A program made the translations under genes and the position numbers. Below the pieces are notes generated by a model. That model had not been told where the DNA came from, searched no databases, and saw only the letters and a program-made list of their open reading frames with translations. A stretch of DNA of 64,000 nt, taken from positions 186,001 to 250,000 of the forward strand of contig NZ_QTJU01000003.1 of NCBI RefSeq assembly GCF_003412455.1, written 5' to 3'. This stretch comes from Deminuibacter soli. GTDB taxonomy: Bacteria; Bacteroidota; Bacteroidia; Chitinophagales; Chitinophagaceae. Positions 1 through 64,000 of the stretch are shown here, in pieces (positions within the stretch are counted from its first letter, which is position 1; each line of letters begins with the position of its first letter).

Positions 1-596
1 CCGAAGCCCTGGGCGCACATTACTGGAAGCCCGTGCAGACAGGTTATGCGCAGGGCGCTGATAAAGACAAAGTAAAACACCTGCTTTCCAATACGCAAAG
101 CTTAATACATCCTGAAACCTATTCGCTTCGCCTGCCTGCCTCACCGCATGTGGCCGCAAGGGAAGAAGGCATCACCATATCGCTTAATGCCATTGAAAAC
201 GATTACCGGAAAATACGCGCCAAGTGTAACGCCACCGGCTACCTGGTAATAGAAGGTGCAGGCGGTATTATGGTGCCCCTGAACGGACAGGAGTTTATGG
301 CAGATATGATTACAAGGCTCAACGCCTGCGTAATACTCGTGAGCCGCAATTACCTGGGCAGCATCAACCATTCGCTGTTAACCGCCGAACTCTGCAAGCA
401 AAAGCAACTCACCGTGGCTGGCTGGATTTTCAACGACCAGTACCTGGCCTACGAAGAAGAAATAGCCGCCTGGAGCGGGTATACGCACATTGCTTCCATA
501 CCAAGGTTGCCGGCTATTACCAAAGCAGGCATACATGCCGAAGCAGAACGGATTAAGCCCAGATTACTGAACCTATTGCGCCAGCTGAATGACTAA
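1..596 (+). CDS. bioD: Dethiobiotin synthase, C-terminal part (5' end outside window)
   Basis: BioD closes the ureido ring of dethiobiotin from diaminopelargonic acid, CO2 and ATP in biotin synthesis; it is cytosolic. The reading frame is open from base 3 and gives a YWKPVQTG stretch at once, the family's conserved substrate-binding segment, so the true start lies upstream; the GTG at 33 falls inside that motif and is not the start. The EGAGG motif of the family is at about 252-266. About 198 residues are visible, so only the P-loop end is missing (family about 220-230). It overlaps the next gene by 8 bp, which suggests translational coupling. Confidence 0.9.
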   Translation, partial: EALGAHYWKPVQTGYAQGADKDKVKHLLSNTQSLIHPETYSLRLPASPHVAAREEGITISLNAIENDYRKIRAKCNATGYLVIEGAGGIMVPLNGQEFMADMITRLNACVILVSRNYLGSINHSLLTAELCKQKQLTVAGWIFNDQYLAYEEEIAAWSGYTHIASIPRLPAITKAGIHAEAERIKPRLLNLLRQLND

Positions 597-1155
597 ACAA
601 GCCCTGCGGGCATTGTACCGCGACAAACGCAATGCGCTTGCGCACGATAAACTGAAACTCGACGACCTGCTGCTGATACAGTTTCAGCAACTGTCCTTCG
701 AAAATGTGGATGTATTGCTTACCTACTGGCCCATGGCCAACCAGGCCGAACCCAATACCCACCTGTTTTCCGGCTACCTGCGACACATGATTCCCAACCT
801 GCAGATGGCCTACCCGGTAAGCGATTTCAGCGCATTTAGCATGCATGCCACGCTGATAACGCCCGATACCGTGTACCATACCAACCGCTATGGCATTACC
901 GAGCCCAAAGAGGGAGAACCGATTGCAAACGAGCAGATAGACCTGGTGTTTGTACCCATGCTTATCTGCGACGAACAGGGCTTTCGCGTGGGCTATGGAA
1001 AAGGGTTTTACGACCGTTTTCTGGCCGGTTGCCGCGAAGATGTGCTCAAAATAGGGTTCAGCTATTTCGAACCGGTTAAAAACATCGATGATACTCAGGC
1101 ATTTGATGTACCTTTAGATTACTGCATTACACCTTACGAGATTTATGAATTTTAA
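589..1155 (+). CDS. 5-formyltetrahydrofolate cyclo-ligase
   Basis: 188 residues, the normal length. Converts 5-formyl-THF to 5,10-methenyl-THF using ATP, returning stored folate to one-carbon metabolism in the cytosol. The C-terminal VGYGKGFYDRF segment (around 989-1021) is the family signature, and LVFVPMLICDE before it fits the core strand. An N-terminal arginine/lysine-rich helix (RALYRDKRNAL) also fits. It overlaps bioD by 8 bp and lpxK by 11 bp, so these genes are very probably co-transcribed and translated by re-initiation. No function linking folate to biotin is implied beyond shared expression. Confidence 0.93.
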   Translation: MTKQALRALYRDKRNALAHDKLKLDDLLLIQFQQLSFENVDVLLTYWPMANQAEPNTHLFSGYLRHMIPNLQMAYPVSDFSAFSMHATLITPDTVYHTNRYGITEPKEGEPIANEQIDLVFVPMLICDEQGFRVGYGKGFYDRFLAGCREDVLKIGFSYFEPVKNIDDTQAFDVPLDYCITPYEIYEF

Positions 1156-2227
1156 TGCCTTCTTTTTAAAATCGTTCCGCGTTTTATTGTTGCCCTTTGC
1201 TTTGCTGTACGGTTTCATTATTACGATCCGCAATTACCTGTACGATAAAAAATACCTGCGTTCGGCCAAATTTGGTCTGCCCCTGATTTGCGTTGGCAAC
1301 CTCTCCGTAGGCGGCACCGGCAAATCGCCCATGGTCGAATACCTGGTTGAACTGCTGGGCCCCAGGTTTGAAACAGCCATTCTCAGCCGGGGCTACAAAC
1401 GCAAAACCAAGGGTTATGCACTGGCCAGCGAACGCACCACTGCCCTCGAAATCGGCGATGAACCCATGCAGTTTCACCGCAAATATCCCAACCTTACCAT
1501 TGCGGTAGGAGAAGAGCGCATTGTAGCTATTCCGCAGTTACTGCACGATAAACCGGGCACACAGGTGGTTGTGCTGGACGATGCTTTCCAGCACCGCGCC
1601 ATCAAGGCCGGGTTGAATATCCTGCTTACCGATTGCGGCAACCTGTTTATGCACGACTGGTTTTTGCCCACCGGCGACCTGCGCGATGAACGTAAATCGT
1701 ACCGCAGGGCAGATATCATTGTAGTTACCAAATGCCCCGAAACCCTTACTGAAACAGAAAAAAACAAAATTATCGCAGGTATCAAACCACTGCCGCACCA
1801 GCAGGTGTTTTTTACCACCATTGAATACGGACAACCCTACCACATTGTTTCAAACGAAAAACGGGTGCTCACTACAGACGATGAGGTGCTGCTGGTTTGC
1901 GGTATCGCCAATCCCAAACCGCTTAAACAGTACCTCGCCGAGCATACCGCCATTTACTACCAGCAGTCGTACCGTGACCACCATATTTTCAGTATAGATG
2001 ACCTGAGAGACATCCGTAAAAAGTATGAGCAGCTGAGCGGCAGCCAGAAATTTATACTCACTACGGAGAAAGATGCCGTTCGTTTGACTAAATTCAGCCA
2101 GGATTTGGCAGCATTACCCTTGTTTGTGCTGCCCATCCGCCACCGATTCCTGTTTAACGGAACGGAACAATTTAACCGGCGGGTTGTTGATTTTATCCAA
2201 CAGTTCCAAACCAAAGCTGTATCATGA
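1145..2227 (+). CDS. lpxK: Tetraacyldisaccharide 4'-kinase
   Basis: 360 residues. Phosphorylates the 4' position of tetraacyldisaccharide-1-phosphate to make lipid IVA, a late step of lipid A synthesis at the inner face of the inner membrane. An N-terminal hydrophobic helix (residues about 12-28) is the membrane anchor. The Walker A GNLSVGGTGKS is at residues 51-61, and VVVLDDAFQHR further on is the family's DDGFQH-like motif. Overlaps of 11 bp with the previous gene and 4 bp with rnr make it an internal member of a tight operon. Its presence confirms a lipid A-producing, Gram-negative envelope. Confidence 0.95.
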   Translation: MNFNAFFLKSFRVLLLPFALLYGFIITIRNYLYDKKYLRSAKFGLPLICVGNLSVGGTGKSPMVEYLVELLGPRFETAILSRGYKRKTKGYALASERTTALEIGDEPMQFHRKYPNLTIAVGEERIVAIPQLLHDKPGTQVVVLDDAFQHRAIKAGLNILLTDCGNLFMHDWFLPTGDLRDERKSYRRADIIVVTKCPETLTETEKNKIIAGIKPLPHQQVFFTTIEYGQPYHIVSNEKRVLTTDDEVLLVCGIANPKPLKQYLAEHTAIYYQQSYRDHHIFSIDDLRDIRKKYEQLSGSQKFILTTEKDAVRLTKFSQDLAALPLFVLPIRHRFLFNGTEQFNRRVVDFIQQFQTKAVS

Positions 2228-4368
2228 CCAAAAAGAAAACGAAACAAAAAAATAAACCTTCCAATAAATATTCCCAGCAACATTTCCCTAAAGGCACACT
2301 CGATATTACCCGCTCGGGCATTGGCTATGTCGTAATAGCCGATGGAAGCGGCGACGTACTGGTTCGCCCCGGCGATTTTAACAACGCCCTGCACGGCGAT
2401 ACCGTTCGGGTGAAAGTGGTGAAAGAAAACCTCCGCACAGGCCGTAAGGAAGGTCGCATTACCGAAGTGGTAACCCGCAGGCAGACGGAATTTATCGGTA
2501 CCATACAGATGGCCACCAATTTTGCCTTTTTCGTGGCAGACGGTGACAAACCCATGCCCGATTTGTTTATACCACTCGAAAACATTCACGGCGCCAAACA
2601 CAAAGACAAAGTGGTTGCCCGCCTCGTAAAGTGGGATAAAGAAGACAAGAAGCCCGTAGGCGAGGTGGTAAGCATTATGCAGGCAGAAGATGTGAACGAT
2701 ATGGCCATGAAAGAAATACTGGCCGAAAACGGTTTCCCGCTTTCATTCGATGATGAAGTACTCGAAGAATCTGAACGCCTGCCCGATGCCATCAGTCAAT
2801 CGGAAGTAAAGCTGCGCAAGGATTTCAGGGAAGTGCTCACCTTTACCATCGACCCCATTGATGCCAAGGATTTTGATGACGCCATTTCTGTTCGCATGCT
2901 CAAAAACGGCCTGTACGAAATTGGCGTGCACATTGCCGATGTTAGTCATTATGTAGAACCCGAAACCAAACTCGACGAAGAAGCATACAAACGTGCCACA
3001 TCCGTATACCTGCCAGACAGGGTGAACCCCATGCTGCCGGAACGCATTTCCAACGAGCTGTGTTCACTGCGCCCCAACGAAGACAAGCTTACGTTCTCAG
3101 CCGTGTTCCAGGTAAACGATAAAGCCGAAGTAAAAGAATACTGGCTGGGCAAAACAGTGATTCATTCCGATCACCGTTTTACTTACGAAGATGCACAGGA
3201 AGTAATTGAAACCGGTGAAGGCAAATACTTTGAAGAAGTGCTGCTGTTAAACACGCTCGCACGCAAACTGCGCAAGAAACGTTTTGACAAAGGCGCCATC
3301 AATTTCTCTTCACAGGAAGTGCGCTTCAAGCTCGATGAAAAAGGCAAGCCCATTGGCATTGTGATCAAGGAAAGCAAGGAAGCGCACCAGCTGATCGAAG
3401 AGTTTATGCTGCTCGCCAACCGCACCGTGGCAGCGCATGTAGCCAAAATAAAAGTAAACAAGAAACCCGTTCCTTTTGCCTACCGCATACACGACCAGCC
3501 AGACGAACAAAAGCTGATGCCGTTTATCGACTTCGCTAAAAAGTTCGGGCATAAATTCGATATCTCTTCGCCCGAACGCGTGGCAGAAAGCTTTAACCGC
3601 ATGCTTGAAGCGGTGAAAGGCAAACCCGAACAGCATGTGCTGGAACAGCTGGGTATACGCACTATGGCCAAAGCCATTTATACCACGGAGAACATTGGTC
3701 ACTACGGACTGGGCTTTGAAAACTATTGTCATTTCACTTCACCCATACGCCGTTACCCCGACGTGCTGGTGCACCGTGTGCTGCAATCATGCCTGCAAGA
3801 GAAACCCATGATCGATAAGAAAATGGAGGAGAAATGCAAACACAGCAGTGAACGCGAACGCGCAGCGATGGATTGCGAACGGGCCGGCAACAAATACAAA
3901 CAGGTAGAGTACATGCAAAGCTACCTGGGCGAAGAATTTGAAGGCATCATCAGCGGTGTGGCAGCATTCGGCTTCTGGGTTGAAACCGTTGCGCACAAGT
4001 GCGAAGGCCTGGTAAGCATTGCCAGCCTCAGCGATTACGATGATTTCCGCCACAGCGAAACAGACTACAGCTTATACGGCCGCCGCAGCGGCAGGCATTT
4101 CAGGATGGGCGACAAGGTATGGATACGTGTAGTAGCCGCCAACCTCGAAAAACGCCAGCTGGACTACGAATGGGTACCCCGCACCGGCAACAATCCCGAG
4201 AATGCAGACACTACTGCTGCGCCGATAAAAAAAGTCCGCAGCAAATCCGTAAACCCAAAATCGGCTAAACCCAAAGCCGCCCGCAAAGGCAGCAGCAGTG
4301 AAAAGCCTAAAAAGCCCAAACCCAAAAGCCACCCCAAACAAAGCCCGCCAGATCACAATGAACCATAA
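2224..4368 (+). CDS. rnr: Ribonuclease R
   Basis: 714 residues. A processive 3'-to-5' exoribonuclease of the RNase II/RNB family that degrades structured RNA. Order seen: Lys-rich N-terminus, OB-fold cold-shock domains, RNB catalytic domain with IDPIDAKDFDD at about residues 209-222 (the metal-binding aspartates), a C-terminal S1 domain (about 570-650, GIISGVAAFGFWVE), and a Lys/Ser/Pro-rich basic tail (about 665-714) as in other RNase R proteins. The ATG overlaps the lpxK stop by 4 bp. The distance to the next gene (116 bp, holding AACCAT and TTTCAAATT words) marks the end of this operon. Confidence 0.95.
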   Translation: MTKKKTKQKNKPSNKYSQQHFPKGTLDITRSGIGYVVIADGSGDVLVRPGDFNNALHGDTVRVKVVKENLRTGRKEGRITEVVTRRQTEFIGTIQMATNFAFFVADGDKPMPDLFIPLENIHGAKHKDKVVARLVKWDKEDKKPVGEVVSIMQAEDVNDMAMKEILAENGFPLSFDDEVLEESERLPDAISQSEVKLRKDFREVLTFTIDPIDAKDFDDAISVRMLKNGLYEIGVHIADVSHYVEPETKLDEEAYKRATSVYLPDRVNPMLPERISNELCSLRPNEDKLTFSAVFQVNDKAEVKEYWLGKTVIHSDHRFTYEDAQEVIETGEGKYFEEVLLLNTLARKLRKKRFDKGAINFSSQEVRFKLDEKGKPIGIVIKESKEAHQLIEEFMLLANRTVAAHVAKIKVNKKPVPFAYRIHDQPDEQKLMPFIDFAKKFGHKFDISSPERVAESFNRMLEAVKGKPEQHVLEQLGIRTMAKAIYTTENIGHYGLGFENYCHFTSPIRRYPDVLVHRVLQSCLQEKPMIDKKMEEKCKHSSERERAAMDCERAGNKYKQVEYMQSYLGEEFEGIISGVAAFGFWVETVAHKCEGLVSIASLSDYDDFRHSETDYSLYGRRSGRHFRMGDKVWIRVVAANLEKRQLDYEWVPRTGNNPENADTTAAPIKKVRSKSVNPKSAKPKAARKGSSSEKPKKPKPKSHPKQSPPDHNEP

Positions 4369-4472
4369 AACCATCAAACCATTAATCCATTTCCCCCGGC
4401 ATTTTCAAATTTTCAAATTGCCACATTTTCAAATTATCATGGTATTTTAGCGGCTGCCTAAAAGTTATATAT

Positions 4473-4480
4473 TAAAATTG
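4473..4480 (+). promoter_or_regulatory. Candidate -7 box for polyprenyl synthetase
   Basis: TAAAATTG differs by one base from the Bacteroidota -7 consensus TAnnTTTG. The ATG at 4485 begins only 4 nt after it, so transcription starting at the usual distance would give a leaderless or nearly leaderless mRNA. No clear -33 TTG was found, so this is tentative. Confidence 0.35.
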
Positions 4481-4484
4481 TAGC

Positions 4485-5450
4485 ATGCATTCATTTAAGG
4501 ACTGGGTTAATATTTTCGCAGCGCATTTTTCTACAGCGCATTTCCCTGCACAACCCGCCAGCCTGTACGAGCCTGGCAATTATTTTTTGGCCATGGGTGG
4601 TAAAAGAATACGCCCGGTAATGTGTTTAATGGGCAGTGAATTGTTCGGCGAAGTGCATCCTGATGTATACCATGTTGCTACAGCTATTGAGTTGTTCCAT
4701 AACTTCAGCCTGGTGCACGACGATATTATGGACAAAGCTACCCTGCGCAGGGGAGTGCCTACCGTGCATACCAAATACGGCGAAAGCACCGCCCTGCTCA
4801 GCGGCGATGTAATGCTGATTGTAGCCTACGATTACCTCAATAAAATTGAACCGCGTCACCAGCAGCGCATACTCGGGCTGTTTAACCGCACTGCCCGCGA
4901 AGTATGTGAAGGCCAGCAATACGACATGGATTTTGAGCAGCTTGAACAGGTAGCCATGCCCGAATACCTGCGTATGATTGAGCTGAAAACCTCGGTACTG
5001 CTGGCTGCCAGCTTAATGATGGGCGGCATACTCGGCGGTGCAAGTGAAGGCAATTGCCGTCACCTGTACGAGTTTGGCCGCAACCTGGGCATCGCCTTCC
5101 AGATACAGGACGATTACCTCGATGCCTTTGGCGATCCGGAGAAATTTGGCAAAGATGTAGGAGGCGATATCCGCCAGAACAAGAAAACCTTTTTACTGAT
5201 TCATGCACAGGAAACAGCAGGAGAGGCCGACAAAGCCGAGCTGAAACGCCTGATGCAGGAAAACCCGGCCGATAAAGTAGAGAAGGTGCTGGCCATCTTC
5301 AAATCATGCAATATCGACGCCTGGGCACGCAGCCTGCAGCAACAGTACCTGGACAAGGCGCTGGGCAACCTGGAGCAGATTGCCGTACTCTCGGCACGCA
5401 AAAAGCCATTGGTTGAGCTGGCAGAATTCCTGATCCAGCGCGAACATTAA
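4485..5450 (+). CDS. Polyprenyl synthetase family protein
   Basis: 321 residues. A trans-type prenyl elongase that condenses isopentenyl diphosphate onto allylic diphosphates to make a C20 or longer chain, feeding quinone or carotenoid synthesis. Seen: GGKRIRPV near the N-terminus (IPP binding), the first Asp-rich motif DDIMD at residues 79-83 followed by RRG, and the second, DDYLD, at 209-213, with the usual GKDVGGDIRQNK following it. Chain length cannot be read with confidence from sequence alone. It stands alone between intergenic regions; the product could be farnesylgeranyl, octaprenyl or a similar diphosphate. Confidence 0.9.
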   Translation: MHSFKDWVNIFAAHFSTAHFPAQPASLYEPGNYFLAMGGKRIRPVMCLMGSELFGEVHPDVYHVATAIELFHNFSLVHDDIMDKATLRRGVPTVHTKYGESTALLSGDVMLIVAYDYLNKIEPRHQQRILGLFNRTAREVCEGQQYDMDFEQLEQVAMPEYLRMIELKTSVLLAASLMMGGILGGASEGNCRHLYEFGRNLGIAFQIQDDYLDAFGDPEKFGKDVGGDIRQNKKTFLLIHAQETAGEADKAELKRLMQENPADKVEKVLAIFKSCNIDAWARSLQQQYLDKALGNLEQIAVLSARKKPLVELAEFLIQREH

Positions 5451-5614
5451 TTGCACATATGCGATGCAGTAACTTGTTTTTGAACAAATTATGTGTCCTC
5501 GTAAAGTCTTTTTGCCGGATAGTAGTGCCGTTATACAGCAAAAACAGTTTTCAGCAGCCGTATTGTACAATCTTTTATTATCTTACCCCTTTGAATTAAT
5601 AACAAACAGCTTGC

Positions 5615-7312
5615 ATGGCCCGATCACTTTTTCGTAAGAAATCACTGGAACAGTTACAACACGATGCTGCCCTGGGTTTAAACGATGCACATGGTACTAC
5701 AGCCCTTCCCAAAGTACTGCGGGTAAAAGATCTTACCTTTATGGGGGTGGCAGCTGTTATAGGTGCCGGTATCTTTTCAACCATCGGTACTGCAGCTTTT
5801 AACGGCGGTCCGGGGGTTATTTTTCTTTTCCTCATCACCGCAGTAACCTGTGGCTTCACCGCCCTGTGTTATGCCGAATTTGCTTCACGTGTGCCGGTGG
5901 CCGGCAGTGCCTATACGTATTCTTATGTAACCTTTGGCGAAGTAGTGGCCTGGATTATTGGCTGGGCCCTGATCCTGGAATATGCCATCGGCAACATCGT
6001 GGTCGCCATCTCCTGGAGCGCCTATTTCAACAATATTTTAAAAGCCATCAATATTAACCTGCCTGATTGGCTTACTACCGGTTACCAAACCGCAAAAATG
6101 AACTACGATGCAGCCATTGAAGCAGGCAAACCCGTAAGCGACCTGGTGTACAACACTGCGCCAACCTTTGCAGGTTTCCGCTTTATTGTAAACCTGCCTG
6201 CATTCATTATTGTAGGTCTGATTACGATACTCGCTTACATCGGCATCAACGAAAGTAAAAAGAGCGCCAACTTTATGGTGGGACTTAAAATAGTGGTGCT
6301 GGCTTTCATTGCCGTGATCGGGTTCTGGTTTATTTTTTCCAACGGAACCACCAGCAACTGGTCGCCGTTTTTACCCAATGGCATGACGGGTGTGTTAAAA
6401 GGCGTATCCTCTGTATTCTTCGCCTACATTGGCTTTGATGCTATTTCTACCACAGCCGAAGAGTGTGCTAACCCGCAGCGCGATTTGCCGCGCGGGATGA
6501 TCTACTCATTAATTCTCTGTACCATTATTTACGTCATCATCACCCTGGTGATCACCGGTATGGTACATTACTCAGAATTTGAAGGCAAGGCCGATCCGCT
6601 GGCTTATGTATTCGATCGCATCAACATGCACAAGATCGGCTTTGTAATATCTGTAAGTGCTGTAATTGCCTCTACCAGTGTAATGCTGGTATTCCAGATT
6701 GGCCAGCCACGCATCTGGATGAGCATGAGCCGCGACGGACTGTTGCCCAAACCCTTCAGCCGCGTAAGCAAACGCTTTAAAACACCTGGTTTCGCCACCA
6801 TTATCACCGGCTTTTTGGTAGGTATTCCCGTATTGTTTATCGACGATAAACTGATGACTGATTTAACCAGCATCGGCACCCTGTTTGCATTTGTGCTGGT
6901 GTGTGGGGGAGTACTGTACCTGCCGCACAAACCAAAAGGGGGCGGAGGTTTCCGCTTGCCTTACATTAACGGCAAATTCATCATTCCTGTACTCACGGTC
7001 TTGTTTGTAATCCTGTTCCGCGACCGCTTGCAGAATGCATTCTCCAACATGCAGAGCGAGGGTTACCAGGAAATACTGTTCATTGTATTTGTGGCCGCAG
7101 CCATTATTATCTCCATACTCACTTTTATCCGTAACTATTCCCTGATACCTATTCTCGGTGTATTATTCTGCCTGTACCTTATGATAGAAATCCCGGCCAA
7201 AAGCTGGATGGTATTTTTCGGATGGATGGGCTTAGGCCTCCTCATTTACCTGATGTATGGCCGCCGCAGCAGCAAACTGGCCCAGGCCGCCACTGCGGCT
7301 GCAAGAGCATAA
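5615..7312 (+). CDS. APC-family amino acid permease (cationic amino acid transporter type)
   Basis: 565 residues with about 13-14 predicted hydrophobic helices. Belongs to the amino acid-polyamine-organocation superfamily; the nearest pattern is the bacterial CAT/YfnA type. The first helix carries GVAAVIGAGIFSTIG, the conserved unwound substrate-binding segment, and FFAYIGFDAISTTAEECANP matches helix 6 and the loop after it. The long form with extra C-terminal helices fits CAT-type carriers. Substrate is not determinable here; basic or branched amino acids are possible. It is a single gene, closed by the strong terminator at 7335-7361. Confidence 0.88.
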   Translation: MARSLFRKKSLEQLQHDAALGLNDAHGTTALPKVLRVKDLTFMGVAAVIGAGIFSTIGTAAFNGGPGVIFLFLITAVTCGFTALCYAEFASRVPVAGSAYTYSYVTFGEVVAWIIGWALILEYAIGNIVVAISWSAYFNNILKAININLPDWLTTGYQTAKMNYDAAIEAGKPVSDLVYNTAPTFAGFRFIVNLPAFIIVGLITILAYIGINESKKSANFMVGLKIVVLAFIAVIGFWFIFSNGTTSNWSPFLPNGMTGVLKGVSSVFFAYIGFDAISTTAEECANPQRDLPRGMIYSLILCTIIYVIITLVITGMVHYSEFEGKADPLAYVFDRINMHKIGFVISVSAVIASTSVMLVFQIGQPRIWMSMSRDGLLPKPFSRVSKRFKTPGFATIITGFLVGIPVLFIDDKLMTDLTSIGTLFAFVLVCGGVLYLPHKPKGGGGFRLPYINGKFIIPVLTVLFVILFRDRLQNAFSNMQSEGYQEILFIVFVAAAIIISILTFIRNYSLIPILGVLFCLYLMIEIPAKSWMVFFGWMGLGLLIYLMYGRRSSKLAQAATAAARA

Positions 7313-7334
7313 AAACAAGCAAAACAACATACTA

Positions 7335-7361
7335 AAAACGCGCAAGCCCCTTGCGCGTTTT
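7335..7361 (+). terminator. Rho-independent terminator of the permease gene
   Basis: Perfect 12-bp stem AAAACGCGCAAG / CTTGCGCGTTTT with a 3-nt loop, followed by TTCC TTTT. It lies 22 bp after the stop codon. The A/T ends make it work in both directions in principle, but no minus-strand gene faces it. Confidence 0.9.
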
Positions 7362-7505
7362 CCTTTTCAACCCACCGCTCACCACTGACCGCTCACAAAA
7401 ATTTCGGCCGGATTTTTGTTAATCTATTGCAACTCAAAGCGAACACCGGGGGTACTGCAATATTATATTCAACGTTGTCTAAACATTGATATAGGCAAAA
7501 ACCCT

Positions 7506-7513
7506 TATGTTTG
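7506..7513 (+). promoter_or_regulatory. Candidate -7 box (TATGTTTG) for the 7543/7850 unit
   Basis: TATGTTTG fits TAnnTTTG exactly; a TTG at 7486-7488 sits 17 bp upstream, slightly short of the usual 18-21 bp spacer. A transcript from here would have about 330 nt before the ATG at 7850 and could carry the small ORF at 7543. The rest of 7362-7505 holds short CACTGACCGCTCAC words and nothing else I recognise. Confidence 0.45.
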
Positions 7514-7542
7514 TAGAACTAAAACCCTAAATCCAATATTTT

Positions 7543-7824
7543 ATGCGTAAAGTCGCTGCCTGTACAAGGGCATATCTGCATTTGCTGGCGCCATCCTGTC
7601 GCCATGCATTGGCCGCTTTCCTCAAAACATTTGATCCAAAGGCAAAGTACGGCACATATTCCCGCAACAATATTGCATTACACAATACATCGGGTGTAAA
7701 CATACCGCTGTCAGTTGCATTGTTATCCAAAACGCAGCGCGTTGCAGCCCGCATTATTACGTGGAAAAATTTTCCCGCCCAGGCAAGGGCATTCAACAAA
7801 AGCAACGTGTCAGCTCACATATAA
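7543..7824 (+). CDS. Possible small basic protein, 93 residues (doubtful)
   Basis: Not recognised. The ORF starts 30 nt after a good -7 box and is preceded by an A/T-rich stretch (AAAACCCTAAATCCAATATTTT) of the kind that often precedes start codons here. Codon use looks like that of neighbouring genes. The product is rich in Ala, Arg, Asn and His with no signal peptide and no clear domain. It ends 25 bp before the DUF3857-like gene. Alternatives: a leader peptide, or untranslated leader RNA that happens to stay open; an equally long ORF exists on the other strand (7527-7805), which weakens the coding case. Confidence 0.35.
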   Translation: MRKVAACTRAYLHLLAPSCRHALAAFLKTFDPKAKYGTYSRNNIALHNTSGVNIPLSVALLSKTQRVAARIITWKNFPAQARAFNKSNVSAHI

Positions 7825-7849
7825 TAACCTAACCCAAACCCCTTTTTGA

Positions 7850-10120
7850 ATGAAACGTATGTACACAGGTGCAGCGCTGTTATGGCTGCTGTGCTTCAAC
7901 GCAACAGCGCAACAGCATATCGGTAAAAAAGAATCAGACCAGCTCAGCAGGTACAGCACCGCTGCAAAACTGCTGGTGGATGAAGATGCCGATTTTAAAA
8001 CAGGCAAAGCACCTGCAGAATGGGACAATGAAACCGCCATTATTCTCGCGCAAAAATCCACTTTTGGTTTTGATAAAAAAGATCCGGCCCGCGGCAAACG
8101 CATTGGCCGTAACAGCTGGAACACGCCCTTAACACCGGGCGTTTCGGGCAGCGGTGGCAATGATGCCGAAACAAAGGTTGTGGTAGAAGAAAGACAACGC
8201 CATAAAATACTGCTGAAAGACAAGCAGGCCGTGGATCGCTTCTCCACGCTGTATTTCAGGCTCGCTGCCGAAGGCGACGCCTTTGCTGCACGCATTGTAA
8301 AACCTGATGGCGCAACACAACGTATTACCTTGTCTGATGCCGAGCGGGTTGACAATGTTTCACTGGTACCCGCGCTGTTTAAATCGGTGACAGATGAAAG
8401 AATCTCTGCCACGTACCAGCCGGATTATTATAAAATAGCCGTGTTAGACCTGGCAGAAGGCGATATACTGGAATACGAACTGGTAAACTACAACACGCAA
8501 TTATATAATGCCAACGCTGGCTACAAAGAGTTTGAACCGGTGTACTATCTCTGTAACCGCGAACTGCCGGTAGTAAAGCAGGTGCTGCAGGTAGTTACTG
8601 CAGACGATAAGTATAGCCTCTGTAGCAAAAGTTTTAAAGGAGCACCTGTGTTTGCACAAACCGGCGATAAAAATGTATACCGCTGGGAAGACAATAACCG
8701 CGCTGCACAATCAGGTCTGCACTTCGTTAACCGTTTTATTGAAGAGCCTTCTGTAAAATTCCAGGTAGCCTATGCCCGCAGCAGCAATGCGGGTTTTGTA
8801 TGGTTGAAAGATGCAGCCGATCCGCAGAAAAACCTTACTACCGACGAACTGGCTGAGAAAGTAAAAAACTATTGGTTTCAAAGTATACAGTCTGGCGATT
8901 ATGCCGCAGGCTTGAAAGATGGCGTGCAGAATACAGCGAAAGACATCTACAAATACCTGAAGCAAAAAGGTATCACCGAAATGCAGGCCGATGAATATAT
9001 ACGCAAGGCCTATTACTGTATTCGTGCCAAAACCCTGTACAATAACTGGAGCGATTATGCATTTGCACGCGTACTGTCTGCACTGCTCGACCTGCGTAAA
9101 ATACCACATGAAATTGTGGCCACTCCGTCTAACCAGTTAAGCGAAGCAGAAACCATCGCTTTCTCGCAGGAACTGAAATGGCTGGTACGCTGCAACGATA
9201 AGTATTACGCAAACCCCAATAAACATGGCAACCCCGAAGACTTGCCTGCAGAAGTAAACGGTAACCTTGCATTTCGGTTTGCTTACAACGATGCCAAAAC
9301 CGTAGCCGTAACCGATAACCTGCCCATGAGTGATACACTCAACAGCAGTTTGTATGCTACCGTGCGTGTTAAATTGCAGCCGCAGGAAAATGGCGGAGCC
9401 AAAGCAACAGTAGACAAAGCGGTAGAATTGAAAGGCCCGGTAAAAGATGCGGTGATGGATGATATGCTCGCCCTCACACCCTTTATGGAATCTGATTTCC
9501 GTAACTACGACGGTGTTGGCATGTGGGACGACCTGGATCCTGCTGCACGTATCAAGGCCATGCAGGATTATAACCTGGAAAAGAAAGACTGGAAGGATGA
9601 AAAAACCCGCATGATGAAAGAACTGGCTGATCATTTTTATTCCGTACCGGTGTCTGACTATACTGCATTCCGGCTTACACAGGACGGCCGCAGCTACCGG
9701 AAAAACAGCCTGAAATACGAGGAAACGCTGGTGCTCGACAGCATGCTTACCAACACCGGTAACGATTTCCTGGTGCCGCTGCCATTGCTCACCGGTCGCG
9801 ACGCAGAGCTGAAAAAAGAAGAAGACAAGCGTACCATCCAGGCCGATGTAAAATACCCGCAAACCCTCGACTACACCATCGTTTGTTTTATACCTATCGG
9901 CCACCTGCCTGCAGGTCTCGAAGAAATGGAAAAATCCATCCACAACCAGGCAGGCTCATTTGAAGTAGATGCCCATATCGAAAACAATGATCTGTTTGTG
10001 CACGTACGCCGCGTATTTACCCGTAACGCCTACAGCCCCAGGCAATGGCCCCAGGTAAAAGAACTCGTAAACGCAGCCTACAACTTCTCACAATCAAAAA
10101 TCTTGTTTAAAACTTATTAA
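7850..10120 (+). CDS. Secreted DUF3857-like protein with degenerate transglutaminase fold
   Basis: 756 residues. A signal peptide is clear (MKRMYTGAALLWLLCFNATAQ). The N-terminal half resembles DUF3857 proteins: YYKIAVLDLAEGDILEYELV around residue 200 is the typical 'regular, defined by growth of interface' strand pattern of this family, followed by a beta-rich region. Around residues 395-425 the segment NNWSDYAFARVLSALLDLRKIPHEIVATP aligns in style with the transglutaminase core helix and strand, but no cysteine is present where the catalytic one normally sits. The C-terminal part is a second beta-rich domain. Probably a periplasmic or outer-membrane-associated protein; function unknown. The family assignment rests on pattern memory only. 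Confidence 0.6.
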   Translation: MKRMYTGAALLWLLCFNATAQQHIGKKESDQLSRYSTAAKLLVDEDADFKTGKAPAEWDNETAIILAQKSTFGFDKKDPARGKRIGRNSWNTPLTPGVSGSGGNDAETKVVVEERQRHKILLKDKQAVDRFSTLYFRLAAEGDAFAARIVKPDGATQRITLSDAERVDNVSLVPALFKSVTDERISATYQPDYYKIAVLDLAEGDILEYELVNYNTQLYNANAGYKEFEPVYYLCNRELPVVKQVLQVVTADDKYSLCSKSFKGAPVFAQTGDKNVYRWEDNNRAAQSGLHFVNRFIEEPSVKFQVAYARSSNAGFVWLKDAADPQKNLTTDELAEKVKNYWFQSIQSGDYAAGLKDGVQNTAKDIYKYLKQKGITEMQADEYIRKAYYCIRAKTLYNNWSDYAFARVLSALLDLRKIPHEIVATPSNQLSEAETIAFSQELKWLVRCNDKYYANPNKHGNPEDLPAEVNGNLAFRFAYNDAKTVAVTDNLPMSDTLNSSLYATVRVKLQPQENGGAKATVDKAVELKGPVKDAVMDDMLALTPFMESDFRNYDGVGMWDDLDPAARIKAMQDYNLEKKDWKDEKTRMMKELADHFYSVPVSDYTAFRLTQDGRSYRKNSLKYEETLVLDSMLTNTGNDFLVPLPLLTGRDAELKKEEDKRTIQADVKYPQTLDYTIVCFIPIGHLPAGLEEMEKSIHNQAGSFEVDAHIENNDLFVHVRRVFTRNAYSPRQWPQVKELVNAAYNFSQSKILFKTY

Positions 10121-10129
10121 TCGATGGTT

Positions 10130-10180
10130 AAATGGCTCAATGGTTAGATGGTTATTGAGAACCACCCATTGAGCCATTTT
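10130..10180 (+). terminator. Inverted repeat after the DUF3857-like gene
   Basis: AAATGGCTCAATGG (10130-10143) is perfectly complementary to CCATTGAGCCATTT (10166-10179), with a 22-nt loop holding further GGTT/AACC words. Four Ts follow. It belongs to the ATGGTT/AACCAT word family seen at many gene ends in this window. Confidence 0.6.
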
Positions 10181-10250
10181 CGGTGACACCACCATTGACC
10201 ATAAAACAATAAAGCCACAAAACCATAGAACTACAGAACCATCAAATTCC

Positions 10251-10258
10251 TATTTTTG
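10251..10258 (+). promoter_or_regulatory. -7 box TATTTTTG for the Smr-domain gene
   Basis: Exact TAnnTTTG match ending 7 nt before the ATG at 10266. With a start site about 7 nt after the box, the mRNA would be leaderless or nearly so. No clear TTG lies at the -33 position. Confidence 0.55.
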
Positions 10259-10265
10259 CATTATT

Positions 10266-11294
10266 ATGAAATACGAAGTAGGAGACGAGATCATTGTTTT
10301 ACACAGCAACGAAGAGGGCAGGGTAATTGAAATCATCAACGATAAAATGGTGATGATAGAGGTGCGTGGTGTAAAGTTCCCGGCTTATATGGACCAGATT
10401 GATTTCCCGTATTTCAACCGCTTTACCAAAAAAACAACACCACCGCCTGCACCCAAGGCCAAAGTGTTTGTTGACCAGGTTCCCAAAGAAAACAAGAAAC
10501 AACTCGAGGCCAAAGTCAACGACGGCGTATGGCTCTCTTTTATACCCAAATTCACCATCGATGAGTTTGATGATGAAATGGTAGACAAACTGAAAGTATA
10601 CCTCATCAATCGTACAGACCGCGGCTATTTTTTCACCTACATTCAGGAATACAGCGGCACACCTTCTTTTGAACTGAAAAACGAGGTAATGCCCTTCCAG
10701 GAATTTTACCTGCACGATATTCCCTTCGACGGACTGAGCGATGGCGCCGGTTTCCGCTTTGAATTCTCCCTGATGAAACCCGAGAAGCACAAAGCAGAAT
10801 TTTATGAAGCGCATTTAAAGCTCCGCCCCAAACAGGTGTTCCAACGCATTGAGGCAATGAAAGACAAAAATGAACCTACATTGCCCTACCAGCTGTTTAC
10901 CGAATACCCCGATAAACCCTGGGAACCGGAAGGACTTGAATTAAGCGCCCTGCGTGCCAGCGGCTTTAAAGTATACGAAGCCTCCAAAGCACGCCAGCAC
11001 CTCGATACACCGCGCAGCGTGGTTGACCTGCACATTGAAAAACTCAGTAACGACTGGGAAAAAATGAGCAACTACGAAATATTATCGCTCCAACTCAAAG
11101 AATTTGAACGCTGGTACGACCTCGCCGTAGCGCATCACCAGCATTCCCTGGTCATTATTCACGGTGTAGGCACAGGCCGCCTCCGCGACGAAATTCACGA
11201 CCTGCTCAAAGTGCGCAAGGAAGTAAAAAACTTCATCAACCAATACGACGCCCGCTTCGGCTACGGCGCCACCGAGATCTTTTTCAAATATTGA
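10266..11294 (+). CDS. DUF2027/Smr domain protein
   Basis: 342 residues. The N-terminus (about 1-75) is a small beta domain with a DUF2027-like pattern, followed by a Pro/Lys linker and a central beta-rich region with EYSGTPSFEL. The C-terminus (about 260-342) is a Smr domain: VVDLHIEKL, then HSLVIIHGVGTGRLRDEI with the HGxGxG loop at about residues 299-305, as in MutS2 C-terminal nuclease domains. Smr domains cut or bind branched DNA or, in other proteins, mRNA on stalled ribosomes. No MutS ATPase part is present, so it is a stand-alone Smr protein typical of Bacteroidota. Role not established. Confidence 0.82.
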   Translation: MKYEVGDEIIVLHSNEEGRVIEIINDKMVMIEVRGVKFPAYMDQIDFPYFNRFTKKTTPPPAPKAKVFVDQVPKENKKQLEAKVNDGVWLSFIPKFTIDEFDDEMVDKLKVYLINRTDRGYFFTYIQEYSGTPSFELKNEVMPFQEFYLHDIPFDGLSDGAGFRFEFSLMKPEKHKAEFYEAHLKLRPKQVFQRIEAMKDKNEPTLPYQLFTEYPDKPWEPEGLELSALRASGFKVYEASKARQHLDTPRSVVDLHIEKLSNDWEKMSNYEILSLQLKEFERWYDLAVAHHQHSLVIIHGVGTGRLRDEIHDLLKVRKEVKNFINQYDARFGYGATEIFFKY

Positions 11295-11298
11295 TAAA

Positions 11299-11356
11299 TA
11301 TGGTTTTATGGTTTGATTGTTTAAAACCATCAAGCAATCAAACCATAAAACCATAA
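11299..11356. terminator. 21-bp perfect inverted repeat at the end of the Smr gene
   Basis: TATGGTTTTATGGTTTGATTG (first arm, ending at 11320) is fully complementary to the second arm at 11335-11355; the loop is about 15 nt. The arm is made of repeated TATGGTTT words. An A-run follows (T-run on the minus strand), so it can act with the neighbouring rnpB terminator in either direction. Confidence 0.65.
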
Positions 11357-11360
11357 AAAA

Positions 11361-11382
11361 AGGTGTCTGCGAACAGACACCT
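11361..11382 (-). terminator. Rho-independent terminator of rnpB
   Basis: AGGTGTCTG / CAGACACCT, 9-bp perfect stem with a CGAA loop. On the minus strand a run of 7 Ts follows (A-run at 11354-11360). It lies directly after the 3' end of the RNase P RNA. A short T-run on the plus strand makes it two-way. Confidence 0.9.
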
Positions 11383-11385
11383 TTT

Positions 11386-11762
11386 TGCTACAGCCTCGTA
11401 AGCCGGATTTTGTTTCTAAACCATCATTTATCTAGCCCTTTTATTACTAAAAAGGTCTTGCTGCCTACCCTGGATTGCATTCCTGTTACCAGGAAACTCG
11501 AACGGGCCGCCCTCAGTCAATCCTATACATGGCATTACAGCATCCAAGGTTTACCCTTCCAACAGGTTACCCTGCCGGAACGTGAGCCCTTACCTCACAT
11601 TTTCACCCTTACCCGTTGCCGGGCGGTTATTTTCTGTGGCACTTGCTGTGCTCCCGCTTGCACGGAAGCCCCGGCTGTTCACCGGTAGATTGCCCTATGC
11701 TGTCCAGACTTTCCTCCTTTTTGCAGTCACCCGCAAAAAAGCGATGGTTCGGGTTTGTAGCA
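11386..11762 (-). ncRNA. rnpB: RNase P RNA, bacterial type A
   Basis: The RNA part of RNase P, which removes the 5' leader of tRNA precursors. Read on the minus strand it has the universal conserved blocks in the right order: AGGAGGAAAGTCTGGACAGC near the 5' end (about 11720-11702), a GGTAAGGGTGAAA block (about 11611-11600), the GGGTAGGCAGCAAG-like block near 11465, and AAATCCGGCTTACGAGG at the 3' end (about 11411-11396). The ends can pair as P1 (GCTAC near 11760 with GTAGC near 11390). Length about 375 nt is normal. It is transcribed from a TATCTTTG box (11766-11773) and stopped at 11361-11382. Confidence 0.96.
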
Positions 11763-11765
11763 CCG

Positions 11766-11773
11766 CAAAGATA
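11766..11773 (-). promoter_or_regulatory. -7 box TATCTTTG for rnpB
   Basis: CAAAGATA on the plus strand, an exact TAnnTTTG on the minus strand, a few bases before the 5' end expected for the RNase P RNA. This independent agreement supports the promoter consensus used for the other sites in the window. Confidence 0.7.
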
Positions 11774-11777
11774 GAGA

Positions 11778-11956
11778 TTAGCGGTTAGCTTTTAGCTCGT
11801 AGCTTTTAGAAAATAGCATTTCTTATTGATTATCCGTACATTCCAAAGTTTATTTCATATTCGGCATTTGCAACAACTAATGCCTCTGTATTTTATTCAC
11901 TATTCACCGCGCCAGGCATGTGCGAAAGCTGTTCCGGCTAAAAAGCTAACCGCTAA
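11778..11956. repeat. Element with 16-bp inverted ends between rnpB and prfB
   Basis: TTAGCGGTTAGCTTTT at 11778-11793 is the exact reverse complement of AAAAGCTAACCGCTAA at 11941-11956. Inside lie more TAGCTTTTAG words and an AT-rich 120-bp core with no ORF. The same AGCTAA/TTAGCT words occur at 49320-49352 and 54440-54465. It may be a small hairpin-forming or MITE-like element; no target duplication was identified. Confidence 0.5.
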
Positions 11957-11981
11957 CAGCTTGCAGCTAAAAGCTATTCAT

Positions 11982-11989
11982 TATCTTCG
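11982..11989 (+). promoter_or_regulatory. Candidate -7 box TATCTTCG for prfB
   Basis: One base off TAnnTTTG and identical to the box proposed for gyrA. The prfB ATG (11996) is 6 nt after it, so the message would be leaderless or nearly so. Confidence 0.45.
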
Positions 11990-11995
11990 CGCCCT

Positions 11996-13088
11996 ATGAC
12001 ACAAGAGCAAATTAAAGTTATGAGGGACCGTGTTAGCGTCCTGAGGAGGTTTCTTTGACGTCGATAACCGTATCGCCAAAGTAGACAACGACCGACAACT
12101 CTCACTCTCGCCGGGCTTTTGGGACGACAACCAGCGCGCCACGGCTATCATGAAAGAAATTAAGGTAAACGAATACTGGCTTAAACTGTACAAACAAATT
12201 GAAGCGGCAGTGGAAGACTTTGCCGTATTGTTCGATTTCTGGAAAGCAGGCGATGCCACGGAAGAGGAAACCCGTGTAGCCTACGAAAATGCATTGAAGG
12301 AAATTGAAGACGCAGAGTTCAAAAGCACGCTTAACCAGCCGGAAGACGAATTGCCTGCCGTTCTGCAGATTAACCCCGGCGCAGGTGGCACCGAAAGCCA
12401 GGACTGGGCCGAAATGCTGCTGCGCATGTATCGCATGTATGGTGAAAAGCAGGGCTGGAAAGTGACCGAGCTGGATTACCAGGAAGGGGATGGGGCAGGC
12501 ATTAAAGCTGCTACCTTACAATTCGATGGTGATTTCGCCTACGGCTTCCTGAAAGCAGAAAGCGGGGTACACCGCCTGGTGCGCATTTCTCCGTTCGACA
12601 GCAATGCCCGCCGGCATACCTCGTTTGCTTCGGTTTTTGTATACCCGTTAATCGACGACAGTATCGAAATTGAAGTAAATCCCGCCGATCTCGAATGGGA
12701 ATTTTACCGCAGCGGTGGCAAGGGCGGGCAGAATGTAAACAAGGTGGAAACTGCCGTTCGGTTGAAACATATACCCAGCGGTATCATCGTAGAATGTCAG
12801 CAGGCCCGTACACAGGGTGAAAACCGTGAATTGGCGCTGAAAATGTTACGCAGCCGTTTGTATGAAGAAGAATTGCGCAGGAGGGAAGAAGCGAAAAACG
12901 CCACCAACGCCAATAAAAAGAAAATCGAATGGGGCAGCCAGATACGCAGTTATGTGTTCCACCCCTATAAAATGATCAAAGACCACCGCACCGATTATGA
13001 AGTGGGTAACGTACAGCCCGTAATGGACGGTGAACTGGATGGTTTTATCAAGGCTTACCTCATGTCTTCCAAAGAAGAGGAAGCCTAA
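11996..13088 (+). CDS. prfB: Peptide chain release factor 2 (programmed +1 frameshift)
   Basis: RF2 ends translation at UGA and UAA. The gene is in two frames: an ATG at 11996 begins 20 codons ending CTT TGA; slipping +1 at CTT (12053-12055) continues as GAC from 12057 to the stop at 13088, giving about 363 residues, the family length. The SPF tripeptide that reads the stop codon is at residues about 198-200 and the GGQ catalytic motif at 243-245 in [14 protein letters not shown]. Starting at the first in-frame ATG of the second frame (12150) would lose the N-terminal helical domain. The frameshift gives RF2 control of its own synthesis. Confidence 0.96.
12044..12059 (+). other. RF2 programmed frameshift site
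   Basis: AGGAGG-TTT-CTT-TGA-C. The layout matches the known bacterial RF2 site: a Shine-Dalgarno-like hexamer, 3 nt, the slippery CUU and an in-frame UGA followed by C. The AGGAGG is notable in a genome where start codons almost never have such a sequence. Confidence 0.95.
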
Positions 13089-13093
13089 AGAAA

Positions 13094-13156
13094 ATGGTTG
13101 AATGGTTTCATTGCCTGATGGTTAAAAGCCATAAAACAATAAAACCATTCAACCAT
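13094..13156. terminator. Convergent inverted repeat between prfB and the 13164 gene
   Basis: ATGGTTGAATGGTTT (13094-13108) pairs perfectly with AAACCATTCAACCAT (13142-13156), extended by ATTG/CAAT after one mismatch. The loop is about 23 nt. It sits between genes that face each other, so it probably stops both. It is built from ATGGTT/AACCAT words. Confidence 0.6.
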
Positions 13157-13163
13157 CCATTAA

Positions 13164-13580
13164 TTATTCTCCTTTGATCTTTTCCAGCAACTCAGAGAGT
13201 TCCTCCATTTTCTGGCGGGCCTTATCAATACCTTCCCCGATAATTTTTTTCGCAGTTTCGGCATTGTTCATCATGGCCCACTCAAAATGAGCGGCTTCTG
13301 TATAGTTTTCCAGGTTATATTCCTGCAGGCGCATCAGGCTGCTGAAAAAAGCCCGGATATCAGCCAGTTCAAACTCATCAAAAATGCTTTTATCTTCCGT
13401 GAACAGCAATACGCTGGCGAAATCCAGTCCCAATGCAGGATTAAAGCGGGTTTCACGCAGTATAGCCGCGTACATGGGAATCAGCTCTTCTTTGTTCTCC
13501 TCACTTCTGCCATCACTCTCCAAAAAATTGACGATTGCATCATTGTGCCGGATAAAACTGTCGATAACTTCTTTAATCAT
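13164..13580 (-). CDS. Hypothetical helical protein
   Basis: 138 residues, not recognised. Acidic and mostly helical by composition, without signal peptide or membrane segment. It contains many Glu and Phe residues and ends in a charged heptad-like helix (KARQKMEELSELLEKIKGE). It lies 34 bp downstream of the DUF695-like gene on the same strand, so the two may form an operon, but no shared function can be proposed. Codon use is like its neighbours. A cytosolic adaptor or regulatory protein is possible; nothing in the sequence decides it. Confidence 0.65.
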   Translation of the reverse strand: MIKEVIDSFIRHNDAIVNFLESDGRSEENKEELIPMYAAILRETRFNPALGLDFASVLLFTEDKSIFDEFELADIRAFFSSLMRLQEYNLENYTEAAHFEWAMMNNAETAKKIIGEGIDKARQKMEELSELLEKIKGE

Positions 13581-13614
13581 ACTTGCTCTGTATAGTGGTT
13601 GCGCTGCAAAAATA

Positions 13615-14088
13615 TTACTTTATCAATCCAACACAGTTCCATTCGGGGTCATTTTCAATGGTAAAATTTATTCCCCGTTCTTTCATTACCCCGTTGCAGA
13701 ATGCATCTACTGCGGGTTGGCTCATTAATGGCGTGTCAATATAGTACAACAAATCCATAAAGCCTTCGCGCAATACATTTCCTACGTAATGCACGGTTTG
13801 GGTTTCGCCCAGGAAAGTAGCCGCAGCTGTTCTCAGATCGTTCAGTTGCAATTGTTCTGTTTCCGTGAGCACATGACCTTCCTGCCGGTCCAGTATTTCC
13901 AGCTCTACCAGCACATGCCAGCTGTATACAGCCTTGTTGGCATAGTGATCGTATGCATGGTTAACGGTGGCAAGTGACAATCCCTGCGGCAACTGCAATT
14001 CATAACTGGTAAAGTGTTCACCCGGAAAAATGGGTTCAACGGCAGGCTGGGGCTTTTTTAAGCCGAAAACTTGTTTTATAAAATCCAT
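13615..14088 (-). CDS. Hypothetical protein, DUF695-like
   Basis: 157 residues, no signal peptide. The pattern near the end, ERGINFTIENDPEWNCVG, together with an earlier LREGFMDLLYYID stretch, resembles DUF695/RraB-type small alpha-beta proteins, in which a DPEW segment is common; this is a pattern judgement, not a search result. Residues 55-100 are a long helical part (AVYSWHVLVELEILDRQEG). Function in that family is not established. It is followed by the 13164 gene at 34 bp and has no obvious promoter box in the 160 bp before it. Confidence 0.6.
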   Translation of the reverse strand: MDFIKQVFGLKKPQPAVEPIFPGEHFTSYELQLPQGLSLATVNHAYDHYANKAVYSWHVLVELEILDRQEGHVLTETEQLQLNDLRTAAATFLGETQTVHYVGNVLREGFMDLLYYIDTPLMSQPAVDAFCNGVMKERGINFTIENDPEWNCVGLIK

Positions 14089-14248
14089 GTTGGGTTGGGT
14101 TGCTGTAGATCGTAGCTACCTGGTATACAAGCGATAGCCTTTGCCAAATTAAATAATTAAATGAATGGCAAAGCAAATCGCTGTATTATTTTTCTGCAAA
14201 CTCGTGCGTCCTTTCCCGGTTCGGTTTGTACGCCGCAGCATGAATGTA

Positions 14249-14644
14249 TCAGTATGTTCTGCCCCGCTCTGTAATCAGTTTTTCTATCAGGTCGTCTTTT
14301 TCCCGCAGCATACGTTCATACAATTCCACCACCTTGTCAATCGGGTTAAAGCTGCACTGGTAATTGAGGTTATTGGCAGAATGATCATTAAAGGTGTTGG
14401 AGGAAATCACGTTGATGGCTAAATCTTCACTGAAGTTTTTAATGGCTTCGGCCGGTACTTTTAGTGCCCTGGCTACCTGCTGCATCGATTCGGAATCTAT
14501 CACATCTTTTTGTTCAAGCTGGGATATGGCCTGCTGGGTGAGGCCCAGTTCTGATGCGAGTGTGTCTTGTTTAATGCCTAAAATTTCGCGGATGCGTTTG
14601 ATGTTTTTTCCCTCATGTTTTGTTGGCATGGCGCTGATCGTCAT
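14249..14644 (-). CDS. XRE-family helix-turn-helix regulator
   Basis: 131 residues. An N-terminal HTH_3 domain (about 12-68) with GKNIKRIREILGIKQDTLASELGLTQQAISQLEQ (shown only as a guide: helix 2 and recognition helix around QQAISQLEQ) makes this a DNA-binding regulator. The C-terminal part ends in a coiled-coil-like helix (VVELYERMLREKDDLIEKLI), probably for dimerisation. Two starts are possible (14644 and 14629). No toxin or phage gene is next to it, so it does not look like an antitoxin pair. A partly symmetric TGTTGTATAACACA lies just upstream (minus strand, near 14683) and could be its operator, but the symmetry is only 10 of 14. Confidence 0.85.
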   Translation of the reverse strand: MTISAMPTKHEGKNIKRIREILGIKQDTLASELGLTQQAISQLEQKDVIDSESMQQVARALKVPAEAIKNFSEDLAINVISSNTFNDHSANNLNYQCSFNPIDKVVELYERMLREKDDLIEKLITERGRTY

Positions 14645-15097
14645 AAAGAATTGGAAGAATGTTTTTTAATGAGCTTTTGTGTTATACAACAGGTATGGCG
14701 TTAAAAACAAGTTGCCATTGTGCAATACATAGGGAGGATACTTTTATTTTACAAGCGGAAAACCACTTGATCTAAGGTCAAATTACTGAAAAATCCAATA
14801 TCCAGAAGGAATTTTTACAATTCCGTTTTTTCACTAATGAAGCTACCATAAAGTCCGTTTTTTCCAAACCCTTGCCCTTGTTAACACTATGAACAACGTT
14901 TGCTGACCGGTTACCTTCTTTGAACTTGCTGCATACAATATTTCTTACCGGTTTAACTGTAAACAATGCCCTGGGACATTCCTACGGGCATTTTTTAATT
15001 TGAAAATGTGGCAATTTGAAAATTTGAAAATAAACAGACTTTGAGATCGGTCAGACATATTGATCTTTCATTTTCAAATTTGCACACTTTCAAATTG
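14645..15097. other. Intergenic region with TTTGAAAAT word repeats
   Basis: 453 bp without a supported gene. The part next to the XRE gene holds a weak TGTTGTATAACACA dyad. The end near 15000-15110 consists of repeated AATTTGAAAAT and TTTTCAAATT words, partly in inverted orientation, like those after rnr at 4400-4440. No -7 box or RNA gene was found in the middle. Confidence 0.5.
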
Positions 15098-16414
15098 TCA
15101 AATTGTCTCTTCTGTAAACGCCACCCCCAGTTCCTGCAATGCTGCAAGTACAGGTTCATAGATTTCGGGGAGTACGGGAACATGCAGGCCGGTTACGGTA
15201 ATGTGTTCTTCCAGTATCAGTTTGGCGGCAATGCCCAGGGGTAAACCAACGGTGGTGGCCATGGCTGTATCGCTGCTGTTGCGTCCTTTTACTACCAGGG
15301 TTGCTGTTGTTTTGCGGCGTTGGGATTGCAGCAGGTATTCCAGCTCGTGCACCATTACAATCATGTCTTTATCGTTTGGCTGTAAAGACAGCTTTGTTTC
15401 AAGCAGGGTTTGCAGCACATCGGCAGCACTGCATGTGCCTTTATTAACCAGTGTAGCGCGGTTGTACAATCCCAAAAACTGCAGCTGTTGCACAACTGCA
15501 TCATCGCATTGTTGCAGGGCATACCTGCTTTTTTCCAAACCGCGTGCTGCAAGCAGTTGCATAAAAAACTGGTGATAACTGATGCCATTGGTATTGTATA
15601 AAGTTGCCTCATCCGTTAATCCCAGCTCAATTACCTGCTGCCAGCCGGTGCAAAAGGCAGGATAGCGCAAAGTCGTGCGCATAAATGTTGCGGCATTATC
15701 CAGCTGGTAAAGGCCGGCATATTGTAAAGAATCACGGTTGGGATAGTAGGCTAGTGCAGCCAAACCGGGTACTTCAATTGTGGCACAATGACCGAACAGC
15801 TCTTCATAATGCTGCTGTACAACAACACCGTCTTTTTTATACACAGCGCCTGCTTTGCCCGCCAGTACTACGTTTCGTGGGTTCCAGCTTATTTTATAGT
15901 GCCATGGGTTGTTATCGCTTTCAGGTGCTACCAGTCCGCCGCAATGTGATTGAAAAGAAGTGATTTCACCACCCTGGTCTGTAATACGGTGAATCAGCTG
16001 CATGGCGCTCATATGATCAATACCGGGATCGAGGCCCATTTCACAAAGAAAGAGCAGCTTTTTCGCATTGATATCTTTTTGCATGGCGCGTATATCATCC
16101 GACACATAAGAGGCTGTGAGCAGGTTTTTACCGGCAGCGAGGCAATCGCGCGCCACCAGTACATGCAGGGCAGGAGGCAACAGGGATATTACAATATCAG
16201 CCGCTGCAACCAGTGACTGGCGCTGCGCTTCATTTTCAATACGCAGCACAGCAGGTTTTACCAGCGGATGATCCCCAATTTTGGCAAGTAATGCCTGCTC
16301 GCTGGCATCGGCAATGATTACCTGCCAGTGTTTATCCGTAGCCAGTTGTTTCAGGTAGCCGATCAATACCGTGGCAGATTTGCCTGCCCCGAAGAGTAAC
16401 AAATGTTTCATCAA
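15098..16414 (-). CDS. Saccharopine dehydrogenase-like NAD(P)-binding enzyme
   Basis: 438 residues. An N-terminal Rossmann fold starts at once (LLLFGAGKSATVLIGYL), followed by DIVISLLPPALH and a central domain with CEMGLDPGIDHMSAMQLI, which matches saccharopine dehydrogenase/LYS9-like proteins: the GLDPGIDH segment is a strong family marker. These enzymes interconvert saccharopine with glutamate and aminoadipate semialdehyde, or act in related carboxy-amine chemistry. The start could be either of two adjacent ATGs. No lysine-catabolism partner lies beside it. The end is followed by TTTGAAAAT repeats. The exact substrate is inferred from family only. Confidence 0.85.
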   Translation of the reverse strand: MMKHLLLFGAGKSATVLIGYLKQLATDKHWQVIIADASEQALLAKIGDHPLVKPAVLRIENEAQRQSLVAAADIVISLLPPALHVLVARDCLAAGKNLLTASYVSDDIRAMQKDINAKKLLFLCEMGLDPGIDHMSAMQLIHRITDQGGEITSFQSHCGGLVAPESDNNPWHYKISWNPRNVVLAGKAGAVYKKDGVVVQQHYEELFGHCATIEVPGLAALAYYPNRDSLQYAGLYQLDNAATFMRTTLRYPAFCTGWQQVIELGLTDEATLYNTNGISYHQFFMQLLAARGLEKSRYALQQCDDAVVQQLQFLGLYNRATLVNKGTCSAADVLQTLLETKLSLQPNDKDMIVMVHELEYLLQSQRRKTTATLVVKGRNSSDTAMATTVGLPLGIAAKLILEEHITVTGLHVPVLPEIYEPVLAALQELGVAFTEETI

Positions 16415-16511
16415 TCGTTGAATGGTGTAAGAACTAAGGTAGCGAATTTGATGGTTGAATGGTTTCCCTTTTGAAACGTGAAACTTTAAACCTCAAACAC
16501 GAAACCTCAAA

Positions 16512-18107
16512 CTACTCCGCAATCAGGTAAATCCCTTTCTTTTCAATGCTCAGGAGAGAAACCTTGTAAGTCACTTTCTGCGCGGTTTTGGCGGCAGGTG
16601 GTTCCAGCGCTACTTCGTCCTTGGCGCCAAGATGATTTACATACATTGTTTCACCTTTCTGAAAGCGGCCTTTGGCATCATAGTATTGTACATCCAGCAC
16701 TACCAGGTCAACCGGCATGGCCGATAAGTTTTTTACATGCAGGCGCATGGAAGCATTGTTGCCGGGTACTGCATATTCATCATTTACCGCCACATAATCT
16801 GCAATGCGTTTTTTAGCGGCAACAGGTGCAGTGTTAACCGGTGTTGTGGCAGGCGCTGTTGCGGCCGGGGCCTGTGTTTTAGGCACATTCGCAGCAGTAG
16901 TATTTGCTGCTGGTGTTGTATTATTTGCGGGTAATGTTTGTGGTTTGGATTCTTTTACCACAGCAGGCACCACAGGTACTTTATCCGTATTGCCCGATGC
17001 TGCTGTTACAGAAGAAGATGATGTGCCGGGTTTTGTAACAGGTGCTGTTACCGGCTTGTTAGCAGCTGTGGTAACAGGTGGTTTTACCACGGTTGTTTTA
17101 GGCAGGCCTGCAGGCTTTTGTGCAGGCGTTGTTTTAACAGCGGCCGTGGTATGATTGGGCGGCACAGTTGACGTATTCTTTGCTGCAGTATTGGCATCAG
17201 TGGTATGGGTTGCTGTTGGCTGACCGGTTTTGGCAGTTTTTGTTTTGGTGGCAGCAGCACCGGCGTTTTTCAGCTGGCTGCTGGCAGGTTCATCACTGGC
17301 TTTTAAATCAGCACCCGATAACACAGAAGGCTTGTCTGCACCTTCTTCTGTAAGCGGGCGGTGTAAGGCCTCCGCAGTTTGTTTATTATCCCATTTTTTG
17401 CCCAGCCATATGGCTACGCCCAGCAGGGGTATCATCAGGAAACCGATGCCATAACGCACCCACTGACTGCCTTCCAAACGGCGGCGCGGGTTAAGCACGG
17501 TTTCTTCATAACGCTGTTTAATATCGTCAAGCGAAGCGCTGTATTTAACGGTTGCTTCTGCCGGTTCTTCTGTTTGTGCCTGGTGAATCACATTACCCTT
17601 GTTGTCTGTGCGCCATTCGCTGTAGGCTTCTTCCCAGCCAACACCCATGGTTGCATCTGAAGCGGCGGCAGTTTGCGGTACAGCAGCAGGTGTAGGGGCT
17701 TTGGCTGCTGCAGCTGCGGCAGTATATTCCTGGGCCTGCTGGTTGGCAGGTATAATTTCAACCTTATGTAAATCGGCTTTAATTCTGAAGCGGGGTTTGC
17801 TGCCTGCAGGTTCGGCCTGTTGTGGTACCTGGCGTGCAGGAGCAGTTGGCTGCGGTTGCGGCTGGGCCGGGGCAGGTGTGGTGGCGGCGGCAGGTTGCGC
17901 CTGTGGTTGCCTGTCTGCAGAAGGCATTTCCGCAGCAGGTGCAAACGCACGCAATTCAGTTATTTCAGAGGGATATCTCCAGGACGCACTCTTACCGTCA
18001 ACCCAAATCAGGTCGTATGCTTTAAGGCCCTTCCGCACCAGTTCTTCGGCACTGTAGGGTCCGGTTTCCTTGTTATCCCGTAACAATCGGTACTGTTTCA
18101 TCTGCAC
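16512..18107 (-). CDS. GYF_2 (DUF4339) domain membrane protein with Pro/Thr/Ala-rich linker
   Basis: 531 residues. The N-terminus (about 3-55) has YRLLRDNKETGPYSAEEL and IWVDGKSASWRYPSEI, the GYF_2/DUF4339 pattern. A Pro/Gln/Ala-rich linker follows, then a single membrane helix (GIGFLMIPLLGVAIWLG, about residue 220), then a very long Thr/Ala/Pro/Lys low-complexity stretch (about 250-430) and a small folded C-terminal domain with VDLVVLDVQYYDAKGRF. Topology suggests a cytosolic GYF_2 domain and an extracytoplasmic tail. Function unknown; GYF_2 domains may bind proline-rich peptides. The low-complexity part gives long open frames on the other strand that are not genes. Confidence 0.8.
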   Translation of the reverse strand: MQMKQYRLLRDNKETGPYSAEELVRKGLKAYDLIWVDGKSASWRYPSEITELRAFAPAAEMPSADRQPQAQPAAATTPAPAQPQPQPTAPARQVPQQAEPAGSKPRFRIKADLHKVEIIPANQQAQEYTAAAAAAKAPTPAAVPQTAAASDATMGVGWEEAYSEWRTDNKGNVIHQAQTEEPAEATVKYSASLDDIKQRYEETVLNPRRRLEGSQWVRYGIGFLMIPLLGVAIWLGKKWDNKQTAEALHRPLTEEGADKPSVLSGADLKASDEPASSQLKNAGAAATKTKTAKTGQPTATHTTDANTAAKNTSTVPPNHTTAAVKTTPAQKPAGLPKTTVVKPPVTTAANKPVTAPVTKPGTSSSSVTAASGNTDKVPVVPAVVKESKPQTLPANNTTPAANTTAANVPKTQAPAATAPATTPVNTAPVAAKKRIADYVAVNDEYAVPGNNASMRLHVKNLSAMPVDLVVLDVQYYDAKGRFQKGETMYVNHLGAKDEVALEPPAAKTAQKVTYKVSLLSIEKKGIYLIAE

Positions 18108-18449
18108 TGTTTTTTAATCGGTTGATCAACGGTTGATCAGTACACCGGCATTCCTGCGGGAATATAACGAAGTGAAGGCCGGATTTATTTACAATTTAGT
18201 GATAATTAATGGCAGAAACTGTGCCCGTGCTCAACTTTCGCGCCATTTTACCATTTATGTAAGAAATTCTTCAACGGTGGATGCACATTTGTGGATAAAA
18301 GCCCCTAAAAAACAGGCTGTTTAACCCCTTTATCGATGTAAAAAACTTATCTTCGCCACCCCTGTTTCAGGGCTTTTTTATTGTACAAACCTTGCCATGC
18401 ACGCCGTACCCGGTTACATGGCAGCATTCAGCAGAAATTACAAGAAGAG
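18108..18449. other. Divergent intergenic region before gyrA
   Basis: 342 bp between two divergent genes. It holds a paired GGTTGATCAACGGTTGATCAG repeat near 18119-18139 (shown in part: two GTTGATCA words 11 bp apart, each with a central TGATCA palindrome) which could be a regulator site, an AT-rich stretch, and the gyrA -7 box at 18348-18355. The in-frame extension of gyrA from 18381 is not conserved-looking and is taken as leader. Confidence 0.45.
18348..18355 (+). promoter_or_regulatory. Candidate -7 box TATCTTCG for gyrA
   Basis: One base off TAnnTTTG; identical to the prfB box. It would give a leader of about 85-90 nt before the ATG at 18450. Confidence 0.45.
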
Positions 18450-21089
18450 ATGGAAGAAAATCTATTGCCCGAACAAACCAGCGATAACGATCGTGTTATC
18501 AGAGTGAACATTGAAGAGCAGATGAAAACGGCTTATATCGACTACTCCATGTCGGTAATCGTGGGCCGTGCCCTGCCGGATGTGCGCGATGGTTTAAAGC
18601 CGGTGCACCGCCGTATCCTGTACGCGATGAACGAACTGGGTATGACCAGCGGCAAGCCTTATAAGAAAAGTGCGCGTGTGGTAGGGGAAGTACTGGGTAA
18701 GTATCACCCGCATGGTGATGGTTCCGTATACGATGCCATGGTTCGCCTGGCGCAGGAATGGAACATGCGTTACCTGCTGGTAGAAGGCCAGGGTAACTTT
18801 GGCAGCCAGGATGGTGAAATGCAGGCCGCGATGCGTTATACCGAGGTGCGCCTGCAAAAGCTTGCTGAAGCAATGCTTGAAGACATTGACAAAGAAACCA
18901 TCGATTTCCAGCTCAACTTCGACGATTCCCTGCAGGAGCCAACTGTATTGCCAACCCGCATTCCGCAGCTGCTCGTAAACGGCTCAAGCGGTATCGCCGT
19001 AGGTATGGCTACCAACATGATGCCGCACAACCTCAGCGAAGTAATCGACGGTTGTATTGCATACATCGAAGACCGCAACATTACTGCAGAAGACCTTATT
19101 AAATATGTAAAAGCACCTGACTTCCCCACAGGCGGTATTATTTACGGTATCGAAGGTGTGCGCCAGGGTTTGTTAACCGGCCGTGGTCGCGTGGTGCTGC
19201 GTGGCAAATGCCATATCGATACCAAAACCAGCGGCAGGGAGCAGATCATCATCACCGAAACACCTTACCAGGTAAGCCGTGATGCGCTCACTGAAAGAAT
19301 TGGTCAGCTGGTAAATGAAAAAGTGGTTGATGGCATTGCGCACGTTAACAACGAATCTAACAACAAAGAAGGCACCCGTATCGTAATCGACCTTAAACGC
19401 GATGCTGTTGCCCAGGTGGTCATTAACCAGCTGTATAAATACACCGAACTGCAAACCAGCTATGGCATCAACAACGTAGCACTGGTACGCGGCAGGCCGG
19501 TTATCCTCAACATCCGAGACCTCATTCTCGAGTTCGTTGATTTCAGGATGGAAGTAGTGATACGCCGTGCCAAATACGAACTCCGTAAAGCACGCGAACG
19601 TGCACACATTTTACAAGGTTACCTGATTGCACTTGATCATCTCGATGAAGTGATCCGCCTGATACGCGAATCTGCTACACCTGATGAAGCAAAAGACAAT
19701 TTGATCAACGCAGGCTGGGGTATCGACGATATCCAGGCCAAAGCCATCCTCGAACTGCGTCTGCAGCGTTTAACAGGCATGGAACGCGATAAGATCAAAG
19801 AAGAATTTGATCAGCTCATGATTAAAATTGCAGGACTGGAAGAATTACTCGGCAGCGAATCGCTCCGCTACGAACTGATTAAAACAGAACTGCTCGAAGT
19901 AAAAGAACGCTTTGGCGACGAACGCAAATCTGAAATCCAGTACCTGGCAGATGAAATGCGTATCGAAGACCTGATTGAAGAAGAAGATGTGGTAATCACC
20001 ATCTCGCACATGGGATACATCAAACGCACTTCTGCTTCTGAATACCGCCAGCAGCGCAGGGGCGGCAGGGGAGCCATCGGCAGCAAAACAAGGGAAGAAG
20101 ATTATGTAGAACACCTGTTTGTTGCATCTACCCACGACACCATGATGTTCTTCACCGAAAAAGGCCGTTGTTACTGGTTAAAAGTATACGAGATACCCGA
20201 AGGTGAAAAACAAAGCAAGGGCCGCGCTATACAAAACCTGATACAGCTGCCCCAGGATGATAAGGTACGCGCCATCATTGATGTAAAACGCCTCGATGAT
20301 AAAGAATATGTAAGCAACCACTACATCATTCTGTGTACCAAAAAAGGAGTGATCAAGAAAACATTGCTCGAAGATTTCAGCCGCCCGCGTGCCAATGGTG
20401 TTAATGCCATCAACATCGTGGAAGGTGATGAACTGCTCGAAGCACGTATGACTGATGGTAATAATGAAGTGATGCTGGCCATTAAAAGCGGTCGCGCCAT
20501 CCGTTTCCCTGAAGACAAGGTACGTGTTACCGGCCGCGGTGCCATTGGTGTAACAGGTATTGAAGTAGATGATGAAACAGATGAAGTGATTGGCATGATA
20601 TGTGTCCATAAAGACGATACTTCCAAAACGGTACTGGTGGTGAGTGAAAAAGGATTTGGAAAAAGAACACCGGTTGACGAATACCGTATCACCAACAGGG
20701 GTGGCAAGGGCGTTAAAACCATTAACGTTACCGAAAAAACCGGTCAACTGGTCGGTATTGTGGATGTAAGTGAAAAAGAAGATCTTATTATTACCTGTAA
20801 ATCCGGCATCACGCTGCGTACTGCCGTATCAAGCATCAAAGAAGCGGGAAGGGCAACACAGGGTGTAAAAATCATCCGTCTTGATGAATCGGATGCCATT
20901 GCAGCGATGTCGAAAATTGAAGAAGAAGAAAAAGTGGAAGGCGACCTCGAAGCACTGGAAAGTGAAATACAGGAAAATGCCGGGGCTGCACTGGAAAACG
21001 AACTGGAGCAGCGCGACATAATTGATGAAGATAAAGACGATACAGATAAAGGAAACGACGTTACTGATTCAACTGAAAACAATAATTAA
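18450..21089 (+). CDS. gyrA: DNA gyrase subunit A
   Basis: 879 residues. The cutting and rejoining subunit of gyrase, which introduces negative supercoils. The start at 18450 (MEENLLPEQ) is preferred over 18381 because the first 23 codons of the longer version look like leader. Active-site Tyr130 lies in MRYTEVRL. The quinolone region is [12 protein letters not shown] at residues 86-97: the position of E. coli Ser83 is Gly91, while Asp95 equals E. coli Asp87. The GyrA box QRRGGRG (about 534-541) separates it from ParC. The C-terminal beta-pinwheel is followed by a Glu/Asp-rich tail. The next gene begins 11 bp after the stop. Confidence 0.97.
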
Positions 21090-21099
21090 ACCTCAGCGT

Positions 21100-22395
21100 A
21101 TGAAAAAGCTTTTGATTGCCACTGCTTTTGTTGCGATTGGTTCAACCGCAATGGCGCAAAAACTGGACAATGTTAACAAGTATGCCTTATTGAACAAATG
21201 GGAAGACGCCAAGAAAGAACTGGACAAAGTAATGGCCGATCCCAAAGCCGCCACCAACCCCGAAGCACAGCTGCTCGCTGCAAGGGTTGACGCTGAACTG
21301 GGTGCTGACAGCTCGCTGAAAGCCAAATACCCGACAGCACTGGACGACGCTTATGCAGCGCTGTTAAAATACCGCGCACTCGATAAGGACACTTCCTATA
21401 AAAACCTGAAAGAAAATGGTCTCAGGGCTGTGAGTATTATTTATGCCAACAACTTCAACAACGGCAGAAAATACTTCAACGAAAGCAAATGGGACGACGC
21501 ATTTCATGAATTCCGCGTTGCAGAAGACCTGGGTGACCTGATCTCTAAACACAACTTCGGTACCACCAAACAGAACATCGATACTTTCACTGTAATCTAT
21601 GCCGGTTATGCTGCGCAGAACGCTAAAAAAACTGACAGCGCCGTATATTATTACAAAAAGTTCGCTGACGAAAAAATCGGTGGTAAAGACTTCGTTGATA
21701 TCTACCGTTATCTGCTGAACAATTACCTCGATACCAAAAACGAGGCTGAGTTCAAAAAATACCTGGCTATTGCCAAACAGTTGTATCCTGATCAGACAGA
21801 AAAACTGTGGAGCGCTTACGAAATGGAGTTCAATACCAAAAACTCCAGCCTGGACGACATGATCAAACAGTACAAAGGCGCTACCGGCTTAACCGCTCAG
21901 CAGTATGCTACTTACGGTGAATACTTTGCCAACGTTCCCAAAGAAGAACTGAGCAAACTCGACAGCACCAAACAGATTGAAATTAAAAACCTGGGGTCTG
22001 AAGCCTTTGAAAAAGCTTTCAATGCCGATAACAACAATGGTGTATTTGCTTTCAACGCAGGTGTTTTACTGTACAGCCAGTTCAACGTACTGGAAGATAA
22101 ATTCTACTCACTGCGTGGCGAAAGTGCAGCCCTGAAAGCACAGCGCGCGGATGTAGAAAAACAACAGATCGCTATGGCCGACAAATCCATTGACCTGATG
22201 GAAAAAGCCTACAATATCCTTAAAGCAAAAAGCCCAAGGGAAAAAGTAGAAACATCTTGCCTGTCAAAAAGCGTTGACTTCCTTGCCAACCTTTACATGT
22301 GGAAGCGCGACAAGGCCCGTGGTAAAAACCCGGCTGAGTACGACAAAAACGATGCGAAATACAAACAGTTCGACGCCGAACACGGAAAATACTAA
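21100..22395 (+). CDS. Secreted TPR-like protein downstream of gyrA
   Basis: 431 residues from the ATG at 21100; a longer frame open from 21022 would lie over the end of gyrA and lack a signal peptide at its start, so the shorter form is chosen. A clear signal peptide (LLIATAFVAIGSTAMAQ) precedes a fully helical protein with repeated NKWEDAKKELDKV, SKWDDAFHEFRVAEDLG and DSAVYYYKKFADEK units that look like tetratricopeptide repeats. Probably periplasmic, binding proteins or peptidoglycan-related partners. A TPR gene after gyrA is common in Bacteroidota as I recall; the functional link to gyrase is unknown. Closed by the terminator at 22401-22426. Confidence 0.82.
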   Translation: MKKLLIATAFVAIGSTAMAQKLDNVNKYALLNKWEDAKKELDKVMADPKAATNPEAQLLAARVDAELGADSSLKAKYPTALDDAYAALLKYRALDKDTSYKNLKENGLRAVSIIYANNFNNGRKYFNESKWDDAFHEFRVAEDLGDLISKHNFGTTKQNIDTFTVIYAGYAAQNAKKTDSAVYYYKKFADEKIGGKDFVDIYRYLLNNYLDTKNEAEFKKYLAIAKQLYPDQTEKLWSAYEMEFNTKNSSLDDMIKQYKGATGLTAQQYATYGEYFANVPKEELSKLDSTKQIEIKNLGSEAFEKAFNADNNNGVFAFNAGVLLYSQFNVLEDKFYSLRGESAALKAQRADVEKQQIAMADKSIDLMEKAYNILKAKSPREKVETSCLSKSVDFLANLYMWKRDKARGKNPAEYDKNDAKYKQFDAEHGKY

Positions 22396-22400
22396 AATGA

Positions 22401-22426
22401 AAAAGGCCACCGCTTGGTGGCCTTTT
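22401..22426 (+). terminator. Terminator of the gyrA-TPR operon
   Basis: AAAAGGCCACC (22401-22411) pairs with GGTGGCCTTTT (22416-22426), GCTT loop, followed by more Ts. A strong, classical structure. Confidence 0.92.
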
Positions 22427-22451
22427 TTAATGGCTTTATGGTTCGATGGAT

Positions 22452-22940
22452 TTATTGTTTGGGCTTCGGAATAATAGCCGTTGCTTCAATTTCAATAAGA
22501 ATATCTTCCCTGAACAAGCGGCTTACCTGAACCGAAGTACTTGCAGGAGGGTTGGCCGTATTTACAAATTTATCCCTCGCCGCACGCACCTGTGCAATTT
22601 TTGAAATGTCCGTCATAAAATAGCTCATTTTCACAACGTTGCTCATATTGCCACCGGCGCTTTGAACGATGGTTTTAATGTTTTCCAGGGCCTGCTCAGC
22701 CTGTTTCTCCAGGTCGTCTTTGCCCACCAGTGCACCGTTTTTATCCAGCGCCACCTGGCCCGAAATAATCAGCATCGTACTGTTTCCAAGATCAATTTCT
22801 GCCATGTGTGAATAACCATTTGGAGTATGCAATCCGGCCGGGTTCACCAGTTTTACGTTAGCCGGCGTTTGCTGGGCTATGCCAGCAGTTCCGGTCATCA
22901 GCAGTGCAAGCAGTATGGGCAGCACTTGTTTTTTCATCAT
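22452..22940 (-). CDS. Exported RidA/YjgF-family protein
   Basis: 162 residues. RidA proteins are normally cytosolic trimers that hydrolyse reactive enamines/imines. Here a signal peptide (QVLPILLALLMTGTAGIAQ) precedes a complete RidA domain (ISGQVALDKNGALVG; QAEQALENIKTIVQSAGG; VVKMSYFMTDI). In E. coli RidA the catalytic arginine lies in PARSCVEVARL; the matching stretch here is PASTSVQVSRL, with Ser in place of that Arg. It therefore probably lacks imine deaminase activity and acts outside the cytosol, perhaps as a ligand-binding protein. It converges on the gyrA-TPR operon. Confidence 0.88.
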   Translation of the reverse strand: MMKKQVLPILLALLMTGTAGIAQQTPANVKLVNPAGLHTPNGYSHMAEIDLGNSTMLIISGQVALDKNGALVGKDDLEKQAEQALENIKTIVQSAGGNMSNVVKMSYFMTDISKIAQVRAARDKFVNTANPPASTSVQVSRLFREDILIEIEATAIIPKPKQ

Positions 22941-23353
22941 GTTCGGTTAAAGTGTTTGATAGATGATAAATTAGTTTGAACAACGTTACAACCCGCTGGT
23001 GTACGTTTTGTTCCGGAGCCGATAAAATTAATTCAAAAGTGGATTACAGGGAGTGGAGTAAAAGTAGCAGGGGTAAATCCGGTTTGCAGTATTGTTGAAA
23101 ACAGTCGCATTCTGAAAAGTGATAAATGGGATAGATTCCCTATTGATTAACTTAACATAATATTAATTATAGGATAAATGATAACACATAAAATAGGGGT
23201 CAGTTCTGTTGAAATCCACTGCTATCAAGGCTTACAGCAATTCCAGCCTTTGAAACAAAAAAAACAAGCCGCCCAAATTGAGCGGCCTGCCTGCTTTCTA
23301 AAACCCTATAAAACTTTAAACATGAAACTTTAAACCCTTAAACATTTGAACTA
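22941..23353. other. Intergenic region between NDH-2 and RidA-like genes
   Basis: 413 bp. It holds the NDH-2 terminator (23268-23286) and, next to it at 23298-23350, repeated AAACTTTAAAC words. The middle (23000-23230) is AT-rich with no ORF, no clear -7 box and no RNA structure that I can support. Confidence 0.5.
23268..23286 (-). terminator. Terminator after the NDH-2 gene
   Basis: GCCGC / GCGGC outer stem with further CAA/TTG pairing inside; on the minus strand it is followed by TTGTTTTTTTTG. It lies about 70 nt after the stop codon at 23354. Confidence 0.8.
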
Positions 23354-24667
23354 CTAATGCGTCGCTGCCGGCGTTTCGCGCACGCTGGAATGTTCTACCA
23401 CCCGTGGCTTGTAAAACTCCTTGAACAGCAAACGCAGGCTCTGGTCGTATGTGAAATATTTGTACATCCAGTTGATGAAGATCTGCATGCGGTTTTTAAC
23501 GCCCAGGATTAATACCAGGTGCAGGAACATCCAGATGAGCCATGCCAGGAAGCCCTTTACATGCAATTTGGGTACCGGTATGTCAACCACAGCCAGGTTA
23601 CGGCCTACGGTAGCCATACTTCCTTTGTCTTTGTATTCAAAATCAATTAGTTCCGAAGTTTGACCACTATTTATCCTGATCAGGTTTTTCGCCAGTGTTT
23701 TGCCCTGGTTAATGGCTACATTGGCCAGCTGCGGGTGCCCGTGATCGTATTTTGGGGTTTCCATGTAGCTGAGATCGCCGATGACGTAAATGTTTGAACT
23801 GCCTTCCATGCGGCTCTGGCGATTGACTTTAATGCGGTTGCCACGTACAATCAGCGCCGGGTCAACACCAGCTGGCACATTACCCTTAACACCTGCGGCC
23901 CAGATCACCGTTTTGGCGGGGATTTTTTCGCCGGTGCTCAGCGTTACTTCCTCGCCGTCGTAATCTTTAACAATGGTGCCCGTACGCACAATTACGCCCA
24001 GTTTATTTTCCAGGTAGCCCCGGCTGTCTGTGCTGCTTTTGGCGCTCATTACGCCCAATGTTTTGGGTGAGCCTTCCAGCAGGAAGATTTTCATTTTGGA
24101 GAAATCCAGTTCAGGATAATCGCGCGGCAGAATATTGTTGCGCATTTCGGCTACCGCCCCACTGATTTCAACACCGGTTGGTCCGCCGCCCACCACAATG
24201 ATATTCAGCATCTTTTCCATCTCTGCCTGATCTTTAATCATCAGTGCATCTTCAAACTTCTGGATCAGGTGATGGCGTAACTGCAGGGCTTCGGTAGTTG
24301 ATTTCATGGGGAAAGCCAGTTCCTGCAGGTTGGTGTTTCCGAAGAAATTGGTATTGGCGCCCATGGCCATTACCAGCACATCGTACTCAAATTCACCAAT
24401 ATCGGTTACCAGCTTGTTTTCGGCCTGTTTTACCTCTTTTACCGTTGCCATGCGAAAACGCACATTGTGACTTTTATGAAACACCTTGCGCAACGGGAAC
24501 GAAATGTTGCTGGCGTCGAGACCAGCGGTAGCCACCTGGTAAAAAAGCGGCTGAAACTGGTGGTAATTATTTTTGTCTATAAGCAGTACTTCAATGCCTT
24601 TCTTGTTATTCAGCTTACGGGCCAGTTGTAAACCCGCAAACCCACCTCCAATGATAACGACTTTCAT
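23354..24667 (-). CDS. ndh: Type II NADH:quinone oxidoreductase
   Basis: 437 residues. A single-subunit, non-proton-pumping flavoenzyme passing electrons from NADH to menaquinone at the inner membrane. FAD-binding GGGFAG is at residues 7-12 right after the start, NYHQFQPLFYQVATAGL is the family's conserved segment near residue 40, and the NADH Rossmann motif VVGGGPTGVE is near residue 160. The C-terminus has a hydrophobic helix (FLAWLIWMFLHLVLILGV) and an amphipathic end that anchor it to the membrane. It is a single gene, divergent from the glycosylasparaginase gene. Confidence 0.92.
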   Translation of the reverse strand: MKVVIIGGGFAGLQLARKLNNKKGIEVLLIDKNNYHQFQPLFYQVATAGLDASNISFPLRKVFHKSHNVRFRMATVKEVKQAENKLVTDIGEFEYDVLVMAMGANTNFFGNTNLQELAFPMKSTTEALQLRHHLIQKFEDALMIKDQAEMEKMLNIIVVGGGPTGVEISGAVAEMRNNILPRDYPELDFSKMKIFLLEGSPKTLGVMSAKSSTDSRGYLENKLGVIVRTGTIVKDYDGEEVTLSTGEKIPAKTVIWAAGVKGNVPAGVDPALIVRGNRIKVNRQSRMEGSSNIYVIGDLSYMETPKYDHGHPQLANVAINQGKTLAKNLIRINSGQTSELIDFEYKDKGSMATVGRNLAVVDIPVPKLHVKGFLAWLIWMFLHLVLILGVKNRMQIFINWMYKYFTYDQSLRLLFKEFYKPRVVEHSSVRETPAATH

Positions 24668-24853
24668 AACGAGCTATTTTAAGTGACACAAAGTTACGCT
24701 AATTTTCAATATTTTTTGAAAGTTTGAAAGCGCTTTCGTCCAATATTTCCAAAATGGTAATACTAACAATCAAGTATTTAACTCAACAAACACGCCAAAG
24801 GCTGCTTTGTTTTTTCAACCCGGGTTTCGTTACTTTAGCGAAAAATCACCGGC

Positions 24854-25873
24854 ATGGTTCATCGCAGAAATTTTTTACAGATCGGCTCCCTTTCACTGGG
24901 CAGCCTGTTCACAGGCAAATTGTTCGCAGGCACGGCAGCAGTGCGCAAACCCATTGTTATTTCTACCTGGGGCGAAGGCATTGCAGCCAATAAGGCGGCC
25001 TGGGAAGTTCTGCGCAAAGGCGGCCGTGCACTCGACGCCGTGGAGGCCGGTGTAATGGTTACCGAATCGTCGCAGAATTGTTGCGTGGGTCTTGGCGCAA
25101 ACCCTGACCGTGATGGTTATGTAACGCTCGATGCCAGCATTATGGACGAGAATGGCAATTGCGGCAGCGTGGCCTTCCTGGAAAGAATCAAACATCCCAT
25201 TTCTGTTGCACGCCGGGTAATGGAAAAAACACCGCACGTAATGCTTGTAGGCAGCGGTGCACAGCAGTTTGCCATTGCCGAAGGTTTTCCATTGGAAAAA
25301 CCGGGTCTTTCAGATGATGCACAACGCAATTACAAAAATTGGCTGCAGAAATCAGAATACAAACCCATTCCCAATATTGAAAATTCCGGCAACCCGCACG
25401 CGTTTGCACCACGCAAGCTCGACAACGGCGACTGGAATCACGATACCATTGGCATGGTCGCACTCGACGCACAGGGCAACCTCAGCGGCAGCTGCACTAC
25501 CAGCGGCATGGCGTTTAAAATGCGTGGCAGGTTGGGAGATTCCCCTATTATTGGCGCCGGTTTGTTTGTAGACAATGAAGTGGGCGCCGCCACTGCCACC
25601 GGCCTCGGCGAAGAAGTGATTAAAATATGCGGCACCCACCTGGTGGTAGAACTGATGCGCCAGGGACTGAAACCGGAAGAAGCCTGCAAACAGGCAGTAG
25701 AACGTATTCTCCGTAAAAACAAATACCAGAAACGCGACGATCTTCAGGTAGGCTTTATCGCCATCAACAAGCAGGGCGAATACGGCGGCTACTGCATCCA
25801 GGGCGGTTTTAATTTTGCAGTATGTTATGCAGATGATCACAATGTGCTCATTGAATCAAAACATTTTCAGTAA
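24854..25873 (+). CDS. Glycosylasparaginase-type N-terminal nucleophile hydrolase (Tat-exported)
   Basis: 339 residues. Cleaves the GlcNAc-asparagine bond left from N-glycoprotein breakdown (or isoaspartyl/asparaginyl bonds in related enzymes). The precursor cuts itself before the nucleophile Thr198 in HDTIGMVALD, giving alpha and beta chains; NPDRDGYVTLDASIMD upstream and GMAFKMRGRLGDSPIIGAGLFVDN downstream are typical (given here only as landmarks). The N-terminus HRRNFLQIGSLSLGSLF is a twin-arginine signal, so it folds in the cytosol and is exported. It is a single gene, fitting a scavenger of glycopeptides. Confidence 0.9.
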   Translation: MVHRRNFLQIGSLSLGSLFTGKLFAGTAAVRKPIVISTWGEGIAANKAAWEVLRKGGRALDAVEAGVMVTESSQNCCVGLGANPDRDGYVTLDASIMDENGNCGSVAFLERIKHPISVARRVMEKTPHVMLVGSGAQQFAIAEGFPLEKPGLSDDAQRNYKNWLQKSEYKPIPNIENSGNPHAFAPRKLDNGDWNHDTIGMVALDAQGNLSGSCTTSGMAFKMRGRLGDSPIIGAGLFVDNEVGAATATGLGEEVIKICGTHLVVELMRQGLKPEEACKQAVERILRKNKYQKRDDLQVGFIAINKQGEYGGYCIQGGFNFAVCYADDHNVLIESKHFQ

Positions 25874-26095
25874 AAGAAGAAGTTCAATATGTTCAAGAGT
25901 TTCAAAGTTCAAGTCGGGATGTTTAAGGGTTTAATGTTTGAAGTTTAACGTTGCAGGATGAAGAAGTTCAATATGTTCAAGAGTTTCAAAGTTCAAGTTG
26001 TGTCGTTTAAAACATGAAACAATTGAACCATGAAACAATTGAACCATGAAACAATTGAACTATGAAACAATTAAACCGTGAACCATCTTTGCCCG
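25873..26095. repeat. Direct and tandem AT-rich repeats before cutC
   Basis: Two copies of a GAAGAAGTTCAATATGTTCAAGAGTTTCAAAGTTCAAG unit (about 37 bp, at about 25876 and 25960; given only in this outline) are followed by about four copies of a 16-17-bp CATGAAACAATTGAAC unit between 26010 and 26090. A 19-nt core, ATTGAACTATGAAACAATT (26054-26072), recurs in opposite orientation in the 95-bp array at 30044-30390. No ORF. Confidence 0.8.
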
Positions 26096-26122
26096 AAGGG
26101 CGATCCACCTAACCATCATTCC

Positions 26123-26836
26123 ATGTTACTCGAGATAGCAGTATTTAATATTACATCGGCCATTATTGCACAGCGGGCGGGCGCCGACAGGATTGAATTG
26201 TGTGAAAACCCGTATGATGGCGGCACTACGCCTTCGTATGGTACATTGAAGAAAGTAAGGGAACGCATCAGTATCCCGGTGTTCCCGATTATACGCCCGC
26301 GTGGTGGTGATTTTTTGTATTCCGATGAGGAGTATGCGGTGATGCTGGAAGAAATCAAGCTCTGCCGCAGCCTGGGTTATGACGGCGTGGTGCTGGGGTT
26401 GCTGCTGCCGGATGGTACAATTGACGAGGCACGCACTGCCCGTTTAGTGGAAGCAGCCTACCCGATGGAAGTTACTTTTCACCGTGCATTTGACCGTTGC
26501 GCGCAGCCGCTTGAAGCGCTTGAAACCATTATTGCATGCGGTTGCCAGCGTATACTTACCAGCGGACAGGTGCCCAATGCCTGGGATGGCCGGGAGCTGC
26601 TAAAACAGCTGGTGCACAAAGCAGCTGACCGCATTATTATTATGCCCGGCAGCGGCGTGCGCAGCAGCAACTGCAAGGCTTTGGCCGAATTTACCGGCGC
26701 TGTTGAATTACATTCTTCGGCCCGTAAACAAACACCGTCTGCCATGCAGTTTGAGGTGGCGGGCATGCAGGAAGATTTGAGCATGACCATTGCAGACGAA
26801 GCCGAGGTACATGCGATACTGGCCGCATTGAAGTAA
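26123..26836 (+). CDS. cutC: CutC family protein
   Basis: 237 residues from the ATG at 26123 (MLLEIAVFN). An upstream in-frame ATG at 26078 would add a Pro/His-rich stretch that overlaps the repeat region, so it is rejected. A TIM-barrel protein with the family hallmark GADRIELCENPYDGGTTPSYG near the start, IRPRGGDFLYS and VTFHRAFDRC. Named for copper homeostasis in E. coli, but the biochemical role is disputed and copper binding is not proven. A CATCTTTG box (26092-26099) may be its promoter. The next gene follows at 10 bp. Confidence 0.92.
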   Translation: MLLEIAVFNITSAIIAQRAGADRIELCENPYDGGTTPSYGTLKKVRERISIPVFPIIRPRGGDFLYSDEEYAVMLEEIKLCRSLGYDGVVLGLLLPDGTIDEARTARLVEAAYPMEVTFHRAFDRCAQPLEALETIIACGCQRILTSGQVPNAWDGRELLKQLVHKAADRIIIMPGSGVRSSNCKALAEFTGAVELHSSARKQTPSAMQFEVAGMQEDLSMTIADEAEVHAILAALK

Positions 26837-26846
26837 AAATCATTGT

Positions 26847-27404
26847 ATGAATATCCGCACCGCATTGCTGGAAGACAAAGTACAAAACCACGCCAAGGCC
26901 CAGGCAGTGGCAGATTATGCTGTTTCTTCTGCAGCGCGGTTTAAACAATTGATGCGGTGCTTTCTTGACCAGGATTACCGGCTGGCACAGCGCGCCGCAT
27001 GGAGTGTGTCGTGGGCAGCGCGCAAGAAACCGGAAATGGTGCAGCCGCATGTGAAAGAACTGGTATCGCAATTAAGCAAAACCGGTGTGCATCCTGCCGT
27101 TATCCGCAACAGCGTGCGCGTATTGCAAACCATGAACATACCAGAACCGTTGCATGGTGAACTGATGCAAAGTTGTTTTACACTGATAGAAACACATGAA
27201 ACACCGGTGGCCATAAAAGCATTTGCACTAACGACATTGGGAAAGCTGGCGGCCATTTACCCGGATATTATTCCTGAATTGAAATTGCTTGCCGAAAGCC
27301 GCCTGCCGCACGAAACAGCAGCATTCCGGCAAAGGGCGCACAAGCTTTTTCAGGCATTGAGCAAGCTGCCTGCCCACATACAGGCGGCTAAGGCAATTAA
27401 ATAA
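26847..27404 (+). CDS. HEAT-like helical repeat protein
   Basis: 185 residues, not assigned to a named family. All-helical with HEAT-type pairs: RLAQRAAWSVSWAARKKPEMV, VIRNSVRVLQTMNIP, PVAIKAFALTTLGKLAAIYP. No signal peptide or membrane helix. It lies 10 bp after cutC and is probably co-transcribed with it. Its last 55 bp overlap, tail to tail, the end of the TPR membrane-protein gene on the other strand, so the two messages are antisense there. Probably a protein-binding scaffold; a DNA-repair HEAT protein of the AlkD type is possible but no matching motif was seen. Confidence 0.72.
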   Translation: MNIRTALLEDKVQNHAKAQAVADYAVSSAARFKQLMRCFLDQDYRLAQRAAWSVSWAARKKPEMVQPHVKELVSQLSKTGVHPAVIRNSVRVLQTMNIPEPLHGELMQSCFTLIETHETPVAIKAFALTTLGKLAAIYPDIIPELKLLAESRLPHETAAFRQRAHKLFQALSKLPAHIQAAKAIK

Positions 27405-28603
27405 ACACTGCGGCAAACCGTAGCCGCATCTGCTGAAATAAAACTTGAAGCAATTGTAATCAAACCCAATACCAGCAAGGCCTGCAGCATTACCTGCTTT
27501 TTACCGCCCCTGAATATTTTTACCGGGAAATGCATTACGTTGAATAAGATGGAAAACGATGCCAGGATAGCTGCATTCCAAAACCATTCCTCCCCATAAA
27601 ATATACCTACGCCACACATTGCCAGCGCAACGGCGAATACACAGGTTACTGAAAAGGCACTCCATTTTTCGCTGTTGTCTAATGCATATCGCCCATAAGG
27701 TGATACTAACAAATAAGCATTGGCCAGTGTATTGCCCAGCCAGGTGAATAATACCAGTACTATATAAACACCGATGATCACCTGCCCTATCATATCGCTC
27801 CTGGTGCCGGTATTGCTATCTCTCGAAAAAAAGCTCACCAGCAACCAGATACCGACAATAAAACCAATGCGCAATGCTTTTGACTGGCGGCTCATCCACA
27901 AATGATATTGCAGCAGCCAGCGGTACAAAGTAAGCTTGCACTTGAGCGCGGTTTTGTAACCGTTCTTGGCGTACTGGCTGTTTGGGTTGATGCGCAGCGC
28001 TTCCCTGAAATGTTCCATGGCCTTTTGCGGCTCGTTTTTTTCCAGGTATACCCATCCGTAATTCACATGCGTTTGCGCATCTTCGGGATCTATCTGCAGG
28101 GCACTCTGTATCGATTCCATGGCATCATCTTCCAGGTTCAGCCGTAGCAATGCTTTGGAGCGTGCATTCAGGCACGATACATCTTTGGCATTCTGCCGTA
28201 AACCCTGTTCGGCCGCTTCTACAGCCTGGCCATATTTTTTCTGTGTAATGTAAATATTGGCCTGCAGTGAAAAATAACCGGCATGGTGCGGATACAAGCT
28301 AATGGCCTGCTGCAGGTAATGCATGGACTTGTCCATCTTGTTTTTCTGGTACCAGGCAAACGCCAGCAGGTAATACAGGTAGTCGTCACCTGCATCAAGC
28401 CCCACGCATTGCTGAAACAGTGCGATGGCCTCATCTACCTGTTTGTTATCGAGCCTGCAATGCCCGATTATCTGCAATGCATCTACATCGTTGGGGTTGC
28501 CCTGCAGTACTGCCGATGCCTCTGCTTCTGCTTCTTTATACCGTTTCTGTTTCAGCAGCAAACGCGCTCTTTCTATATAATGATACTTATTCTGTTCGAT
28601 CAT
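27350..28603 (-). CDS. TPR protein with C-terminal multi-pass membrane domain
   Basis: 417 residues. Residues about 5-240 are tandem tetratricopeptide repeats (AEASAVLQGNPNDVDALQIIG; AIALFQQCVGLDAGDDYLYYLL; AMEHFREALRINPNSQYAKNGYKTAL). From about 255 there are five to six hydrophobic helices, e.g. RIGFIVGIWLLVSFF, IGVYIVLVLFTWLG, FAVALAMCGVGIFYG and VYLIALAACMWAG. The TPR part should be cytosolic and tethered. The ATG overlaps the stop of the AAA+ gene by 4 bp, so the two are translationally coupled and likely work together. Function unknown. Confidence 0.82.
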   Translation of the reverse strand: MIEQNKYHYIERARLLLKQKRYKEAEAEASAVLQGNPNDVDALQIIGHCRLDNKQVDEAIALFQQCVGLDAGDDYLYYLLAFAWYQKNKMDKSMHYLQQAISLYPHHAGYFSLQANIYITQKKYGQAVEAAEQGLRQNAKDVSCLNARSKALLRLNLEDDAMESIQSALQIDPEDAQTHVNYGWVYLEKNEPQKAMEHFREALRINPNSQYAKNGYKTALKCKLTLYRWLLQYHLWMSRQSKALRIGFIVGIWLLVSFFSRDSNTGTRSDMIGQVIIGVYIVLVLFTWLGNTLANAYLLVSPYGRYALDNSEKWSAFSVTCVFAVALAMCGVGIFYGEEWFWNAAILASFSILFNVMHFPVKIFRGGKKQVMLQALLVLGLITIASSFISADAATVCRSVYLIALAACMWAGSLLNA

Positions 28604-29925
28604 TTTTTGAGGTTAAGGTACCGCAGGATATCGTCGTACAAACCCGTTTCATTGGCATACAATGCGTAATTGCGGGCAGTGGTAAACCATTCACCGGTGG
28701 TAGGTTTGTGTTGTTTAACGGCTTTCAGCAGGTCTTTCTGCGTTACAGGCTGCAATACGCCTTTGGCCAGTGATTCTTCCAGTTTCTGCTCTATCGCTAT
28801 GTCTACCACAGCCTGCAGATCGGCACCTGAATAATTCGCGGTAAGCTTTGCAATTTGCGCAGTATCAATTGATTCTGCCGGTTTTTCTTTTAATATCGAT
28901 GCCAGTATTTCGCGGCGGCTTTCTTCATCGGGCGGCGCTACAAACAGTACCCGGTCAAAACGGCCCGGGCGACGAAACGCACTGTCCACGCTCCAGGGGG
29001 CATTGGTGGCTGCCAGTACCAGCACGCCATCGTTGCTGTCTTTTACCCCATCCAGCTCTGCCAGAAACTGGTTGATGATTTGCCGCATGGCGCTCTGGCG
29101 CATGTCTGTTCTGCTGGCGCCCAATGCATCTACTTCGTCAATAAACAGTACACAGGGTTTATTGCGGCGTGCCACCTGGAATATTTCGTGCAGGTTCTTT
29201 TCGCTGTTGCCAATCCACATATCCAGTATGTCGTGCAGACCAAGACTGATAAACTTAGCAGAAATTTCGCCTGCCGTTGCTTTGGCAATAAAGGTTTTAC
29301 CACAGCCCGGAGGGCCATACATCAGTATGCCGCCGCCTGTTTTTTTGCCAAAAGCTTTATACATCTCCGGGTTGCGGAGCGGGTGTATTATTTTGAGCGA
29401 AATCTCGTTTTTCAATTGCTTCATGCCGCCTACCTGGCTAAAGTTGAGTGAAGGCTTTTCCATGAAATACCTGTGCTCATTGGCCAGTTCCTGCAGCAAC
29501 GCTTCTGATTCCATGCCCATTTCCATGCCTGGTAAACGCAGGGCCTGGTCTATCTCTGCATCTTTAAAATCAGGCTGATCGTGCAGTAGCTGTTCGTACA
29601 ATTCACGCGCAGGCGTGAGTGAGTTTTCTTTCAGCAGGCAGCGGATAAACAGCAAACGGCTGTCGTTGTCCAGTGCATGCTGCTCCTGCAATTGTTCAAA
29701 CAGAATGATGGCCGGAGAGTATTTCTGCTGGCGGTAATAAACAGTTGCCAAACCGGTAAGCGCCTTTGTATTGTCATGCTGCAGTTGCAATACCTGCGCA
29801 AATTGTTCAGATGCCTCAGCCAGCTGATTTTCTTTCAGCAACAGGCCGGCCAGGTGCAGTCGCAACGGGATATTGTTGGGTGATATATGCACCGCCTCTT
29901 TTAACTGTTCAATAATTTCATTCAT
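28600..29925 (-). CDS. TPR-AAA+ ATPase (Cdc48/Vps4-like)
   Basis: 441 residues. Residues about 1-130 are TPR helices; residues about 160-400 a AAA+ module: VGGMKQLKNEI, Walker A GPPGCGKT (204-211), pore-loop MWIG (236-239), Walker B VLFIDE (259-264), sensor 1 AATN (305-308) and FRRPGRFDR (317-325) with the arginine finger(s), plus a C-terminal AAA lid. It looks like the classical AAA clade that threads or remodels proteins, not the clamp-loader or MoxR types. With no protease domain it may unfold proteins, or take membrane proteins apart, together with the coupled TPR membrane protein. It is the first gene of the operon. A tandem repeat array lies just upstream. Confidence 0.88.
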   Translation of the reverse strand: MNEIIEQLKEAVHISPNNIPLRLHLAGLLLKENQLAEASEQFAQVLQLQHDNTKALTGLATVYYRQQKYSPAIILFEQLQEQHALDNDSRLLFIRCLLKENSLTPARELYEQLLHDQPDFKDAEIDQALRLPGMEMGMESEALLQELANEHRYFMEKPSLNFSQVGGMKQLKNEISLKIIHPLRNPEMYKAFGKKTGGGILMYGPPGCGKTFIAKATAGEISAKFISLGLHDILDMWIGNSEKNLHEIFQVARRNKPCVLFIDEVDALGASRTDMRQSAMRQIINQFLAELDGVKDSNDGVLVLAATNAPWSVDSAFRRPGRFDRVLFVAPPDEESRREILASILKEKPAESIDTAQIAKLTANYSGADLQAVVDIAIEQKLEESLAKGVLQPVTQKDLLKAVKQHKPTTGEWFTTARNYALYANETGLYDDILRYLNLKK

Positions 29926-30043
29926 AAATGCCTAATAAAATGATCTGCTAAAGAATCCTCGATTCCGGTTGTACGAATGCGCCCTCAAAATACAAAAATT
30001 AAGTGAGAGATAACGGCCGGCGGCGGCACTGCAGCATGGACAA

Positions 30044-30390
30044 GCGTGGTTCAATTGCCGGGGAGATGGTTCAATTGTTTCATAGTTCAATGGTTCAATT
30101 GAACTTTTAAACTTTTGAACCTTTGGAACATTGGCTAAGCGTGGTTCAATTGCCTGGGGGAGATAGTTTAATTGTTTCATAGTTCAATGGTTCAATTGAA
30201 CCTTTAAACTTTTGAACCTTGGAACATTGGCTAAGCGTGGTTCAATTGCCGGAAAGATGGTTCAATTGTTTCATAGTTCCATGGTTCAATTGAACTTTTA
30301 AACTTTTGAACCTTTGGAACATTGGCCAAGCGTGGTTCAATTGAACTTATTGAACTTTTGAACCTTTTAAACTTTGTTAAGTTTCCCATC
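30044..30390. repeat. 95-bp tandem repeat array, about 3.6 units
   Basis: Units begin GCGTGGTTCAATTGCC at 30044, 30139, 30235 and 30330 (lengths 95, 96, 95, then a shortened unit). They are contiguous and nearly identical. Each contains GTTCAATTGAAC, a 12-bp palindrome, and AACTTTTGAACC words, so each can form a hairpin. No ORF spans the array. The rest of 29926-30514 holds nothing else but the serA terminator. Confidence 0.9.
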
Positions 30391-30444
30391 AACATGAAAC
30401 GTTAAACTTCAAACATTACACCTTTAACCCATGCCAAAGAAAAA

Positions 30445-30468
30445 GCGGAGCCATTGTGGTGGCCCCGC
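30445..30468 (-). terminator. Terminator of serA
   Basis: On the minus strand GCGGGGCCA pairs with TGGCTCCGC (one G-U), followed by TTTTTC. It lies about 45 nt after the serA stop. Confidence 0.85.
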
Positions 30469-30514
30469 GGTAAGGTATTCGTATGGAATCAACTGAAGAC
30501 AGTTTGCATGCGGC

Positions 30515-31747
30515 TTAATACAGCAAACGCAGCTTGATGGTATCTTTCAATTCTTTCATGAGTTCAATGGCCTGTTTGGATAATTTGCGATCTACATCAA
30601 GCACCACGTAGCCAATTGAATCGTTTGTTTTCAGGTACTGGCCAACAATGTTGATATGGTGGTTGGACAGCTGGGTGTTAATCGCACTTAATACACCGGG
30701 TACGTTGTTGTGGATGTGCAGAATACGGTGTGCACCATCTACCGGCGGCAAACCGATGGCAGGTACGGTATGTGAACCGTTGGTAATGCCTTTCTCGAGA
30801 TAGTTGAACAGTTTTGCGCTCACATCTTCCCCAATATTTTGTTGCGCTTCTTCGGTAGAGCCGCCAATGTGCGGGGTAAGAATTACGTTGGGCAACCCCT
30901 GTAATGGTGTTTCAAATTTATCGCCGCTTTTTTCAGGCTCCCATGGAAACACATCAATGGCTGCGCCGCTCAGGTCACCATCTTTCAATGCTTTGGCCAG
31001 GGCTGGCAGTTCTATCACTTCTCCCCTTGCGTAGTTAATGAGTATGCTGCCTTTCTTGAAATATTTGAGATTGGTTTTGTTGATCAGGTTTTTAGTCTGC
31101 GCAGTTTCCGGCACGTGCAGTGACACAATATCAGCCTGTGATACCAGCTCTTTCAGGCTTTTGCAGGATGAAGCATTACCCAGCGGCAGTTTGGTTTCCA
31201 CATCGTAAAACAGCACTTTCATGCCCAGCGCTTCGGCCAGTACGCTTACCTGTGAGCCGATGTTGCCATAACCTACCAATCCCAGTGTTTTGCCACGTAC
31301 TTCAAAACTGCCTTTGGCATCTTTCAGCCATATGCCTTCGTGTGCGGCTTTGTTTTTATCGGCAATGCGGCGGATGAGCATAATAGATAAACCAATCACC
31401 AGTTCAGCCACGCTGCGGGTATTGCTGTAAGGCGCATTAAATACCACCACACCCTGTTTGGTGGCAGCTTTCAGGTTAACCTGGTTTACGCCGATACAGA
31501 AACAGCCAATGGCCTGTAGCTTTTTGGCGGCGTTCAGTACTTTTTCGGTGATCTGTGTTTTGGAACGAATGCCAAGCAGGTGTACGTCTTTAATTTCTTT
31601 GATCAGCTCGTCTTCGCTGAGGGCGCCTGACAACTTTTTTACATTGGTGTAACCGTTCTGTTTGAATAACTGGACTGCTTTGTCGCTGATGTTTTCCAGG
31701 AAGAGGATATTGATTTTCTCTTTCGGATAACTGGTTGCTGGAATCAT
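30515..31747 (-). CDS. serA: D-3-phosphoglycerate dehydrogenase
   Basis: 410 residues, the E. coli-like length. Catalyses the first step of serine synthesis, 3-phosphoglycerate to 3-phosphohydroxypyruvate with NAD+. Seen: substrate domain (GIRSKTQITEKVL), NAD-binding GLVGYGNIGSQVSVLAEALG, the catalytic-region INYARGEVIE and ILTPHIGGSTEEAQ with the active-site His, and a C-terminal ACT domain (about 335-410, VPGVLSAINTQLSNHHINI) where serine probably gives feedback inhibition. It has its own terminator and lies downstream of the L31 terminator, so it is a single-gene unit. Confidence 0.95.
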   Translation of the reverse strand: MIPATSYPKEKINILFLENISDKAVQLFKQNGYTNVKKLSGALSEDELIKEIKDVHLLGIRSKTQITEKVLNAAKKLQAIGCFCIGVNQVNLKAATKQGVVVFNAPYSNTRSVAELVIGLSIMLIRRIADKNKAAHEGIWLKDAKGSFEVRGKTLGLVGYGNIGSQVSVLAEALGMKVLFYDVETKLPLGNASSCKSLKELVSQADIVSLHVPETAQTKNLINKTNLKYFKKGSILINYARGEVIELPALAKALKDGDLSGAAIDVFPWEPEKSGDKFETPLQGLPNVILTPHIGGSTEEAQQNIGEDVSAKLFNYLEKGITNGSHTVPAIGLPPVDGAHRILHIHNNVPGVLSAINTQLSNHHINIVGQYLKTNDSIGYVVLDVDRKLSKQAIELMKELKDTIKLRLLY

Positions 31748-31779
31748 AGTTGTTCGGTTGCTTTATTGACTAAAAAACA

Positions 31780-31813
31780 AAATCCCCCCGGACAAGTTGT
31801 GCCGGAGGGATTT
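31780..31813 (-). terminator. Terminator of rpmE2
   Basis: AAATCCCTCCGG / CCGGGGGGATTT on the minus strand (one G-U), then TTGTTTTTT. It separates the L31 gene from serA. Confidence 0.88.
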
Positions 31814-31847
31814 GCGTATGTGATTTACTGCATTGCTGCAGCAAACA

Positions 31848-32099
31848 TTATTTTTTCTTTTCGTAACGTTTTTTGAATTTGTCGATACGACCGGCGGTAT
31901 CAACAAGCACGTTTTTACCAGTATAAAAAGGATGCGAAGTATTCGAGATCTCCAGTTTAATTACCGGGTACTCGTTGCCGTCTTCCCATTTTACAGTTTC
32001 TTTTGAGCTGGCAGTTGAACGGCCCAGAAATGAATGACCGTTACTCATGTCCTTAAACACAACAAACTTATAGTTTGCAGGATGGATACCTTGTTTCAT
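31848..32099 (-). CDS. rpmE2: 50S ribosomal protein L31 type B
   Basis: 83 residues from the ATG at 32099 ([10 protein letters not shown]); a longer frame open to 32183 adds a non-conserved N-terminus and is rejected. The type B (zinc-free) form: it lacks the CxxC pair of type A and has the [11 protein letters not shown] segment and the Lys-rich end (FKKRYEKKK). In many bacteria the type B form replaces the zinc form when zinc is short, but in some Bacteroidota it is the only one; this window cannot tell which. It has its own terminator at 31780-31813. Confidence 0.95.
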
Positions 32100-32245
32100 A
32101 ATTTTTAATTTAGGCCGCACGGTTTTTGCCGTACTGTTATTTTTAGGAAACGCGAAATTAAGCCAAAATGAACGGTTAAGCAAATAAATCTGAAAATGAG
32201 GATAACTGCAAAGCAGTCTTCAAAATATCCACAACAACCCCGCTC

Positions 32246-32737
32246 CTAGCTTTTCATATTCACAAACTGCAGCGGAATGCCCAGGCTGGCGCTTTTACAC
32301 AAGGCAATGGCTTCCTGCAGGTCGTCGATTTTTTTACCGGTAACACGTACAATTTCGTCCATAATCTGCACCTGCACCTTTAAACCGCCGTCTTTTATGA
32401 GTTTTACGATCTTCTTGGCATCTTCCTGTTTCAAACCGTTGGTTACCGGCACTTCTTTTTTCACCACTTTACCGCTGGGATAGGCGTCTTTTTCAAAGTT
32501 GAAGGCAGTGCCTTCTATTCCCTGTTTAATGGCCCGGCTGATCACTACGTCAATGATTTGTTTCATTTTCATATCACTCTCGGCCTCAAGGTTTAAAATA
32601 TAATCCTTTTTGTTTAACTCGATGCTTACCGGCGAATCCTTAAAATCGAAACGGTTGGAAATTTCCTTTTTAACGGTATTAATGGCATTATCAAGGGTTT
32701 GCAAATCAACCTTACTGGTGATGTCGAATGATGGCAT
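32246..32737 (-). CDS. YajQ family nucleotide-binding protein
   Basis: 163 residues from the ATG at 32737 (MPSFDITSKVDLQ), preceded by a good TATCTTTG box; upstream in-frame ATGs would lie before that promoter. Two ferredoxin-like halves in a row; PSFDIVSK-like start, VKKEISNRFDFKDS and GLKVQVQIMDEIVRVTGKKIDDLQ are typical. Family members bind cyclic di-GMP or tRNA/nucleotides, and in Xanthomonas a homologue regulates virulence genes; the ligand here is unknown. A single gene in this window. Confidence 0.92.
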   Translation of the reverse strand: MPSFDITSKVDLQTLDNAINTVKKEISNRFDFKDSPVSIELNKKDYILNLEAESDMKMKQIIDVVISRAIKQGIEGTAFNFEKDAYPSGKVVKKEVPVTNGLKQEDAKKIVKLIKDGGLKVQVQIMDEIVRVTGKKIDDLQEAIALCKSASLGIPLQFVNMKS

Positions 32738-32752
32738 ATGGTAAACTTTGCG

Positions 32753-32760
32753 CAAAGATA
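32753..32760 (-). promoter_or_regulatory. -7 box TATCTTTG for the YajQ family gene
   Basis: Exact TAnnTTTG (CAAAGATA on plus), 15 nt before the start codon; it decides the start at 32737. Confidence 0.65.
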
Positions 32761-33010
32761 ATAATCGAAGCATAAAACCATGCCTCCGTGAAATCCATCT
32801 AAAAAAAATGCCCCCGATGAAAATCAGGGGCCGGATTCCTATATAATGCACATGAGAAACTTATGTCAGATTTATTATAATTAAAGTTGCTAATGAACTT
32901 CAATATATCATTGCCAAATAAGGACAAACGGGTGATTCCGTATTTGACTGGCGCAAGGTAGATATTTGCAGATATTTACTTGCTTTTTAATTGTTAAGAA
33001 AAGTTTGCAG

Positions 33011-35467
33011 CTAGTTGCCGCCACCTTTTTTCACCCTGTTTTGTTCTTCATCACTGGCACTGCTGCCTTTACGGCTTGGTGATGCAGATACCCCTTTGCT
33101 GAACCGGTAGGTGAAAGAAATATTGACTACCCTGTTATCCCAATGGTTCTTGATCACCATGTCAACATTCTGGTAGCGGCTGTAACCCCTGAAATACTGC
33201 AGGTTGGCAAAGTCGCGTATGTTGAGTTTGATGGTGCCTTTCTTCTTCATGATCTGTTTGCTTACCGCAAAATTCATTAAGCCCATTGGTTTTGATACGA
33301 TGGTACCTTCTACGCTGCTGCTACGGTAAAAGCCGCTCAGCTCCAATCCCCAGTTGTGTTTCAGCTCAAACTGGTTGCTGAAATTGGTCATAAAATTAAA
33401 GCCGCTTACATCCAGTATGCCTGTGTTCACAAAGCCCTTAAAGTGGTTGTAGTTGCCTTGTCCGTACAGGCTTATTCTCCACCATTTGGTGAGCTGTTTG
33501 TTAAAGCTCATGCTCGCTGTAAAGGTTGTTGTTGCGGCAATGTTGGCCTTTGTCTGAAACGAGGTACGTGTGCTGTCTACCTGTTTCAGCACATCCATGA
33601 TAATGTCGTTTGTTCTGCTGAAGCCGATGCTGCTGGTTAATACACCACCATAGGTATGGTTCAGTTCAATGTTATGGCTGAACTGTGGTTTCAGGTATGG
33701 GTTACCTACCTGGTAGGTATACTTGTCAAGGAAATAATAGAACGGGTTCATGTCCTGGTAATCGGGGCGTTCTATTCTTCTGCCATAACTTAAGCTGAAT
33801 TGGTTTTTATCGTTCAGCGTATAACCGATATACGAAGTCGGGAACAGCTGTGTATAGTTGCGTTTAAAATTCTGGTCGGTGGTAAGCTGGTCACCGCTGG
33901 CATTGGTGTTTTCCATACGCAGCCCTAACTGTCCGCTCCATTTTTTAGAGAACTGTTTATTGAGGTTTACGTAAACGGCGTTGATGTTTTCTTTGTAAAT
34001 AAAGTGGTTGCTACGGCCTGCGTCTTCTATCCATTTATCGTTCTGCAGGGTGGAGTAAAGTGCATTGTTGTCGGTTTTTACATAGCTTGATTTGGCGCCT
34101 GCTTCAAACTTGGCGTTGTGTTTCAGTGGGTGCGTGTAATCAACCTTGGCGCTGTAAATATTGATATTGCTGGGCAATTCACCCCTGATAAATTCGTCGG
34201 GCTGTGTTTTGCTGTTGCTGTTATTGTAAAAGATATTCTGGAATTCCTGGTGGTTGCCAGAGCTGTAGTGAATATAATCCAGGTCGGCTGTTAACTCCCT
34301 GCCTGCTGTATCAAATGTATGGCGCAGGTTAAAGTTGGTGCCCACATTGTTGAAGTGATCGCGCTGTATGTTGTGTGCTAATGTTACGCTATCGAGCGTA
34401 CCATGCGCATCAAGAATATTGGTGGTGTTATTGCTCGAGAAGCTGCCGTGTTCCAGGTAACCGTTCACTACAAAACCGATGGTTGTTTTTTTGCTGGCCG
34501 TAATATCCATACCGGTTTTAAATGTGTGCGACTGGTAGTTGGGCTCCATTTTCGTGAATTGCTGAAACACGTTGAGCAGTTCATAAGTATTCTGATCCCT
34601 AAAGTTGCGGGTAAGATCGAGTGTCTGGTAACCTTTATTGTAATTGTAGCTGTAGTTGCCAAATAAATTTACTTTACCGGTGCGGTAGTTGATGTTAAAG
34701 CTGTTGTTCGATTTGGGATTGTGACCAATGCCTGCCCCCAGGGTAACACTACCGTTAAGCCCTTTCATTTTCAGCTTTTTTGTGCGTATGTTGATAACGC
34801 CTGAATTGCCTGCAGCATCATATTTGGCAGGCGGGTTGGTCATTATCTCAATCTGGTCAAGGTTGGTGCTGGGCATGTTTTTAAGCAGGTTGGCCAAATC
34901 GGTTGCGCTCAGGTAGGTAGGTTTGCCGTCTACCAGTATCAGCACACCACCCTTGCCTTTCAGGCTTACGTTGCCGTCTTTATCTACTGTAATGCCGGGT
35001 GATTTTTCCAGTACATCCAGGGCGCTTAAGCCGGCATTGGACGGACTGGCATCTACATTCACCACTGTTTTATCGAGATGTTGTTCTACGAACTGCTTTT
35101 TAGCGGTAACCACTACCCCGTTCAGCTCCTGGCTGGCTGCAGTTAATTCAATGGCAGCCAGTTTATGATCGTGCTGCTGTTCAGTTAATGCAAAGGCGGC
35201 GGAATAGTATTTCTGGTACCCCATGGCATCTACCTGCACCAGGTAACGGCCGTTTTTGATATGCTCCAGCAGAAAATTGCCCGATTTATCTGTAAGTCCT
35301 GCCTTTACAAGGGAGGAATCTTTGGCGAGTAACAGGTTAATGGTTGCGGATTCAACCGGTTTGGCTCCGGCGGCGAGTTTGCCGGAAATGGTTCCATCCT
35401 GGATATTTTGCGCCTGGCTGGTAACAGCTGCTCCCAACAACACTATGACGCTCAGTAGTTTTCTCAT
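33011..35467 (-). CDS. TonB-dependent outer membrane receptor
   Basis: 818 residues. Signal peptide LLSVIVLLGAAVTSQAQ; then a carboxypeptidase-regulatory-like beta domain (about 25-110, DGTISGKLAAGAKPVESATINLL), a plug domain (about 120-225, LDVLEKSPGITVDKDGNVSLKG and PAKYDAAGNSGVINI), and a long C-terminal beta-barrel with many aromatic strands ending GNYNHF... and FTYRFSKG near the end. The lack of an adjacent SusD-like gene argues against a classic polysaccharide locus; the outer-membrane beta-barrel form of this family often acts on peptides or siderophores, but the substrate is not readable. The upstream region has a -7 box and clustered GTAC words. Confidence 0.88.
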   Translation of the reverse strand: MRKLLSVIVLLGAAVTSQAQNIQDGTISGKLAAGAKPVESATINLLLAKDSSLVKAGLTDKSGNFLLEHIKNGRYLVQVDAMGYQKYYSAAFALTEQQHDHKLAAIELTAASQELNGVVVTAKKQFVEQHLDKTVVNVDASPSNAGLSALDVLEKSPGITVDKDGNVSLKGKGGVLILVDGKPTYLSATDLANLLKNMPSTNLDQIEIMTNPPAKYDAAGNSGVINIRTKKLKMKGLNGSVTLGAGIGHNPKSNNSFNINYRTGKVNLFGNYSYNYNKGYQTLDLTRNFRDQNTYELLNVFQQFTKMEPNYQSHTFKTGMDITASKKTTIGFVVNGYLEHGSFSSNNTTNILDAHGTLDSVTLAHNIQRDHFNNVGTNFNLRHTFDTAGRELTADLDYIHYSSGNHQEFQNIFYNNSNSKTQPDEFIRGELPSNINIYSAKVDYTHPLKHNAKFEAGAKSSYVKTDNNALYSTLQNDKWIEDAGRSNHFIYKENINAVYVNLNKQFSKKWSGQLGLRMENTNASGDQLTTDQNFKRNYTQLFPTSYIGYTLNDKNQFSLSYGRRIERPDYQDMNPFYYFLDKYTYQVGNPYLKPQFSHNIELNHTYGGVLTSSIGFSRTNDIIMDVLKQVDSTRTSFQTKANIAATTTFTASMSFNKQLTKWWRISLYGQGNYNHFKGFVNTGILDVSGFNFMTNFSNQFELKHNWGLELSGFYRSSSVEGTIVSKPMGLMNFAVSKQIMKKKGTIKLNIRDFANLQYFRGYSRYQNVDMVIKNHWDNRVVNISFTYRFSKGVSASPSRKGSSASDEEQNRVKKGGGN

Positions 35468-35791
35468 GACCCCTATGTTTAGTACTTGTTTTTGTTAATT
35501 ACAGTACAAATCTAGGTACTATGCATAGCACAGTACATTGTTTTGTAAGTGAACGGCAATAAAAAAGGATGAATGGCTGGCCCGTTTACCGAACCTATAC
35601 GGGGTTTGCTACCAAATGTTACAGGCAGCCGGTACTGCAAATGATAAGCGGCAGAAAATGCGGATGAGCGCCCCGGAAGTGGCCGGGATGAATGCCTGGT
35701 GATGGTATGCACATGATTTTAGGGTTGTTTTGGCGAGAACAAACAAGCACGCCCATAGTAAGGCGTGCTTGCGCAAGATGTTTATGGTGGT
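35468..35791. promoter_or_regulatory. Control region of the TonB receptor gene (minus-strand promoter and GTAC cluster)
   Basis: On the minus strand TAGATTTG (35507-35514) is an exact -7 box, 40 nt before the receptor ATG. Around it are four GTAC words (35482, 35504, 35516, 35533) and the palindrome CTATGCATAG (35519-35528), which would overlap the polymerase site. The rest, toward lgt, holds no gene; a 66-codon minus-strand ORF there is not convincing. A regulator binding site is likely. Confidence 0.45.
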
Positions 35792-36958
35792 TTATTCCGC
35801 TACGGGATACAGCTTGGTTTTGATTTTTGGGGCATAAATATATAAAACCACACCGGCAATCATTAAGCAGGTGGATATAATTTCCGCCTGTGTCGGGTGC
35901 AGGCCCAAAAAGTTCTGTTTGGTATTTACGCGGATTTTTTCAATCAGGAAACGTTCAAGTCCGTTTACGAACAAGTAGATGGCAGTTAAGCGGCCGGCCA
36001 TGGTAATGCGTTTGCGTAAAAACCAGAGCAGTCCAAACAAGGCAAGTGACATCACTATTTCATATAAAGGTGTGGGGTAAACCGGCTGCGCAAGGTGCGT
36101 ACAGTAATCGCCCCAGTCGCAGTTGAGTAAAGGCACGCCTTCCCTGTTTACATTGTGCGGGTAATCGTACGCCCAGGCCCAATCCGGCAAAAAGCCAAAT
36201 GGGTTTGGCCTGGTGTTCACAATACCCCAGTCGCCGTCTCCGGCCACCTGGCAGCCAATACGGCCCAGTCCATAAGAAAGCATCAATGCAGGTGCCATGG
36301 CATCGGCCATATGTACCACACTGATATCGTATTTGCGGATATACACAATAATGGCGATGGTAGCGAGTATTAAGCCGCCGTAAAAGGTAAAACCGCTTGC
36401 AGAAAACAGGTTGCCAATGGGGTCTTGTATAAAACGATCCCAGTTTTCGAGATTGTCGAATATTTTGGCGCCGATAAAACCTGCAACAGCAGCAATAATG
36501 GTAATATCACCCACGCGGTCGCTTGGCCAAATGCGCACGATGCGTTGTTCTGGCTTATCCAGCTTGTTTTTATTCTTCTCCTGCCATTTCAATCCCATAA
36601 ACAGCAAGCCGAGCATAATACCGGTCATCCAGCTGCCGTTCCCGGAGAAAATAAAGGTCTGCGGATCGTTGAGGGCACCTTTAATGAAGAATACACCCAG
36701 TATTTTAAAGCCGAATATAAAACCGAGTATGAAGTTAATCACCAGTTCACCGGTGCTGGCGGGACTGCCAACAGTTATGGTTGTTTTGGTATAGGTGAAT
36801 AAGCCCTGGGCCTGTTTGCGACGCAGCTCCTTAACAATAAAAAAGGCCGCTGCCAGAAAAGATAAAGCTACCAGGCAACCAAAACTGTTGAATATTTTCA
36901 ATGGAGTAAAGCTGATGCCAAAAAGATCTTTAAACGCGTAATATAAATTTGGATACAT
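35792..36958 (-). CDS. lgt: Prolipoprotein diacylglyceryl transferase (long form)
   Basis: 388 residues (typical 260-300) with about eight or more membrane helices. Moves a diacylglyceryl group from phosphatidylglycerol to the lipobox cysteine of pre-lipoproteins, the first step of lipoprotein maturation. SGFTFYGGLIL at about 188-198 and YGLGRIGCQVAGDGDWG around 229-245 match Lgt signatures. At the E. coli His103 position there is Tyr193 (YGGL), and Cys236 at the Asn146 position; I believe such changes are usual in this phylum. An extra loop with helices lies between residues 40 and 160. Lipoprotein genes (43477, 51699, 63836) fit. Confidence 0.87.
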   Translation of the reverse strand: MYPNLYYAFKDLFGISFTPLKIFNSFGCLVALSFLAAAFFIVKELRRKQAQGLFTYTKTTITVGSPASTGELVINFILGFIFGFKILGVFFIKGALNDPQTFIFSGNGSWMTGIMLGLLFMGLKWQEKNKNKLDKPEQRIVRIWPSDRVGDITIIAAVAGFIGAKIFDNLENWDRFIQDPIGNLFSASGFTFYGGLILATIAIIVYIRKYDISVVHMADAMAPALMLSYGLGRIGCQVAGDGDWGIVNTRPNPFGFLPDWAWAYDYPHNVNREGVPLLNCDWGDYCTHLAQPVYPTPLYEIVMSLALFGLLWFLRKRITMAGRLTAIYLFVNGLERFLIEKIRVNTKQNFLGLHPTQAEIISTCLMIAGVVLYIYAPKIKTKLYPVAE

Positions 36959-37011
36959 CCTGTAGCTATTTCAATGAGTTGCAATGATAATAAAAAAACG
37001 GGCAAAAAAAA

Positions 37012-37033
37012 TCCCCCTGAAGAAACAGGGGGA
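37012..37033 (-). terminator. Terminator of the bacilliredoxin gene
   Basis: On the minus strand CCCCCTG / CAGGGGG flanking a 6-nt loop, then ATTTTTTTT. It lies about 60 nt after the stop codon. Confidence 0.88.
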
Positions 37034-37089
37034 GACTATTTACTAACCCATCCATGAACAAAGCCGTGTACATGGAATATGTTCGGCTG

Positions 37090-37503
37090 CTAGCAATATT
37101 CGTTGAAAGCAGCAATAAGGTTATGTGCAATTACCTGTGCCGGGCGTCCTTCAATCATGTGGCGCTCTATAAAGTGCACCAGCTGGCCATCTTTAAACAG
37201 GGCGATGGCGGGTGAAGACGGCGGGTAGGGTAACAAATGTTCGCGTACTCTTTTCAATGCGTCAATATCGAAACCGGCAAATACGGTTGTTAAATGGTCG
37301 GGTTTCTTTTCAGCATTGTTAACGGCCATTACAACACCAGGTCTTGCGCTGCCGGCAGCACAACCACAAACTGAATTGATCATTACCAGCGTGGTACCTT
37401 GCTCTTTTAAAGCGCCGTCTACTGTGTCAGGTGTCAATAACTCGTCAAATCCATTATCGGTTAATTCTGCCTTCATGGGCATTACGATCTCTGCGGGATA
37501 CAT
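37090..37503 (-). CDS. Bacilliredoxin (BrxA/BrxB family)
   Basis: 137 residues. Removes bacillithiol or other low-molecular-weight thiols from proteins by thiol-disulfide exchange in the cytosol. The active site is the unusual CGC (Cys46, Gly47, Cys48) in NSVCGCAAGSARPG, the YphP/YqiW family mark. A thioredoxin-like fold follows, with PSSPAIALFKDGQLVHFIERHMIEG. Unusually for this genome the start is preceded by AGGAGG with 5 nt spacing (37509-37514). The -7 box TATTTTTG lies at 37532-37539. Bacillithiol synthesis genes are not in this window. Confidence 0.92.
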   Translation of the reverse strand: MYPAEIVMPMKAELTDNGFDELLTPDTVDGALKEQGTTLVMINSVCGCAAGSARPGVVMAVNNAEKKPDHLTTVFAGFDIDALKRVREHLLPYPPSSPAIALFKDGQLVHFIERHMIEGRPAQVIAHNLIAAFNEYC

Positions 37504-37508
37504 CCTTT

Positions 37509-37539
37509 CCTCCTTCTTTACTTGTGGAAGACAAAAATA
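37509..37539 (-). promoter_or_regulatory. Promoter and strong Shine-Dalgarno of the bacilliredoxin gene
   Basis: On the minus strand: exact -7 box TATTTTTG (37532-37539), then a short leader with AAGGAGGAAAGG, in which AGGAGG (37509-37514) stands 5 nt before the ATG. Such a ribosome binding site is rare in this window. Confidence 0.6.
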
Positions 37540-37717
37540 AGAGAATTATGGGAACTGGTAAAAAGCATTTTTAAGACATTATGGCACAAAAAGATACAAC
37601 AAAGCGCCAATATGACGCACGCAAATCGTTGAATCAGCCAATATTTCTTTCAAAACCGGCATGGAATGCCATTTGATCTACTACCTGCAGATTCTAAAAC
37701 AAAAAAACTCAAATACT

Positions 37718-38146
37718 ATGACACTCGTAAAACACAACTACAGAAACTTCGGCAACCTGTTCGACGAAATCTTCAACGGCGCTTTTCCTGCCAACTGGAA
37801 CAAAGATCAGCAATACTATGCTATCCCCCCGGTGAACATCAGCGAAACAACCGAAGCTTACCAGTTGCAGTTACTGGCCCCGGGTTTAAACAAGGAAGAC
37901 TTTAAAGTGAATGTTGAAAAAGGTTTACTTACCATCAGCTACGACAAAAAAAGCGAGCAGGTGAAAGAAGGCGAAAAAACACACCGCAGGGAATTTGGCT
38001 TTAACAGCTTTAAAAGAAGCTTTAATGTAGACGACCAGGTGAATGTGGAAGGTATTGAAGCCAGGTATGAAAATGGCGTACTGTACCTGACCCTGCCTAA
38101 AAAAGAAGAAGTGAAAGTAAGCCCTAAAGCCATCACTATTCAATAA
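37718..38146 (+). CDS. Small heat shock protein, Hsp20 family
   Basis: 142 residues from the ATG at 37718 (MTLVKHNYRNFG); an earlier in-frame ATG at 37661 would add a hydrophobic stretch not usual in the family. ATP-independent chaperone that holds unfolding proteins. The alpha-crystallin domain covers about 35-140: VNISETTEAYQLQLLAPGLNKEDFKV, ending with the beta strand pair GIEARYENGVLYLTLPKKEE, where ENGVLxLxLPK is the signature. The last residues carry an I-T-I tail that resembles the IxI motif used for assembly. It is a single gene with its own terminator. Confidence 0.94.
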   Translation: MTLVKHNYRNFGNLFDEIFNGAFPANWNKDQQYYAIPPVNISETTEAYQLQLLAPGLNKEDFKVNVEKGLLTISYDKKSEQVKEGEKTHRREFGFNSFKRSFNVDDQVNVEGIEARYENGVLYLTLPKKEEVKVSPKAITIQ

Positions 38147-38193
38147 GAGATTTTAACGTAATAGATTTTTCATAAGCAGTTGGTTTTGGTTAT

Positions 38194-38219
38194 AAGCCCC
38201 GTGTTTTAACATGGGGCTT
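38194..38219 (+). terminator. Terminator of the Hsp20 gene
   Basis: AAGCCCC / GGGGCTT with inner TGTT/AACA pairing, followed by TTTTTTG. About 50 nt after the stop codon. Confidence 0.88.
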
Positions 38220-38307
38220 TTTTGTTGCAGTGCCGCATCAACCATTTTATGTTATTGGTGTAATGTTTTGTATCATTACATTACTAATTACGAAAGACAA
38301 ACAACGG

Positions 38308-39174
38308 ATGATGAAGTTTGGGGCATGGATAACGGTATTGCTGCTACTGCTGCACCAGGGTACACAGGCGCAGGCGCCACATGAAAAGGCTTTGCTGTGG
38401 CAGGTGGCAGGCAATGGCACAACTGCACCTTCGTACCTGTTTGGCACTTTTCACCTGCTGTGTAACGAAGATGCAGCACTGGGCAAAACCTTTGAACAAA
38501 AATTCGACGCCAGCAGCACGCTGTATCTCGAAATGGACATGAGTAACCTGGGCGAACAGGCTGCATTGCTTAAAATGATGATGATGCCCAACGGCACTAC
38601 CATCAGCTCACTGCTCACCAAAAAAGAATACGATTCTCTTGCCACCCTGTTTACACGTTATACCGGTACGCCGTTTTTACTGGTTAATAATATTAAACCA
38701 TTACTGCTCTCCTCCCTCCTGTTCCCGTCTATGATGAACTGTGAAACCAGTTCGCTTGAACTGAAACTCACCGGCATGGCCAAACAAAAACATATACCGG
38801 TAAAGGGACTGGAGACCATGGCTTTCCAGGCTGCGATGATTGATTCCATTCCTTACCAGCAGCAGGCGAACGACCTGGTAAAAACACTGTACAGTTACGA
38901 CAGCGTGAAAGAGGACATGATGCAGATGGTACAGTATTACAAACAGCGTGATTTACCTGCATTGTACAACAGTGTACTGAATGATACCCTGTTCAATAAT
39001 TTTGAAGAGATGATGTTGTACAGGCGAAATACCAACTGGGCACCCGTACTGGCGGCGGCCATGAAACAGCAGCCTTGCTTTGTGGCGGTTGGAGCGGCCC
39101 ACCTGGCCGGTGACAAGGGATTAATTGCACTGCTGAGAAAAAAAGGATTTACTGTAACACCTGTTTCATATTAA
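38308..39174 (+). CDS. TraB/GumN family protein, exported
   Basis: 288 residues from the first of two adjacent ATGs (38308, 38311); the longer frame from 38230 would place extra hydrophobic sequence before the signal peptide. Signal peptide WITVLLLLLHQGTQAQ. The GTFHLL near residue 50 and FVAVGAAHLAGDKGLIALLRKKG near the end are the two hallmark motifs of the TraB/PrgY/GumN fold, thought to be metal-dependent hydrolases (possibly proteases). It is the first gene of an operon with an ECF sigma factor (8-bp gap) and a membrane protein (8-bp gap). Confidence 0.9.
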   Translation: MMKFGAWITVLLLLLHQGTQAQAPHEKALLWQVAGNGTTAPSYLFGTFHLLCNEDAALGKTFEQKFDASSTLYLEMDMSNLGEQAALLKMMMMPNGTTISSLLTKKEYDSLATLFTRYTGTPFLLVNNIKPLLLSSLLFPSMMNCETSSLELKLTGMAKQKHIPVKGLETMAFQAAMIDSIPYQQQANDLVKTLYSYDSVKEDMMQMVQYYKQRDLPALYNSVLNDTLFNNFEEMMLYRRNTNWAPVLAAAMKQQPCFVAVGAAHLAGDKGLIALLRKKGFTVTPVSY

Positions 39175-39182
39175 ATAAAGGC

Positions 39183-39680
39183 ATGGCCAGCGAGCAAGCA
39201 TTCATATCAATGATCAGGCAGCACCAGAACATCGTTTACAAGGTGTGCAATATTTATATGGACAATGCTGAAGACCGGGAAGACCTGTTCCAGGAAATTA
39301 CCCTGCAGGCCTGGCAGGCTTACAGGCGGTTCAGAGGGGATGCGCAGTTTTCTACCTGGCTGTACCGCGTAGCACTGAACACAGCCATTACCTTCCTGAA
39401 GAAAGAAAAACGGCAACCTGCCACCATAAGCACCGAAACCCTGCCCGAGCCTGTTGCCTACCACGAACCCGCCATTGAAGAACAGCTGAAAGCCATGTAC
39501 AAGGCCATTGCCGGCCTCAGCAAAATTGACAAGGCACTGGTAGCGCTGTATCTTGAAGATTACAGTTACCAGCAGATAGCAGAAGTACTGGGCATATCGG
39601 CCAATAATGTAGCAGTAAAAATGAACCGTATTAAGGCCAGGCTGCGTGATGACAGTAAAAAATATTATCAACCTGCATAA
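39183..39680 (+). CDS. ECF-type RNA polymerase sigma factor
   Basis: 165 residues. Region 2 (about 10-75) has DNAEDREDLFQEITLQAWQAYRRF, and STWLYRVALNTAI matches region 2.4/-10 recognition; region 4 (about 105-160) has LSKIDKALVALYLEDYSYQQIAEVLGISANNVAVKMNRIKARL (landmarks only), the HTH for -35 recognition. Region 1.1 and 3 are absent, so it is an ECF (group IV) sigma. The following membrane protein is a candidate regulator. It should direct a small regulon, perhaps answering to envelope stress given the TraB/GumN partner. Confidence 0.92.
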   Translation: MASEQAFISMIRQHQNIVYKVCNIYMDNAEDREDLFQEITLQAWQAYRRFRGDAQFSTWLYRVALNTAITFLKKEKRQPATISTETLPEPVAYHEPAIEEQLKAMYKAIAGLSKIDKALVALYLEDYSYQQIAEVLGISANNVAVKMNRIKARLRDDSKKYYQPA

Positions 39681-39688
39681 TCAACGAA

Positions 39689-40315
39689 ATGGAGCTGGAT
39701 GACCTGAAATATCATTTGCAACAACAAGCACCTGCACCGGGTGAACAGCGCAGCGCCGATGACATTGCAGCTTTGCTGAAACCACGTGCCCGCTCGGTTG
39801 TTGACAAACTGAAGCTGAGCCTGTGGTTTGAACTGCTGTGTTCTGTAATATTTCTTATTGTGGCTATCGTGGTAATGTGCACTGCAGAAAGCAGGCCTAC
39901 GCGTATTTACTTTGGCGTGTTCGGTATTACCTCACTCCTGTTTTGCCTGCTGCTGGGCTTTCTGTTGTACCGGGTAATAAGCTTAAGCAGCACACCACTG
40001 CCGGTAAAGAAAAACCTCGAAACCATTTATTATATCATCCATCATTTCTCCAGGCGGTACAACCAGTTTACCAGCCTGCTGCTGCCGCTTTGCGTGGCAT
40101 TGCTGTACGGGTTAATTTACCAGGATATGGTAACCAACGGCATTGAACCCATTTCACTGGCCGAACAATGGCCGCTGTTATTGCAGTTGCTGGGTTACTG
40201 TATCGGCGGCGCGCTGATAATCTATTTTATCCGCACCTGGTATTTCCGCAAACTGTATTTCAATTACCTGAAACAATTGCGCGAATGCATCCGTGAGCTG
40301 GCAACAGCTTCATAA
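39689..40315 (+). CDS. Four-helix membrane protein, possible non-canonical anti-sigma
   Basis: 208 residues, not recognised. A short cytosolic N-terminus (about 1-45) with a helix, MELDDLKYHLQQQ and ADDIAALLKPRARSVVDKLK, then four membrane helices (FELLCSVIFLIVAIVVMC; YFGVFGITSLLFCLLLGFLL; FTSLLLPLCVALLYGLIY; LLLQLLGYCIGGALIIYF). It starts 8 bp after the ECF sigma gene. The N-terminal helix resembles the sigma-binding helix of anti-sigma factors, but no zinc ZAS motif (HxxxCxxC) is present. Alternatively it is only a membrane protein controlled by the same sigma factor. Confidence 0.72.
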   Translation: MELDDLKYHLQQQAPAPGEQRSADDIAALLKPRARSVVDKLKLSLWFELLCSVIFLIVAIVVMCTAESRPTRIYFGVFGITSLLFCLLLGFLLYRVISLSSTPLPVKKNLETIYYIIHHFSRRYNQFTSLLLPLCVALLYGLIYQDMVTNGIEPISLAEQWPLLLQLLGYCIGGALIIYFIRTWYFRKLYFNYLKQLRECIRELATAS

Positions 40316-40374
40316 GGTAAAACTTACCCTTCGGGAAGTGCCGGTACACGCGAATAGTCAATAGTGAATAAAAA

Positions 40375-40435
40375 ATGCCGTTGCCGGTGTCCTCACCGGC
40401 AACAAACAGTACCCGGGTTCCCGATAAATCACTCA
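40375..40435. repeat. Copy A of a dispersed intergenic element
   Basis: It begins ATGCCGTTGCCGGTGTC and continues through AACAGTACCCGGG to AAATCACTCAC. The first 17 bp and the AATCACTCAC end recur at 61429-61530, and the CCTCCGGCTGT-like end resembles 54530. It overlaps the hairpin at 40380-40403. Confidence 0.6.
40380..40403 (-). terminator. Terminator of the NTF2-like gene
   Basis: GTTGCCGGTG / CACCGGCAAC, a perfect 10-bp stem with a 4-nt loop; on the minus strand it is followed by GGCATTTTTTATTC. It lies in the convergent gap with the sigma operon and may serve both. Confidence 0.8.
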
Positions 40436-40464
40436 CGATAATCCTCCGGCTGTACACATGCTCG

Positions 40465-40935
40465 TTACTGCTTTGGTGCTTCTATGCAGTCCTCTTTGCG
40501 CCGTGTGTCAATAATGTATTGAATCTTCCATTCGTTGTTGATGCGTACCAGCTGGAAGGAGTTTACGCCGCAATGGTTGAATGCTCCCTTGTAGTAAAAC
40601 TGGTAGGGCGTCCATACCACGGCAAGATCCTGGTCTATTTTAATCATATCATATACAATACGCTCGTCGCCCGCATCTTTAGCGAGTTTGGCTACGCTGG
40701 CAGAAAATTCACTGATGGGCTCCTCGCGCACAATCACCTGTGCATCCTGGTTCTTTGTAACGGTTTGCAATTGTGCGCCCGGTGCAAAACACTGGTTCAG
40801 CAGGGTGCTGTCTGCATTGCGGATGGCGACAAATAGCTGGTCAATGGTGGCTTTTACCGAATCGGTAGCAGCGGCACTCTGGGCCCTGCTGCCATAAAAA
40901 AACAGCAGCAACAGGCTGCAGAAAACAATACGCAT
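40465..40935 (-). CDS. Exported NTF2/SnoaL-like protein
   Basis: 156 residues from the ATG at 40935; a longer frame from 40965 adds residues before the signal peptide (IVFCSLLLLFFYGSRAQ). The mature part has the cone-shaped NTF2 fold pattern: IDQLFVAIRNADSTLLNQCFAPGAQ, then alternating strands ending VNSFQLVRINNEWKIQYIIDTRR, which is the DUF4440/SnoaL-like arrangement. Such proteins bind small molecules or act as enzymes with many roles; nothing here decides it. It lies between two terminators, so it is its own unit, downstream of speA on the same strand. Confidence 0.85.
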   Translation of the reverse strand: MRIVFCSLLLLFFYGSRAQSAAATDSVKATIDQLFVAIRNADSTLLNQCFAPGAQLQTVTKNQDAQVIVREEPISEFSASVAKLAKDAGDERIVYDMIKIDQDLAVVWTPYQFYYKGAFNHCGVNSFQLVRINNEWKIQYIIDTRRKEDCIEAPKQ

Positions 40936-41020
40936 GGCATTTATTAATAGGGTGACGGAAAACAAAAACAGTCAAACCATACAACAACGGTAGGGTCTGA
41001 CTGTTCAAAACTAAAAAAAA

Positions 41021-41039
41021 CGCCCCACGAAGTGAGGCG
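41021..41039 (-). terminator. Terminator of speA (two-way)
   Basis: CGCCCCAC (41021-41028) and GTGAGGCG (41032-41039) pair with one G-U; A-run before and T-run after give terminators on both strands. It begins 7 bp after the speA stop. Confidence 0.9.
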
Positions 41040-41045
41040 ATTTTT

Positions 41046-42473
41046 TTAAAGATATCCGAGTATTTTAAGCATGCTCTGTGCGGATTGTTCCTTGGCATAC
41101 ACCCAGTCTACCAGCTTGCCCGATTTATCGTGCCCTACAATGATGTGTTTGGGCGAAGGGATAAGGCAGTGTTTGATACCACCGTAACCGCTGATCTGAT
41201 CCTGGTAAGCGCCTGTATGGAAGAAACCTACATACAGGGGTTCCTGGTTGGGTGAATCGCCCGTGTTTTTGGCGTGCTCCAGTTTGGGCAGAAACACCTC
41301 GTTGATGTGTTCCTCAGAATCATAATAGTCATGACTATCGCAGGTGATGCCTCCCAGCACCACGCGTTGGTAGTCATTATCCCATTTATTTACCGGCAGC
41401 ATCAGGAATTTCTCCCCTATGCCCCAGGTATCGGGTAAGGTAGTGATGAAAGAAGAATCGATCATGTACCAGGTTTCCCGGTCGTTCTGCATTTTCTGGC
41501 CAATTACGCTGTAAATATGCGCCATGCTTTCACCTACGGTAAATGAACCGAACTCGGTGTAAATATTGGGCATGGGCACTTTTGCCTTTTTACAGGCCTT
41601 TTTGATATTGCCTACAATTTCATTGATCATGAACTGGTAGTCATATTCAAAACCCAGCGAGTGTTTAATGGGGAAACCGCCGCCGATATTGATGGAATCA
41701 AGCTCAGGGCATATTTTCTTTAACTGGCAGTACAGGTTAATGATCTTGTTCAGCTCGCTCCAGTAATAAATATCATCTTTAATACCCTTGTTCAGGAAAA
41801 TATGCAGCATTTTAAGCTGGAACTTATGTTCGTAGCCTTCAATATTGTCTACATAAAATTCCAGGATATCCCTGGCACGGATACCCAGGCGCGAGGTATA
41901 GAACGGAAAGCTCGGCTCTTCCTCGGCAGCCACGCGGATGCCCAGTTTAAAGGGCTGTTTCACGCTTCTTTTGTAGGCATCCAGTTCTTCCTTGTTATCG
42001 AGAATGGGCACTACATTTTTAAAGCCTGAATTAATGAGCTTGGCAATGCGTGAAGTATAGGTTTTCTGTTTGTATCCGTTACAGATGATAAAGATGTCTT
42101 TGTTGATCTTCCTTTTCTCGTACAGCTTGTTGATAATTTCAATATCGTAGGCATAAGAGGTTTCGAGATGAATTTCGTGTTTCAGCGCCTCTTCTACCAC
42201 AAAGGAAAAATGGGAACTCTTGGTGCAATAACAATAGAAATATTTGCCTTCGTATTTATGCTTTTTAAACGCGTTGTCAAACATCTTCTTCGCACGGTTA
42301 ATCTGCATACCGATTTTGGGGAGATAGGTTAGCTTCATAGGCGTTCCGTGTTTTTCAATCAGGGCTTTTAAATCAAGCCCGTTGAACTCCAGGTAGCCTT
42401 CATCGCTCACATCAAATCCTTCCTGCGGGAAGTGGAAGGTTTGTTTCACCAGGTCGGTGTACGTATTATTCAT
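41046..42473 (-). CDS. speA: Biosynthetic arginine decarboxylase (fold III)
   Basis: 475 residues. Decarboxylates arginine to agmatine for polyamine synthesis; PLP-dependent. The short Bacteroidota form of fold-III (alanine-racemase-like) decarboxylases. PLP-binding Lys85 lies in CYCTKSSHF; HLETSYAYDIE and GGGFPIKHSLGFEYD fit the barrel, and GGITCDSHDYYD near residue 385 is the C-terminal domain's active-site loop with Cys at the dimer interface. Agmatine may feed putrescine or spermidine synthesis; those genes are not here. A good promoter (42522-42550) and a terminator mark it as a single-gene unit. Confidence 0.93.
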   Translation of the reverse strand: MNNTYTDLVKQTFHFPQEGFDVSDEGYLEFNGLDLKALIEKHGTPMKLTYLPKIGMQINRAKKMFDNAFKKHKYEGKYFYCYCTKSSHFSFVVEEALKHEIHLETSYAYDIEIINKLYEKRKINKDIFIICNGYKQKTYTSRIAKLINSGFKNVVPILDNKEELDAYKRSVKQPFKLGIRVAAEEEPSFPFYTSRLGIRARDILEFYVDNIEGYEHKFQLKMLHIFLNKGIKDDIYYWSELNKIINLYCQLKKICPELDSINIGGGFPIKHSLGFEYDYQFMINEIVGNIKKACKKAKVPMPNIYTEFGSFTVGESMAHIYSVIGQKMQNDRETWYMIDSSFITTLPDTWGIGEKFLMLPVNKWDNDYQRVVLGGITCDSHDYYDSEEHINEVFLPKLEHAKNTGDSPNQEPLYVGFFHTGAYQDQISGYGGIKHCLIPSPKHIIVGHDKSGKLVDWVYAKEQSAQSMLKILGYL

Positions 42474-42521
42474 TCCTCTGGGTTAGTTGTTATTTTGTTT
42501 TTGCAATATAAAAATTCTGTG

Positions 42522-42550
42522 CAAAAATAGTTGTTTGTGGATATCATCAA
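42522..42550 (-). promoter_or_regulatory. Promoter of speA
   Basis: The clearest full promoter in the window: TATTTTTG (42522-42529) with TTG (CAA on plus, 42548-42550) 18 bp upstream. It gives a leader of about 45 nt. Confidence 0.7.
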
Positions 42551-42557
42551 TAAATAA

Positions 42558-42590
42558 AAAAACCGGGGATGATATAAATCCCCGGTTTTT
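42558..42590 (-). terminator. Terminator of rpmI-rplT
   Basis: AAAAACCGGGGAT / ATCCCCGGTTTTT, 13-bp perfect stem, 7-nt loop, with T-runs on both strands. It lies 36 nt after the rplT stop. Confidence 0.93.
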
Positions 42591-42625
42591 ATTTGGAACC
42601 ATTGATAAATCAATGGATAGGATGC

Positions 42626-42970
42626 TTATTTTACAGAATCAACCAGTGCTTTAAAGCTGGCAGGTTCGTTCATAGCGAGGTCGGCCAGAACTTTACGGTT
42701 CAGTTCGATACCTTTTGTGTTCAGCTTGTTGATGAACTGGCTGTAAGTGATGCCTTCAGCGCGAACAGCGGCGTTGATACGCGCAATCCACAGCTGGCGG
42801 TATTCACGTTTTTTCAGTTTACGGCCTACATAGCTGTAGGTCATACCTTTTTCAACAATGTTTTTGGCTACTGTATAAACGTTTTTACGTTTGCCATAGA
42901 AGCCTTTGGCTTGCTTAAGAATTCTCTTCCTTCTTGCCCTTGATGCAACTGCATTTACAGAACGTGGCAT
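42626..42970 (-). CDS. rplT: 50S ribosomal protein L20
   Basis: 114 residues, the normal length, with the typical basic N-terminal helix ([20 protein letters not shown]) and the globular end ([20 protein letters not shown]). Binds 23S rRNA early in 50S assembly and, in E. coli and Bacillus, controls its own operon. It follows rpmI by 68 bp, and this gap holds a two-part hairpin that could take part in such control. infC, which usually precedes rpmI, is not upstream. Confidence 0.97.
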
Positions 42971-42986
42971 AAGTTATAAGTTTTTG

Positions 42987-43038
42987 TTACCGGCCTGCGC
43001 CGTTAACTGATTTTTTAATGTAGATAACGGACCGGTAA
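42987..43038 (-). promoter_or_regulatory. Hairpin between rpmI and rplT (possible L20 control element)
   Basis: TTACCGG (42987-42993) pairs with CCGGTAA (43032-43038, ending at the rpmI stop), and CCGTTA (43000-43005) with TAACGG (43025-43030), so 13 bp with a 6/1 asymmetric internal loop. On the minus-strand mRNA it sits just before the rplT start. It may be an L20-responsive attenuator or a translational control; the shape is seen, the role is inferred. Confidence 0.5.
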
Positions 43039-43236
43039 TTATTTCAAACGCAGTAAGCGCATAACGAAATCTTTGTTAGCAGGGCCAACAAGACCTTTCT
43101 TGTTCAGTTCGCGTTTACGTTTGGTAGATTTCTTGGTAAGAATGTGGCGTTTGAAAGATTTCTGGTAGGTGATTTCACCTGATGCGGTCACCTTGAAGCG
43201 TTTTTTTGCGCTGGAGTTGGTTTTAACCTTTGGCAT
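43039..43236 (-). CDS. rpmI: 50S ribosomal protein L35
   Basis: 65 residues. [21 protein letters not shown] at the start (as a landmark) and [15 protein letters not shown] in the middle are typical of L35; the protein is very basic. It is the first gene of the rpmI-rplT pair. A -7 box TACCTTTG (43330-43337) would give a leader of about 86 nt. Upstream on the same strand is an unrelated M57 protease gene with its own terminator, so infC is not in this operon. Confidence 0.96.
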
Positions 43237-43337
43237 TGTAATAATCCTTTGCGATTACACCCTGCTGGCGGCCCCGAACAGACGGAGCGCTTGTACGGCC
43301 TTTTGGGTAATGTTCCCTTTTTGGGTTTGCAAAGGTA
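43237..43337 (-). promoter_or_regulatory. rpmI promoter and structured leader
   Basis: Exact -7 box TACCTTTG (CAAAGGTA on plus, 43330-43337), followed by an 86-nt leader that contains GCTCCG / CGGGGC with a 6-nt loop and other GC-rich segments. Such leaders of rpmI-rplT are often bound by L20 in other bacteria; here only the structure is suggested. Confidence 0.45.
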
Positions 43338-43425
43338 GGGAAATAACACAAAATACCAATAGTTAAACCTAAAATAATGGAAGAAAACCCGTACTGGCCG
43401 CAAATATAGCCCTATTCCATAAAAA

Positions 43426-43455
43426 AATCCCCGCAGCCGGCGTGCTGCAGGGATT
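43426..43455 (-). terminator. Terminator of the M57 protease gene
   Basis: AATCCCCGCAGC / GCTGCAGGGATT with one mismatch; on the minus strand TTTTTTT follows. It lies about 20 nt after the stop codon. Confidence 0.88.
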
Positions 43456-43476
43456 GGTAAAGTTAACTGGGCGGTT

Positions 43477-44286
43477 TTAGTACAAATACTGCAACGCCAC
43501 TTTATCATTGGCATTGAAGGTACGGTTACCGCCATTTGAACAGGCCAGCATCCAGGAATTGGCATCCGGACCACTGGGCGTGCCGGGGATAAGGATGGCG
43601 CCAATATTGGAAGCCCCTTCATTGGTGGCCGCGCCGCCGCAGCTGTAGCTCCTGTTCATATAATCTGTATGACGGAAGCCGATACAGTGTCCCAGTTCGT
43701 GCTGGATAACAGAACCCACATAATTCACGTCGGGGTTGCTGCCATAGGCCTGCGAATTGGTGTTCATCTGGATAGTGCCGTACGGTTTGCCCCCACTGGG
43801 GAAGCCGGACGAACCAAGGGTAATATAACCACCGCTGGGGCCCTGGTTAAAGCCCTTGATGGTAATATCAGCAGTACCCGAGGTTATGCGTGTAAAAGTA
43901 AGCGTAAGGCCCAGCGCGTTGTAACGGCTGATGGCCAGATCGGTTCCTGATACATAGGCAGTGCCCAGGTTGCTCACCTTGATTTTAATGGTGCGCGGGG
44001 CCGAAACCAGGTTGGTGGTGCGGTACTGCTCTGTTTCGGCAATACGCAGCAGCTGCTGGTTGTTGTTGCTGTTCAGTAATTCGTCGGTAAGGGTAATGTC
44101 ACCTTCCACCAGGTAACCAGCATCGGTCTTCACTACGCCGGAAGTGCTGAAACCGAGACTTTTGATTTTACCTAATGTAACAGAAGAAATCTCCGAAGCC
44201 GGAGCGGTGGTAGAAACGTCCTGTTTTTTACAGGACAAAGTGCCAACACAGGCTGCAAGTGCAAAAAATAGGAAGTGTTTTCTCAT
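43477..44286 (-). CDS. M57-like zinc metalloprotease, lipoprotein
   Basis: 269 residues. A lipoprotein signal with the Cys at residue 19 (ACVGTLSCKK) puts it on the outer membrane or cell surface after Lgt processing. The metzincin-type zinc site HELGHCIGFRH (196-206) gives the three His ligands and the catalytic Glu197, with the Met-turn/HTDYM just after it. The chain agrees with the small Bacteroidota 'dual-action HEIGH' / M57 peptidase family. It is divergent from the secreted subtilase gene (90-bp gap), and both are extracellular proteases that could be expressed together. Confidence 0.9.
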   Translation of the reverse strand: MRKHFLFFALAACVGTLSCKKQDVSTTAPASEISSVTLGKIKSLGFSTSGVVKTDAGYLVEGDITLTDELLNSNNNQQLLRIAETEQYRTTNLVSAPRTIKIKVSNLGTAYVSGTDLAISRYNALGLTLTFTRITSGTADITIKGFNQGPSGGYITLGSSGFPSGGKPYGTIQMNTNSQAYGSNPDVNYVGSVIQHELGHCIGFRHTDYMNRSYSCGGAATNEGASNIGAILIPGTPSGPDANSWMLACSNGGNRTFNANDKVALQYLY

Positions 44287-44376
44287 AAAAATAGGTTTCT
44301 ACTAATTTAACGCTTAAACATTATAAAATTAAAAATTAGTTAAAATTATTTTATATTGGGTTATTATTGATTGTAT

Positions 44377-47202
44377 ATGAGATGGTTGGTCTTCATACCG
44401 TTACTGATAATTACCGCATGGGGAAACGCGCAGGTTAGCCATAAGGATAAACCGGGATTCAATTATTTTATTAATAATCAATCGAATAAGGACAGTTGCC
44501 GGCTTTTTATCTTGAAGAGTAATCATCCTGATTCTTTACCGGAAGGGGCAAGATTGGTGCATGTAATAAATGCCACCACATATATTGTACAGTTTTTGAA
44601 CGATCCGGCATTGTCCGGTGCAAACAGCCGCTTTCACCTGCAACCCGCTAACCATTACTGGAAGCTGGCGCCTGCCCTGCTGCCCTACCATGCAGTCGCA
44701 AAAACAACAGGTAAATCCGTTTTCCAGGTGAGTGTGCAAAACGCCGCGGCATTCATCCGCTACCTGCAACTGCATAATACTAACGTGCAGCAATCTGGTT
44801 ATAACAGGGCAGCAGGATTGTTCACCATTCAAGCCGATACCCGCTTTGTATTCGACAGTATTGCCGCCCTGCCCTATGTACTGCTGATAGACCGCGGCCA
44901 TAAACCTGTGCATGAAGAAACGGCACTCGCTGATTTCAATGAAACCTTTAACAGCATCAACACCGTACACGCGCGTTATCCGGCGCTAACGGGCAGCGGA
45001 CTTATTGCATCAGTAAAGGAAAACTGTTTCGACACAAGCGATATTGATCTGCGCCAGCGTACGCTGGTTACCGGCAACAGTGCCAGTACTATTTCGGTAC
45101 ATGCCACGCAAATGGCTACCAGCATTGCCGGTGCAGGCAACACTTATTTCACCGGTGCAGGTGTTGCAAAAGGCGCAACGCTTTGCGCACTGGATTTTAA
45201 TGAACTGCTGCCCGATACGGCCGCTTACCGGCAGTACCACATTACCGTTCAGAACCACTCCTACGGCGGTGCTATTGAAAATTATTATGGTGGAGATGCA
45301 GCTGCCTACGATGCGAGCGTAAACACCGATACCAGCCTGGTGCACGTGTTTTCATCAGGCAATAGCGGCGATGCCGCAGCAGCTGATGGCCTGTACCAGG
45401 GTATTACCGGTTGGGCCAATATTACGGGCAGCTATAAAATGGCAAAGAATATACTGGTGGCAGGTGGTGTGGATTCGTTTTACAATGTGCCGCTGCTCAG
45501 TTCAAAAGGACCTGCCTATGATGGCCGCATAAAACCTGATCTTTCAGCCTATGGCCAGGATGGCACATCGGGCGCCGCAGCGCTGGTATCGGGCACCTGT
45601 TTGTTGTTGCAGGATGCTTATCGTACACAACACAGCAATCAATTGCCGGCAGCAGCCCTGGTAAAAGCAGTGCTACTGAACAGTGCAGACGATATGGCCA
45701 ACCCGGGCCCGGATTATACATCAGGCTATGGTATGCTTAATGCGTACCGTGCTGTGGCCAATATCAGCAATAACCAGTTTGCCCGCGGCGTAGTGCAACA
45801 AGGGCAAAGCAATTCGTTGCAGCTGACTGTGCCGGCCAATGCGGTACGACTGAAAATAACACTTGCATGGACTGACCAGCCTGCCGCAGCCAACGCTACT
45901 GCTGCCCTGGTAAACGACCTGGACCTTACGGTGCAGCAGGGTGACAGCACCTGGTTGCCCTGGATATTGCATACAACACCCGCAGAGCCTGCATTACAAC
46001 AAACAGCAACCCGCGGACAAGACACATTGAATGTGGCAGAACAAGTCACCATTGACACACCCGAACCCGGCGACTATCTATTACACATCAACGGGCGGCG
46101 GGTACAGGGCAACCAGTCATTTTACATCACCTGGCAATGGGATACAGCCAATCACTTTACCTTCACTTCCCCTGTTGCCAACACACATTTTATAGCAGGC
46201 ACCAACAACATTTTTAAATGGAACAGCACACTGGTGCCGGAACGCAATGCCAGCCTGTACCTAAGTTACAACGCAGGCAGCAGCTTCGTTAAAATCACCG
46301 ACACGCTGAATACTGCCGCGCCTTATTACCGCTGGCTGGCGCCTGACACTACCTGTGTCGCCATTGCACGCGTGGTTACCGCACAAGGCAGTTACACTTC
46401 CGATACCTTTACTATTTCAAGGCAGCCCTACCCTGCAGTTGGCTTTGCCTGTGCCGATTCATTGCTGCTGCACTGGCCTGCAACGCCGGGTGTTGCCGGT
46501 TACCGTTTATACAACCTGCAGCAACAATACCTTGAGCCGGTTGCGGATATGGCAGACACACTGGTTGTACTGCATCAGCAGCCAAACGCCGGTAATTACT
46601 ATGCAGTAGCCCCGTTGTTTGCAAACGGCATACAAGGCGGCCTTAGCTATTCTATTGACTACAGCCTGCAAGGCACCAGCTGTTTCTTCAACAACTTCAC
46701 CACCGATCTGCAACTGCAAAACCAGGCCCTGCTTACCTTACAGCTGGGCAGCGTGTACCAGTTGCAACGCATCCGTTTTGAAAAACAAACACCCAATGGC
46801 TGGCAGCTGCTGAAAAACATTGAACCGGTGAATGCATTGCAATACCGGTTTACAGATAGTTCTTTATTAAGCGGCATCAACACCTATCGCGCGGTGCTGG
46901 TAAATAGCAAGGGTATCGCATTGTACAGCCAGTTGTCTTCTGTATATTATTGGGCAAAGGCAGACATCCTGTTATTCCCCAACCCTGTAACAGCGGGCGG
47001 CGCATTGCAGGTGTTGTGTAAAACGCCCTTTAACAAAACGCTGTACCTCTACAATATGCAGGGCAAACCGGTATTGCAGCATGCATTGCAGAATACGCTG
47101 GAAACTGTTGCATTACAGGGCTTACCTGCCGGAACATATATTGCAGTGGTGGGCGAAGATGGAAAGAGATTGGTGCAGCAGAAAATAGTATTAGTAAGAT
47201 AA
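44377..47202 (+). CDS. Secreted S8 family subtilase with type IX sorting domain
   Basis: 941 residues from the ATG at 44377 (a TTG two codons upstream is less likely). Signal peptide LVFIPLLIITAWGNAQ. A long propeptide-like part precedes the S8 domain: SVKENCFDTSDIDL (with Glu215 at the position of the usual catalytic Asp), His242 in SVHATQMATSIAG, the oxyanion Asn in FSSGNSG, and Ser398 in GTSGAALVSGT. Beta domains follow, and the last about 80 residues (LFPNPV... LYNMQGKPV... GLPAGTYIAVV) are a type A C-terminal sorting domain for the type IX system. It is probably attached to or released from the surface. Confidence 0.9.
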   Translation: MRWLVFIPLLIITAWGNAQVSHKDKPGFNYFINNQSNKDSCRLFILKSNHPDSLPEGARLVHVINATTYIVQFLNDPALSGANSRFHLQPANHYWKLAPALLPYHAVAKTTGKSVFQVSVQNAAAFIRYLQLHNTNVQQSGYNRAAGLFTIQADTRFVFDSIAALPYVLLIDRGHKPVHEETALADFNETFNSINTVHARYPALTGSGLIASVKENCFDTSDIDLRQRTLVTGNSASTISVHATQMATSIAGAGNTYFTGAGVAKGATLCALDFNELLPDTAAYRQYHITVQNHSYGGAIENYYGGDAAAYDASVNTDTSLVHVFSSGNSGDAAAADGLYQGITGWANITGSYKMAKNILVAGGVDSFYNVPLLSSKGPAYDGRIKPDLSAYGQDGTSGAAALVSGTCLLLQDAYRTQHSNQLPAAALVKAVLLNSADDMANPGPDYTSGYGMLNAYRAVANISNNQFARGVVQQGQSNSLQLTVPANAVRLKITLAWTDQPAAANATAALVNDLDLTVQQGDSTWLPWILHTTPAEPALQQTATRGQDTLNVAEQVTIDTPEPGDYLLHINGRRVQGNQSFYITWQWDTANHFTFTSPVANTHFIAGTNNIFKWNSTLVPERNASLYLSYNAGSSFVKITDTLNTAAPYYRWLAPDTTCVAIARVVTAQGSYTSDTFTISRQPYPAVGFACADSLLLHWPATPGVAGYRLYNLQQQYLEPVADMADTLVVLHQQPNAGNYYAVAPLFANGIQGGLSYSIDYSLQGTSCFFNNFTTDLQLQNQALLTLQLGSVYQLQRIRFEKQTPNGWQLLKNIEPVNALQYRFTDSSLLSGINTYRAVLVNSKGIALYSQLSSVYYWAKADILLFPNPVTAGGALQVLCKTPFNKTLYLYNMQGKPVLQHALQNTLETVALQGLPAGTYIAVVGEDGKRLVQQKIVLVR

Positions 47203-47254
47203 GAGAACCACTTGATCTGTCCGAAGCACTCCTTTGAGAGCGATTTCTGCTGCA

Positions 47255-47288
47255 TAAAAAAACAGGCGCACATTGCTGTACGCCTGTT
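47255..47288 (-). terminator. Terminator of lepA
   Basis: ACAGGCGTACA / TGTGCGCCTGT on the minus strand with one wobble pair, followed by TTTTTTTATG. The stem is at 47262-47287, 25 nt after the lepA stop. Confidence 0.88.
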
Positions 47289-47312
47289 GGTTGTTTATCC
47301 TATGTGCATTGA

Positions 47313-49097
47313 TTAGTCCAGCTTCAGTACAGCGAGGAAGGCTTCTTGCGGCACTTCCACGTTACCTATCTGGCGCATACGTTTTTTACCTTCTTTCTGT
47401 TTTTCCAGTAGCTTGCGTTTACGGCTGATGTCACCACCATAACATTTGGCAGTAACGTCTTTACGCATGGCGCTGATGGTTTCCCTGGCTACCACTTTCG
47501 CTCCGATAGCCGCCTGGATGGCGATCATGAATTGCTGTCGTGGCAACAGTTCTTTCAGTTTCTCGCACAGTTTACGGCCGAAGTCCTGTGCACGGCTGCG
47601 GTGAATAAGCGCACTCAGTGCATCCACCTTATCACCGTTCAGCAATATGTCCATTTTTACGATATCTGCATCCCGGTAACCAATCGGGGTATAATCAAAT
47701 GAAGCATATCCCCTGGTAGAGCTTTTCAGTTTATCATAAAAGTCAAATACAATCTCCGTTAAAGGCATTTCAAAAATAAGCTCTACACGGCTGGTGGTTA
47801 AATAGCTCTGGTTAAGCAGTATGCCACGTTTGCCCAGGCAAAGCGTCATAATGTTGCCGATATAATCAGGCAGGGTGATGATCTGCGCGCGGATGAAAGG
47901 CTCTTCAATACGGCCTACCTTCACCACATCAGGCATTTCAGCCGGGTTGTTTACAATGATCTTCTCATCGCGGGTAGTATAAGCGATAAAGCTTACGTTG
48001 GGCACCGTGGTAATCACGGTTTGGTTAAACTCGCGCTCCAGGCGTTCCTGGATAATTTCCATGTGCAGCAGGCCGAGGAATCCGCATCGGAAACCAAAGC
48101 CAAGCGCCTGCGATGTTTCAATTTCATAAGTGAGTGAAGCATCGTTCAGCTGCAGTTTATCCATGCACTCGCGCAGCTCTTCAAAGTCTTCTGTTACCAC
48201 AGGGAAGATGCCTGCAAATACCATCGGTTTTACCTCTTCAAAACCGTTGATGGCTTCGCCGGGTGCACTGGTAAGCGTAATAGTATCGCCTACTTTTACT
48301 TCCTTGGCGTTTTTAATGCCGGTAATAATATATCCTACGTCACCAGCTCTTACTTCCTTACGCTCGTCGAGGCCGAGTTTCAGTACGCCGATTTCATCAG
48401 CTTCGTAAGTAGCGCCGGTGGCAATGAATTTAATTTTATCGCCCTTGCGGATTGTGCCGTTGAAGATGCGGTAATATGCAATGATACCGCGGAAGCTGTT
48501 GAACACGCTGTCGAAAATCAGTGCCTGCAGCGGTGCTTCTACATCGCCTTTGGGGGCAGGAATGCGTTCTACCACAGCCGCCAGTATTTCCTCAATACCA
48601 ATACCGCTTTTGCCACTGGCCAGCAGGATATCCTCGTCTTTACAACCAATAAGGTCAATAATCTGGTCTTTCACCTCGGGAATCATCGCGCCTTCCATAT
48701 CAATTTTATTGATAACGGGGATAATTTCGAGATCGTTGCCAATAGCCAGGTACAGGTTGCTGATGGTTTGGGCCTGGATACCCTGTGAAGCATCTACCAG
48801 CAGCAGCGCGCCTTCGCACGCAGCCAGCGCACGGCTTACTTCATAGCTGAAGTCAACATGGCCGGGAGTATCAATGAGATTGAAAATGTATTTTTCGCCT
48901 TTGTAAGTGTAGCTCATCTGAATGGCATGACTTTTAATCGTAATGCCTTTTTCGCGCTCGAGATCCATGTCGTCGAGCACCTGGTTCATCATGTCACGTT
49001 CGCCGATGGTTTTGGTATGTTCCAGTAAACGGTCTGCCAGGGTACTTTTACCGTGGTCAATGTGTGCGATAATGCAAAAATTCCTGATATGCTTCAT
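47313..49097 (-). CDS. lepA: Elongation factor 4 (LepA)
   Basis: 594 residues, the normal length. A ribosome-bound GTPase that acts on elongation or 30S maturation under stress. G motifs: [10 protein letters not shown] (G1, about 9-18), DTPGHV (G3), NKID (G4). Domain order like EF-G without domain IV and with the specific C-terminal domain ([26 protein letters not shown]). Promoter TATCTTTG at 49151-49158, leader about 46 nt. Single-gene unit with a terminator. Confidence 0.97.
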
Positions 49098-49150
49098 ATA
49101 ATATGTTCGCCTTCAATGGTTTCTATGCTGATACCACAAGGGCACTGCGG

Positions 49151-49158
49151 CAAAGATA
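49151..49158 (-). promoter_or_regulatory. -7 box TATCTTTG for lepA
   Basis: Exact TAnnTTTG (CAAAGATA on plus), 53 bp before the ATG. No TTG was found at -33. Confidence 0.55.
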
Positions 49159-49276
49159 ATGGAAAAGCTGAGGGATCGAATCATTACTTCCAAACAATCT
49201 AATAATCAAACACTTAATGCTGTTTGAAACATTCATTTCAGATACTTACAACTCTTCTTCCAGGCCCTAAAAATGA

Positions 49277-49307
49277 AACCGGCGGAAGTAAATTTCTTCC
49301 GCCGGTT
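49277..49307 (-). terminator. Terminator of the GlmU-like/DUF4177/tpiA operon
   Basis: AACCGGCGGAAG / CTTCCGCCGGTT, a perfect 12-bp stem, 7-nt loop, followed on the minus strand by TCATTTTTAG. It lies 54 nt after the tpiA stop; the space between holds AGCTAA words. Confidence 0.82.
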
Positions 49308-49360
49308 GTTATTCCGTGCTATTCGCTATCAGCTAATGGCTAAAAGCTAAACGCTTCTTT

Positions 49361-50122
49361 TTATTTCAGGCTGCTGATGATAGTCGCGAATTCGCTTCCC
49401 ACCAGTGAGGCACCGCCTACCAAGCCGCCGTCTACATCGGGCATGCCGAAGATTTCTTTGGCATTTGCTGCCTTTACACTGCCACCATATAAAATAGTGA
49501 TATTGTCAGCTACTTCGTTGCCGTATTTTTTAGCCAGTTCTGCGCGGATGAATGCGTGCATTTCCTGGGCCTGTTCGCTGGTAGCCGTTTTGCCTGTGCC
49601 AATAGCCCAGATGGGTTCGTAGGCAATTACCACTTTCTGCAGTTGTTCAGCGCTCAGGTGGCAAAGTGATTCCTGCAGTTGGGTAGCTACATAATCGTTC
49701 TGTGTGCCTTTTTCCCTGATTTCGAGGGGTTCGCCGCAGCAGAAAATAGGCTGCTGGTTAAACTCAAGCACCAGGTTTACTTTTTCTGCCAGCAGGGCAT
49801 TGGTTTCATTGAAATATTCCCTTCTTTCAGAGTGGCCAAGCACTACCCACTGAATACCGAGAGAGGCGAGCATCTCTACAGAAATTTCGCCGGTAAAAGC
49901 GCCTGATTTTTTATTGTATACGTTTTGCGCGGCAATGAATACATTGGTTTTGCCTTTAATTTTTTCCTGAGCCATAGCGAGGTACGGCGAAGGAACGGCG
50001 AAAATCACCACCCGGTGGTTGTCGAGATTGTCGGTTGCTTTTGACAGATCGTCGAGCAAAGCTTCACCCTGTTGCAGGGTAAGGTTCATTTTCCAGTTGG
50101 CGGCAGCTATCTGTGCTCTCAT
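49361..50122 (-). CDS. tpiA: Triosephosphate isomerase
   Basis: 253 residues. Converts dihydroxyacetone phosphate to glyceraldehyde 3-phosphate in glycolysis. AANWKMNLT with the active-site Lys, VLGHSERREYF with the catalytic His, AYEPIWAIGTGKTA with the catalytic Glu and YGGSVKAANA near the end are all in order, as in any active enzyme. It starts 2 bp after the DUF4177 gene and is the last gene of a three-gene operon, which links it to cell-wall precursor supply only by expression. Confidence 0.97.
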   Translation of the reverse strand: MRAQIAAANWKMNLTLQQGEALLDDLSKATDNLDNHRVVIFAVPSPYLAMAQEKIKGKTNVFIAAQNVYNKKSGAFTGEISVEMLASLGIQWVVLGHSERREYFNETNALLAEKVNLVLEFNQQPIFCCGEPLEIREKGTQNDYVATQLQESLCHLSAEQLQKVVIAYEPIWAIGTGKTATSEQAQEMHAFIRAELAKKYGNEVADNITILYGGSVKAANAKEIFGMPDVDGGLVGGASLVGSEFATIISSLK

Positions 50123-50124
50123 GT

Positions 50125-50322
50125 TTATTGTATTTCTCTTTTTAAGATAATCGTGGCTACTTTATGGCCTGCATTCAGTTGGTTGATATCTAAGGAGGTG
50201 GCTACTTCCCAGCCTTTCTGTCCCAGATCGTTCAGTTCACCGATCATTTTGTGAATATCAACTGTGGTACTGATGCTGCCGGCCGTTGGAATCTCGTAAT
50301 ATTGGTACTCGTATTTCTTCAT
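50125..50322 (-). CDS. DUF4177-like small protein
   Basis: 65 residues. The pattern YEYQYYEIP... IGELNDLGQKGWEVATSLDIN... ATIILKREIQ is typical of DUF4177: a short beta-alpha-beta protein with a conserved ELNxLGxxGWE segment. No function is known for the family. It overlaps the GlmU-like gene by 4 bp and precedes tpiA by 2 bp, so it is translated together with both. Confidence 0.78.
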   Translation of the reverse strand: MKKYEYQYYEIPTAGSISTTVDIHKMIGELNDLGQKGWEVATSLDINQLNAGHKVATIILKREIQ

Positions 50323-51506
50323 GAAACGTGCTTTACCGTTTGTTGTGAAAAGTGCTCAAAGATATGTTTCAAAACGGCTGTTTCTTCATTCGTGAGCGAC
50401 TGATGTTTCATTTTTTTCCAGTTATTAATGTCACGCAGCGCTTTATCAAATTCGTAACGCGTAAGTCCGCGCGTGCCCCACACAAAATCGGGAATCAGCC
50501 GGGGGGTTAGTCCTTCACTGAAAACATTGCAGCAGGTGCCAATGACCGAACCGGTATTGATGGCGGTATTGATGGCAGTACGGCTGTAATCGCCCATTAC
50601 CAGTCCGCACTTGATGCCCACCGTGATCATTTTATCGCTGTAAGAGTGCCATACTTTTACTTCTCCGCCCGTGTTTTTTACATTGCTGTTACTGGTGCCT
50701 GCGCCCATATTGCACCACTCTCCTATCACCGAATCGCCAAGGTAACCATCGTGCGCCTTGTTGCTGAATGCAGTAAGCACCACATTTTTTATTTCCCCGC
50801 CTGCCGAGCAGTAAGGGCCAATGGTGGTGGCGCCATAAATTTTAGCGCCCATTTTTATGACTGCCTTTTCGCACATGGCAAACGGCCCGCGGATACAGGC
50901 ACCGTCCATTACCAATGCATTTTTACCAATGTATATGGGGCCTTCAGTTGCATTCAGGGTGGCGTATTCTATTACAGCGCCTTCTTCAATAAATACCTGT
51001 GCGGTATTGGCCACGCGGCAATCGGGCGGTATGGGCTGTGATACACGGTTGCGGGTAAGTAACGTAAAATCGTTGCGCAGGTACACATCATTCCATAAAA
51101 AAATCTGCCAGGGGTAATGCAGGCGTTTTACGGTTTCAACCGTCTTATGCAACGAAAACAACGCAATGGTGGGAGTGGTATGTAATGGGCCAGCGCTAAA
51201 ATCAATACGGCCTGCAATCAGCCTGTCATCCTGCAAAGCCTCGCCCGGCGTGAGTTGCAGCACGGCTTCCACAATGTGTGCGTCAGGTAAAACAGCGGCA
51301 TCCACCCAGGTGTGTTCCCCTGCCGGTATGGCCGGGTACAGGTGTTGCAGATAGCTCTCGGTGAAAACAAATACCGGTTGGCCGGTAAGCAGCTCCCATT
51401 TTTCGCGGATGCGGAGTATGCCTATACGCAGGTCACTTACACTGCGTGTATGCGAAAGCGGGAAAAGGCTGCTTCTTTCTTCATTGTCGAACAGAACGAG
51501 GGCCAT
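50319..51506 (-). CDS. GlmU-like sugar-phosphate nucleotidylyltransferase/acetyltransferase
   Basis: 395 residues. Matches the Bacteroidota 'alternative GlmU' type: a divergent N-terminal nucleotidyltransferase-like part (LFDNEERSSLFPLSHTRSVSDLRIGI) and a left-handed beta-helix C-terminus with hexapeptide repeats (VANTAQVFIEEGAVIEYATL, IYIGKNALVMDGACIRG, GYLGDSVIGEWCNMGAGTSNSNVKNTGG). It is thought to make UDP-GlcNAc from glucosamine-1-phosphate for peptidoglycan and lipid A. The classical GlmU pyrophosphorylase motif is weak, so activity is inferred. First gene of the operon with DUF4177 and tpiA. Confidence 0.85.
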   Translation of the reverse strand: MALVLFDNEERSSLFPLSHTRSVSDLRIGILRIREKWELLTGQPVFVFTESYLQHLYPAIPAGEHTWVDAAVLPDAHIVEAVLQLTPGEALQDDRLIAGRIDFSAGPLHTTPTIALFSLHKTVETVKRLHYPWQIFLWNDVYLRNDFTLLTRNRVSQPIPPDCRVANTAQVFIEEGAVIEYATLNATEGPIYIGKNALVMDGACIRGPFAMCEKAVIKMGAKIYGATTIGPYCSAGGEIKNVVLTAFSNKAHDGYLGDSVIGEWCNMGAGTSNSNVKNTGGEVKVWHSYSDKMITVGIKCGLVMGDYSRTAINTAINTGSVIGTCCNVFSEGLTPRLIPDFVWGTRGLTRYEFDKALRDINNWKKMKHQSLTNEETAVLKHIFEHFSQQTVKHVS

Positions 51507-51579
51507 AATTTATTGCTTGAAGCCCGTAAAGATAAAGGCGGTAACAAAGATTTAGAAAATTATGTGCAGACAATTCTCC

Positions 51580-51587
51580 TATTTTTG
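51580..51587 (+). promoter_or_regulatory. -7 box TATTTTTG for the serine hydrolase-nnr operon
   Basis: Exact TAnnTTTG, about 112 bp before the chosen ATG (51699), so the leader would be about 105 nt. An in-frame TTG at 51618 would shorten it but adds sequence before the lipoprotein signal. Confidence 0.5.
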
Positions 51588-51698
51588 CCGCAATTGAACC
51601 AATAAAGGCCTTTTCTGTTGAAATCCGGATATGTTGTGGCAAGCTCTTTGTTTGCAGAACAGGATTACGGCCAAATACCCGTTGAAACAAATCTGAAT

Positions 51699-52877
51699 AT
51701 GGTGAATCAGCTGAGCTTTAAAAAACTGTTTGTATATATTCTTGGTCTTGTTCTTTGCTGTTGTGGTGCCTGTTCCCAAGGCACCAGTAAAAATAAAACG
51801 AACGCAGCCGCCGCAACCGGTGGCGTTATCACTACTGATTTTACTTTTGCCCCGCTGAGCGAAGCTGCAGCGGCTTACTATAAAAACGCGGTAGAAACTG
51901 CATACCATAAAATATTAGGCCCGGCTTTCAATGGCGCCATACTGGTAGCCAAAAATGGTGTGGTAGTGTATGAAGATTATAAAGGCTACGCCAATTTCGC
52001 CACCAAGGCGCCGGTAACGCCCACTACACCTTTTCACCTTGCATCTGTTTCAAAAACATTCACCGGTACTACGGTTCTGCGTTTGTGGGAACAGGGGCGT
52101 CTGTCGCTCGATGACAGTGTGCAGCGTTTTATTCCGCAACTGCCCTACCATGGCATCACCATCCGCATGCTGCTGAGCCACCGCAGCGGGTTACCCAACT
52201 ACCTGTATTTTATGGATAGCTGCTGGAACAAAAAAGTAAAAGCCAGCAATGAAGATGTACTGCAGTTTATGGTACAGCACAAACCGCGTGTTGACAACCT
52301 GCCCAATAAAGCATTTCACTACTGCAACACCAACTTTGTGATGCTGGCCATGATTGTGGAAAAAATCACCGGCATGCCCTTCCCGCAATACATGAAAGAC
52401 AGTGTGTTTACCCCATTGGGCATGACGCACAGTTTTATTTTCTCTATGAAAGATACCAGCCAGTATGTGCCTACCTACATGGGTAACCGCCCCTATCCCA
52501 TGGATCACCTGGATTGCACCTATGGCGATAAAAATGTGTACAGTACCGTGCAGGATTTGCTGTTATGGGATAAAGCCCTGTACATGCATACCTTTGTAAA
52601 AGCCGCAACACTTGATACTGCCTATAAACCCAACAGCCTGGAGCATCGCTCCATGCACAATTACGGTTTGGGCTGGCGCCTGTTTATCAATAACGGTGAT
52701 ACCATTGTTTACCACAACGGCAAATGGCATGGCACCAACACCGTGTTTACCCGGCTGGTGCAGGATACGGCCACCATTATTGTGCTGGGCAACCGGTTTA
52801 ACCGCAACATCTATAAGGCCAAGGGCATTGCCGATGTGTTTACGGGTAAAACAGACAATAACAAACTCGAAGAATAA
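51699..52877 (+). CDS. Beta-lactamase-family serine hydrolase, lipoprotein
   Basis: 392 residues from the ATG at 51699. Lipoprotein signal FVYILGLVLCCCGACSQG. The domain is the penicillin-binding/class C type: SVSK (SxxK, in HLASVSKTFTG), YCN (the YxN motif, in HYCNTNF) and HNGKWHG in place of KTG. Such proteins are esterases, peptidases or peptide amidases acting outside the cytosol; true beta-lactamase action is not implied. It overlaps nnr by one base (TAATG), so both are translated together, a link with no clear reason. Confidence 0.9.
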   Translation: MVNQLSFKKLFVYILGLVLCCCGACSQGTSKNKTNAAAATGGVITTDFTFAPLSEAAAAYYKNAVETAYHKILGPAFNGAILVAKNGVVVYEDYKGYANFATKAPVTPTTPFHLASVSKTFTGTTVLRLWEQGRLSLDDSVQRFIPQLPYHGITIRMLLSHRSGLPNYLYFMDSCWNKKVKASNEDVLQFMVQHKPRVDNLPNKAFHYCNTNFVMLAMIVEKITGMPFPQYMKDSVFTPLGMTHSFIFSMKDTSQYVPTYMGNRPYPMDHLDCTYGDKNVYSTVQDLLLWDKALYMHTFVKAATLDTAYKPNSLEHRSMHNYGLGWRLFINNGDTIVYHNGKWHGTNTVFTRLVQDTATIIVLGNRFNRNIYKAKGIADVFTGKTDNNKLEE

Positions 52878-54379
52878 TGTATGGCATAAAATTATTCAGC
52901 GCTTCGCAGATACAACGGTGGGATGCTTACACCATTGCACATGAGCCCATTACTTCGCTTGAATTGATGGAGCGTGCATCTGGCGCCTGCGCAGACTGGA
53001 TAATGGCCAATTGCAAACAGCTTGATACAGCACGCATTCATATATTCTGCGGTAAAGGCAACAATGGCGGAGACGGTTTGGCTATTGCCAGAATGCTTAC
53101 TGCAGCCGGCTTACAGCCCATTGTATACATACTGGAGTTTGGCGCAAAAGGCACGGCCGATTTCCAGGCCAACCTGCAGCAACTGCATACGGTTACCCAT
53201 ACCATACATTTTATACAGGATGAAACACATTTGCCCGTTATCAGCGGTAACGACTGGGTAATTGATGCGCTGTTTGGCAGCGGTTTAAACCGCCCGTTGC
53301 AAAACCTGTCACAAACACTGGTAACACATATCAATAACGCAAAGGCCAAAGTAATTGCCATTGATGTGCCCAGCGGCATGTATGTAGATGCTTCAGCCGC
53401 AGGCAATACCATTATACAGGCCAGGTATACGCTGACTTTCCAAACCATCAAACGCTGTTTTCTTGCCGCAGAAAATGGTGCTTATGCAGGTGATGTGCAT
53501 GTATTGCCCATTGGCCTGCTGCCCGCTTATGCAGCTGAAGAGCCCAGTGACTGGGAACAGGTTACCCTGCCATTGATGCAATCGTTCTATAAACCCAGGC
53601 AACGTTTTGCACACAAGGGTACGTATGGGCATGCCTTACTGGTAACAGGTAATAAAGGTAAGATGGGCGCTTCGCTGATGGCAGCCCGCGCCTGTTTGCG
53701 CTCGGGTGTGGGTTTGCTTACGGTGAGCACCCCTGAATGGGGTTATCCTGTTTTACAAACAGCGGTACCCGAGGCGATGACCATACCGCGCGACAGCACG
53801 GCAAAAGAAGACCTCAGCAAATATACCATTGGTGCAGGCCCGGGCATTGGTACAGAAAAAGACACACTCGCCTTGCTTGAACAGTTGTTGCAGCACGCTC
53901 AAAAGCCCCTGGTATTGGATGCAGATGCACTGAACCTGATCAGCGAAAACCAGCAGCTGCTGCAATACATACCGGCGGGATCAATTATCAGTCCGCACCC
54001 CAAAGAATTTGAGCGGCTCTTTGGCAAACAGCCCGATGATTTTGCGCGCATGCAACGTGCCATCGATGCCTCGCGTGAACATTCGATTGTGATTATCTTA
54101 AAGGGACATTATACCCTTACTGCCTTTGCAGGCAGGGGCTACTTTAATGCTACCGGCAATCCCGGTATGGCCACAGGCGGCAGTGGCGATGTGCTTACCG
54201 GCATTTTAACAGCATTGCTGGCCCAGCAATACGAACCTTTACAGGCTGCACTGCTGGGTGTTTATATACATGGCCTGGCGGCCGATCTTGCACTCAAAAA
54301 TCAATCCATGGAAAGCCTGTTGCCCGGCGATATCATAGAACACCTGGGGCAGGCGTTTAAGAAATTACAAAAGATTTGA
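52877..54379 (+). CDS. nnr: Bifunctional NAD(P)H-hydrate repair enzyme
   Basis: 500 residues. Repairs hydrated NAD(P)H: the N-terminal NnrE/YjeF_N half is the epimerase (GKGNNGGDGLAIAR, about residue 57), the C-terminal NnrD half (about 225-500) is the ATP/ADP-dependent dehydratase (GAGPGIG; ATGGSGDVLTGILTALL). Both halves are complete. It starts within the stop codon of the serine hydrolase gene (TAATG). Metabolite repair; cytosolic. Confidence 0.95.
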   Translation: MYGIKLFSASQIQRWDAYTIAHEPITSLELMERASGACADWIMANCKQLDTARIHIFCGKGNNGGDGLAIARMLTAAGLQPIVYILEFGAKGTADFQANLQQLHTVTHTIHFIQDETHLPVISGNDWVIDALFGSGLNRPLQNLSQTLVTHINNAKAKVIAIDVPSGMYVDASAAGNTIIQARYTLTFQTIKRCFLAAENGAYAGDVHVLPIGLLPAYAAEEPSDWEQVTLPLMQSFYKPRQRFAHKGTYGHALLVTGNKGKMGASLMAARACLRSGVGLLTVSTPEWGYPVLQTAVPEAMTIPRDSTAKEDLSKYTIGAGPGIGTEKDTLALLEQLLQHAQKPLVLDADALNLISENQQLLQYIPAGSIISPHPKEFERLFGKQPDDFARMQRAIDASREHSIVIILKGHYTLTAFAGRGYFNATGNPGMATGGSGDVLTGILTALLAQQYEPLQAALLGVYIHGLAADLALKNQSMESLLPGDIIEHLGQAFKKLQKI

Positions 54380-54439
54380 CATGGACCAAATGCCCGCGGT
54401 TGTGCCCCTACAGCCTCCTCAAAAATGAATTACTGCTAT

Positions 54440-54530
54440 ACATTAGCTTACTGCTGGCTAAACACTAACTCGCTAAGATAGTCTCGACGTGTCGCCTCTC
54501 GATTCTCGAAATACAGCACCCAATGATCCC
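54440..54530. repeat. Copy B of the dispersed intergenic element (module 2)
   Basis: ACTCGCTAAGATAGTCTCGAC ... TCTCGATTCTCG (54468-54508) resembles 61463-61503 at about 36 of 42 positions. It is preceded by CATTAGCTTA/GGCTAAACAC words. No gene. Confidence 0.6.
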
Positions 54531-54579
54531 GGCTGTGTCCCTTGTATAATCAAGCTTGCAGCTTGCAGCTGTTTTCAAG

Positions 54580-55227
54580 CTACCTGCTGATTTCCAGGTT
54601 GCACCAGTCTCCTGCAGAATTATTGCCTACCCACAGGCCCAGCATGCCGCTGCGGCGCCTCGTGAGCGGTTTTACTTCCAGCGATGGTTTCTCTGCATTG
54701 TTAATGTACACACTGATACTATCGCTTTTTACCCTGATGGTGACATGAAACCAGTCGTTCGGATCAGGGGCACTGTCTATGGCCTGCTCATACATGTTCG
54801 GGTGTTCATTGCGCAGCTTTTCCCAATCATACGCAGGCAGGGAAATATACTGCACCGAATGACTTCTGCGCACAGCATCGGGCGCGCGGAAATTAAAGGG
54901 GCGAAAATAAACGGCGTCGTAAGTTGAATCGCTCAGGCCGTGAAACGCAATGCCTACAAAGCTTTGCTGCGATATGTTCTTGCCCTTGATATCTACCGAA
55001 ATAGTTCCTTCCGAGAAACTGACATTTCTTAGCCAGGCAATACCGCTGCCCGGCATTTCCGTTAAATGAACACCTTCTTTTTGATTGATGGTTTGCACCT
55101 GCGCATTCCTGTTCACCACTTCTATTCGGTTACTGGCCAGTAATGCGGGAAGATTAAAGAGTTGTTGCTGGGCATGGCTGCAGATGGCAAGCAGGAATAT
55201 GGCAGCAGTCAGGGAAACGCGCTTCAT
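54580..55227 (-). CDS. Secreted concanavalin A-like (DUF1080/LamG-type) protein
   Basis: 215 residues. Signal peptide VSLTAAIFLLAICSHAQ. Two or three beta strands, EGTISVDIKGKNISQQSFVGIAFHG and DWFHVTIRVKSDSISVYINN, then LGLWVGNNSAGDWCNLEI at the end, give the jelly-roll pattern of concanavalin A-like domains as in DUF1080/3-keto-disaccharide hydrolase proteins. No catalytic residues can be identified. It could bind or cut sugars outside the cell. Divergent from hppA, with no operon partner. Confidence 0.75.
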   Translation of the reverse strand: MKRVSLTAAIFLLAICSHAQQQLFNLPALLASNRIEVVNRNAQVQTINQKEGVHLTEMPGSGIAWLRNVSFSEGTISVDIKGKNISQQSFVGIAFHGLSDSTYDAVYFRPFNFRAPDAVRRSHSVQYISLPAYDWEKLRNEHPNMYEQAIDSAPDPNDWFHVTIRVKSDSISVYINNAEKPSLEVKPLTRRRSGMLGLWVGNNSAGDWCNLEISR

Positions 55228-55429
55228 AGTTAAGTTCGTTTATTTTATAAGTGTCAACCGGTATGCCGTAATGATAGTTGTTGATTACTAATCAATTACG
55301 CCATTTAATTGGTTAGGTAGTGTACGCAATTGATACCCTGCTGTCCGTTTTTAATAAGCCTCTTTTTGTTATTGTAAGCCACATAACTTATATTCAACAA
55401 CATTTAATAAAACTCTGACATTCTTGCTT

Positions 55430-57685
55430 ATGAATCAAATTCTTTTTTACGCCGTTCCGGCAACGGGTGTACTGGGGTTGCTGTACACTTTCGCAAAATT
55501 TCAATGGGTTTCGAAACAGGACGCTGGTAACGACCGCATGCAGGAGATCAGCAGGTACATAGCGGAAGGTGCTATGGCGTTTTTGAAGGCCGAATGGAAA
55601 ATACTCTCTTATTTCGTTGTCATTGTTGCATTGCTGCTTGGTTTTATGGCCCAGGCCAATGCCAATTCGCACTGGAGCATTGCGCTCGCATTTATTCTCG
55701 GCGCCATCAGCAGCGCCACCGCAGGTTACATTGGAATGAAAATAGCCACCAGGGCCAATGTGCGTACGGCACAGGCAGCCAGAACCAGCCTCGCAAAAGC
55801 ACTCAGCGTTTCTTTTACCGGCGGATCGGTAATGGGATTGGGCGTTGCAGGATTGGCGGTGCTTGGACTGGGCGTTTTATTTATTGTATTAAAACAGGCA
55901 TTTGCTGCCGGTGCGCCTGCCGATTCACTGGAAATGGTGCGCACCATCGAAGTACTCACCGGCTTTTCGCTGGGTGCTGAATCTATCGCACTGTTTGCGC
56001 GTGTAGGTGGTGGTATTTATACCAAGGCTGCCGACGTAGGTGCCGACCTGGTAGGTAAAGTGGAAGCAGGCATCCCGGAAGATGATCCCCGCAACCCGGC
56101 CACCATCGCAGACAATGTAGGCGATAACGTGGGTGATGTTGCAGGCATGGGCGCCGATTTGTTCGGCTCTTATGTAGCTACCGTACTCGCTACCATGGTG
56201 CTTGGCCAGGAAGCCATTTCAACAGATAATTATGGTGGATTCGCTCCTATATTACTGCCCATGCTTATTGCAGGCGCAGGCATCCTGTTTTCTATTGTGG
56301 GAACACTGTTTGTAAAAATGAGTGATGCAGCCGGTGTTAATACGGCCAACGTACAAAAAGCCCTGAACATGGGTAACTGGGGTTCTATTATCCTTTCAGG
56401 CATTGCCAGCGCTGCATTGGTTTATTATATTATGCCTTCAGTACCGGTTTACCTGCGCAGGGATTATATTCCCGGCACCACCGAATTGCGCGAAGGAGCC
56501 AAAGCCATTACACAGGCAGGTACGGTGGGTGCTATTCTTGTTGGCCTGGCCGTGGGTACACTCATGAGCATGATCACTGAATATTATACAGCCATGGGAA
56601 AAAGACCTGTATTGTCTATCATCAGGCAATCATCTACAGGCCATGCCACCAATGTAATCGGCGGCCTGGCAGTAGGTATGGAATCTACCTTTCTGCCAAT
56701 ACTGGTGCTGGCAGGCGGTATCTGGGGCTCGTACGAATGTGCCGGTTTATATGGTGTTGCCATTGCCGCAGCAGGCATGATGGCTACTACCGCTATGCAG
56801 CTTGCTATTGATGCATTTGGCCCTATTGCCGATAACGCAGGCGGTATTGCTGAAATGAGTGAACTGCCCAAAGAAGTGCGTGAAAAAACAGACGTGCTCG
56901 ATGCAGTGGGCAACACCACTGCCGCCACCGGTAAAGGTTTTGCCATTGCCTCTGCAGCGCTTACTGCACTTGCCCTGTTTGCTGCTTTTGTGGGTGTGGC
57001 AGGTATTAAGGGCATTGACATTTACAAAGCCAAAGTGCTGGCCAGCCTGTTTGTTGGTGGTATGATTCCTTTTATATTCTCCTCGCTGGCCATACGCGCT
57101 GTGGGTGAAGCAGCCATGGCCATGGTACAGGAAGTACGCCGCCAGTTTAAACAGATACCCGGTATTATGGAAGGCACCGGCAAACCGGAATACGATAAGT
57201 GTGTGGCCATCTCTACGCAGGCCAGTATCAAAAAAATGATGCTGCCCGGCGCCATTGCCATACTCTCGCCGCTGATCATCGGTTTTATTCTCGGTCCCGA
57301 AGCATTGGGTGGTTTTCTGGCAGGCGCTACCGTTAGCGGTGTGTTGATGGGTATGTTCCAGAACAATGCAGGCGGTGCATGGGATAACGCGAAAAAAAGC
57401 TTCGAGAAAGGTGTAGAAATAAATGGTGAGATGTACTACAAAAAATCAGACCCGCACAAGGCTTCTGTAACCGGTGATACCGTGGGTGATCCTTTTAAAG
57501 ATACATCCGGTCCGTCAATGAATATCCTGATTAAACTGATGTCCATCGTGTCACTGGTGGTAGCACCAACGCTGGCACAGGTACACCATACCAGGGTGCA
57601 GGACGTTGCTTCGCAAAAACAGCAATCCAACACTACTGCGCATGTAAGCACACAACCTGCAAAACGCATCCGGCAAGTGTTGTAG
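55430..57685 (+). CDS. hppA: K+-dependent membrane-bound pyrophosphatase
   Basis: 751 residues from the ATG at 55430 (a TTG two codons upstream is less likely). About 16 membrane helices. Splits pyrophosphate and pumps H+ and/or Na+. Pyrophosphate site: [37 protein letters not shown] (landmark only: the DDPRNP and DNVGDNVGD clusters), and KSFEKG plus [15 protein letters not shown] near the end. [11 protein letters not shown] carries Ala where K+-independent enzymes have Lys, so it should be K+-dependent. Whether Na+ or H+ is pumped cannot be settled. The last 30 residues ([14 protein letters not shown]) are an unusual polar tail. Confidence 0.95.
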
Positions 57686-57705
57686 CATAAACCAGGTACA
57701 AAGAA

Positions 57706-57735
57706 AAAAGCAGCATACCAAGGTGTGCTGCTTTT
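57706..57735 (+). terminator. Terminator of hppA
   Basis: AAAAGCAGCA / TGCTGCTTTT, 10-bp perfect stem and extra TA/TG pairing, then GTTTTTC. 20 nt after the stop. Confidence 0.92.
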
Positions 57736-57803
57736 GTTTTTCAACCATTAAACTATCAAACAATCCAACCATTTTAGTAAATTGCTATTAACGACGATTG
57801 CCG

Positions 57804-58739
57804 ATGCCACAATTCCCCAATATACTGGTTCATGCCATACCTGGCTTTATTCTGCTGATACTGGCAGAAGTGCTGTTTGCATTAAAAACACAGAAGGAAA
57901 TTTACGAGGTGAAAGATACGGCCACCAGCATTTCACTAGGACTGGGCAATTTGTTTATCGGCATTCTTACCAAGAGTGTGATACTGGTACTGTTTAGCTT
58001 TTTGTATACCTACCGTTTGTTTACCATTCCCTATACTGTATGGTGGGCCTGGGTGCTGTGCTTTTTCGCAGATGATTTCAGTTATTACTGCATGCACCGC
58101 AGCAGTCATGCCATACGCTGGTTCTGGGCCTCTCATGTAGTGCACCATTCGTCTGAACGGTACAACCTGGCCGCTGCTTTACGCCAAACGTGGACCGGCA
58201 ATTTAACCGGTGCTTTTGTATTCTGGACCTGGATGCCACTGGCAGGGTTTCACCCGGGCATGATTATGCTGATGCAATCAATAAGCCTGCTGTACCAGTT
58301 CTGGATACATACCGAAACCGTTCACAAAATGCCGCGCTGGTTCGAATATATTTTCAACACGCCCTCACATCACCGCGTACACCATGGGGTTGATTTGCCC
58401 TACCTCGATAAAAACCACGGCGGTACCCTGATTATCTGGGACAGGTTGTTTGGCAGTTTCCAGCCGGAAGTCTTCCGCCCCACGTACGGCCTCACTAAAA
58501 ATGTGAATACCTTCAATCCCGTAAAAGTGGCTTTCCACGAATGGTTTAACATTGTGCGCGATATGCGTAAGGCCCGTTCCCTGAAACAAGCCCTCAATTA
58601 CCTGTTCAACGCCCCGGGCTGGAGCAACGACGGCACCACCCTCACCACCAGGCAACTCCGGAAAAAAGAAAAAACACAGTCCGACAAGACTGATTACCAG
58701 CCAATAATCCATCCAACCATTCAGCAATCCAGCCATTAA
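57804..58739 (+). CDS. Sterol desaturase/fatty acid hydroxylase family protein
   Basis: 311 residues from the ATG at 57804 (a TTG two codons upstream is less likely). Membrane protein with four or five hydrophobic helices. The di-iron histidine boxes are seen: DDFSYYCMHRSSH (HxxxH), VVHHSSERYN (HxxHH), and PSHHRVHHGVD (HxxHH). It hydroxylates or desaturates a lipid, possibly an ornithine/sphingo- or carotenoid lipid. The C-terminal tail (QPIIHPTIQQSSH) is encoded by the CCATCC/AACCAT intergenic words, so the reading frame has run into repeat DNA. Confidence 0.9.
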   Translation: MPQFPNILVHAIPGFILLILAEVLFALKTQKEIYEVKDTATSISLGLGNLFIGILTKSVILVLFSFLYTYRLFTIPYTVWWAWVLCFFADDFSYYCMHRSSHAIRWFWASHVVHHSSERYNLAAALRQTWTGNLTGAFVFWTWMPLAGFHPGMIMLMQSISLLYQFWIHTETVHKMPRWFEYIFNTPSHHRVHHGVDLPYLDKNHGGTLIIWDRLFGSFQPEVFRPTYGLTKNVNTFNPVKVAFHEWFNIVRDMRKARSLKQALNYLFNAPGWSNDGTTLTTRQLRKKEKTQSDKTDYQPIIHPTIQQSSH

Positions 58740-58805
58740 ACCATTCAAACTGGATGAACGGCAAGAAAATAACGCCGCTTTTACACCCTGATTTCAAAAT
58801 ATCCT

Positions 58806-58830
58806 TACATTTGATACGAAATAATTCGTA
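58806..58830 (+). promoter_or_regulatory. blaI promoter and palindromic operator
   Basis: Exact -7 box TACATTTG (58806-58813), followed at once by TACGAA-ATAA-TTCGTA (58815-58830), a 6-bp-arm palindrome that ends 2 nt before the blaI ATG. BlaI/MecI repressors bind such TAC..GTA dyads over their own promoters. So the regulator is very probably autoregulated. Confidence 0.75.
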
Positions 58831-58832
58831 AT

Positions 58833-59216
58833 ATGTCAATTTCCAAGAACGTCAAGCCTACCGAAAGTGAACTGGAGATTTTGCAGATTTTGTGGGATAA
58901 GCAACAGGCCACTGTTCGTGAAGTGCATGAACAATTAAGTCTGAATAAAGAAAGCGGTTACACCACCACACTCAAACTGATGCAGATAATGTTTGAAAAA
59001 GGGATTGTAACACGCGACGATTCAAGCAAAACCCATATTTATCGTCCCAACATCAGCAAAGACAGTACGCAGAAACAGCTGGTGGGCAAAATGGTAGACG
59101 CCCTGTTTGGCGGCTCTACTTCACAGCTGGTTATGCAGGCCCTCGGTAACACACCTCCTTCAAAAGCAGAACTGGACGAAATCCAGCAATTATTAGACAA
59201 CCTGAAAAAACAATAA
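58833..59216 (+). CDS. blaI: BlaI/MecI/CopY family repressor
   Basis: 127 residues. Winged-helix N-terminus: ESELEILQILWDKQQATVREVHEQL and SGYTTTLKLMQIMFEKGIVTRD, with YRPNISKDSTQKQLVGKMVDALFGGSTSQLVMQAL as the dimerisation part, matching the BlaI/MecI pattern. It represses a promoter until a partner M56 protease removes it. The gene lies right behind its own palindrome. The M56 gene starts 4 bp after it, so both form an operon. Confidence 0.92.
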   Translation: MSISKNVKPTESELEILQILWDKQQATVREVHEQLSLNKESGYTTTLKLMQIMFEKGIVTRDDSSKTHIYRPNISKDSTQKQLVGKMVDALFGGSTSQLVMQALGNTPPSKAELDEIQQLLDNLKKQ

Positions 59217-59220
59217 CGTT

Positions 59221-61404
59221 ATGCAGGCTCTATCCCACTCTCCTTTTTTACAGGCACTGGGTTATGCAATCGCAAATAGTTTATGGCAAATGGCATTGCT
59301 GTGGATAGTAGCCGCACTGCTGAACGGCGTTTTCCGTTTTGCAGCCGCCACACGTTACCGCATTGCGCTGCTGGCGCAAACAGCGGGTTTTACCTGGTTT
59401 ATATTTACCCTGCAGTTCTACTACCGCGCCTGTGCCGAAGCCATGGCTATCGCCTCTTCTGCATCGGTTGATGTAGCCAGCAGCAACAACCTGCTCATTA
59501 CTTCCACGCAGGAAGGCTTTCATGCAAAACTGCTTACTGCCATTGTTTATATTGAACAGGCATTGCCTTATTTATCAATAGCCTACCTGGGTTTACTGGT
59601 GTTTTTATTCGTGCGCTGGATGCAGCAGTTTCGTTACACACAACAATTGCGCAGGGACGGGCTGGAAAAAATAGACGTGGAATGGCGCCTGTTTACGCAA
59701 AAGCTGGCCGATACACTGGGCATCAAAAACAAGGTGCAGATTTATGTTTCCAACTTTGTAAATAGTCCGCTCACCATTGGTTTCCTGAAACCCGTAATCC
59801 TGGTGCCACTGGCAAGTATTAACCTGCTTACCACCGAACAGATGGAAGCCGTGATACTGCATGAACTGGCACACATACGCAGGGCCGACTACCTGGTTAA
59901 CCTGTTGCAGTGCATCATGGAAATAACGCTGTTCTTTAACCCCTTTTCCCAGCTGCTGGCCCGTATGGCGCGCAAGGAAAGGGAAAACAGCTGTGATGAC
60001 TGGGTGCTGCAGTTCCAGTACAACCCCGGTATGTATGCAGAAGCCCTGCTGCGTATCGCTTACCTGCCGCCAGCCCCATCGGTTGCCATGCACGCCGGCG
60101 GTGAAGTAAAGGGTGATCTGCTTTCACGCGTAAAACGCATGTTAAACCAGAAAGAAGCACGTTTTCAATACAAACAGCATTTGCTGGCATTATTGCTTAT
60201 GACCGGCATTATGAGCTCTATTGCATGGTTTCAGCCGCTTAAACGCAATACAGCCAATGATGCAGTGGCGGCAGTGAAACCAGGTCAGCCCACCGTGGTA
60301 GAGCCTATTACCGCGCGGGTAGACAACCCGTTGTTCAGCCCGGTATTCTTTCTTACCAAGCCTTTGCAGGAAGAAGTAACCAAAGCAGCAGAAAGCGCAG
60401 GCAACGAGTTAATCAATTCTGCGCACGTTGTACAATCCGTACAGGCAGCCCTGGCTCATGTACAACCCGTGCTGGATGAATTACCGGCACAGGTATCTAA
60501 CCAGGCCATAGCCAGTGCCAACGCAGCATTGGGCAGCATCCCGGCCAATGTGCTTTCTCCGGAAGAGCTGACACGCATTAAACGCGATGCCATGCTGCAG
60601 ATAAGGCAGATTGATACCGCCTCTATCAACCACGATATTAAAAACGCCATGCTGCAACTGCAGCGTGCACAGTTTAATAACGAATGGCAGCATGCACAGG
60701 TAGAGTTTGAACATGCTAAAAACGAGATGGTACGCTCGTTTCAGCTGCAACAGCGTACTGCTGCAACGCAGGCAGCCGGGGCACTTACGCCGCAGGCCAT
60801 GCAGGCATTGCAGCAACTGGAACATGTTGACCTTGGTGGCAATGTATCCAACTCCGTTAAACTGGCACTGGATATTGCTGTACAAAAAATCAACGAGCTA
60901 AATGTAAACGGCAATTTATTCAGCGTCGATTCGCTCAATTCCATTAAGCAGAAAATTCAGAACGATATACAGCTGGAACTGAAAAAGGCTGCTGATGAAA
61001 TGAAAGAACAGCAGCATCCAGAGAAAGAGCAGCGTAAAAAAGACAAACAGCCCAAAGGCTGGTCATACGAGCAACCTGTTTTCAAATTTAATGCAGACAA
61101 CGATTTCCAGTATCAATTCAATGTAGCTGCGCCTGACATAAATATTCCATCTTTCGATGCATTTACAACACCTGCGCCCGCGCCGCCGCCATGTACTGAA
61201 GCGGCTCCTGCCCGCCAGATCGTGATAGTAGCCGACAAATACCGCCAGGTAAAAGTGATGGTGCACAGCGATAACCCGCTCATTAAAGCGCAAGCCGGCA
61301 ATGCCCTTATCTCCACAGGTACAGGCATGCCGCTCAACATCCGCTCAAAAGACATCCAGCTGAATGGCAAACTGGTAAATGTGGTAGTGGTAACACCGGA
61401 GTAA
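59221..61404 (+). CDS. BlaR1-like M56 family metallopeptidase with large periplasmic sensor
   Basis: 727 residues. Helices in the N-terminal third (LGYAIANSLWQMALLWIVAAL; IAYLGLLVFLFVRW) anchor the zinc protease; HELAH at 214-218 (with a later Glu as ligand) is the M56 site, and another membrane helix lies near 325 (LLALLLMTGIMSSIAWF). The following about 400 residues are a predicted periplasmic part, largely helical/coiled-coil (LTRIKRDAMLQIRQID; AQFNNEWQHAQVEFEHAKNEMV), with no penicillin-binding motifs SxxK/KTG, so the signal is probably not a beta-lactam. It is thought to cut BlaI when its signal is bound. Confidence 0.88.
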   Translation: MQALSHSPFLQALGYAIANSLWQMALLWIVAALLNGVFRFAAATRYRIALLAQTAGFTWFIFTLQFYYRACAEAMAIASSASVDVASSNNLLITSTQEGFHAKLLTAIVYIEQALPYLSIAYLGLLVFLFVRWMQQFRYTQQLRRDGLEKIDVEWRLFTQKLADTLGIKNKVQIYVSNFVNSPLTIGFLKPVILVPLASINLLTTEQMEAVILHELAHIRRADYLVNLLQCIMEITLFFNPFSQLLARMARKERENSCDDWVLQFQYNPGMYAEALLRIAYLPPAPSVAMHAGGEVKGDLLSRVKRMLNQKEARFQYKQHLLALLLMTGIMSSIAWFQPLKRNTANDAVAAVKPGQPTVVEPITARVDNPLFSPVFFLTKPLQEEVTKAAESAGNELINSAHVVQSVQAALAHVQPVLDELPAQVSNQAIASANAALGSIPANVLSPEELTRIKRDAMLQIRQIDTASINHDIKNAMLQLQRAQFNNEWQHAQVEFEHAKNEMVRSFQLQQRTAATQAAGALTPQAMQALQQLEHVDLGGNVSNSVKLALDIAVQKINELNVNGNLFSVDSLNSIKQKIQNDIQLELKKAADEMKEQQHPEKEQRKKDKQPKGWSYEQPVFKFNADNDFQYQFNVAAPDINIPSFDAFTTPAPAPPPCTEAAPARQIVIVADKYRQVKVMVHSDNPLIKAQAGNALISTGTGMPLNIRSKDIQLNGKLVNVVVVTPE

Positions 61405-61428
61405 TTTGAAAATCTATGGCTACCATGA

Positions 61429-61530
61429 TGCCGTTGCCGGTGTCTTACGTCTCACGAAGATTACTCGCTTAGCTAGTCTCGACTGTCGATGTCTCGATTC
61501 TCGGGTTTGGTACCCGCCAAAATCACTCAC
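61429..61530. repeat. Copy C of the dispersed intergenic element (modules 1 and 2)
   Basis: Begins ATGCCGTTGCCGGTGTC (as at 40375), then ACTCGCTTAGCTAGTCTCGAC ... TCTCGATTCTCG (61463-61503, as at 54468), then GGTACCCG and AAATCACTCACC (as in the 40375 copy). It sits in the convergent gap between the M56 and PorP genes. No ORF. Confidence 0.65.
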
Positions 61531-61557
61531 CACTCACCACTCACGATTCACCATCAC

Positions 61558-62598
61558 CTACCAGATGTTCCTCGGACACAAATCACCAAAATTGTTGCCC
61601 AGCAGGAAGCCCACCACAATCTCATGCGTGCCGTAGCTCACGGCATTCAAACGGGAAGTGGTTAAATCATACGCATAACCAACATTGATCACACTGCTGA
61701 TATTGATGCCTGCCATGGCAGCCAGGCCATCTTTGTGGCGGTAGGAACCACCCAGCCAGAAACGATCCTGGTACTGCCATTTTACGTTCAAATCAAAACT
61801 CGCCGGCGTGGGCGATACATAACGCAGCAGCACAGAAGGCAGCAGGCTGATATCATCGCTGAGGAACATGCGGTAGCCTGCTTCAAAGAATATGTGTGGA
61901 ATTAATTTACCCGTGTATTTTACAATAGAGTTGCCCGTAACATGCCCATTATCGAACCCGATACCCTGCGGGATGATATTCTGTGCAGAAAGCCCCATGA
62001 AATAATCTGCAGAATACAACCACAACCCACCGGCTACCTGCGGGCGTATTTTATTAAGATATCCTGTGCCGGCAACTGCAGGGTCAATCGGTGCCTGTGC
62101 GCCGAAATTGAGTTTGCTCGAATTTAACCGCATCTGCTGCATGCCCAGTGAAATACCACCACTGAGGTTGGTACGTGACGACAGGCCGATGTGATAGGAA
62201 AAAGTACCCGAGGCAGAAAACATGTTCAGCGGACCAGTCTGGTCATTGATCACTGTTACCCCAACCCCGCCATGCGGCGGTGGTGTGGTATAATCTGTCC
62301 AATAGGCTTCTCCCCTGGGATTTTCTCCGTCAGGATGTATTGTGGTGGCTGTTTCCCTGTTGTAATCGCTTTTACTGAGGGGGCCATGCATGGTAAAATA
62401 AGTGGTGGTAGGTGCGCCATCCAAACCAACCCATTGCTGGCGGTGACTGGCTTTTACATCCCAGTAATTCTCGATACCGGCAACGGCGGGATTAATAATA
62501 AAATTGTTGAGGATATACTGTGTATACTGCGGTTGTTGCTGGGCAGTTGCATGAAAGCTCGCTGCAACCAGGCAAATGACACTTAGCCGGAGTTTCAT
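61558..62598 (-). CDS. PorP/SprF family type IX secretion protein
   Basis: 346 residues. Signal peptide LSVICLVAASFHATAQ. The QQPQYTQYILNNFIINPAVAGIENYWDVKASHRQQWVGLDGAP start (landmark only) is the typical PorP/SprF opening, followed by an outer-membrane beta-barrel with aromatic C-terminus (VNVGYAYDLTTS... FLLGNNFG). SprF proteins help surface exposure of partner adhesins such as SprB in gliding bacteria. No PKD/SprB-like gene is next to it, so the partner is elsewhere. It fits the type IX cargo found at 44377. Confidence 0.9.
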   Translation of the reverse strand: MKLRLSVICLVAASFHATAQQQPQYTQYILNNFIINPAVAGIENYWDVKASHRQQWVGLDGAPTTTYFTMHGPLSKSDYNRETATTIHPDGENPRGEAYWTDYTTPPPHGGVGVTVINDQTGPLNMFSASGTFSYHIGLSSRTNLSGGISLGMQQMRLNSSKLNFGAQAPIDPAVAGTGYLNKIRPQVAGGLWLYSADYFMGLSAQNIIPQGIGFDNGHVTGNSIVKYTGKLIPHIFFEAGYRMFLSDDISLLPSVLLRYVSPTPASFDLNVKWQYQDRFWLGGSYRHKDGLAAMAGINISSVINVGYAYDLTTSRLNAVSYGTHEIVVGFLLGNNFGDLCPRNIW

Positions 62599-62807
62599 AA
62601 AAATATTGGGTTTGGGGTTTTATGACGGCAGCCGCGCTACTTAAGTAACTTAGCTCCTACAATTTAAATATAAAGATAGTTGTAACACCGAATTTTTCGG
62701 AAATTTTCTAAGAAATCTTAATAATTAACTCCCACAAACGCCATATATACACATCATTTTACATACCGCTTTGGCATGTAAACGTGTTATGAACAGAATA
62801 AACACCA

Positions 62808-63446
62808 TTAACCCATTAATACCTGCCCTGCATTGGGGCCTTCGCAAAACAGCAGATCCAGGATACTCAGGTTGTGCTGAAAGCCAATCCGGTCTTCAAA
62901 CAGCTGGTAATAGTGGGGCGTAGTATAATCGCCCTGGTTCTTTGGCAGCCAGTGATTGCGGTAATCTGCCACTCCTTCGCGTGTAGTCTGCAATTCAAAC
63001 TGTGTTGTTTCGCTTATGCCGGCCGTTACCTTCAGAACTTTTTGCAGCCATTGTAGAATGTCGCGGTTAAGGTCAATCAGGTGTGTATGCCGGCGTGTAA
63101 ACAGCAGTGCTTCCAGGTAGCCTGCATAGTATTCAAAAAAGGGCGCCTTGCCATAACACGAGGTAACGGTGCGCCAATGCTGTAACTGCCAGTTACCCGT
63201 ATCGCTGATGCGTACCTCCCTGAAAAGTGTTTTCTGATCGCGCCCATTCACCACCGGAACACTCAGGTTAACCACGCCATTGCTCCCGGCAATTACACAC
63301 CGGTTGCGAAAACTGCTTTTCGGGTAGTTTTCATATTGCTCTATTTCGATATGTGAAAAACGAAACAAAGCACTGCACCAGGCAATGCAGGGAAAAAACT
63401 GGTAATCAGTCAATAAGGTGTGGTTAAGATGGCTTTTTGTTTCCAT
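62808..63446 (-). CDS. WbqC family protein
   Basis: 212 residues. Opens with LLTDYQFFPCIAWCSALF... IEIEQYENYPKSSFRNRCVI, and SVPVVNGRDQKTLFREVRIS, a match to the WbqC-like pattern (QYFPWIGYF... and RNR... VPL). The family is found in polysaccharide loci and is sometimes proposed to act in sugar modification; the reaction is not known. No membrane helix. In this window it stands alone. Confidence 0.85.
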   Translation of the reverse strand: METKSHLNHTLLTDYQFFPCIAWCSALFRFSHIEIEQYENYPKSSFRNRCVIAGSNGVVNLSVPVVNGRDQKTLFREVRISDTGNWQLQHWRTVTSCYGKAPFFEYYAGYLEALLFTRRHTHLIDLNRDILQWLQKVLKVTAGISETTQFELQTTREGVADYRNHWLPKNQGDYTTPHYYQLFEDRIGFQHNLSILDLLFCEGPNAGQVLMG

Positions 63447-63826
63447 GGTTGTATGGTTGTAAACAATGCATAAAAGAGCGGCTTTTGCTGCGTTTTATCT
63501 TCTTGCTAAATATGCATCAATGTTCACAATTATTTATTTATCAATTAGATAATACATTTTTCAACATGCTAAATAAGTTGGGCTAATAGAAATGCTTGCC
63601 CAGGTATTCGATTTCTAAAATACTTAGCAGCATTTCCGCGTCAACAGCAACAGCTTTTTCAAAAAAAAATGCAATACTACTGAAATCCCCTGACTACCGT
63701 TCTACCCCTCCCCACTTCAACGCGAACCATTCCCAAACTACATATGCGCTAAACGTCAAACTTTAAACGTTAAACCTTCAAACTCCTTCACCGCGATTCA
63801 TCATTCTCATTTATTTTGCGCCGTAA
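63447..63826. other. Divergent intergenic region before the LEA14-like gene
   Basis: 380 bp. The first part is strongly AT-rich (63490-63590) and may contain the WbqC promoter; the second part (63745-63790) contains AAACTTTAAACGTTAAAC words. A near-consensus -7 box TTATTTTG (63811-63818) lies 9-18 nt before the next gene. No other gene. Confidence 0.5.
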
Positions 63827-63835
63827 ATGGCAGGA

Positions 63836-64000
63836 ATGAAAAAAATGATGATCGCCCTTACCCTTGTTGCAGCCCTCTGCTGGTCGTGCAAAAAGCCACA
63901 GGGATTTGAATACCGCGATACCAAAAACTTCAGGATAGACAAACTGGGATTTGACCGTTCGAGCCTAATGATGGATCTTGTTTATTTTAACCCCAACAGT
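63836..64000 (+). CDS. LEA14-type lipoprotein, N-terminal part
   Basis: Only the first 55 residues are in the window. Lipoprotein signal with lipobox Cys (MIALTLVAALCWSCKK), then FRIDKLGFDRSSLMMDLVYFNPNS, which matches the start of LEA14/WHy (late embryogenesis abundant type 2) domains with their NPN turn. Start at 63836 or 63827 (both ATG). Such proteins bind small hydrophobic ligands or protect against desiccation; function unknown. The gene runs out of the window. Confidence 0.75.
   Translation, partial: MKKMMIALTLVAALCWSCKKPQGFEYRDTKNFRIDKLGFDRSSLMMDLVYFNPNS

Follow-up and report, generated by a model that had tools for sequence, protein, structure and literature searches.

In a 64,000-nucleotide stretch of the Deminuibacter soli genome (the window), two overlapping genes encode an AAA ATPase with N-terminal TPRs and a TPR-containing membrane protein. 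The pair probably forms an AAA motor docked at the membrane, used for remodelling or extraction, with the membrane protein serving as its receptor, a reading to which we assign a probability of about 60%. The comparative data support the coupling of a classical AAA ATPase to a TPR membrane protein of its own, conserved well beyond the host genome. In the open reading frame list of the window both frames lie where a first-pass annotation, which gave no strand, had placed them (Table 1). To our knowledge, neither an interaction between the two proteins nor ATPase activity nor a phenotype has been reported for it.

Table 1. Features of the gene pair, numbered from the first nucleotide of the window
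Feature	Position	Strand	Basis
TPR + classical AAA ATPase, 441 aa	28600..29925	-	ORF; Pfam AAA, AAA_lid_3, TPR_19; 35-orthologue alignment; model
N-terminal TPR domain of ATPase, residues 2-129, followed by low-confidence linker 131-151	29539..29922	-	TPR_19; helices, pLDDT <50 at 131-151
ATPase Walker A GPPGCGKT, residues 204-211	29293..29316	-	sequence; invariant in 35 rows
ATPase pore loop W-I-G, residues 237-239	29209..29217	-	sequence; in 8 rows W237 and G239 are invariant, in 35 rows G239
ATPase Walker B VLFIDE, residues 259-264	29134..29151	-	D263, E264 invariant in 35 rows
ATPase arginine-finger region FRRPGRFDR, residues 317-325	28951..28977	-	R319-R325 invariant in 35 rows
ATPase family-specific C-terminal signature PTTGEWFTTARNYALYANETGLYDDILRYL, residues 408-437	28615..28704	-	C-termini of 92 rows
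Stop/start overlap of the two genes, 4 bp	28600..28603	-	ORF coordinates
TPR + six-helix membrane partner, 417 aa	27350..28603	-	ORF; TPR families; model, mean pLDDT 93.5
Partner TPR solenoid, residues 2-238	27890..28600	-	Pfam; AlphaFold2 model
Partner TPR6, residues 172-205, candidate docking face	27989..28090	-	per-segment conservation, 39 rows
Partner six-helix membrane domain, residues 242-416	27356..27880	-	AlphaFold2 model

The ATPase belongs to the classical AAA clade by its Pfam matches (PF00004 at 140.7 bits and PF17862 at 31.4 bits, both above cut-off, alongside a TPR match) and by its Walker A and B motifs, sensor 1 asparagine and arginine fingers. The motif positions proposed beforehand, G204-T211, W237-I238-G239, V259-E264 and F317-R325, can all be read in the sequence, and across 35 aligned orthologues G204-T211, D263-E264, N308 and R319-R325 are invariant. 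A hydropathy scan finds no hydrophobic segment in the protein. Its structure model is moderately confident (mean pLDDT 82, pTM 0.56). A regular expression for the C-terminal signature matches 81 of 92 rows; the three archaeal rows lack the signature. The N-terminal TPR has no Pfam match in three of the ten ATPases scanned (L087, L089 and L098), so that docking of TPR on TPR cannot be universal.

The partner carries about seven TPRs. AlphaFold2 models it with high confidence as TPR helices followed by six long helices, for which reason six membrane helices are predicted here; a simple hydropathy scan gives five. The first-pass description of the two genes, with TPRs plus five to six membrane helices in the partner, is confirmed. 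The stretch preceding helix 1 and loops 2-3 and 4-5 are rich in K and R, which favours cytosolic termini. The six-helix domain occurs in loci labelled as five phyla. Among 35 members no convincing Pfam or NCBIfam match names it (best E values 0.003 and 0.0065, respectively, in one member each), and against PDB sequences nothing falls below E 0.09. Structural comparison of the whole partner returned TPR matches and barely probed the membrane part. For the membrane region of 15 actinobacterial partners (of 26), homology to this domain is not detected.

Co-inheritance and linkage of the two genes are near-obligate in Bacteroidota and Planctomycetota. Among 296 Bacteroidota genomes, ATPase and partner occur in the same seven and are adjacent in six; a partner above threshold is found in 7/7 ATPase carriers and 0/289 non-carriers. 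The seventh (G284) keeps both genes although, on a single 3.95 Mb contig, their position numbers differ by about 3.2 Mb. A gene fusion suggested there by a long open frame was rejected as read-through over an antiporter-like gene. Among 149 Planctomycetota genomes the ATPase is present in 29, and in 28 of these it is linked to a strong partner at no more than 2 kb; the partner exceeds threshold in 28/29 carriers and 0/120 non-carriers, and the 29th carrier (G351) has weaker partner-like ORFs upstream, at 84-134 bits. Linked partners are seen in loci labelled as nine phyla, including Verrucomicrobiota and Actinomycetota. Chitinophaga eiseniae (L031) is one of the bacteroidetes with the pair. 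As a control, a TPR neighbour was found at 0/20 FtsH-like loci, the flanks of which were shorter (352-930 bp); the three of these 20 that were checked all exceed the FtsH_fam cut-off. The first-pass annotation was to count as refuted if homologues of the genes were not neighbours in other genomes, and it asked whether the pair and its 4-bp overlap are conserved. Linkage holds across both phyla, so that this test does not refute it, and the pair is kept. The exact overlap is not itself conserved, being present in 9 of 33 full-length pairs, with spacing of -4 to +28 nt in 29 of the 33.

By the criteria used, the partner is missing at 15 of the 91 loci with room for it, three of them archaeal and some of them possibly artefacts of frame or start calling. 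Longest-ORF calling is also unreliable for gene context in the Streptomyces relatives. In all three archaeal relatives the TPR-AAA protein is present and no partner is found alongside. One of them (L110) has, 655 bp upstream, a TPR ORF lacking a predicted membrane helix, and the archaeal neighbours scanned match no family or else a PrsW protease or tRNA synthetase.

Reduced partners indicate which part of the membrane protein is constant. Nine of these (from Pseudomonadota, Bacillota and one planctomycete) were compared out of 12 linked ones of that kind, the others being L052, L053 and L107. The profile match spans 294 columns with E 4.8e-55, and for the membrane part by itself E is 4.2e-9. 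All nine retain the TPRs and membrane helices 1-2, so that the constant part is a TPR dock plus an anchor. At six of the nine loci a small membrane-protein gene encoding three or four more helices adjoins the pair, and the system is therefore not strictly one of two genes at reduced loci. The small proteins of Bacillota and Pseudomonadota have no detectable homology to each other; the planctomycete one resembles those of Bacillota marginally (E 0.0023).

These observations bear on whether the AAA ring drives retrotranslocation or transport through a channel formed by the six-helix domain. The confident prediction and phylum range of the domain would suit a channel, as would the small gene, which supplies helices at most loci with one- or two-helix partners as if about five to six were needed. 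However, conservation along the partner is lowest in the membrane part and highest in TPR6 (39 rows), the small proteins have no detectable homology to helices 3-6, and none was seen at reduced loci L087, L089 and L102. We regard a channel as rather improbable, although the small gene raises its odds slightly.

The preferred reading is of a receptor and a motor. In its favour are the invariant AAA motifs, the superposition of the AAA part on known motors, the co-occurrence of the genes, the constant dock and anchor and the K/R-rich segments; counting against it are the loci without a partner, the actinobacterial membrane regions, the ATPases without a TPR match, the third gene at reduced loci and the moderate confidence of the ATPase model. 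We infer a physical complex in which the ATPase, probably a hexamer, would use its W-I-G pore loops to grip a polypeptide and pull it through the central pore in the fashion of Vps4 or Cdc48. The partner would be an inner-membrane receptor with a cytosolic TPR solenoid set on its membrane domain. It could recruit the ATPase through its TPRs, the ATPase C-terminal signature or both, and hold it near membrane-bound clients or near its own oligomers. The first-pass annotation reported no protease or nuclease, and neither domain is found in the ATPase or the partner; since a protease domain is found in neither, the likely outcome would be extraction or disassembly rather than degradation. A role in membrane quality control or remodelling may follow. 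Of the AAA machines that act on membrane proteins in bacteria, FtsH is the best known; Msp1, too, is a membrane AAA motor. The pair would resemble both in setting an AAA motor at the membrane, but its anchor and TPR dock reside on a separate protein and Pfam finds no peptidase domain, M41 included, in the ATPase.

The pair could alternatively be a dedicated assembly chaperone or activator of one envelope enzyme or complex, with the partner TPRs scaffolding the client. The patchy distribution of the ATPase, present in 7 of 36 genomes of the host's family and 7 of 296 Bacteroidota, suits such a specialised and dispensable role, and a bacterial AAA protein with a single client has a precedent in SpoVK, reported to activate MurG (PMC10659427). 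Yet no obvious client gene, nor any other constant third operon member, recurs on clustering of the ORFs in 94 loci. The clusters comprise the pair itself, ORFs antisense to the ATPase, ABC-transporter-like ORFs (the largest other cluster, in nine loci, on both strands and 0.2-4.2 kb away) and others in three to five loci, one of which is the small membrane protein next to the reduced partners of Bacillota. A dedicated chaperone is considered unlikely.

The ATPase family forms one clade (support 100/94) with archaeal AAA proteins as sisters (100/96). Vps4 lies nearest to these two together, weakly (93/89, not starred, with only two eukaryotic Vps4 rows); the AU test does not reject a grouping of the family with Vps4 that leaves out the archaeal rows (p-AU 0.124, the same two eukaryotic rows). 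On structural superposition, the AAA portion of the model fits three proteins about equally well: Cdc48/p97 (Z 28.0, rmsd 2.7, 277 residues), archaeal Vps4 (Z 27.3, rmsd 2.7, 263 residues) and spastin (Z 27.2, rmsd 2.4, 263 residues). In a PDB sequence search the AAA core is closest to Cdc48, to D2 more than D1 (plant CDC48, 189 versus 161 bits). No NCBIfam model reaches its cut-off: scores are 185.9 bits for CdvC (cut-off 650), 209.4 for Cdc48 (TIGR01243; 802.65) and 199.8 for FtsH_fam (600; the host's own FtsH scores 795.8). By these tests the ATPase appears to be a family of its own that has archaeal AAA proteins as its sisters and belongs to none of Vps4, Cdc48 and FtsH.

Vps4 of the Vps4/ESCRT-III (CdvC/CdvB) system is a single classical AAA protein with an N-terminal helical domain, flexible linker and C-terminal helix, and acts near membranes; the ATPase shares this plan. 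It differs in having TPRs in place of MIT and RPGRFDR in place of the Vps4 finger region RRRFEKR, and in being paired with a polytopic membrane protein that carries TPRs. Neither MIT nor Vps4_C (PF09336) is detected in it (Pfam, E<=0.001). Vps4_C appears at E 0.05 in one relative, L096. With Cdc48/p97 it shares an MW[IVF]G pore loop and RPGR finger, but it has a single AAA domain, with no second AAA and no Cdc48 N-domain found. Read as family membership, the first-pass label "Vps4/Cdc48-type" is unsupported because the clade is separate, neither MIT nor a second AAA is found and NCBIfam cut-offs are unreached.

That the ATPase is a bacterial Vps4 disassembling PspA/Vipp1 filaments, members of the ESCRT-III superfamily, would suit its fold, its weak nearness to Vps4 in the tree and the name VPS4-like given to such genes (PMC11237479). 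It is very unlikely: the ATPase shows no MIT domain, and of 59 genomes three have PspA/IM30 above cut-off and seven have it at E<=0.001, none of the seven being among the ten ATPase carriers. As a substrate in this host the filament was rejected, since the host genome has no PF04012 match. An anti-phage module related to IetAS is scarcely credible, as the IetA/IteA match (NF042959, 116.4 bits against a cut-off of 510; 122 bits in PADLOC) extends over residues 178-380 and 178-385 and is thereby confined to the AAA part, a protease partner is lacking and the scanned window neighbours are housekeeping genes; IetA identity was rejected on the first of these grounds.

The first-pass annotation considered the system undescribed. 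This is unsupported, because one sentence of a comparative-genomics paper (Ravi et al. 2024, mSystems, PMC11237479) already mentions a VPS4-like AAA gene paired with a TPR/6TM gene, with one example (ACB74714.1). It infers membrane-proximal action and takes the ATPase as a transfer of archaeal VPS4. The present pair agrees with it in gene architecture, an AAA gene adjoining a gene for TPRs and 6TM. On the descent of the ATPase, the present tree instead gives a separate family with archaeal AAA sisters. Relative to that sentence, the present analysis adds counts of co-occurrence, the variants with a reduced membrane part and the C-terminal signature. In the open-licence PMC literature no other paper was recognised as describing the pair, and no function for it was found.

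A wider proposal is made only tentatively: the pair may be a widespread bacterial machine for membrane extraction, in which a TPR-AAA unfoldase has an obligate membrane receptor dedicated to it. About nine phyla would inherit the two together, sometimes with the membrane unit spread over two genes, and the machine would work with no protease or ESCRT-III filament. In function it would parallel Msp1, or p97 with its recruiters, using different parts. The pair also touches on the origin of Vps4-like remodelling, since close relatives of the ATPase occur in archaea. The two genes stay together in Bacteroidota and Planctomycetota, and linked pairs also occur in Verrucomicrobiota, Actinomycetota and others. 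If the motor-and-receptor reading is true, such an obligate pairing of a protease-less classical AAA motor with a dedicated TPR receptor in the membrane would constitute a general and almost unstudied route by which membrane-bound proteins are extracted or pulled apart.

The ORF coordinates bear out the coupled pair that the first-pass annotation had proposed at 27350-29925, with a 4-bp overlap at the ATPase stop, and its AAA motif positions are correct. The two genes run in tandem, both on the minus strand. Pfam matches AAA and AAA_lid_3 above cut-off, plus TPRs, in the ATPase, and TPRs in the partner; none of the listed NCBIfam models reaches its own cut-off for either protein. A phosphoglycerate dehydrogenase gene lies upstream, as it does 10-175 bp off and on the same strand at four related loci (L003, L004, L005, L033). 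Besides this gene, upstream in five close relatives, the flanks examined show no gene with a fixed position next to the six-helix pair. Converging with the partner gene is a 185-aa ORF that weakly matches the DVU0298 family; the two overlap by 55 bp at the partner's 3' end.

Features of the window and of loci with reduced partners (locus named where coordinates are not those of the window)
Feature	Position	Strand	Remarks
ATPase gene	28600-29925	minus	ORF, 441 aa
Partner gene	27350-28603	minus	ORF, 417 aa; overlaps ATPase stop by 4 bp
ORF, DVU0298-family (weak)	26847-27404	plus	185 aa
Phosphoglycerate dehydrogenase gene	30515-31747	minus	
RNase P RNA, bacterial class A	11384-11760	minus	
Small membrane-protein gene	L086 3011-3589		three or four predicted helices
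Small membrane-protein gene	L088 2521-2931		three or four predicted helices
Small membrane-protein gene	L096 3188-3634		three or four predicted helices
Small membrane-protein gene	L097 3263-3712		three or four predicted helices
Small membrane-protein gene	L098 6089-6505		three or four predicted helices
Small membrane-protein gene	L103 3339-3794		three or four predicted helices

The TPRs and membrane helices earlier ascribed to the partner are supported by the Pfam matches and by an AlphaFold2 model (39 aligned homologues, mean pLDDT 93.5), in which TPR helices up to residue 238 are followed by six long helices at 242-416. Membrane proteins are oriented by their lysine and arginine residues under the positive-inside rule. 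As these are concentrated ahead of helix 1 and in loops 2-3 and 4-5, this distribution would put the TPRs in the cytosol. Among six-helix partners, conservation peaks in TPR6 (172-205) and is lowest in helices 4-6. In the ATPase model (mean pLDDT 82.0, pTM 0.56), a TPR domain at the N-terminus is joined to the AAA fold by a linker modelled with low confidence (131-151).

An ATPase orthologue is present in 10 of 59 relatives, the window's own genome counted (7/36 of the same family, 3/23 of the same order), and the partner lies directly downstream in all eight with a continuing contig. Of the other two, G045 has its ATPase split across two contigs, the end adjoining the partner, and in G036 the contig ends, with no strong partner found. 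Within a sample of 296 Bacteroidota, ATPase (E<=1e-75) and partner profiles (with seven matches reaching E<=5.2e-90 and the one after them 6.5e-30) match the same seven genomes. Among 149 Planctomycetota genomes, 29 carry the ATPase at E<=1e-110, a cut chosen once a gap from 4.8e-114 to 4.9e-87 had been seen, and 28 carry the partner at E<=1e-38, all within those 29 and always on the same contig and strand, at most 2 kb away. Fisher exact p values for co-occurrence are 2.7e-14 (Bacteroidota) and 1.9e-29 (Planctomycetota), and overstate its strength because the genomes are not independent. The proposal had been staked on homologues being neighbours elsewhere, and it survives: the pair is adjacent in six of the seven Bacteroidota carriers, linked in 28 of the 29 Planctomycetota carriers, and conserved. 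In the seventh Bacteroidota genome, G284, the genes lie about 3.2 Mb apart by position numbers on a single 3.95 Mb contig, and no TPR-membrane ORF was found next to the ATPase. In the 29th planctomycete carrier, G351, the TPR-membrane ORFs upstream of the ATPase score lower, at 84-134 bits.

A second, weaker planctomycete AAA group (E 1e-76 to 1e-87; G351, G356, G358, G368 and others) occurs alone in 12 more genomes. In 18 of 19 rows the group's match stops at position 412-414 of the model, so that most members lack the C-terminal signature described below; this is, by sequence, a neighbouring family.

To gauge wider reach, 95 loci were classified: the best 80 among the GTDB species genome matches listed, 10 from the 59 relatives and five of six from another set, excluding the unlinked G284 and including some duplication (L009 and L066 appear to be a single contig, and L116 is the remaining part of that ATPase). 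A full-length partner is present in 33, a partner cut off by a contig end in two, another linked TPR protein with predicted membrane helices in 40, and a TPR protein only in one; four lie at contig ends. No partner was found in 15, including all three archaeal loci; a start or frame artefact may explain some of the others, as other limits gave TPR-membrane ORFs near L058, L061 and L081. Of the 33 full-length pairs, 29 have an intergenic gap between -4 and +28 nt, nine of them exactly -4. Linked partners occur in at least nine phyla according to record labels (many records being metagenome bins): Bacteroidota, Planctomycetota, Verrucomicrobiota, Actinomycetota, Bacillota and Pseudomonadota, plus Fibrobacterota, Cyanobacteriota and Myxococcota with a single locus each. 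The Fibrobacter row groups within Bacteroidota in the tree and may thus reflect binning error or transfer. None of 20 FtsH-like control loci, with flanks shorter than those of the ATPase loci, had a TPR-membrane neighbour; all three controls checked, and five FtsH tree rows, exceed the FtsH_fam cut-off. Tandem or extra partner copies beside one ATPase (L036, L054, L057, L077; G427, G429, G440, G471), one often more divergent, suggest partner diversification or hetero-oligomers.

In an AAA-core tree of 72 rows (13 duplicates removed), the 42 hand-chosen bacterial family rows form a single clade (100/94), sister to nine archaeal AAA domains from three genomes (100/96). Vps4 is weakly joined to both (93/89); Cdc48, FtsH and other archaeal double-AAA proteins fall elsewhere. 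The AU test does not reject (p-AU 0.124) a constraint that joins the family to Vps4 but leaves the archaeal sisters out. L137 and L139, from archaeal genome G346, are double-AAA proteins, both domains of which group with the archaeal sisters and not with Cdc48. Comparison of the modelled AAA core does not discriminate among Cdc48, Vps4 and spastin, tied at Z 27-28. N-terminal TPRs are not universal, Pfam finding none in L087, L089 and L098 among 10 ATPases scanned. The C-terminal signature, approximately P-S/T-x(3)-W-F/L-x(3)-R/K-N-x(3)-Y/F-A-N-x(2)-G-x-Y-D, is present across bacterial phyla. Its regular expression matches 81 of 92 rows, the 11 misses being three archaeal, one cut, one seemingly misframed and six variant. 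Conservation of this segment is 0.75 versus 0.79 for the large AAA domain (35 rows), and no PDB entry matches it below E 0.01. It may be a docking or inter-subunit element.

The partner's membrane part varies. Reduced partners of 285-312 aa, in nine loci of Pseudomonadota, Bacillota and one planctomycete, combine the same TPR length with one or two helices. With L052, L053 and L107 excluded, they give a 294-column profile alignment with the six-helix family (E 4.8e-55), and their membrane part alone aligns with helices 1-2 (E 4.2e-9). Six of the nine have a small membrane-protein gene (about 137-192 aa) in the same gene string; L087, L089 and L102 showed none. The three Bacillota proteins are related (31-32% identity), with no detected relation to the Pseudomonadota ones, nor do any of the small proteins have a detected relation to helices 3-6. 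The small protein may supply the missing helices, and its presence suggests a membrane unit that two genes can share. These genes weaken the argument that a simple anchor suffices, and slightly raise the standing of an unlikely alternative, in which the six-helix domain is itself a retrotranslocation or transport channel powered by the AAA ring. Actinomycetota partners have TPRs then several helices, with no relation to the six-helix domain detectable in the 15 of 26 compared. What stays constant is a TPR solenoid (about 210 residues), then a membrane segment.

The pair offers intact motifs, a predicted fold, co-inheritance and linkage, with no protease domain found. The evidence best fits an ATP-driven threading motor, presumably hexameric, that would be held at the inner membrane in complex with a dedicated receptor, the partner, and would remodel or extract membrane-bound clients without degrading them. 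Of the earlier picture, a Vps4/Cdc48-type unfoldase with a membrane dock, the pair stands and is conserved, and the remodelling role is a plausible prediction. Vps4-like action on PspA/Vipp1 fails here because no PF04012 match turned up in the window's genome, and the model exceeds cut-off in only three of 59 genomes, none carrying the ATPase. The abstract of a 2024 ESCRT census (PMC11188069) describes ESCRT components as identifiable in archaea and not in bacteria. Patchy distribution within Bacteroidota implies a function not generally essential there.

The pair had been put forward as a candidate for an undescribed system. A gene pair of this type, very probably the same by its description, appears in at least one sentence of Ravi et al. 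2024 (PMC11237479), so the pairing is already in print; no other paper in the literature search was recognised as describing it. Near-obligate co-inheritance, the separate ATPase family, reduced-membrane variants and the C-terminal signature were not found in the literature consulted. Well conserved and hardly studied, the pair is a variation on the AAA remodelling theme.
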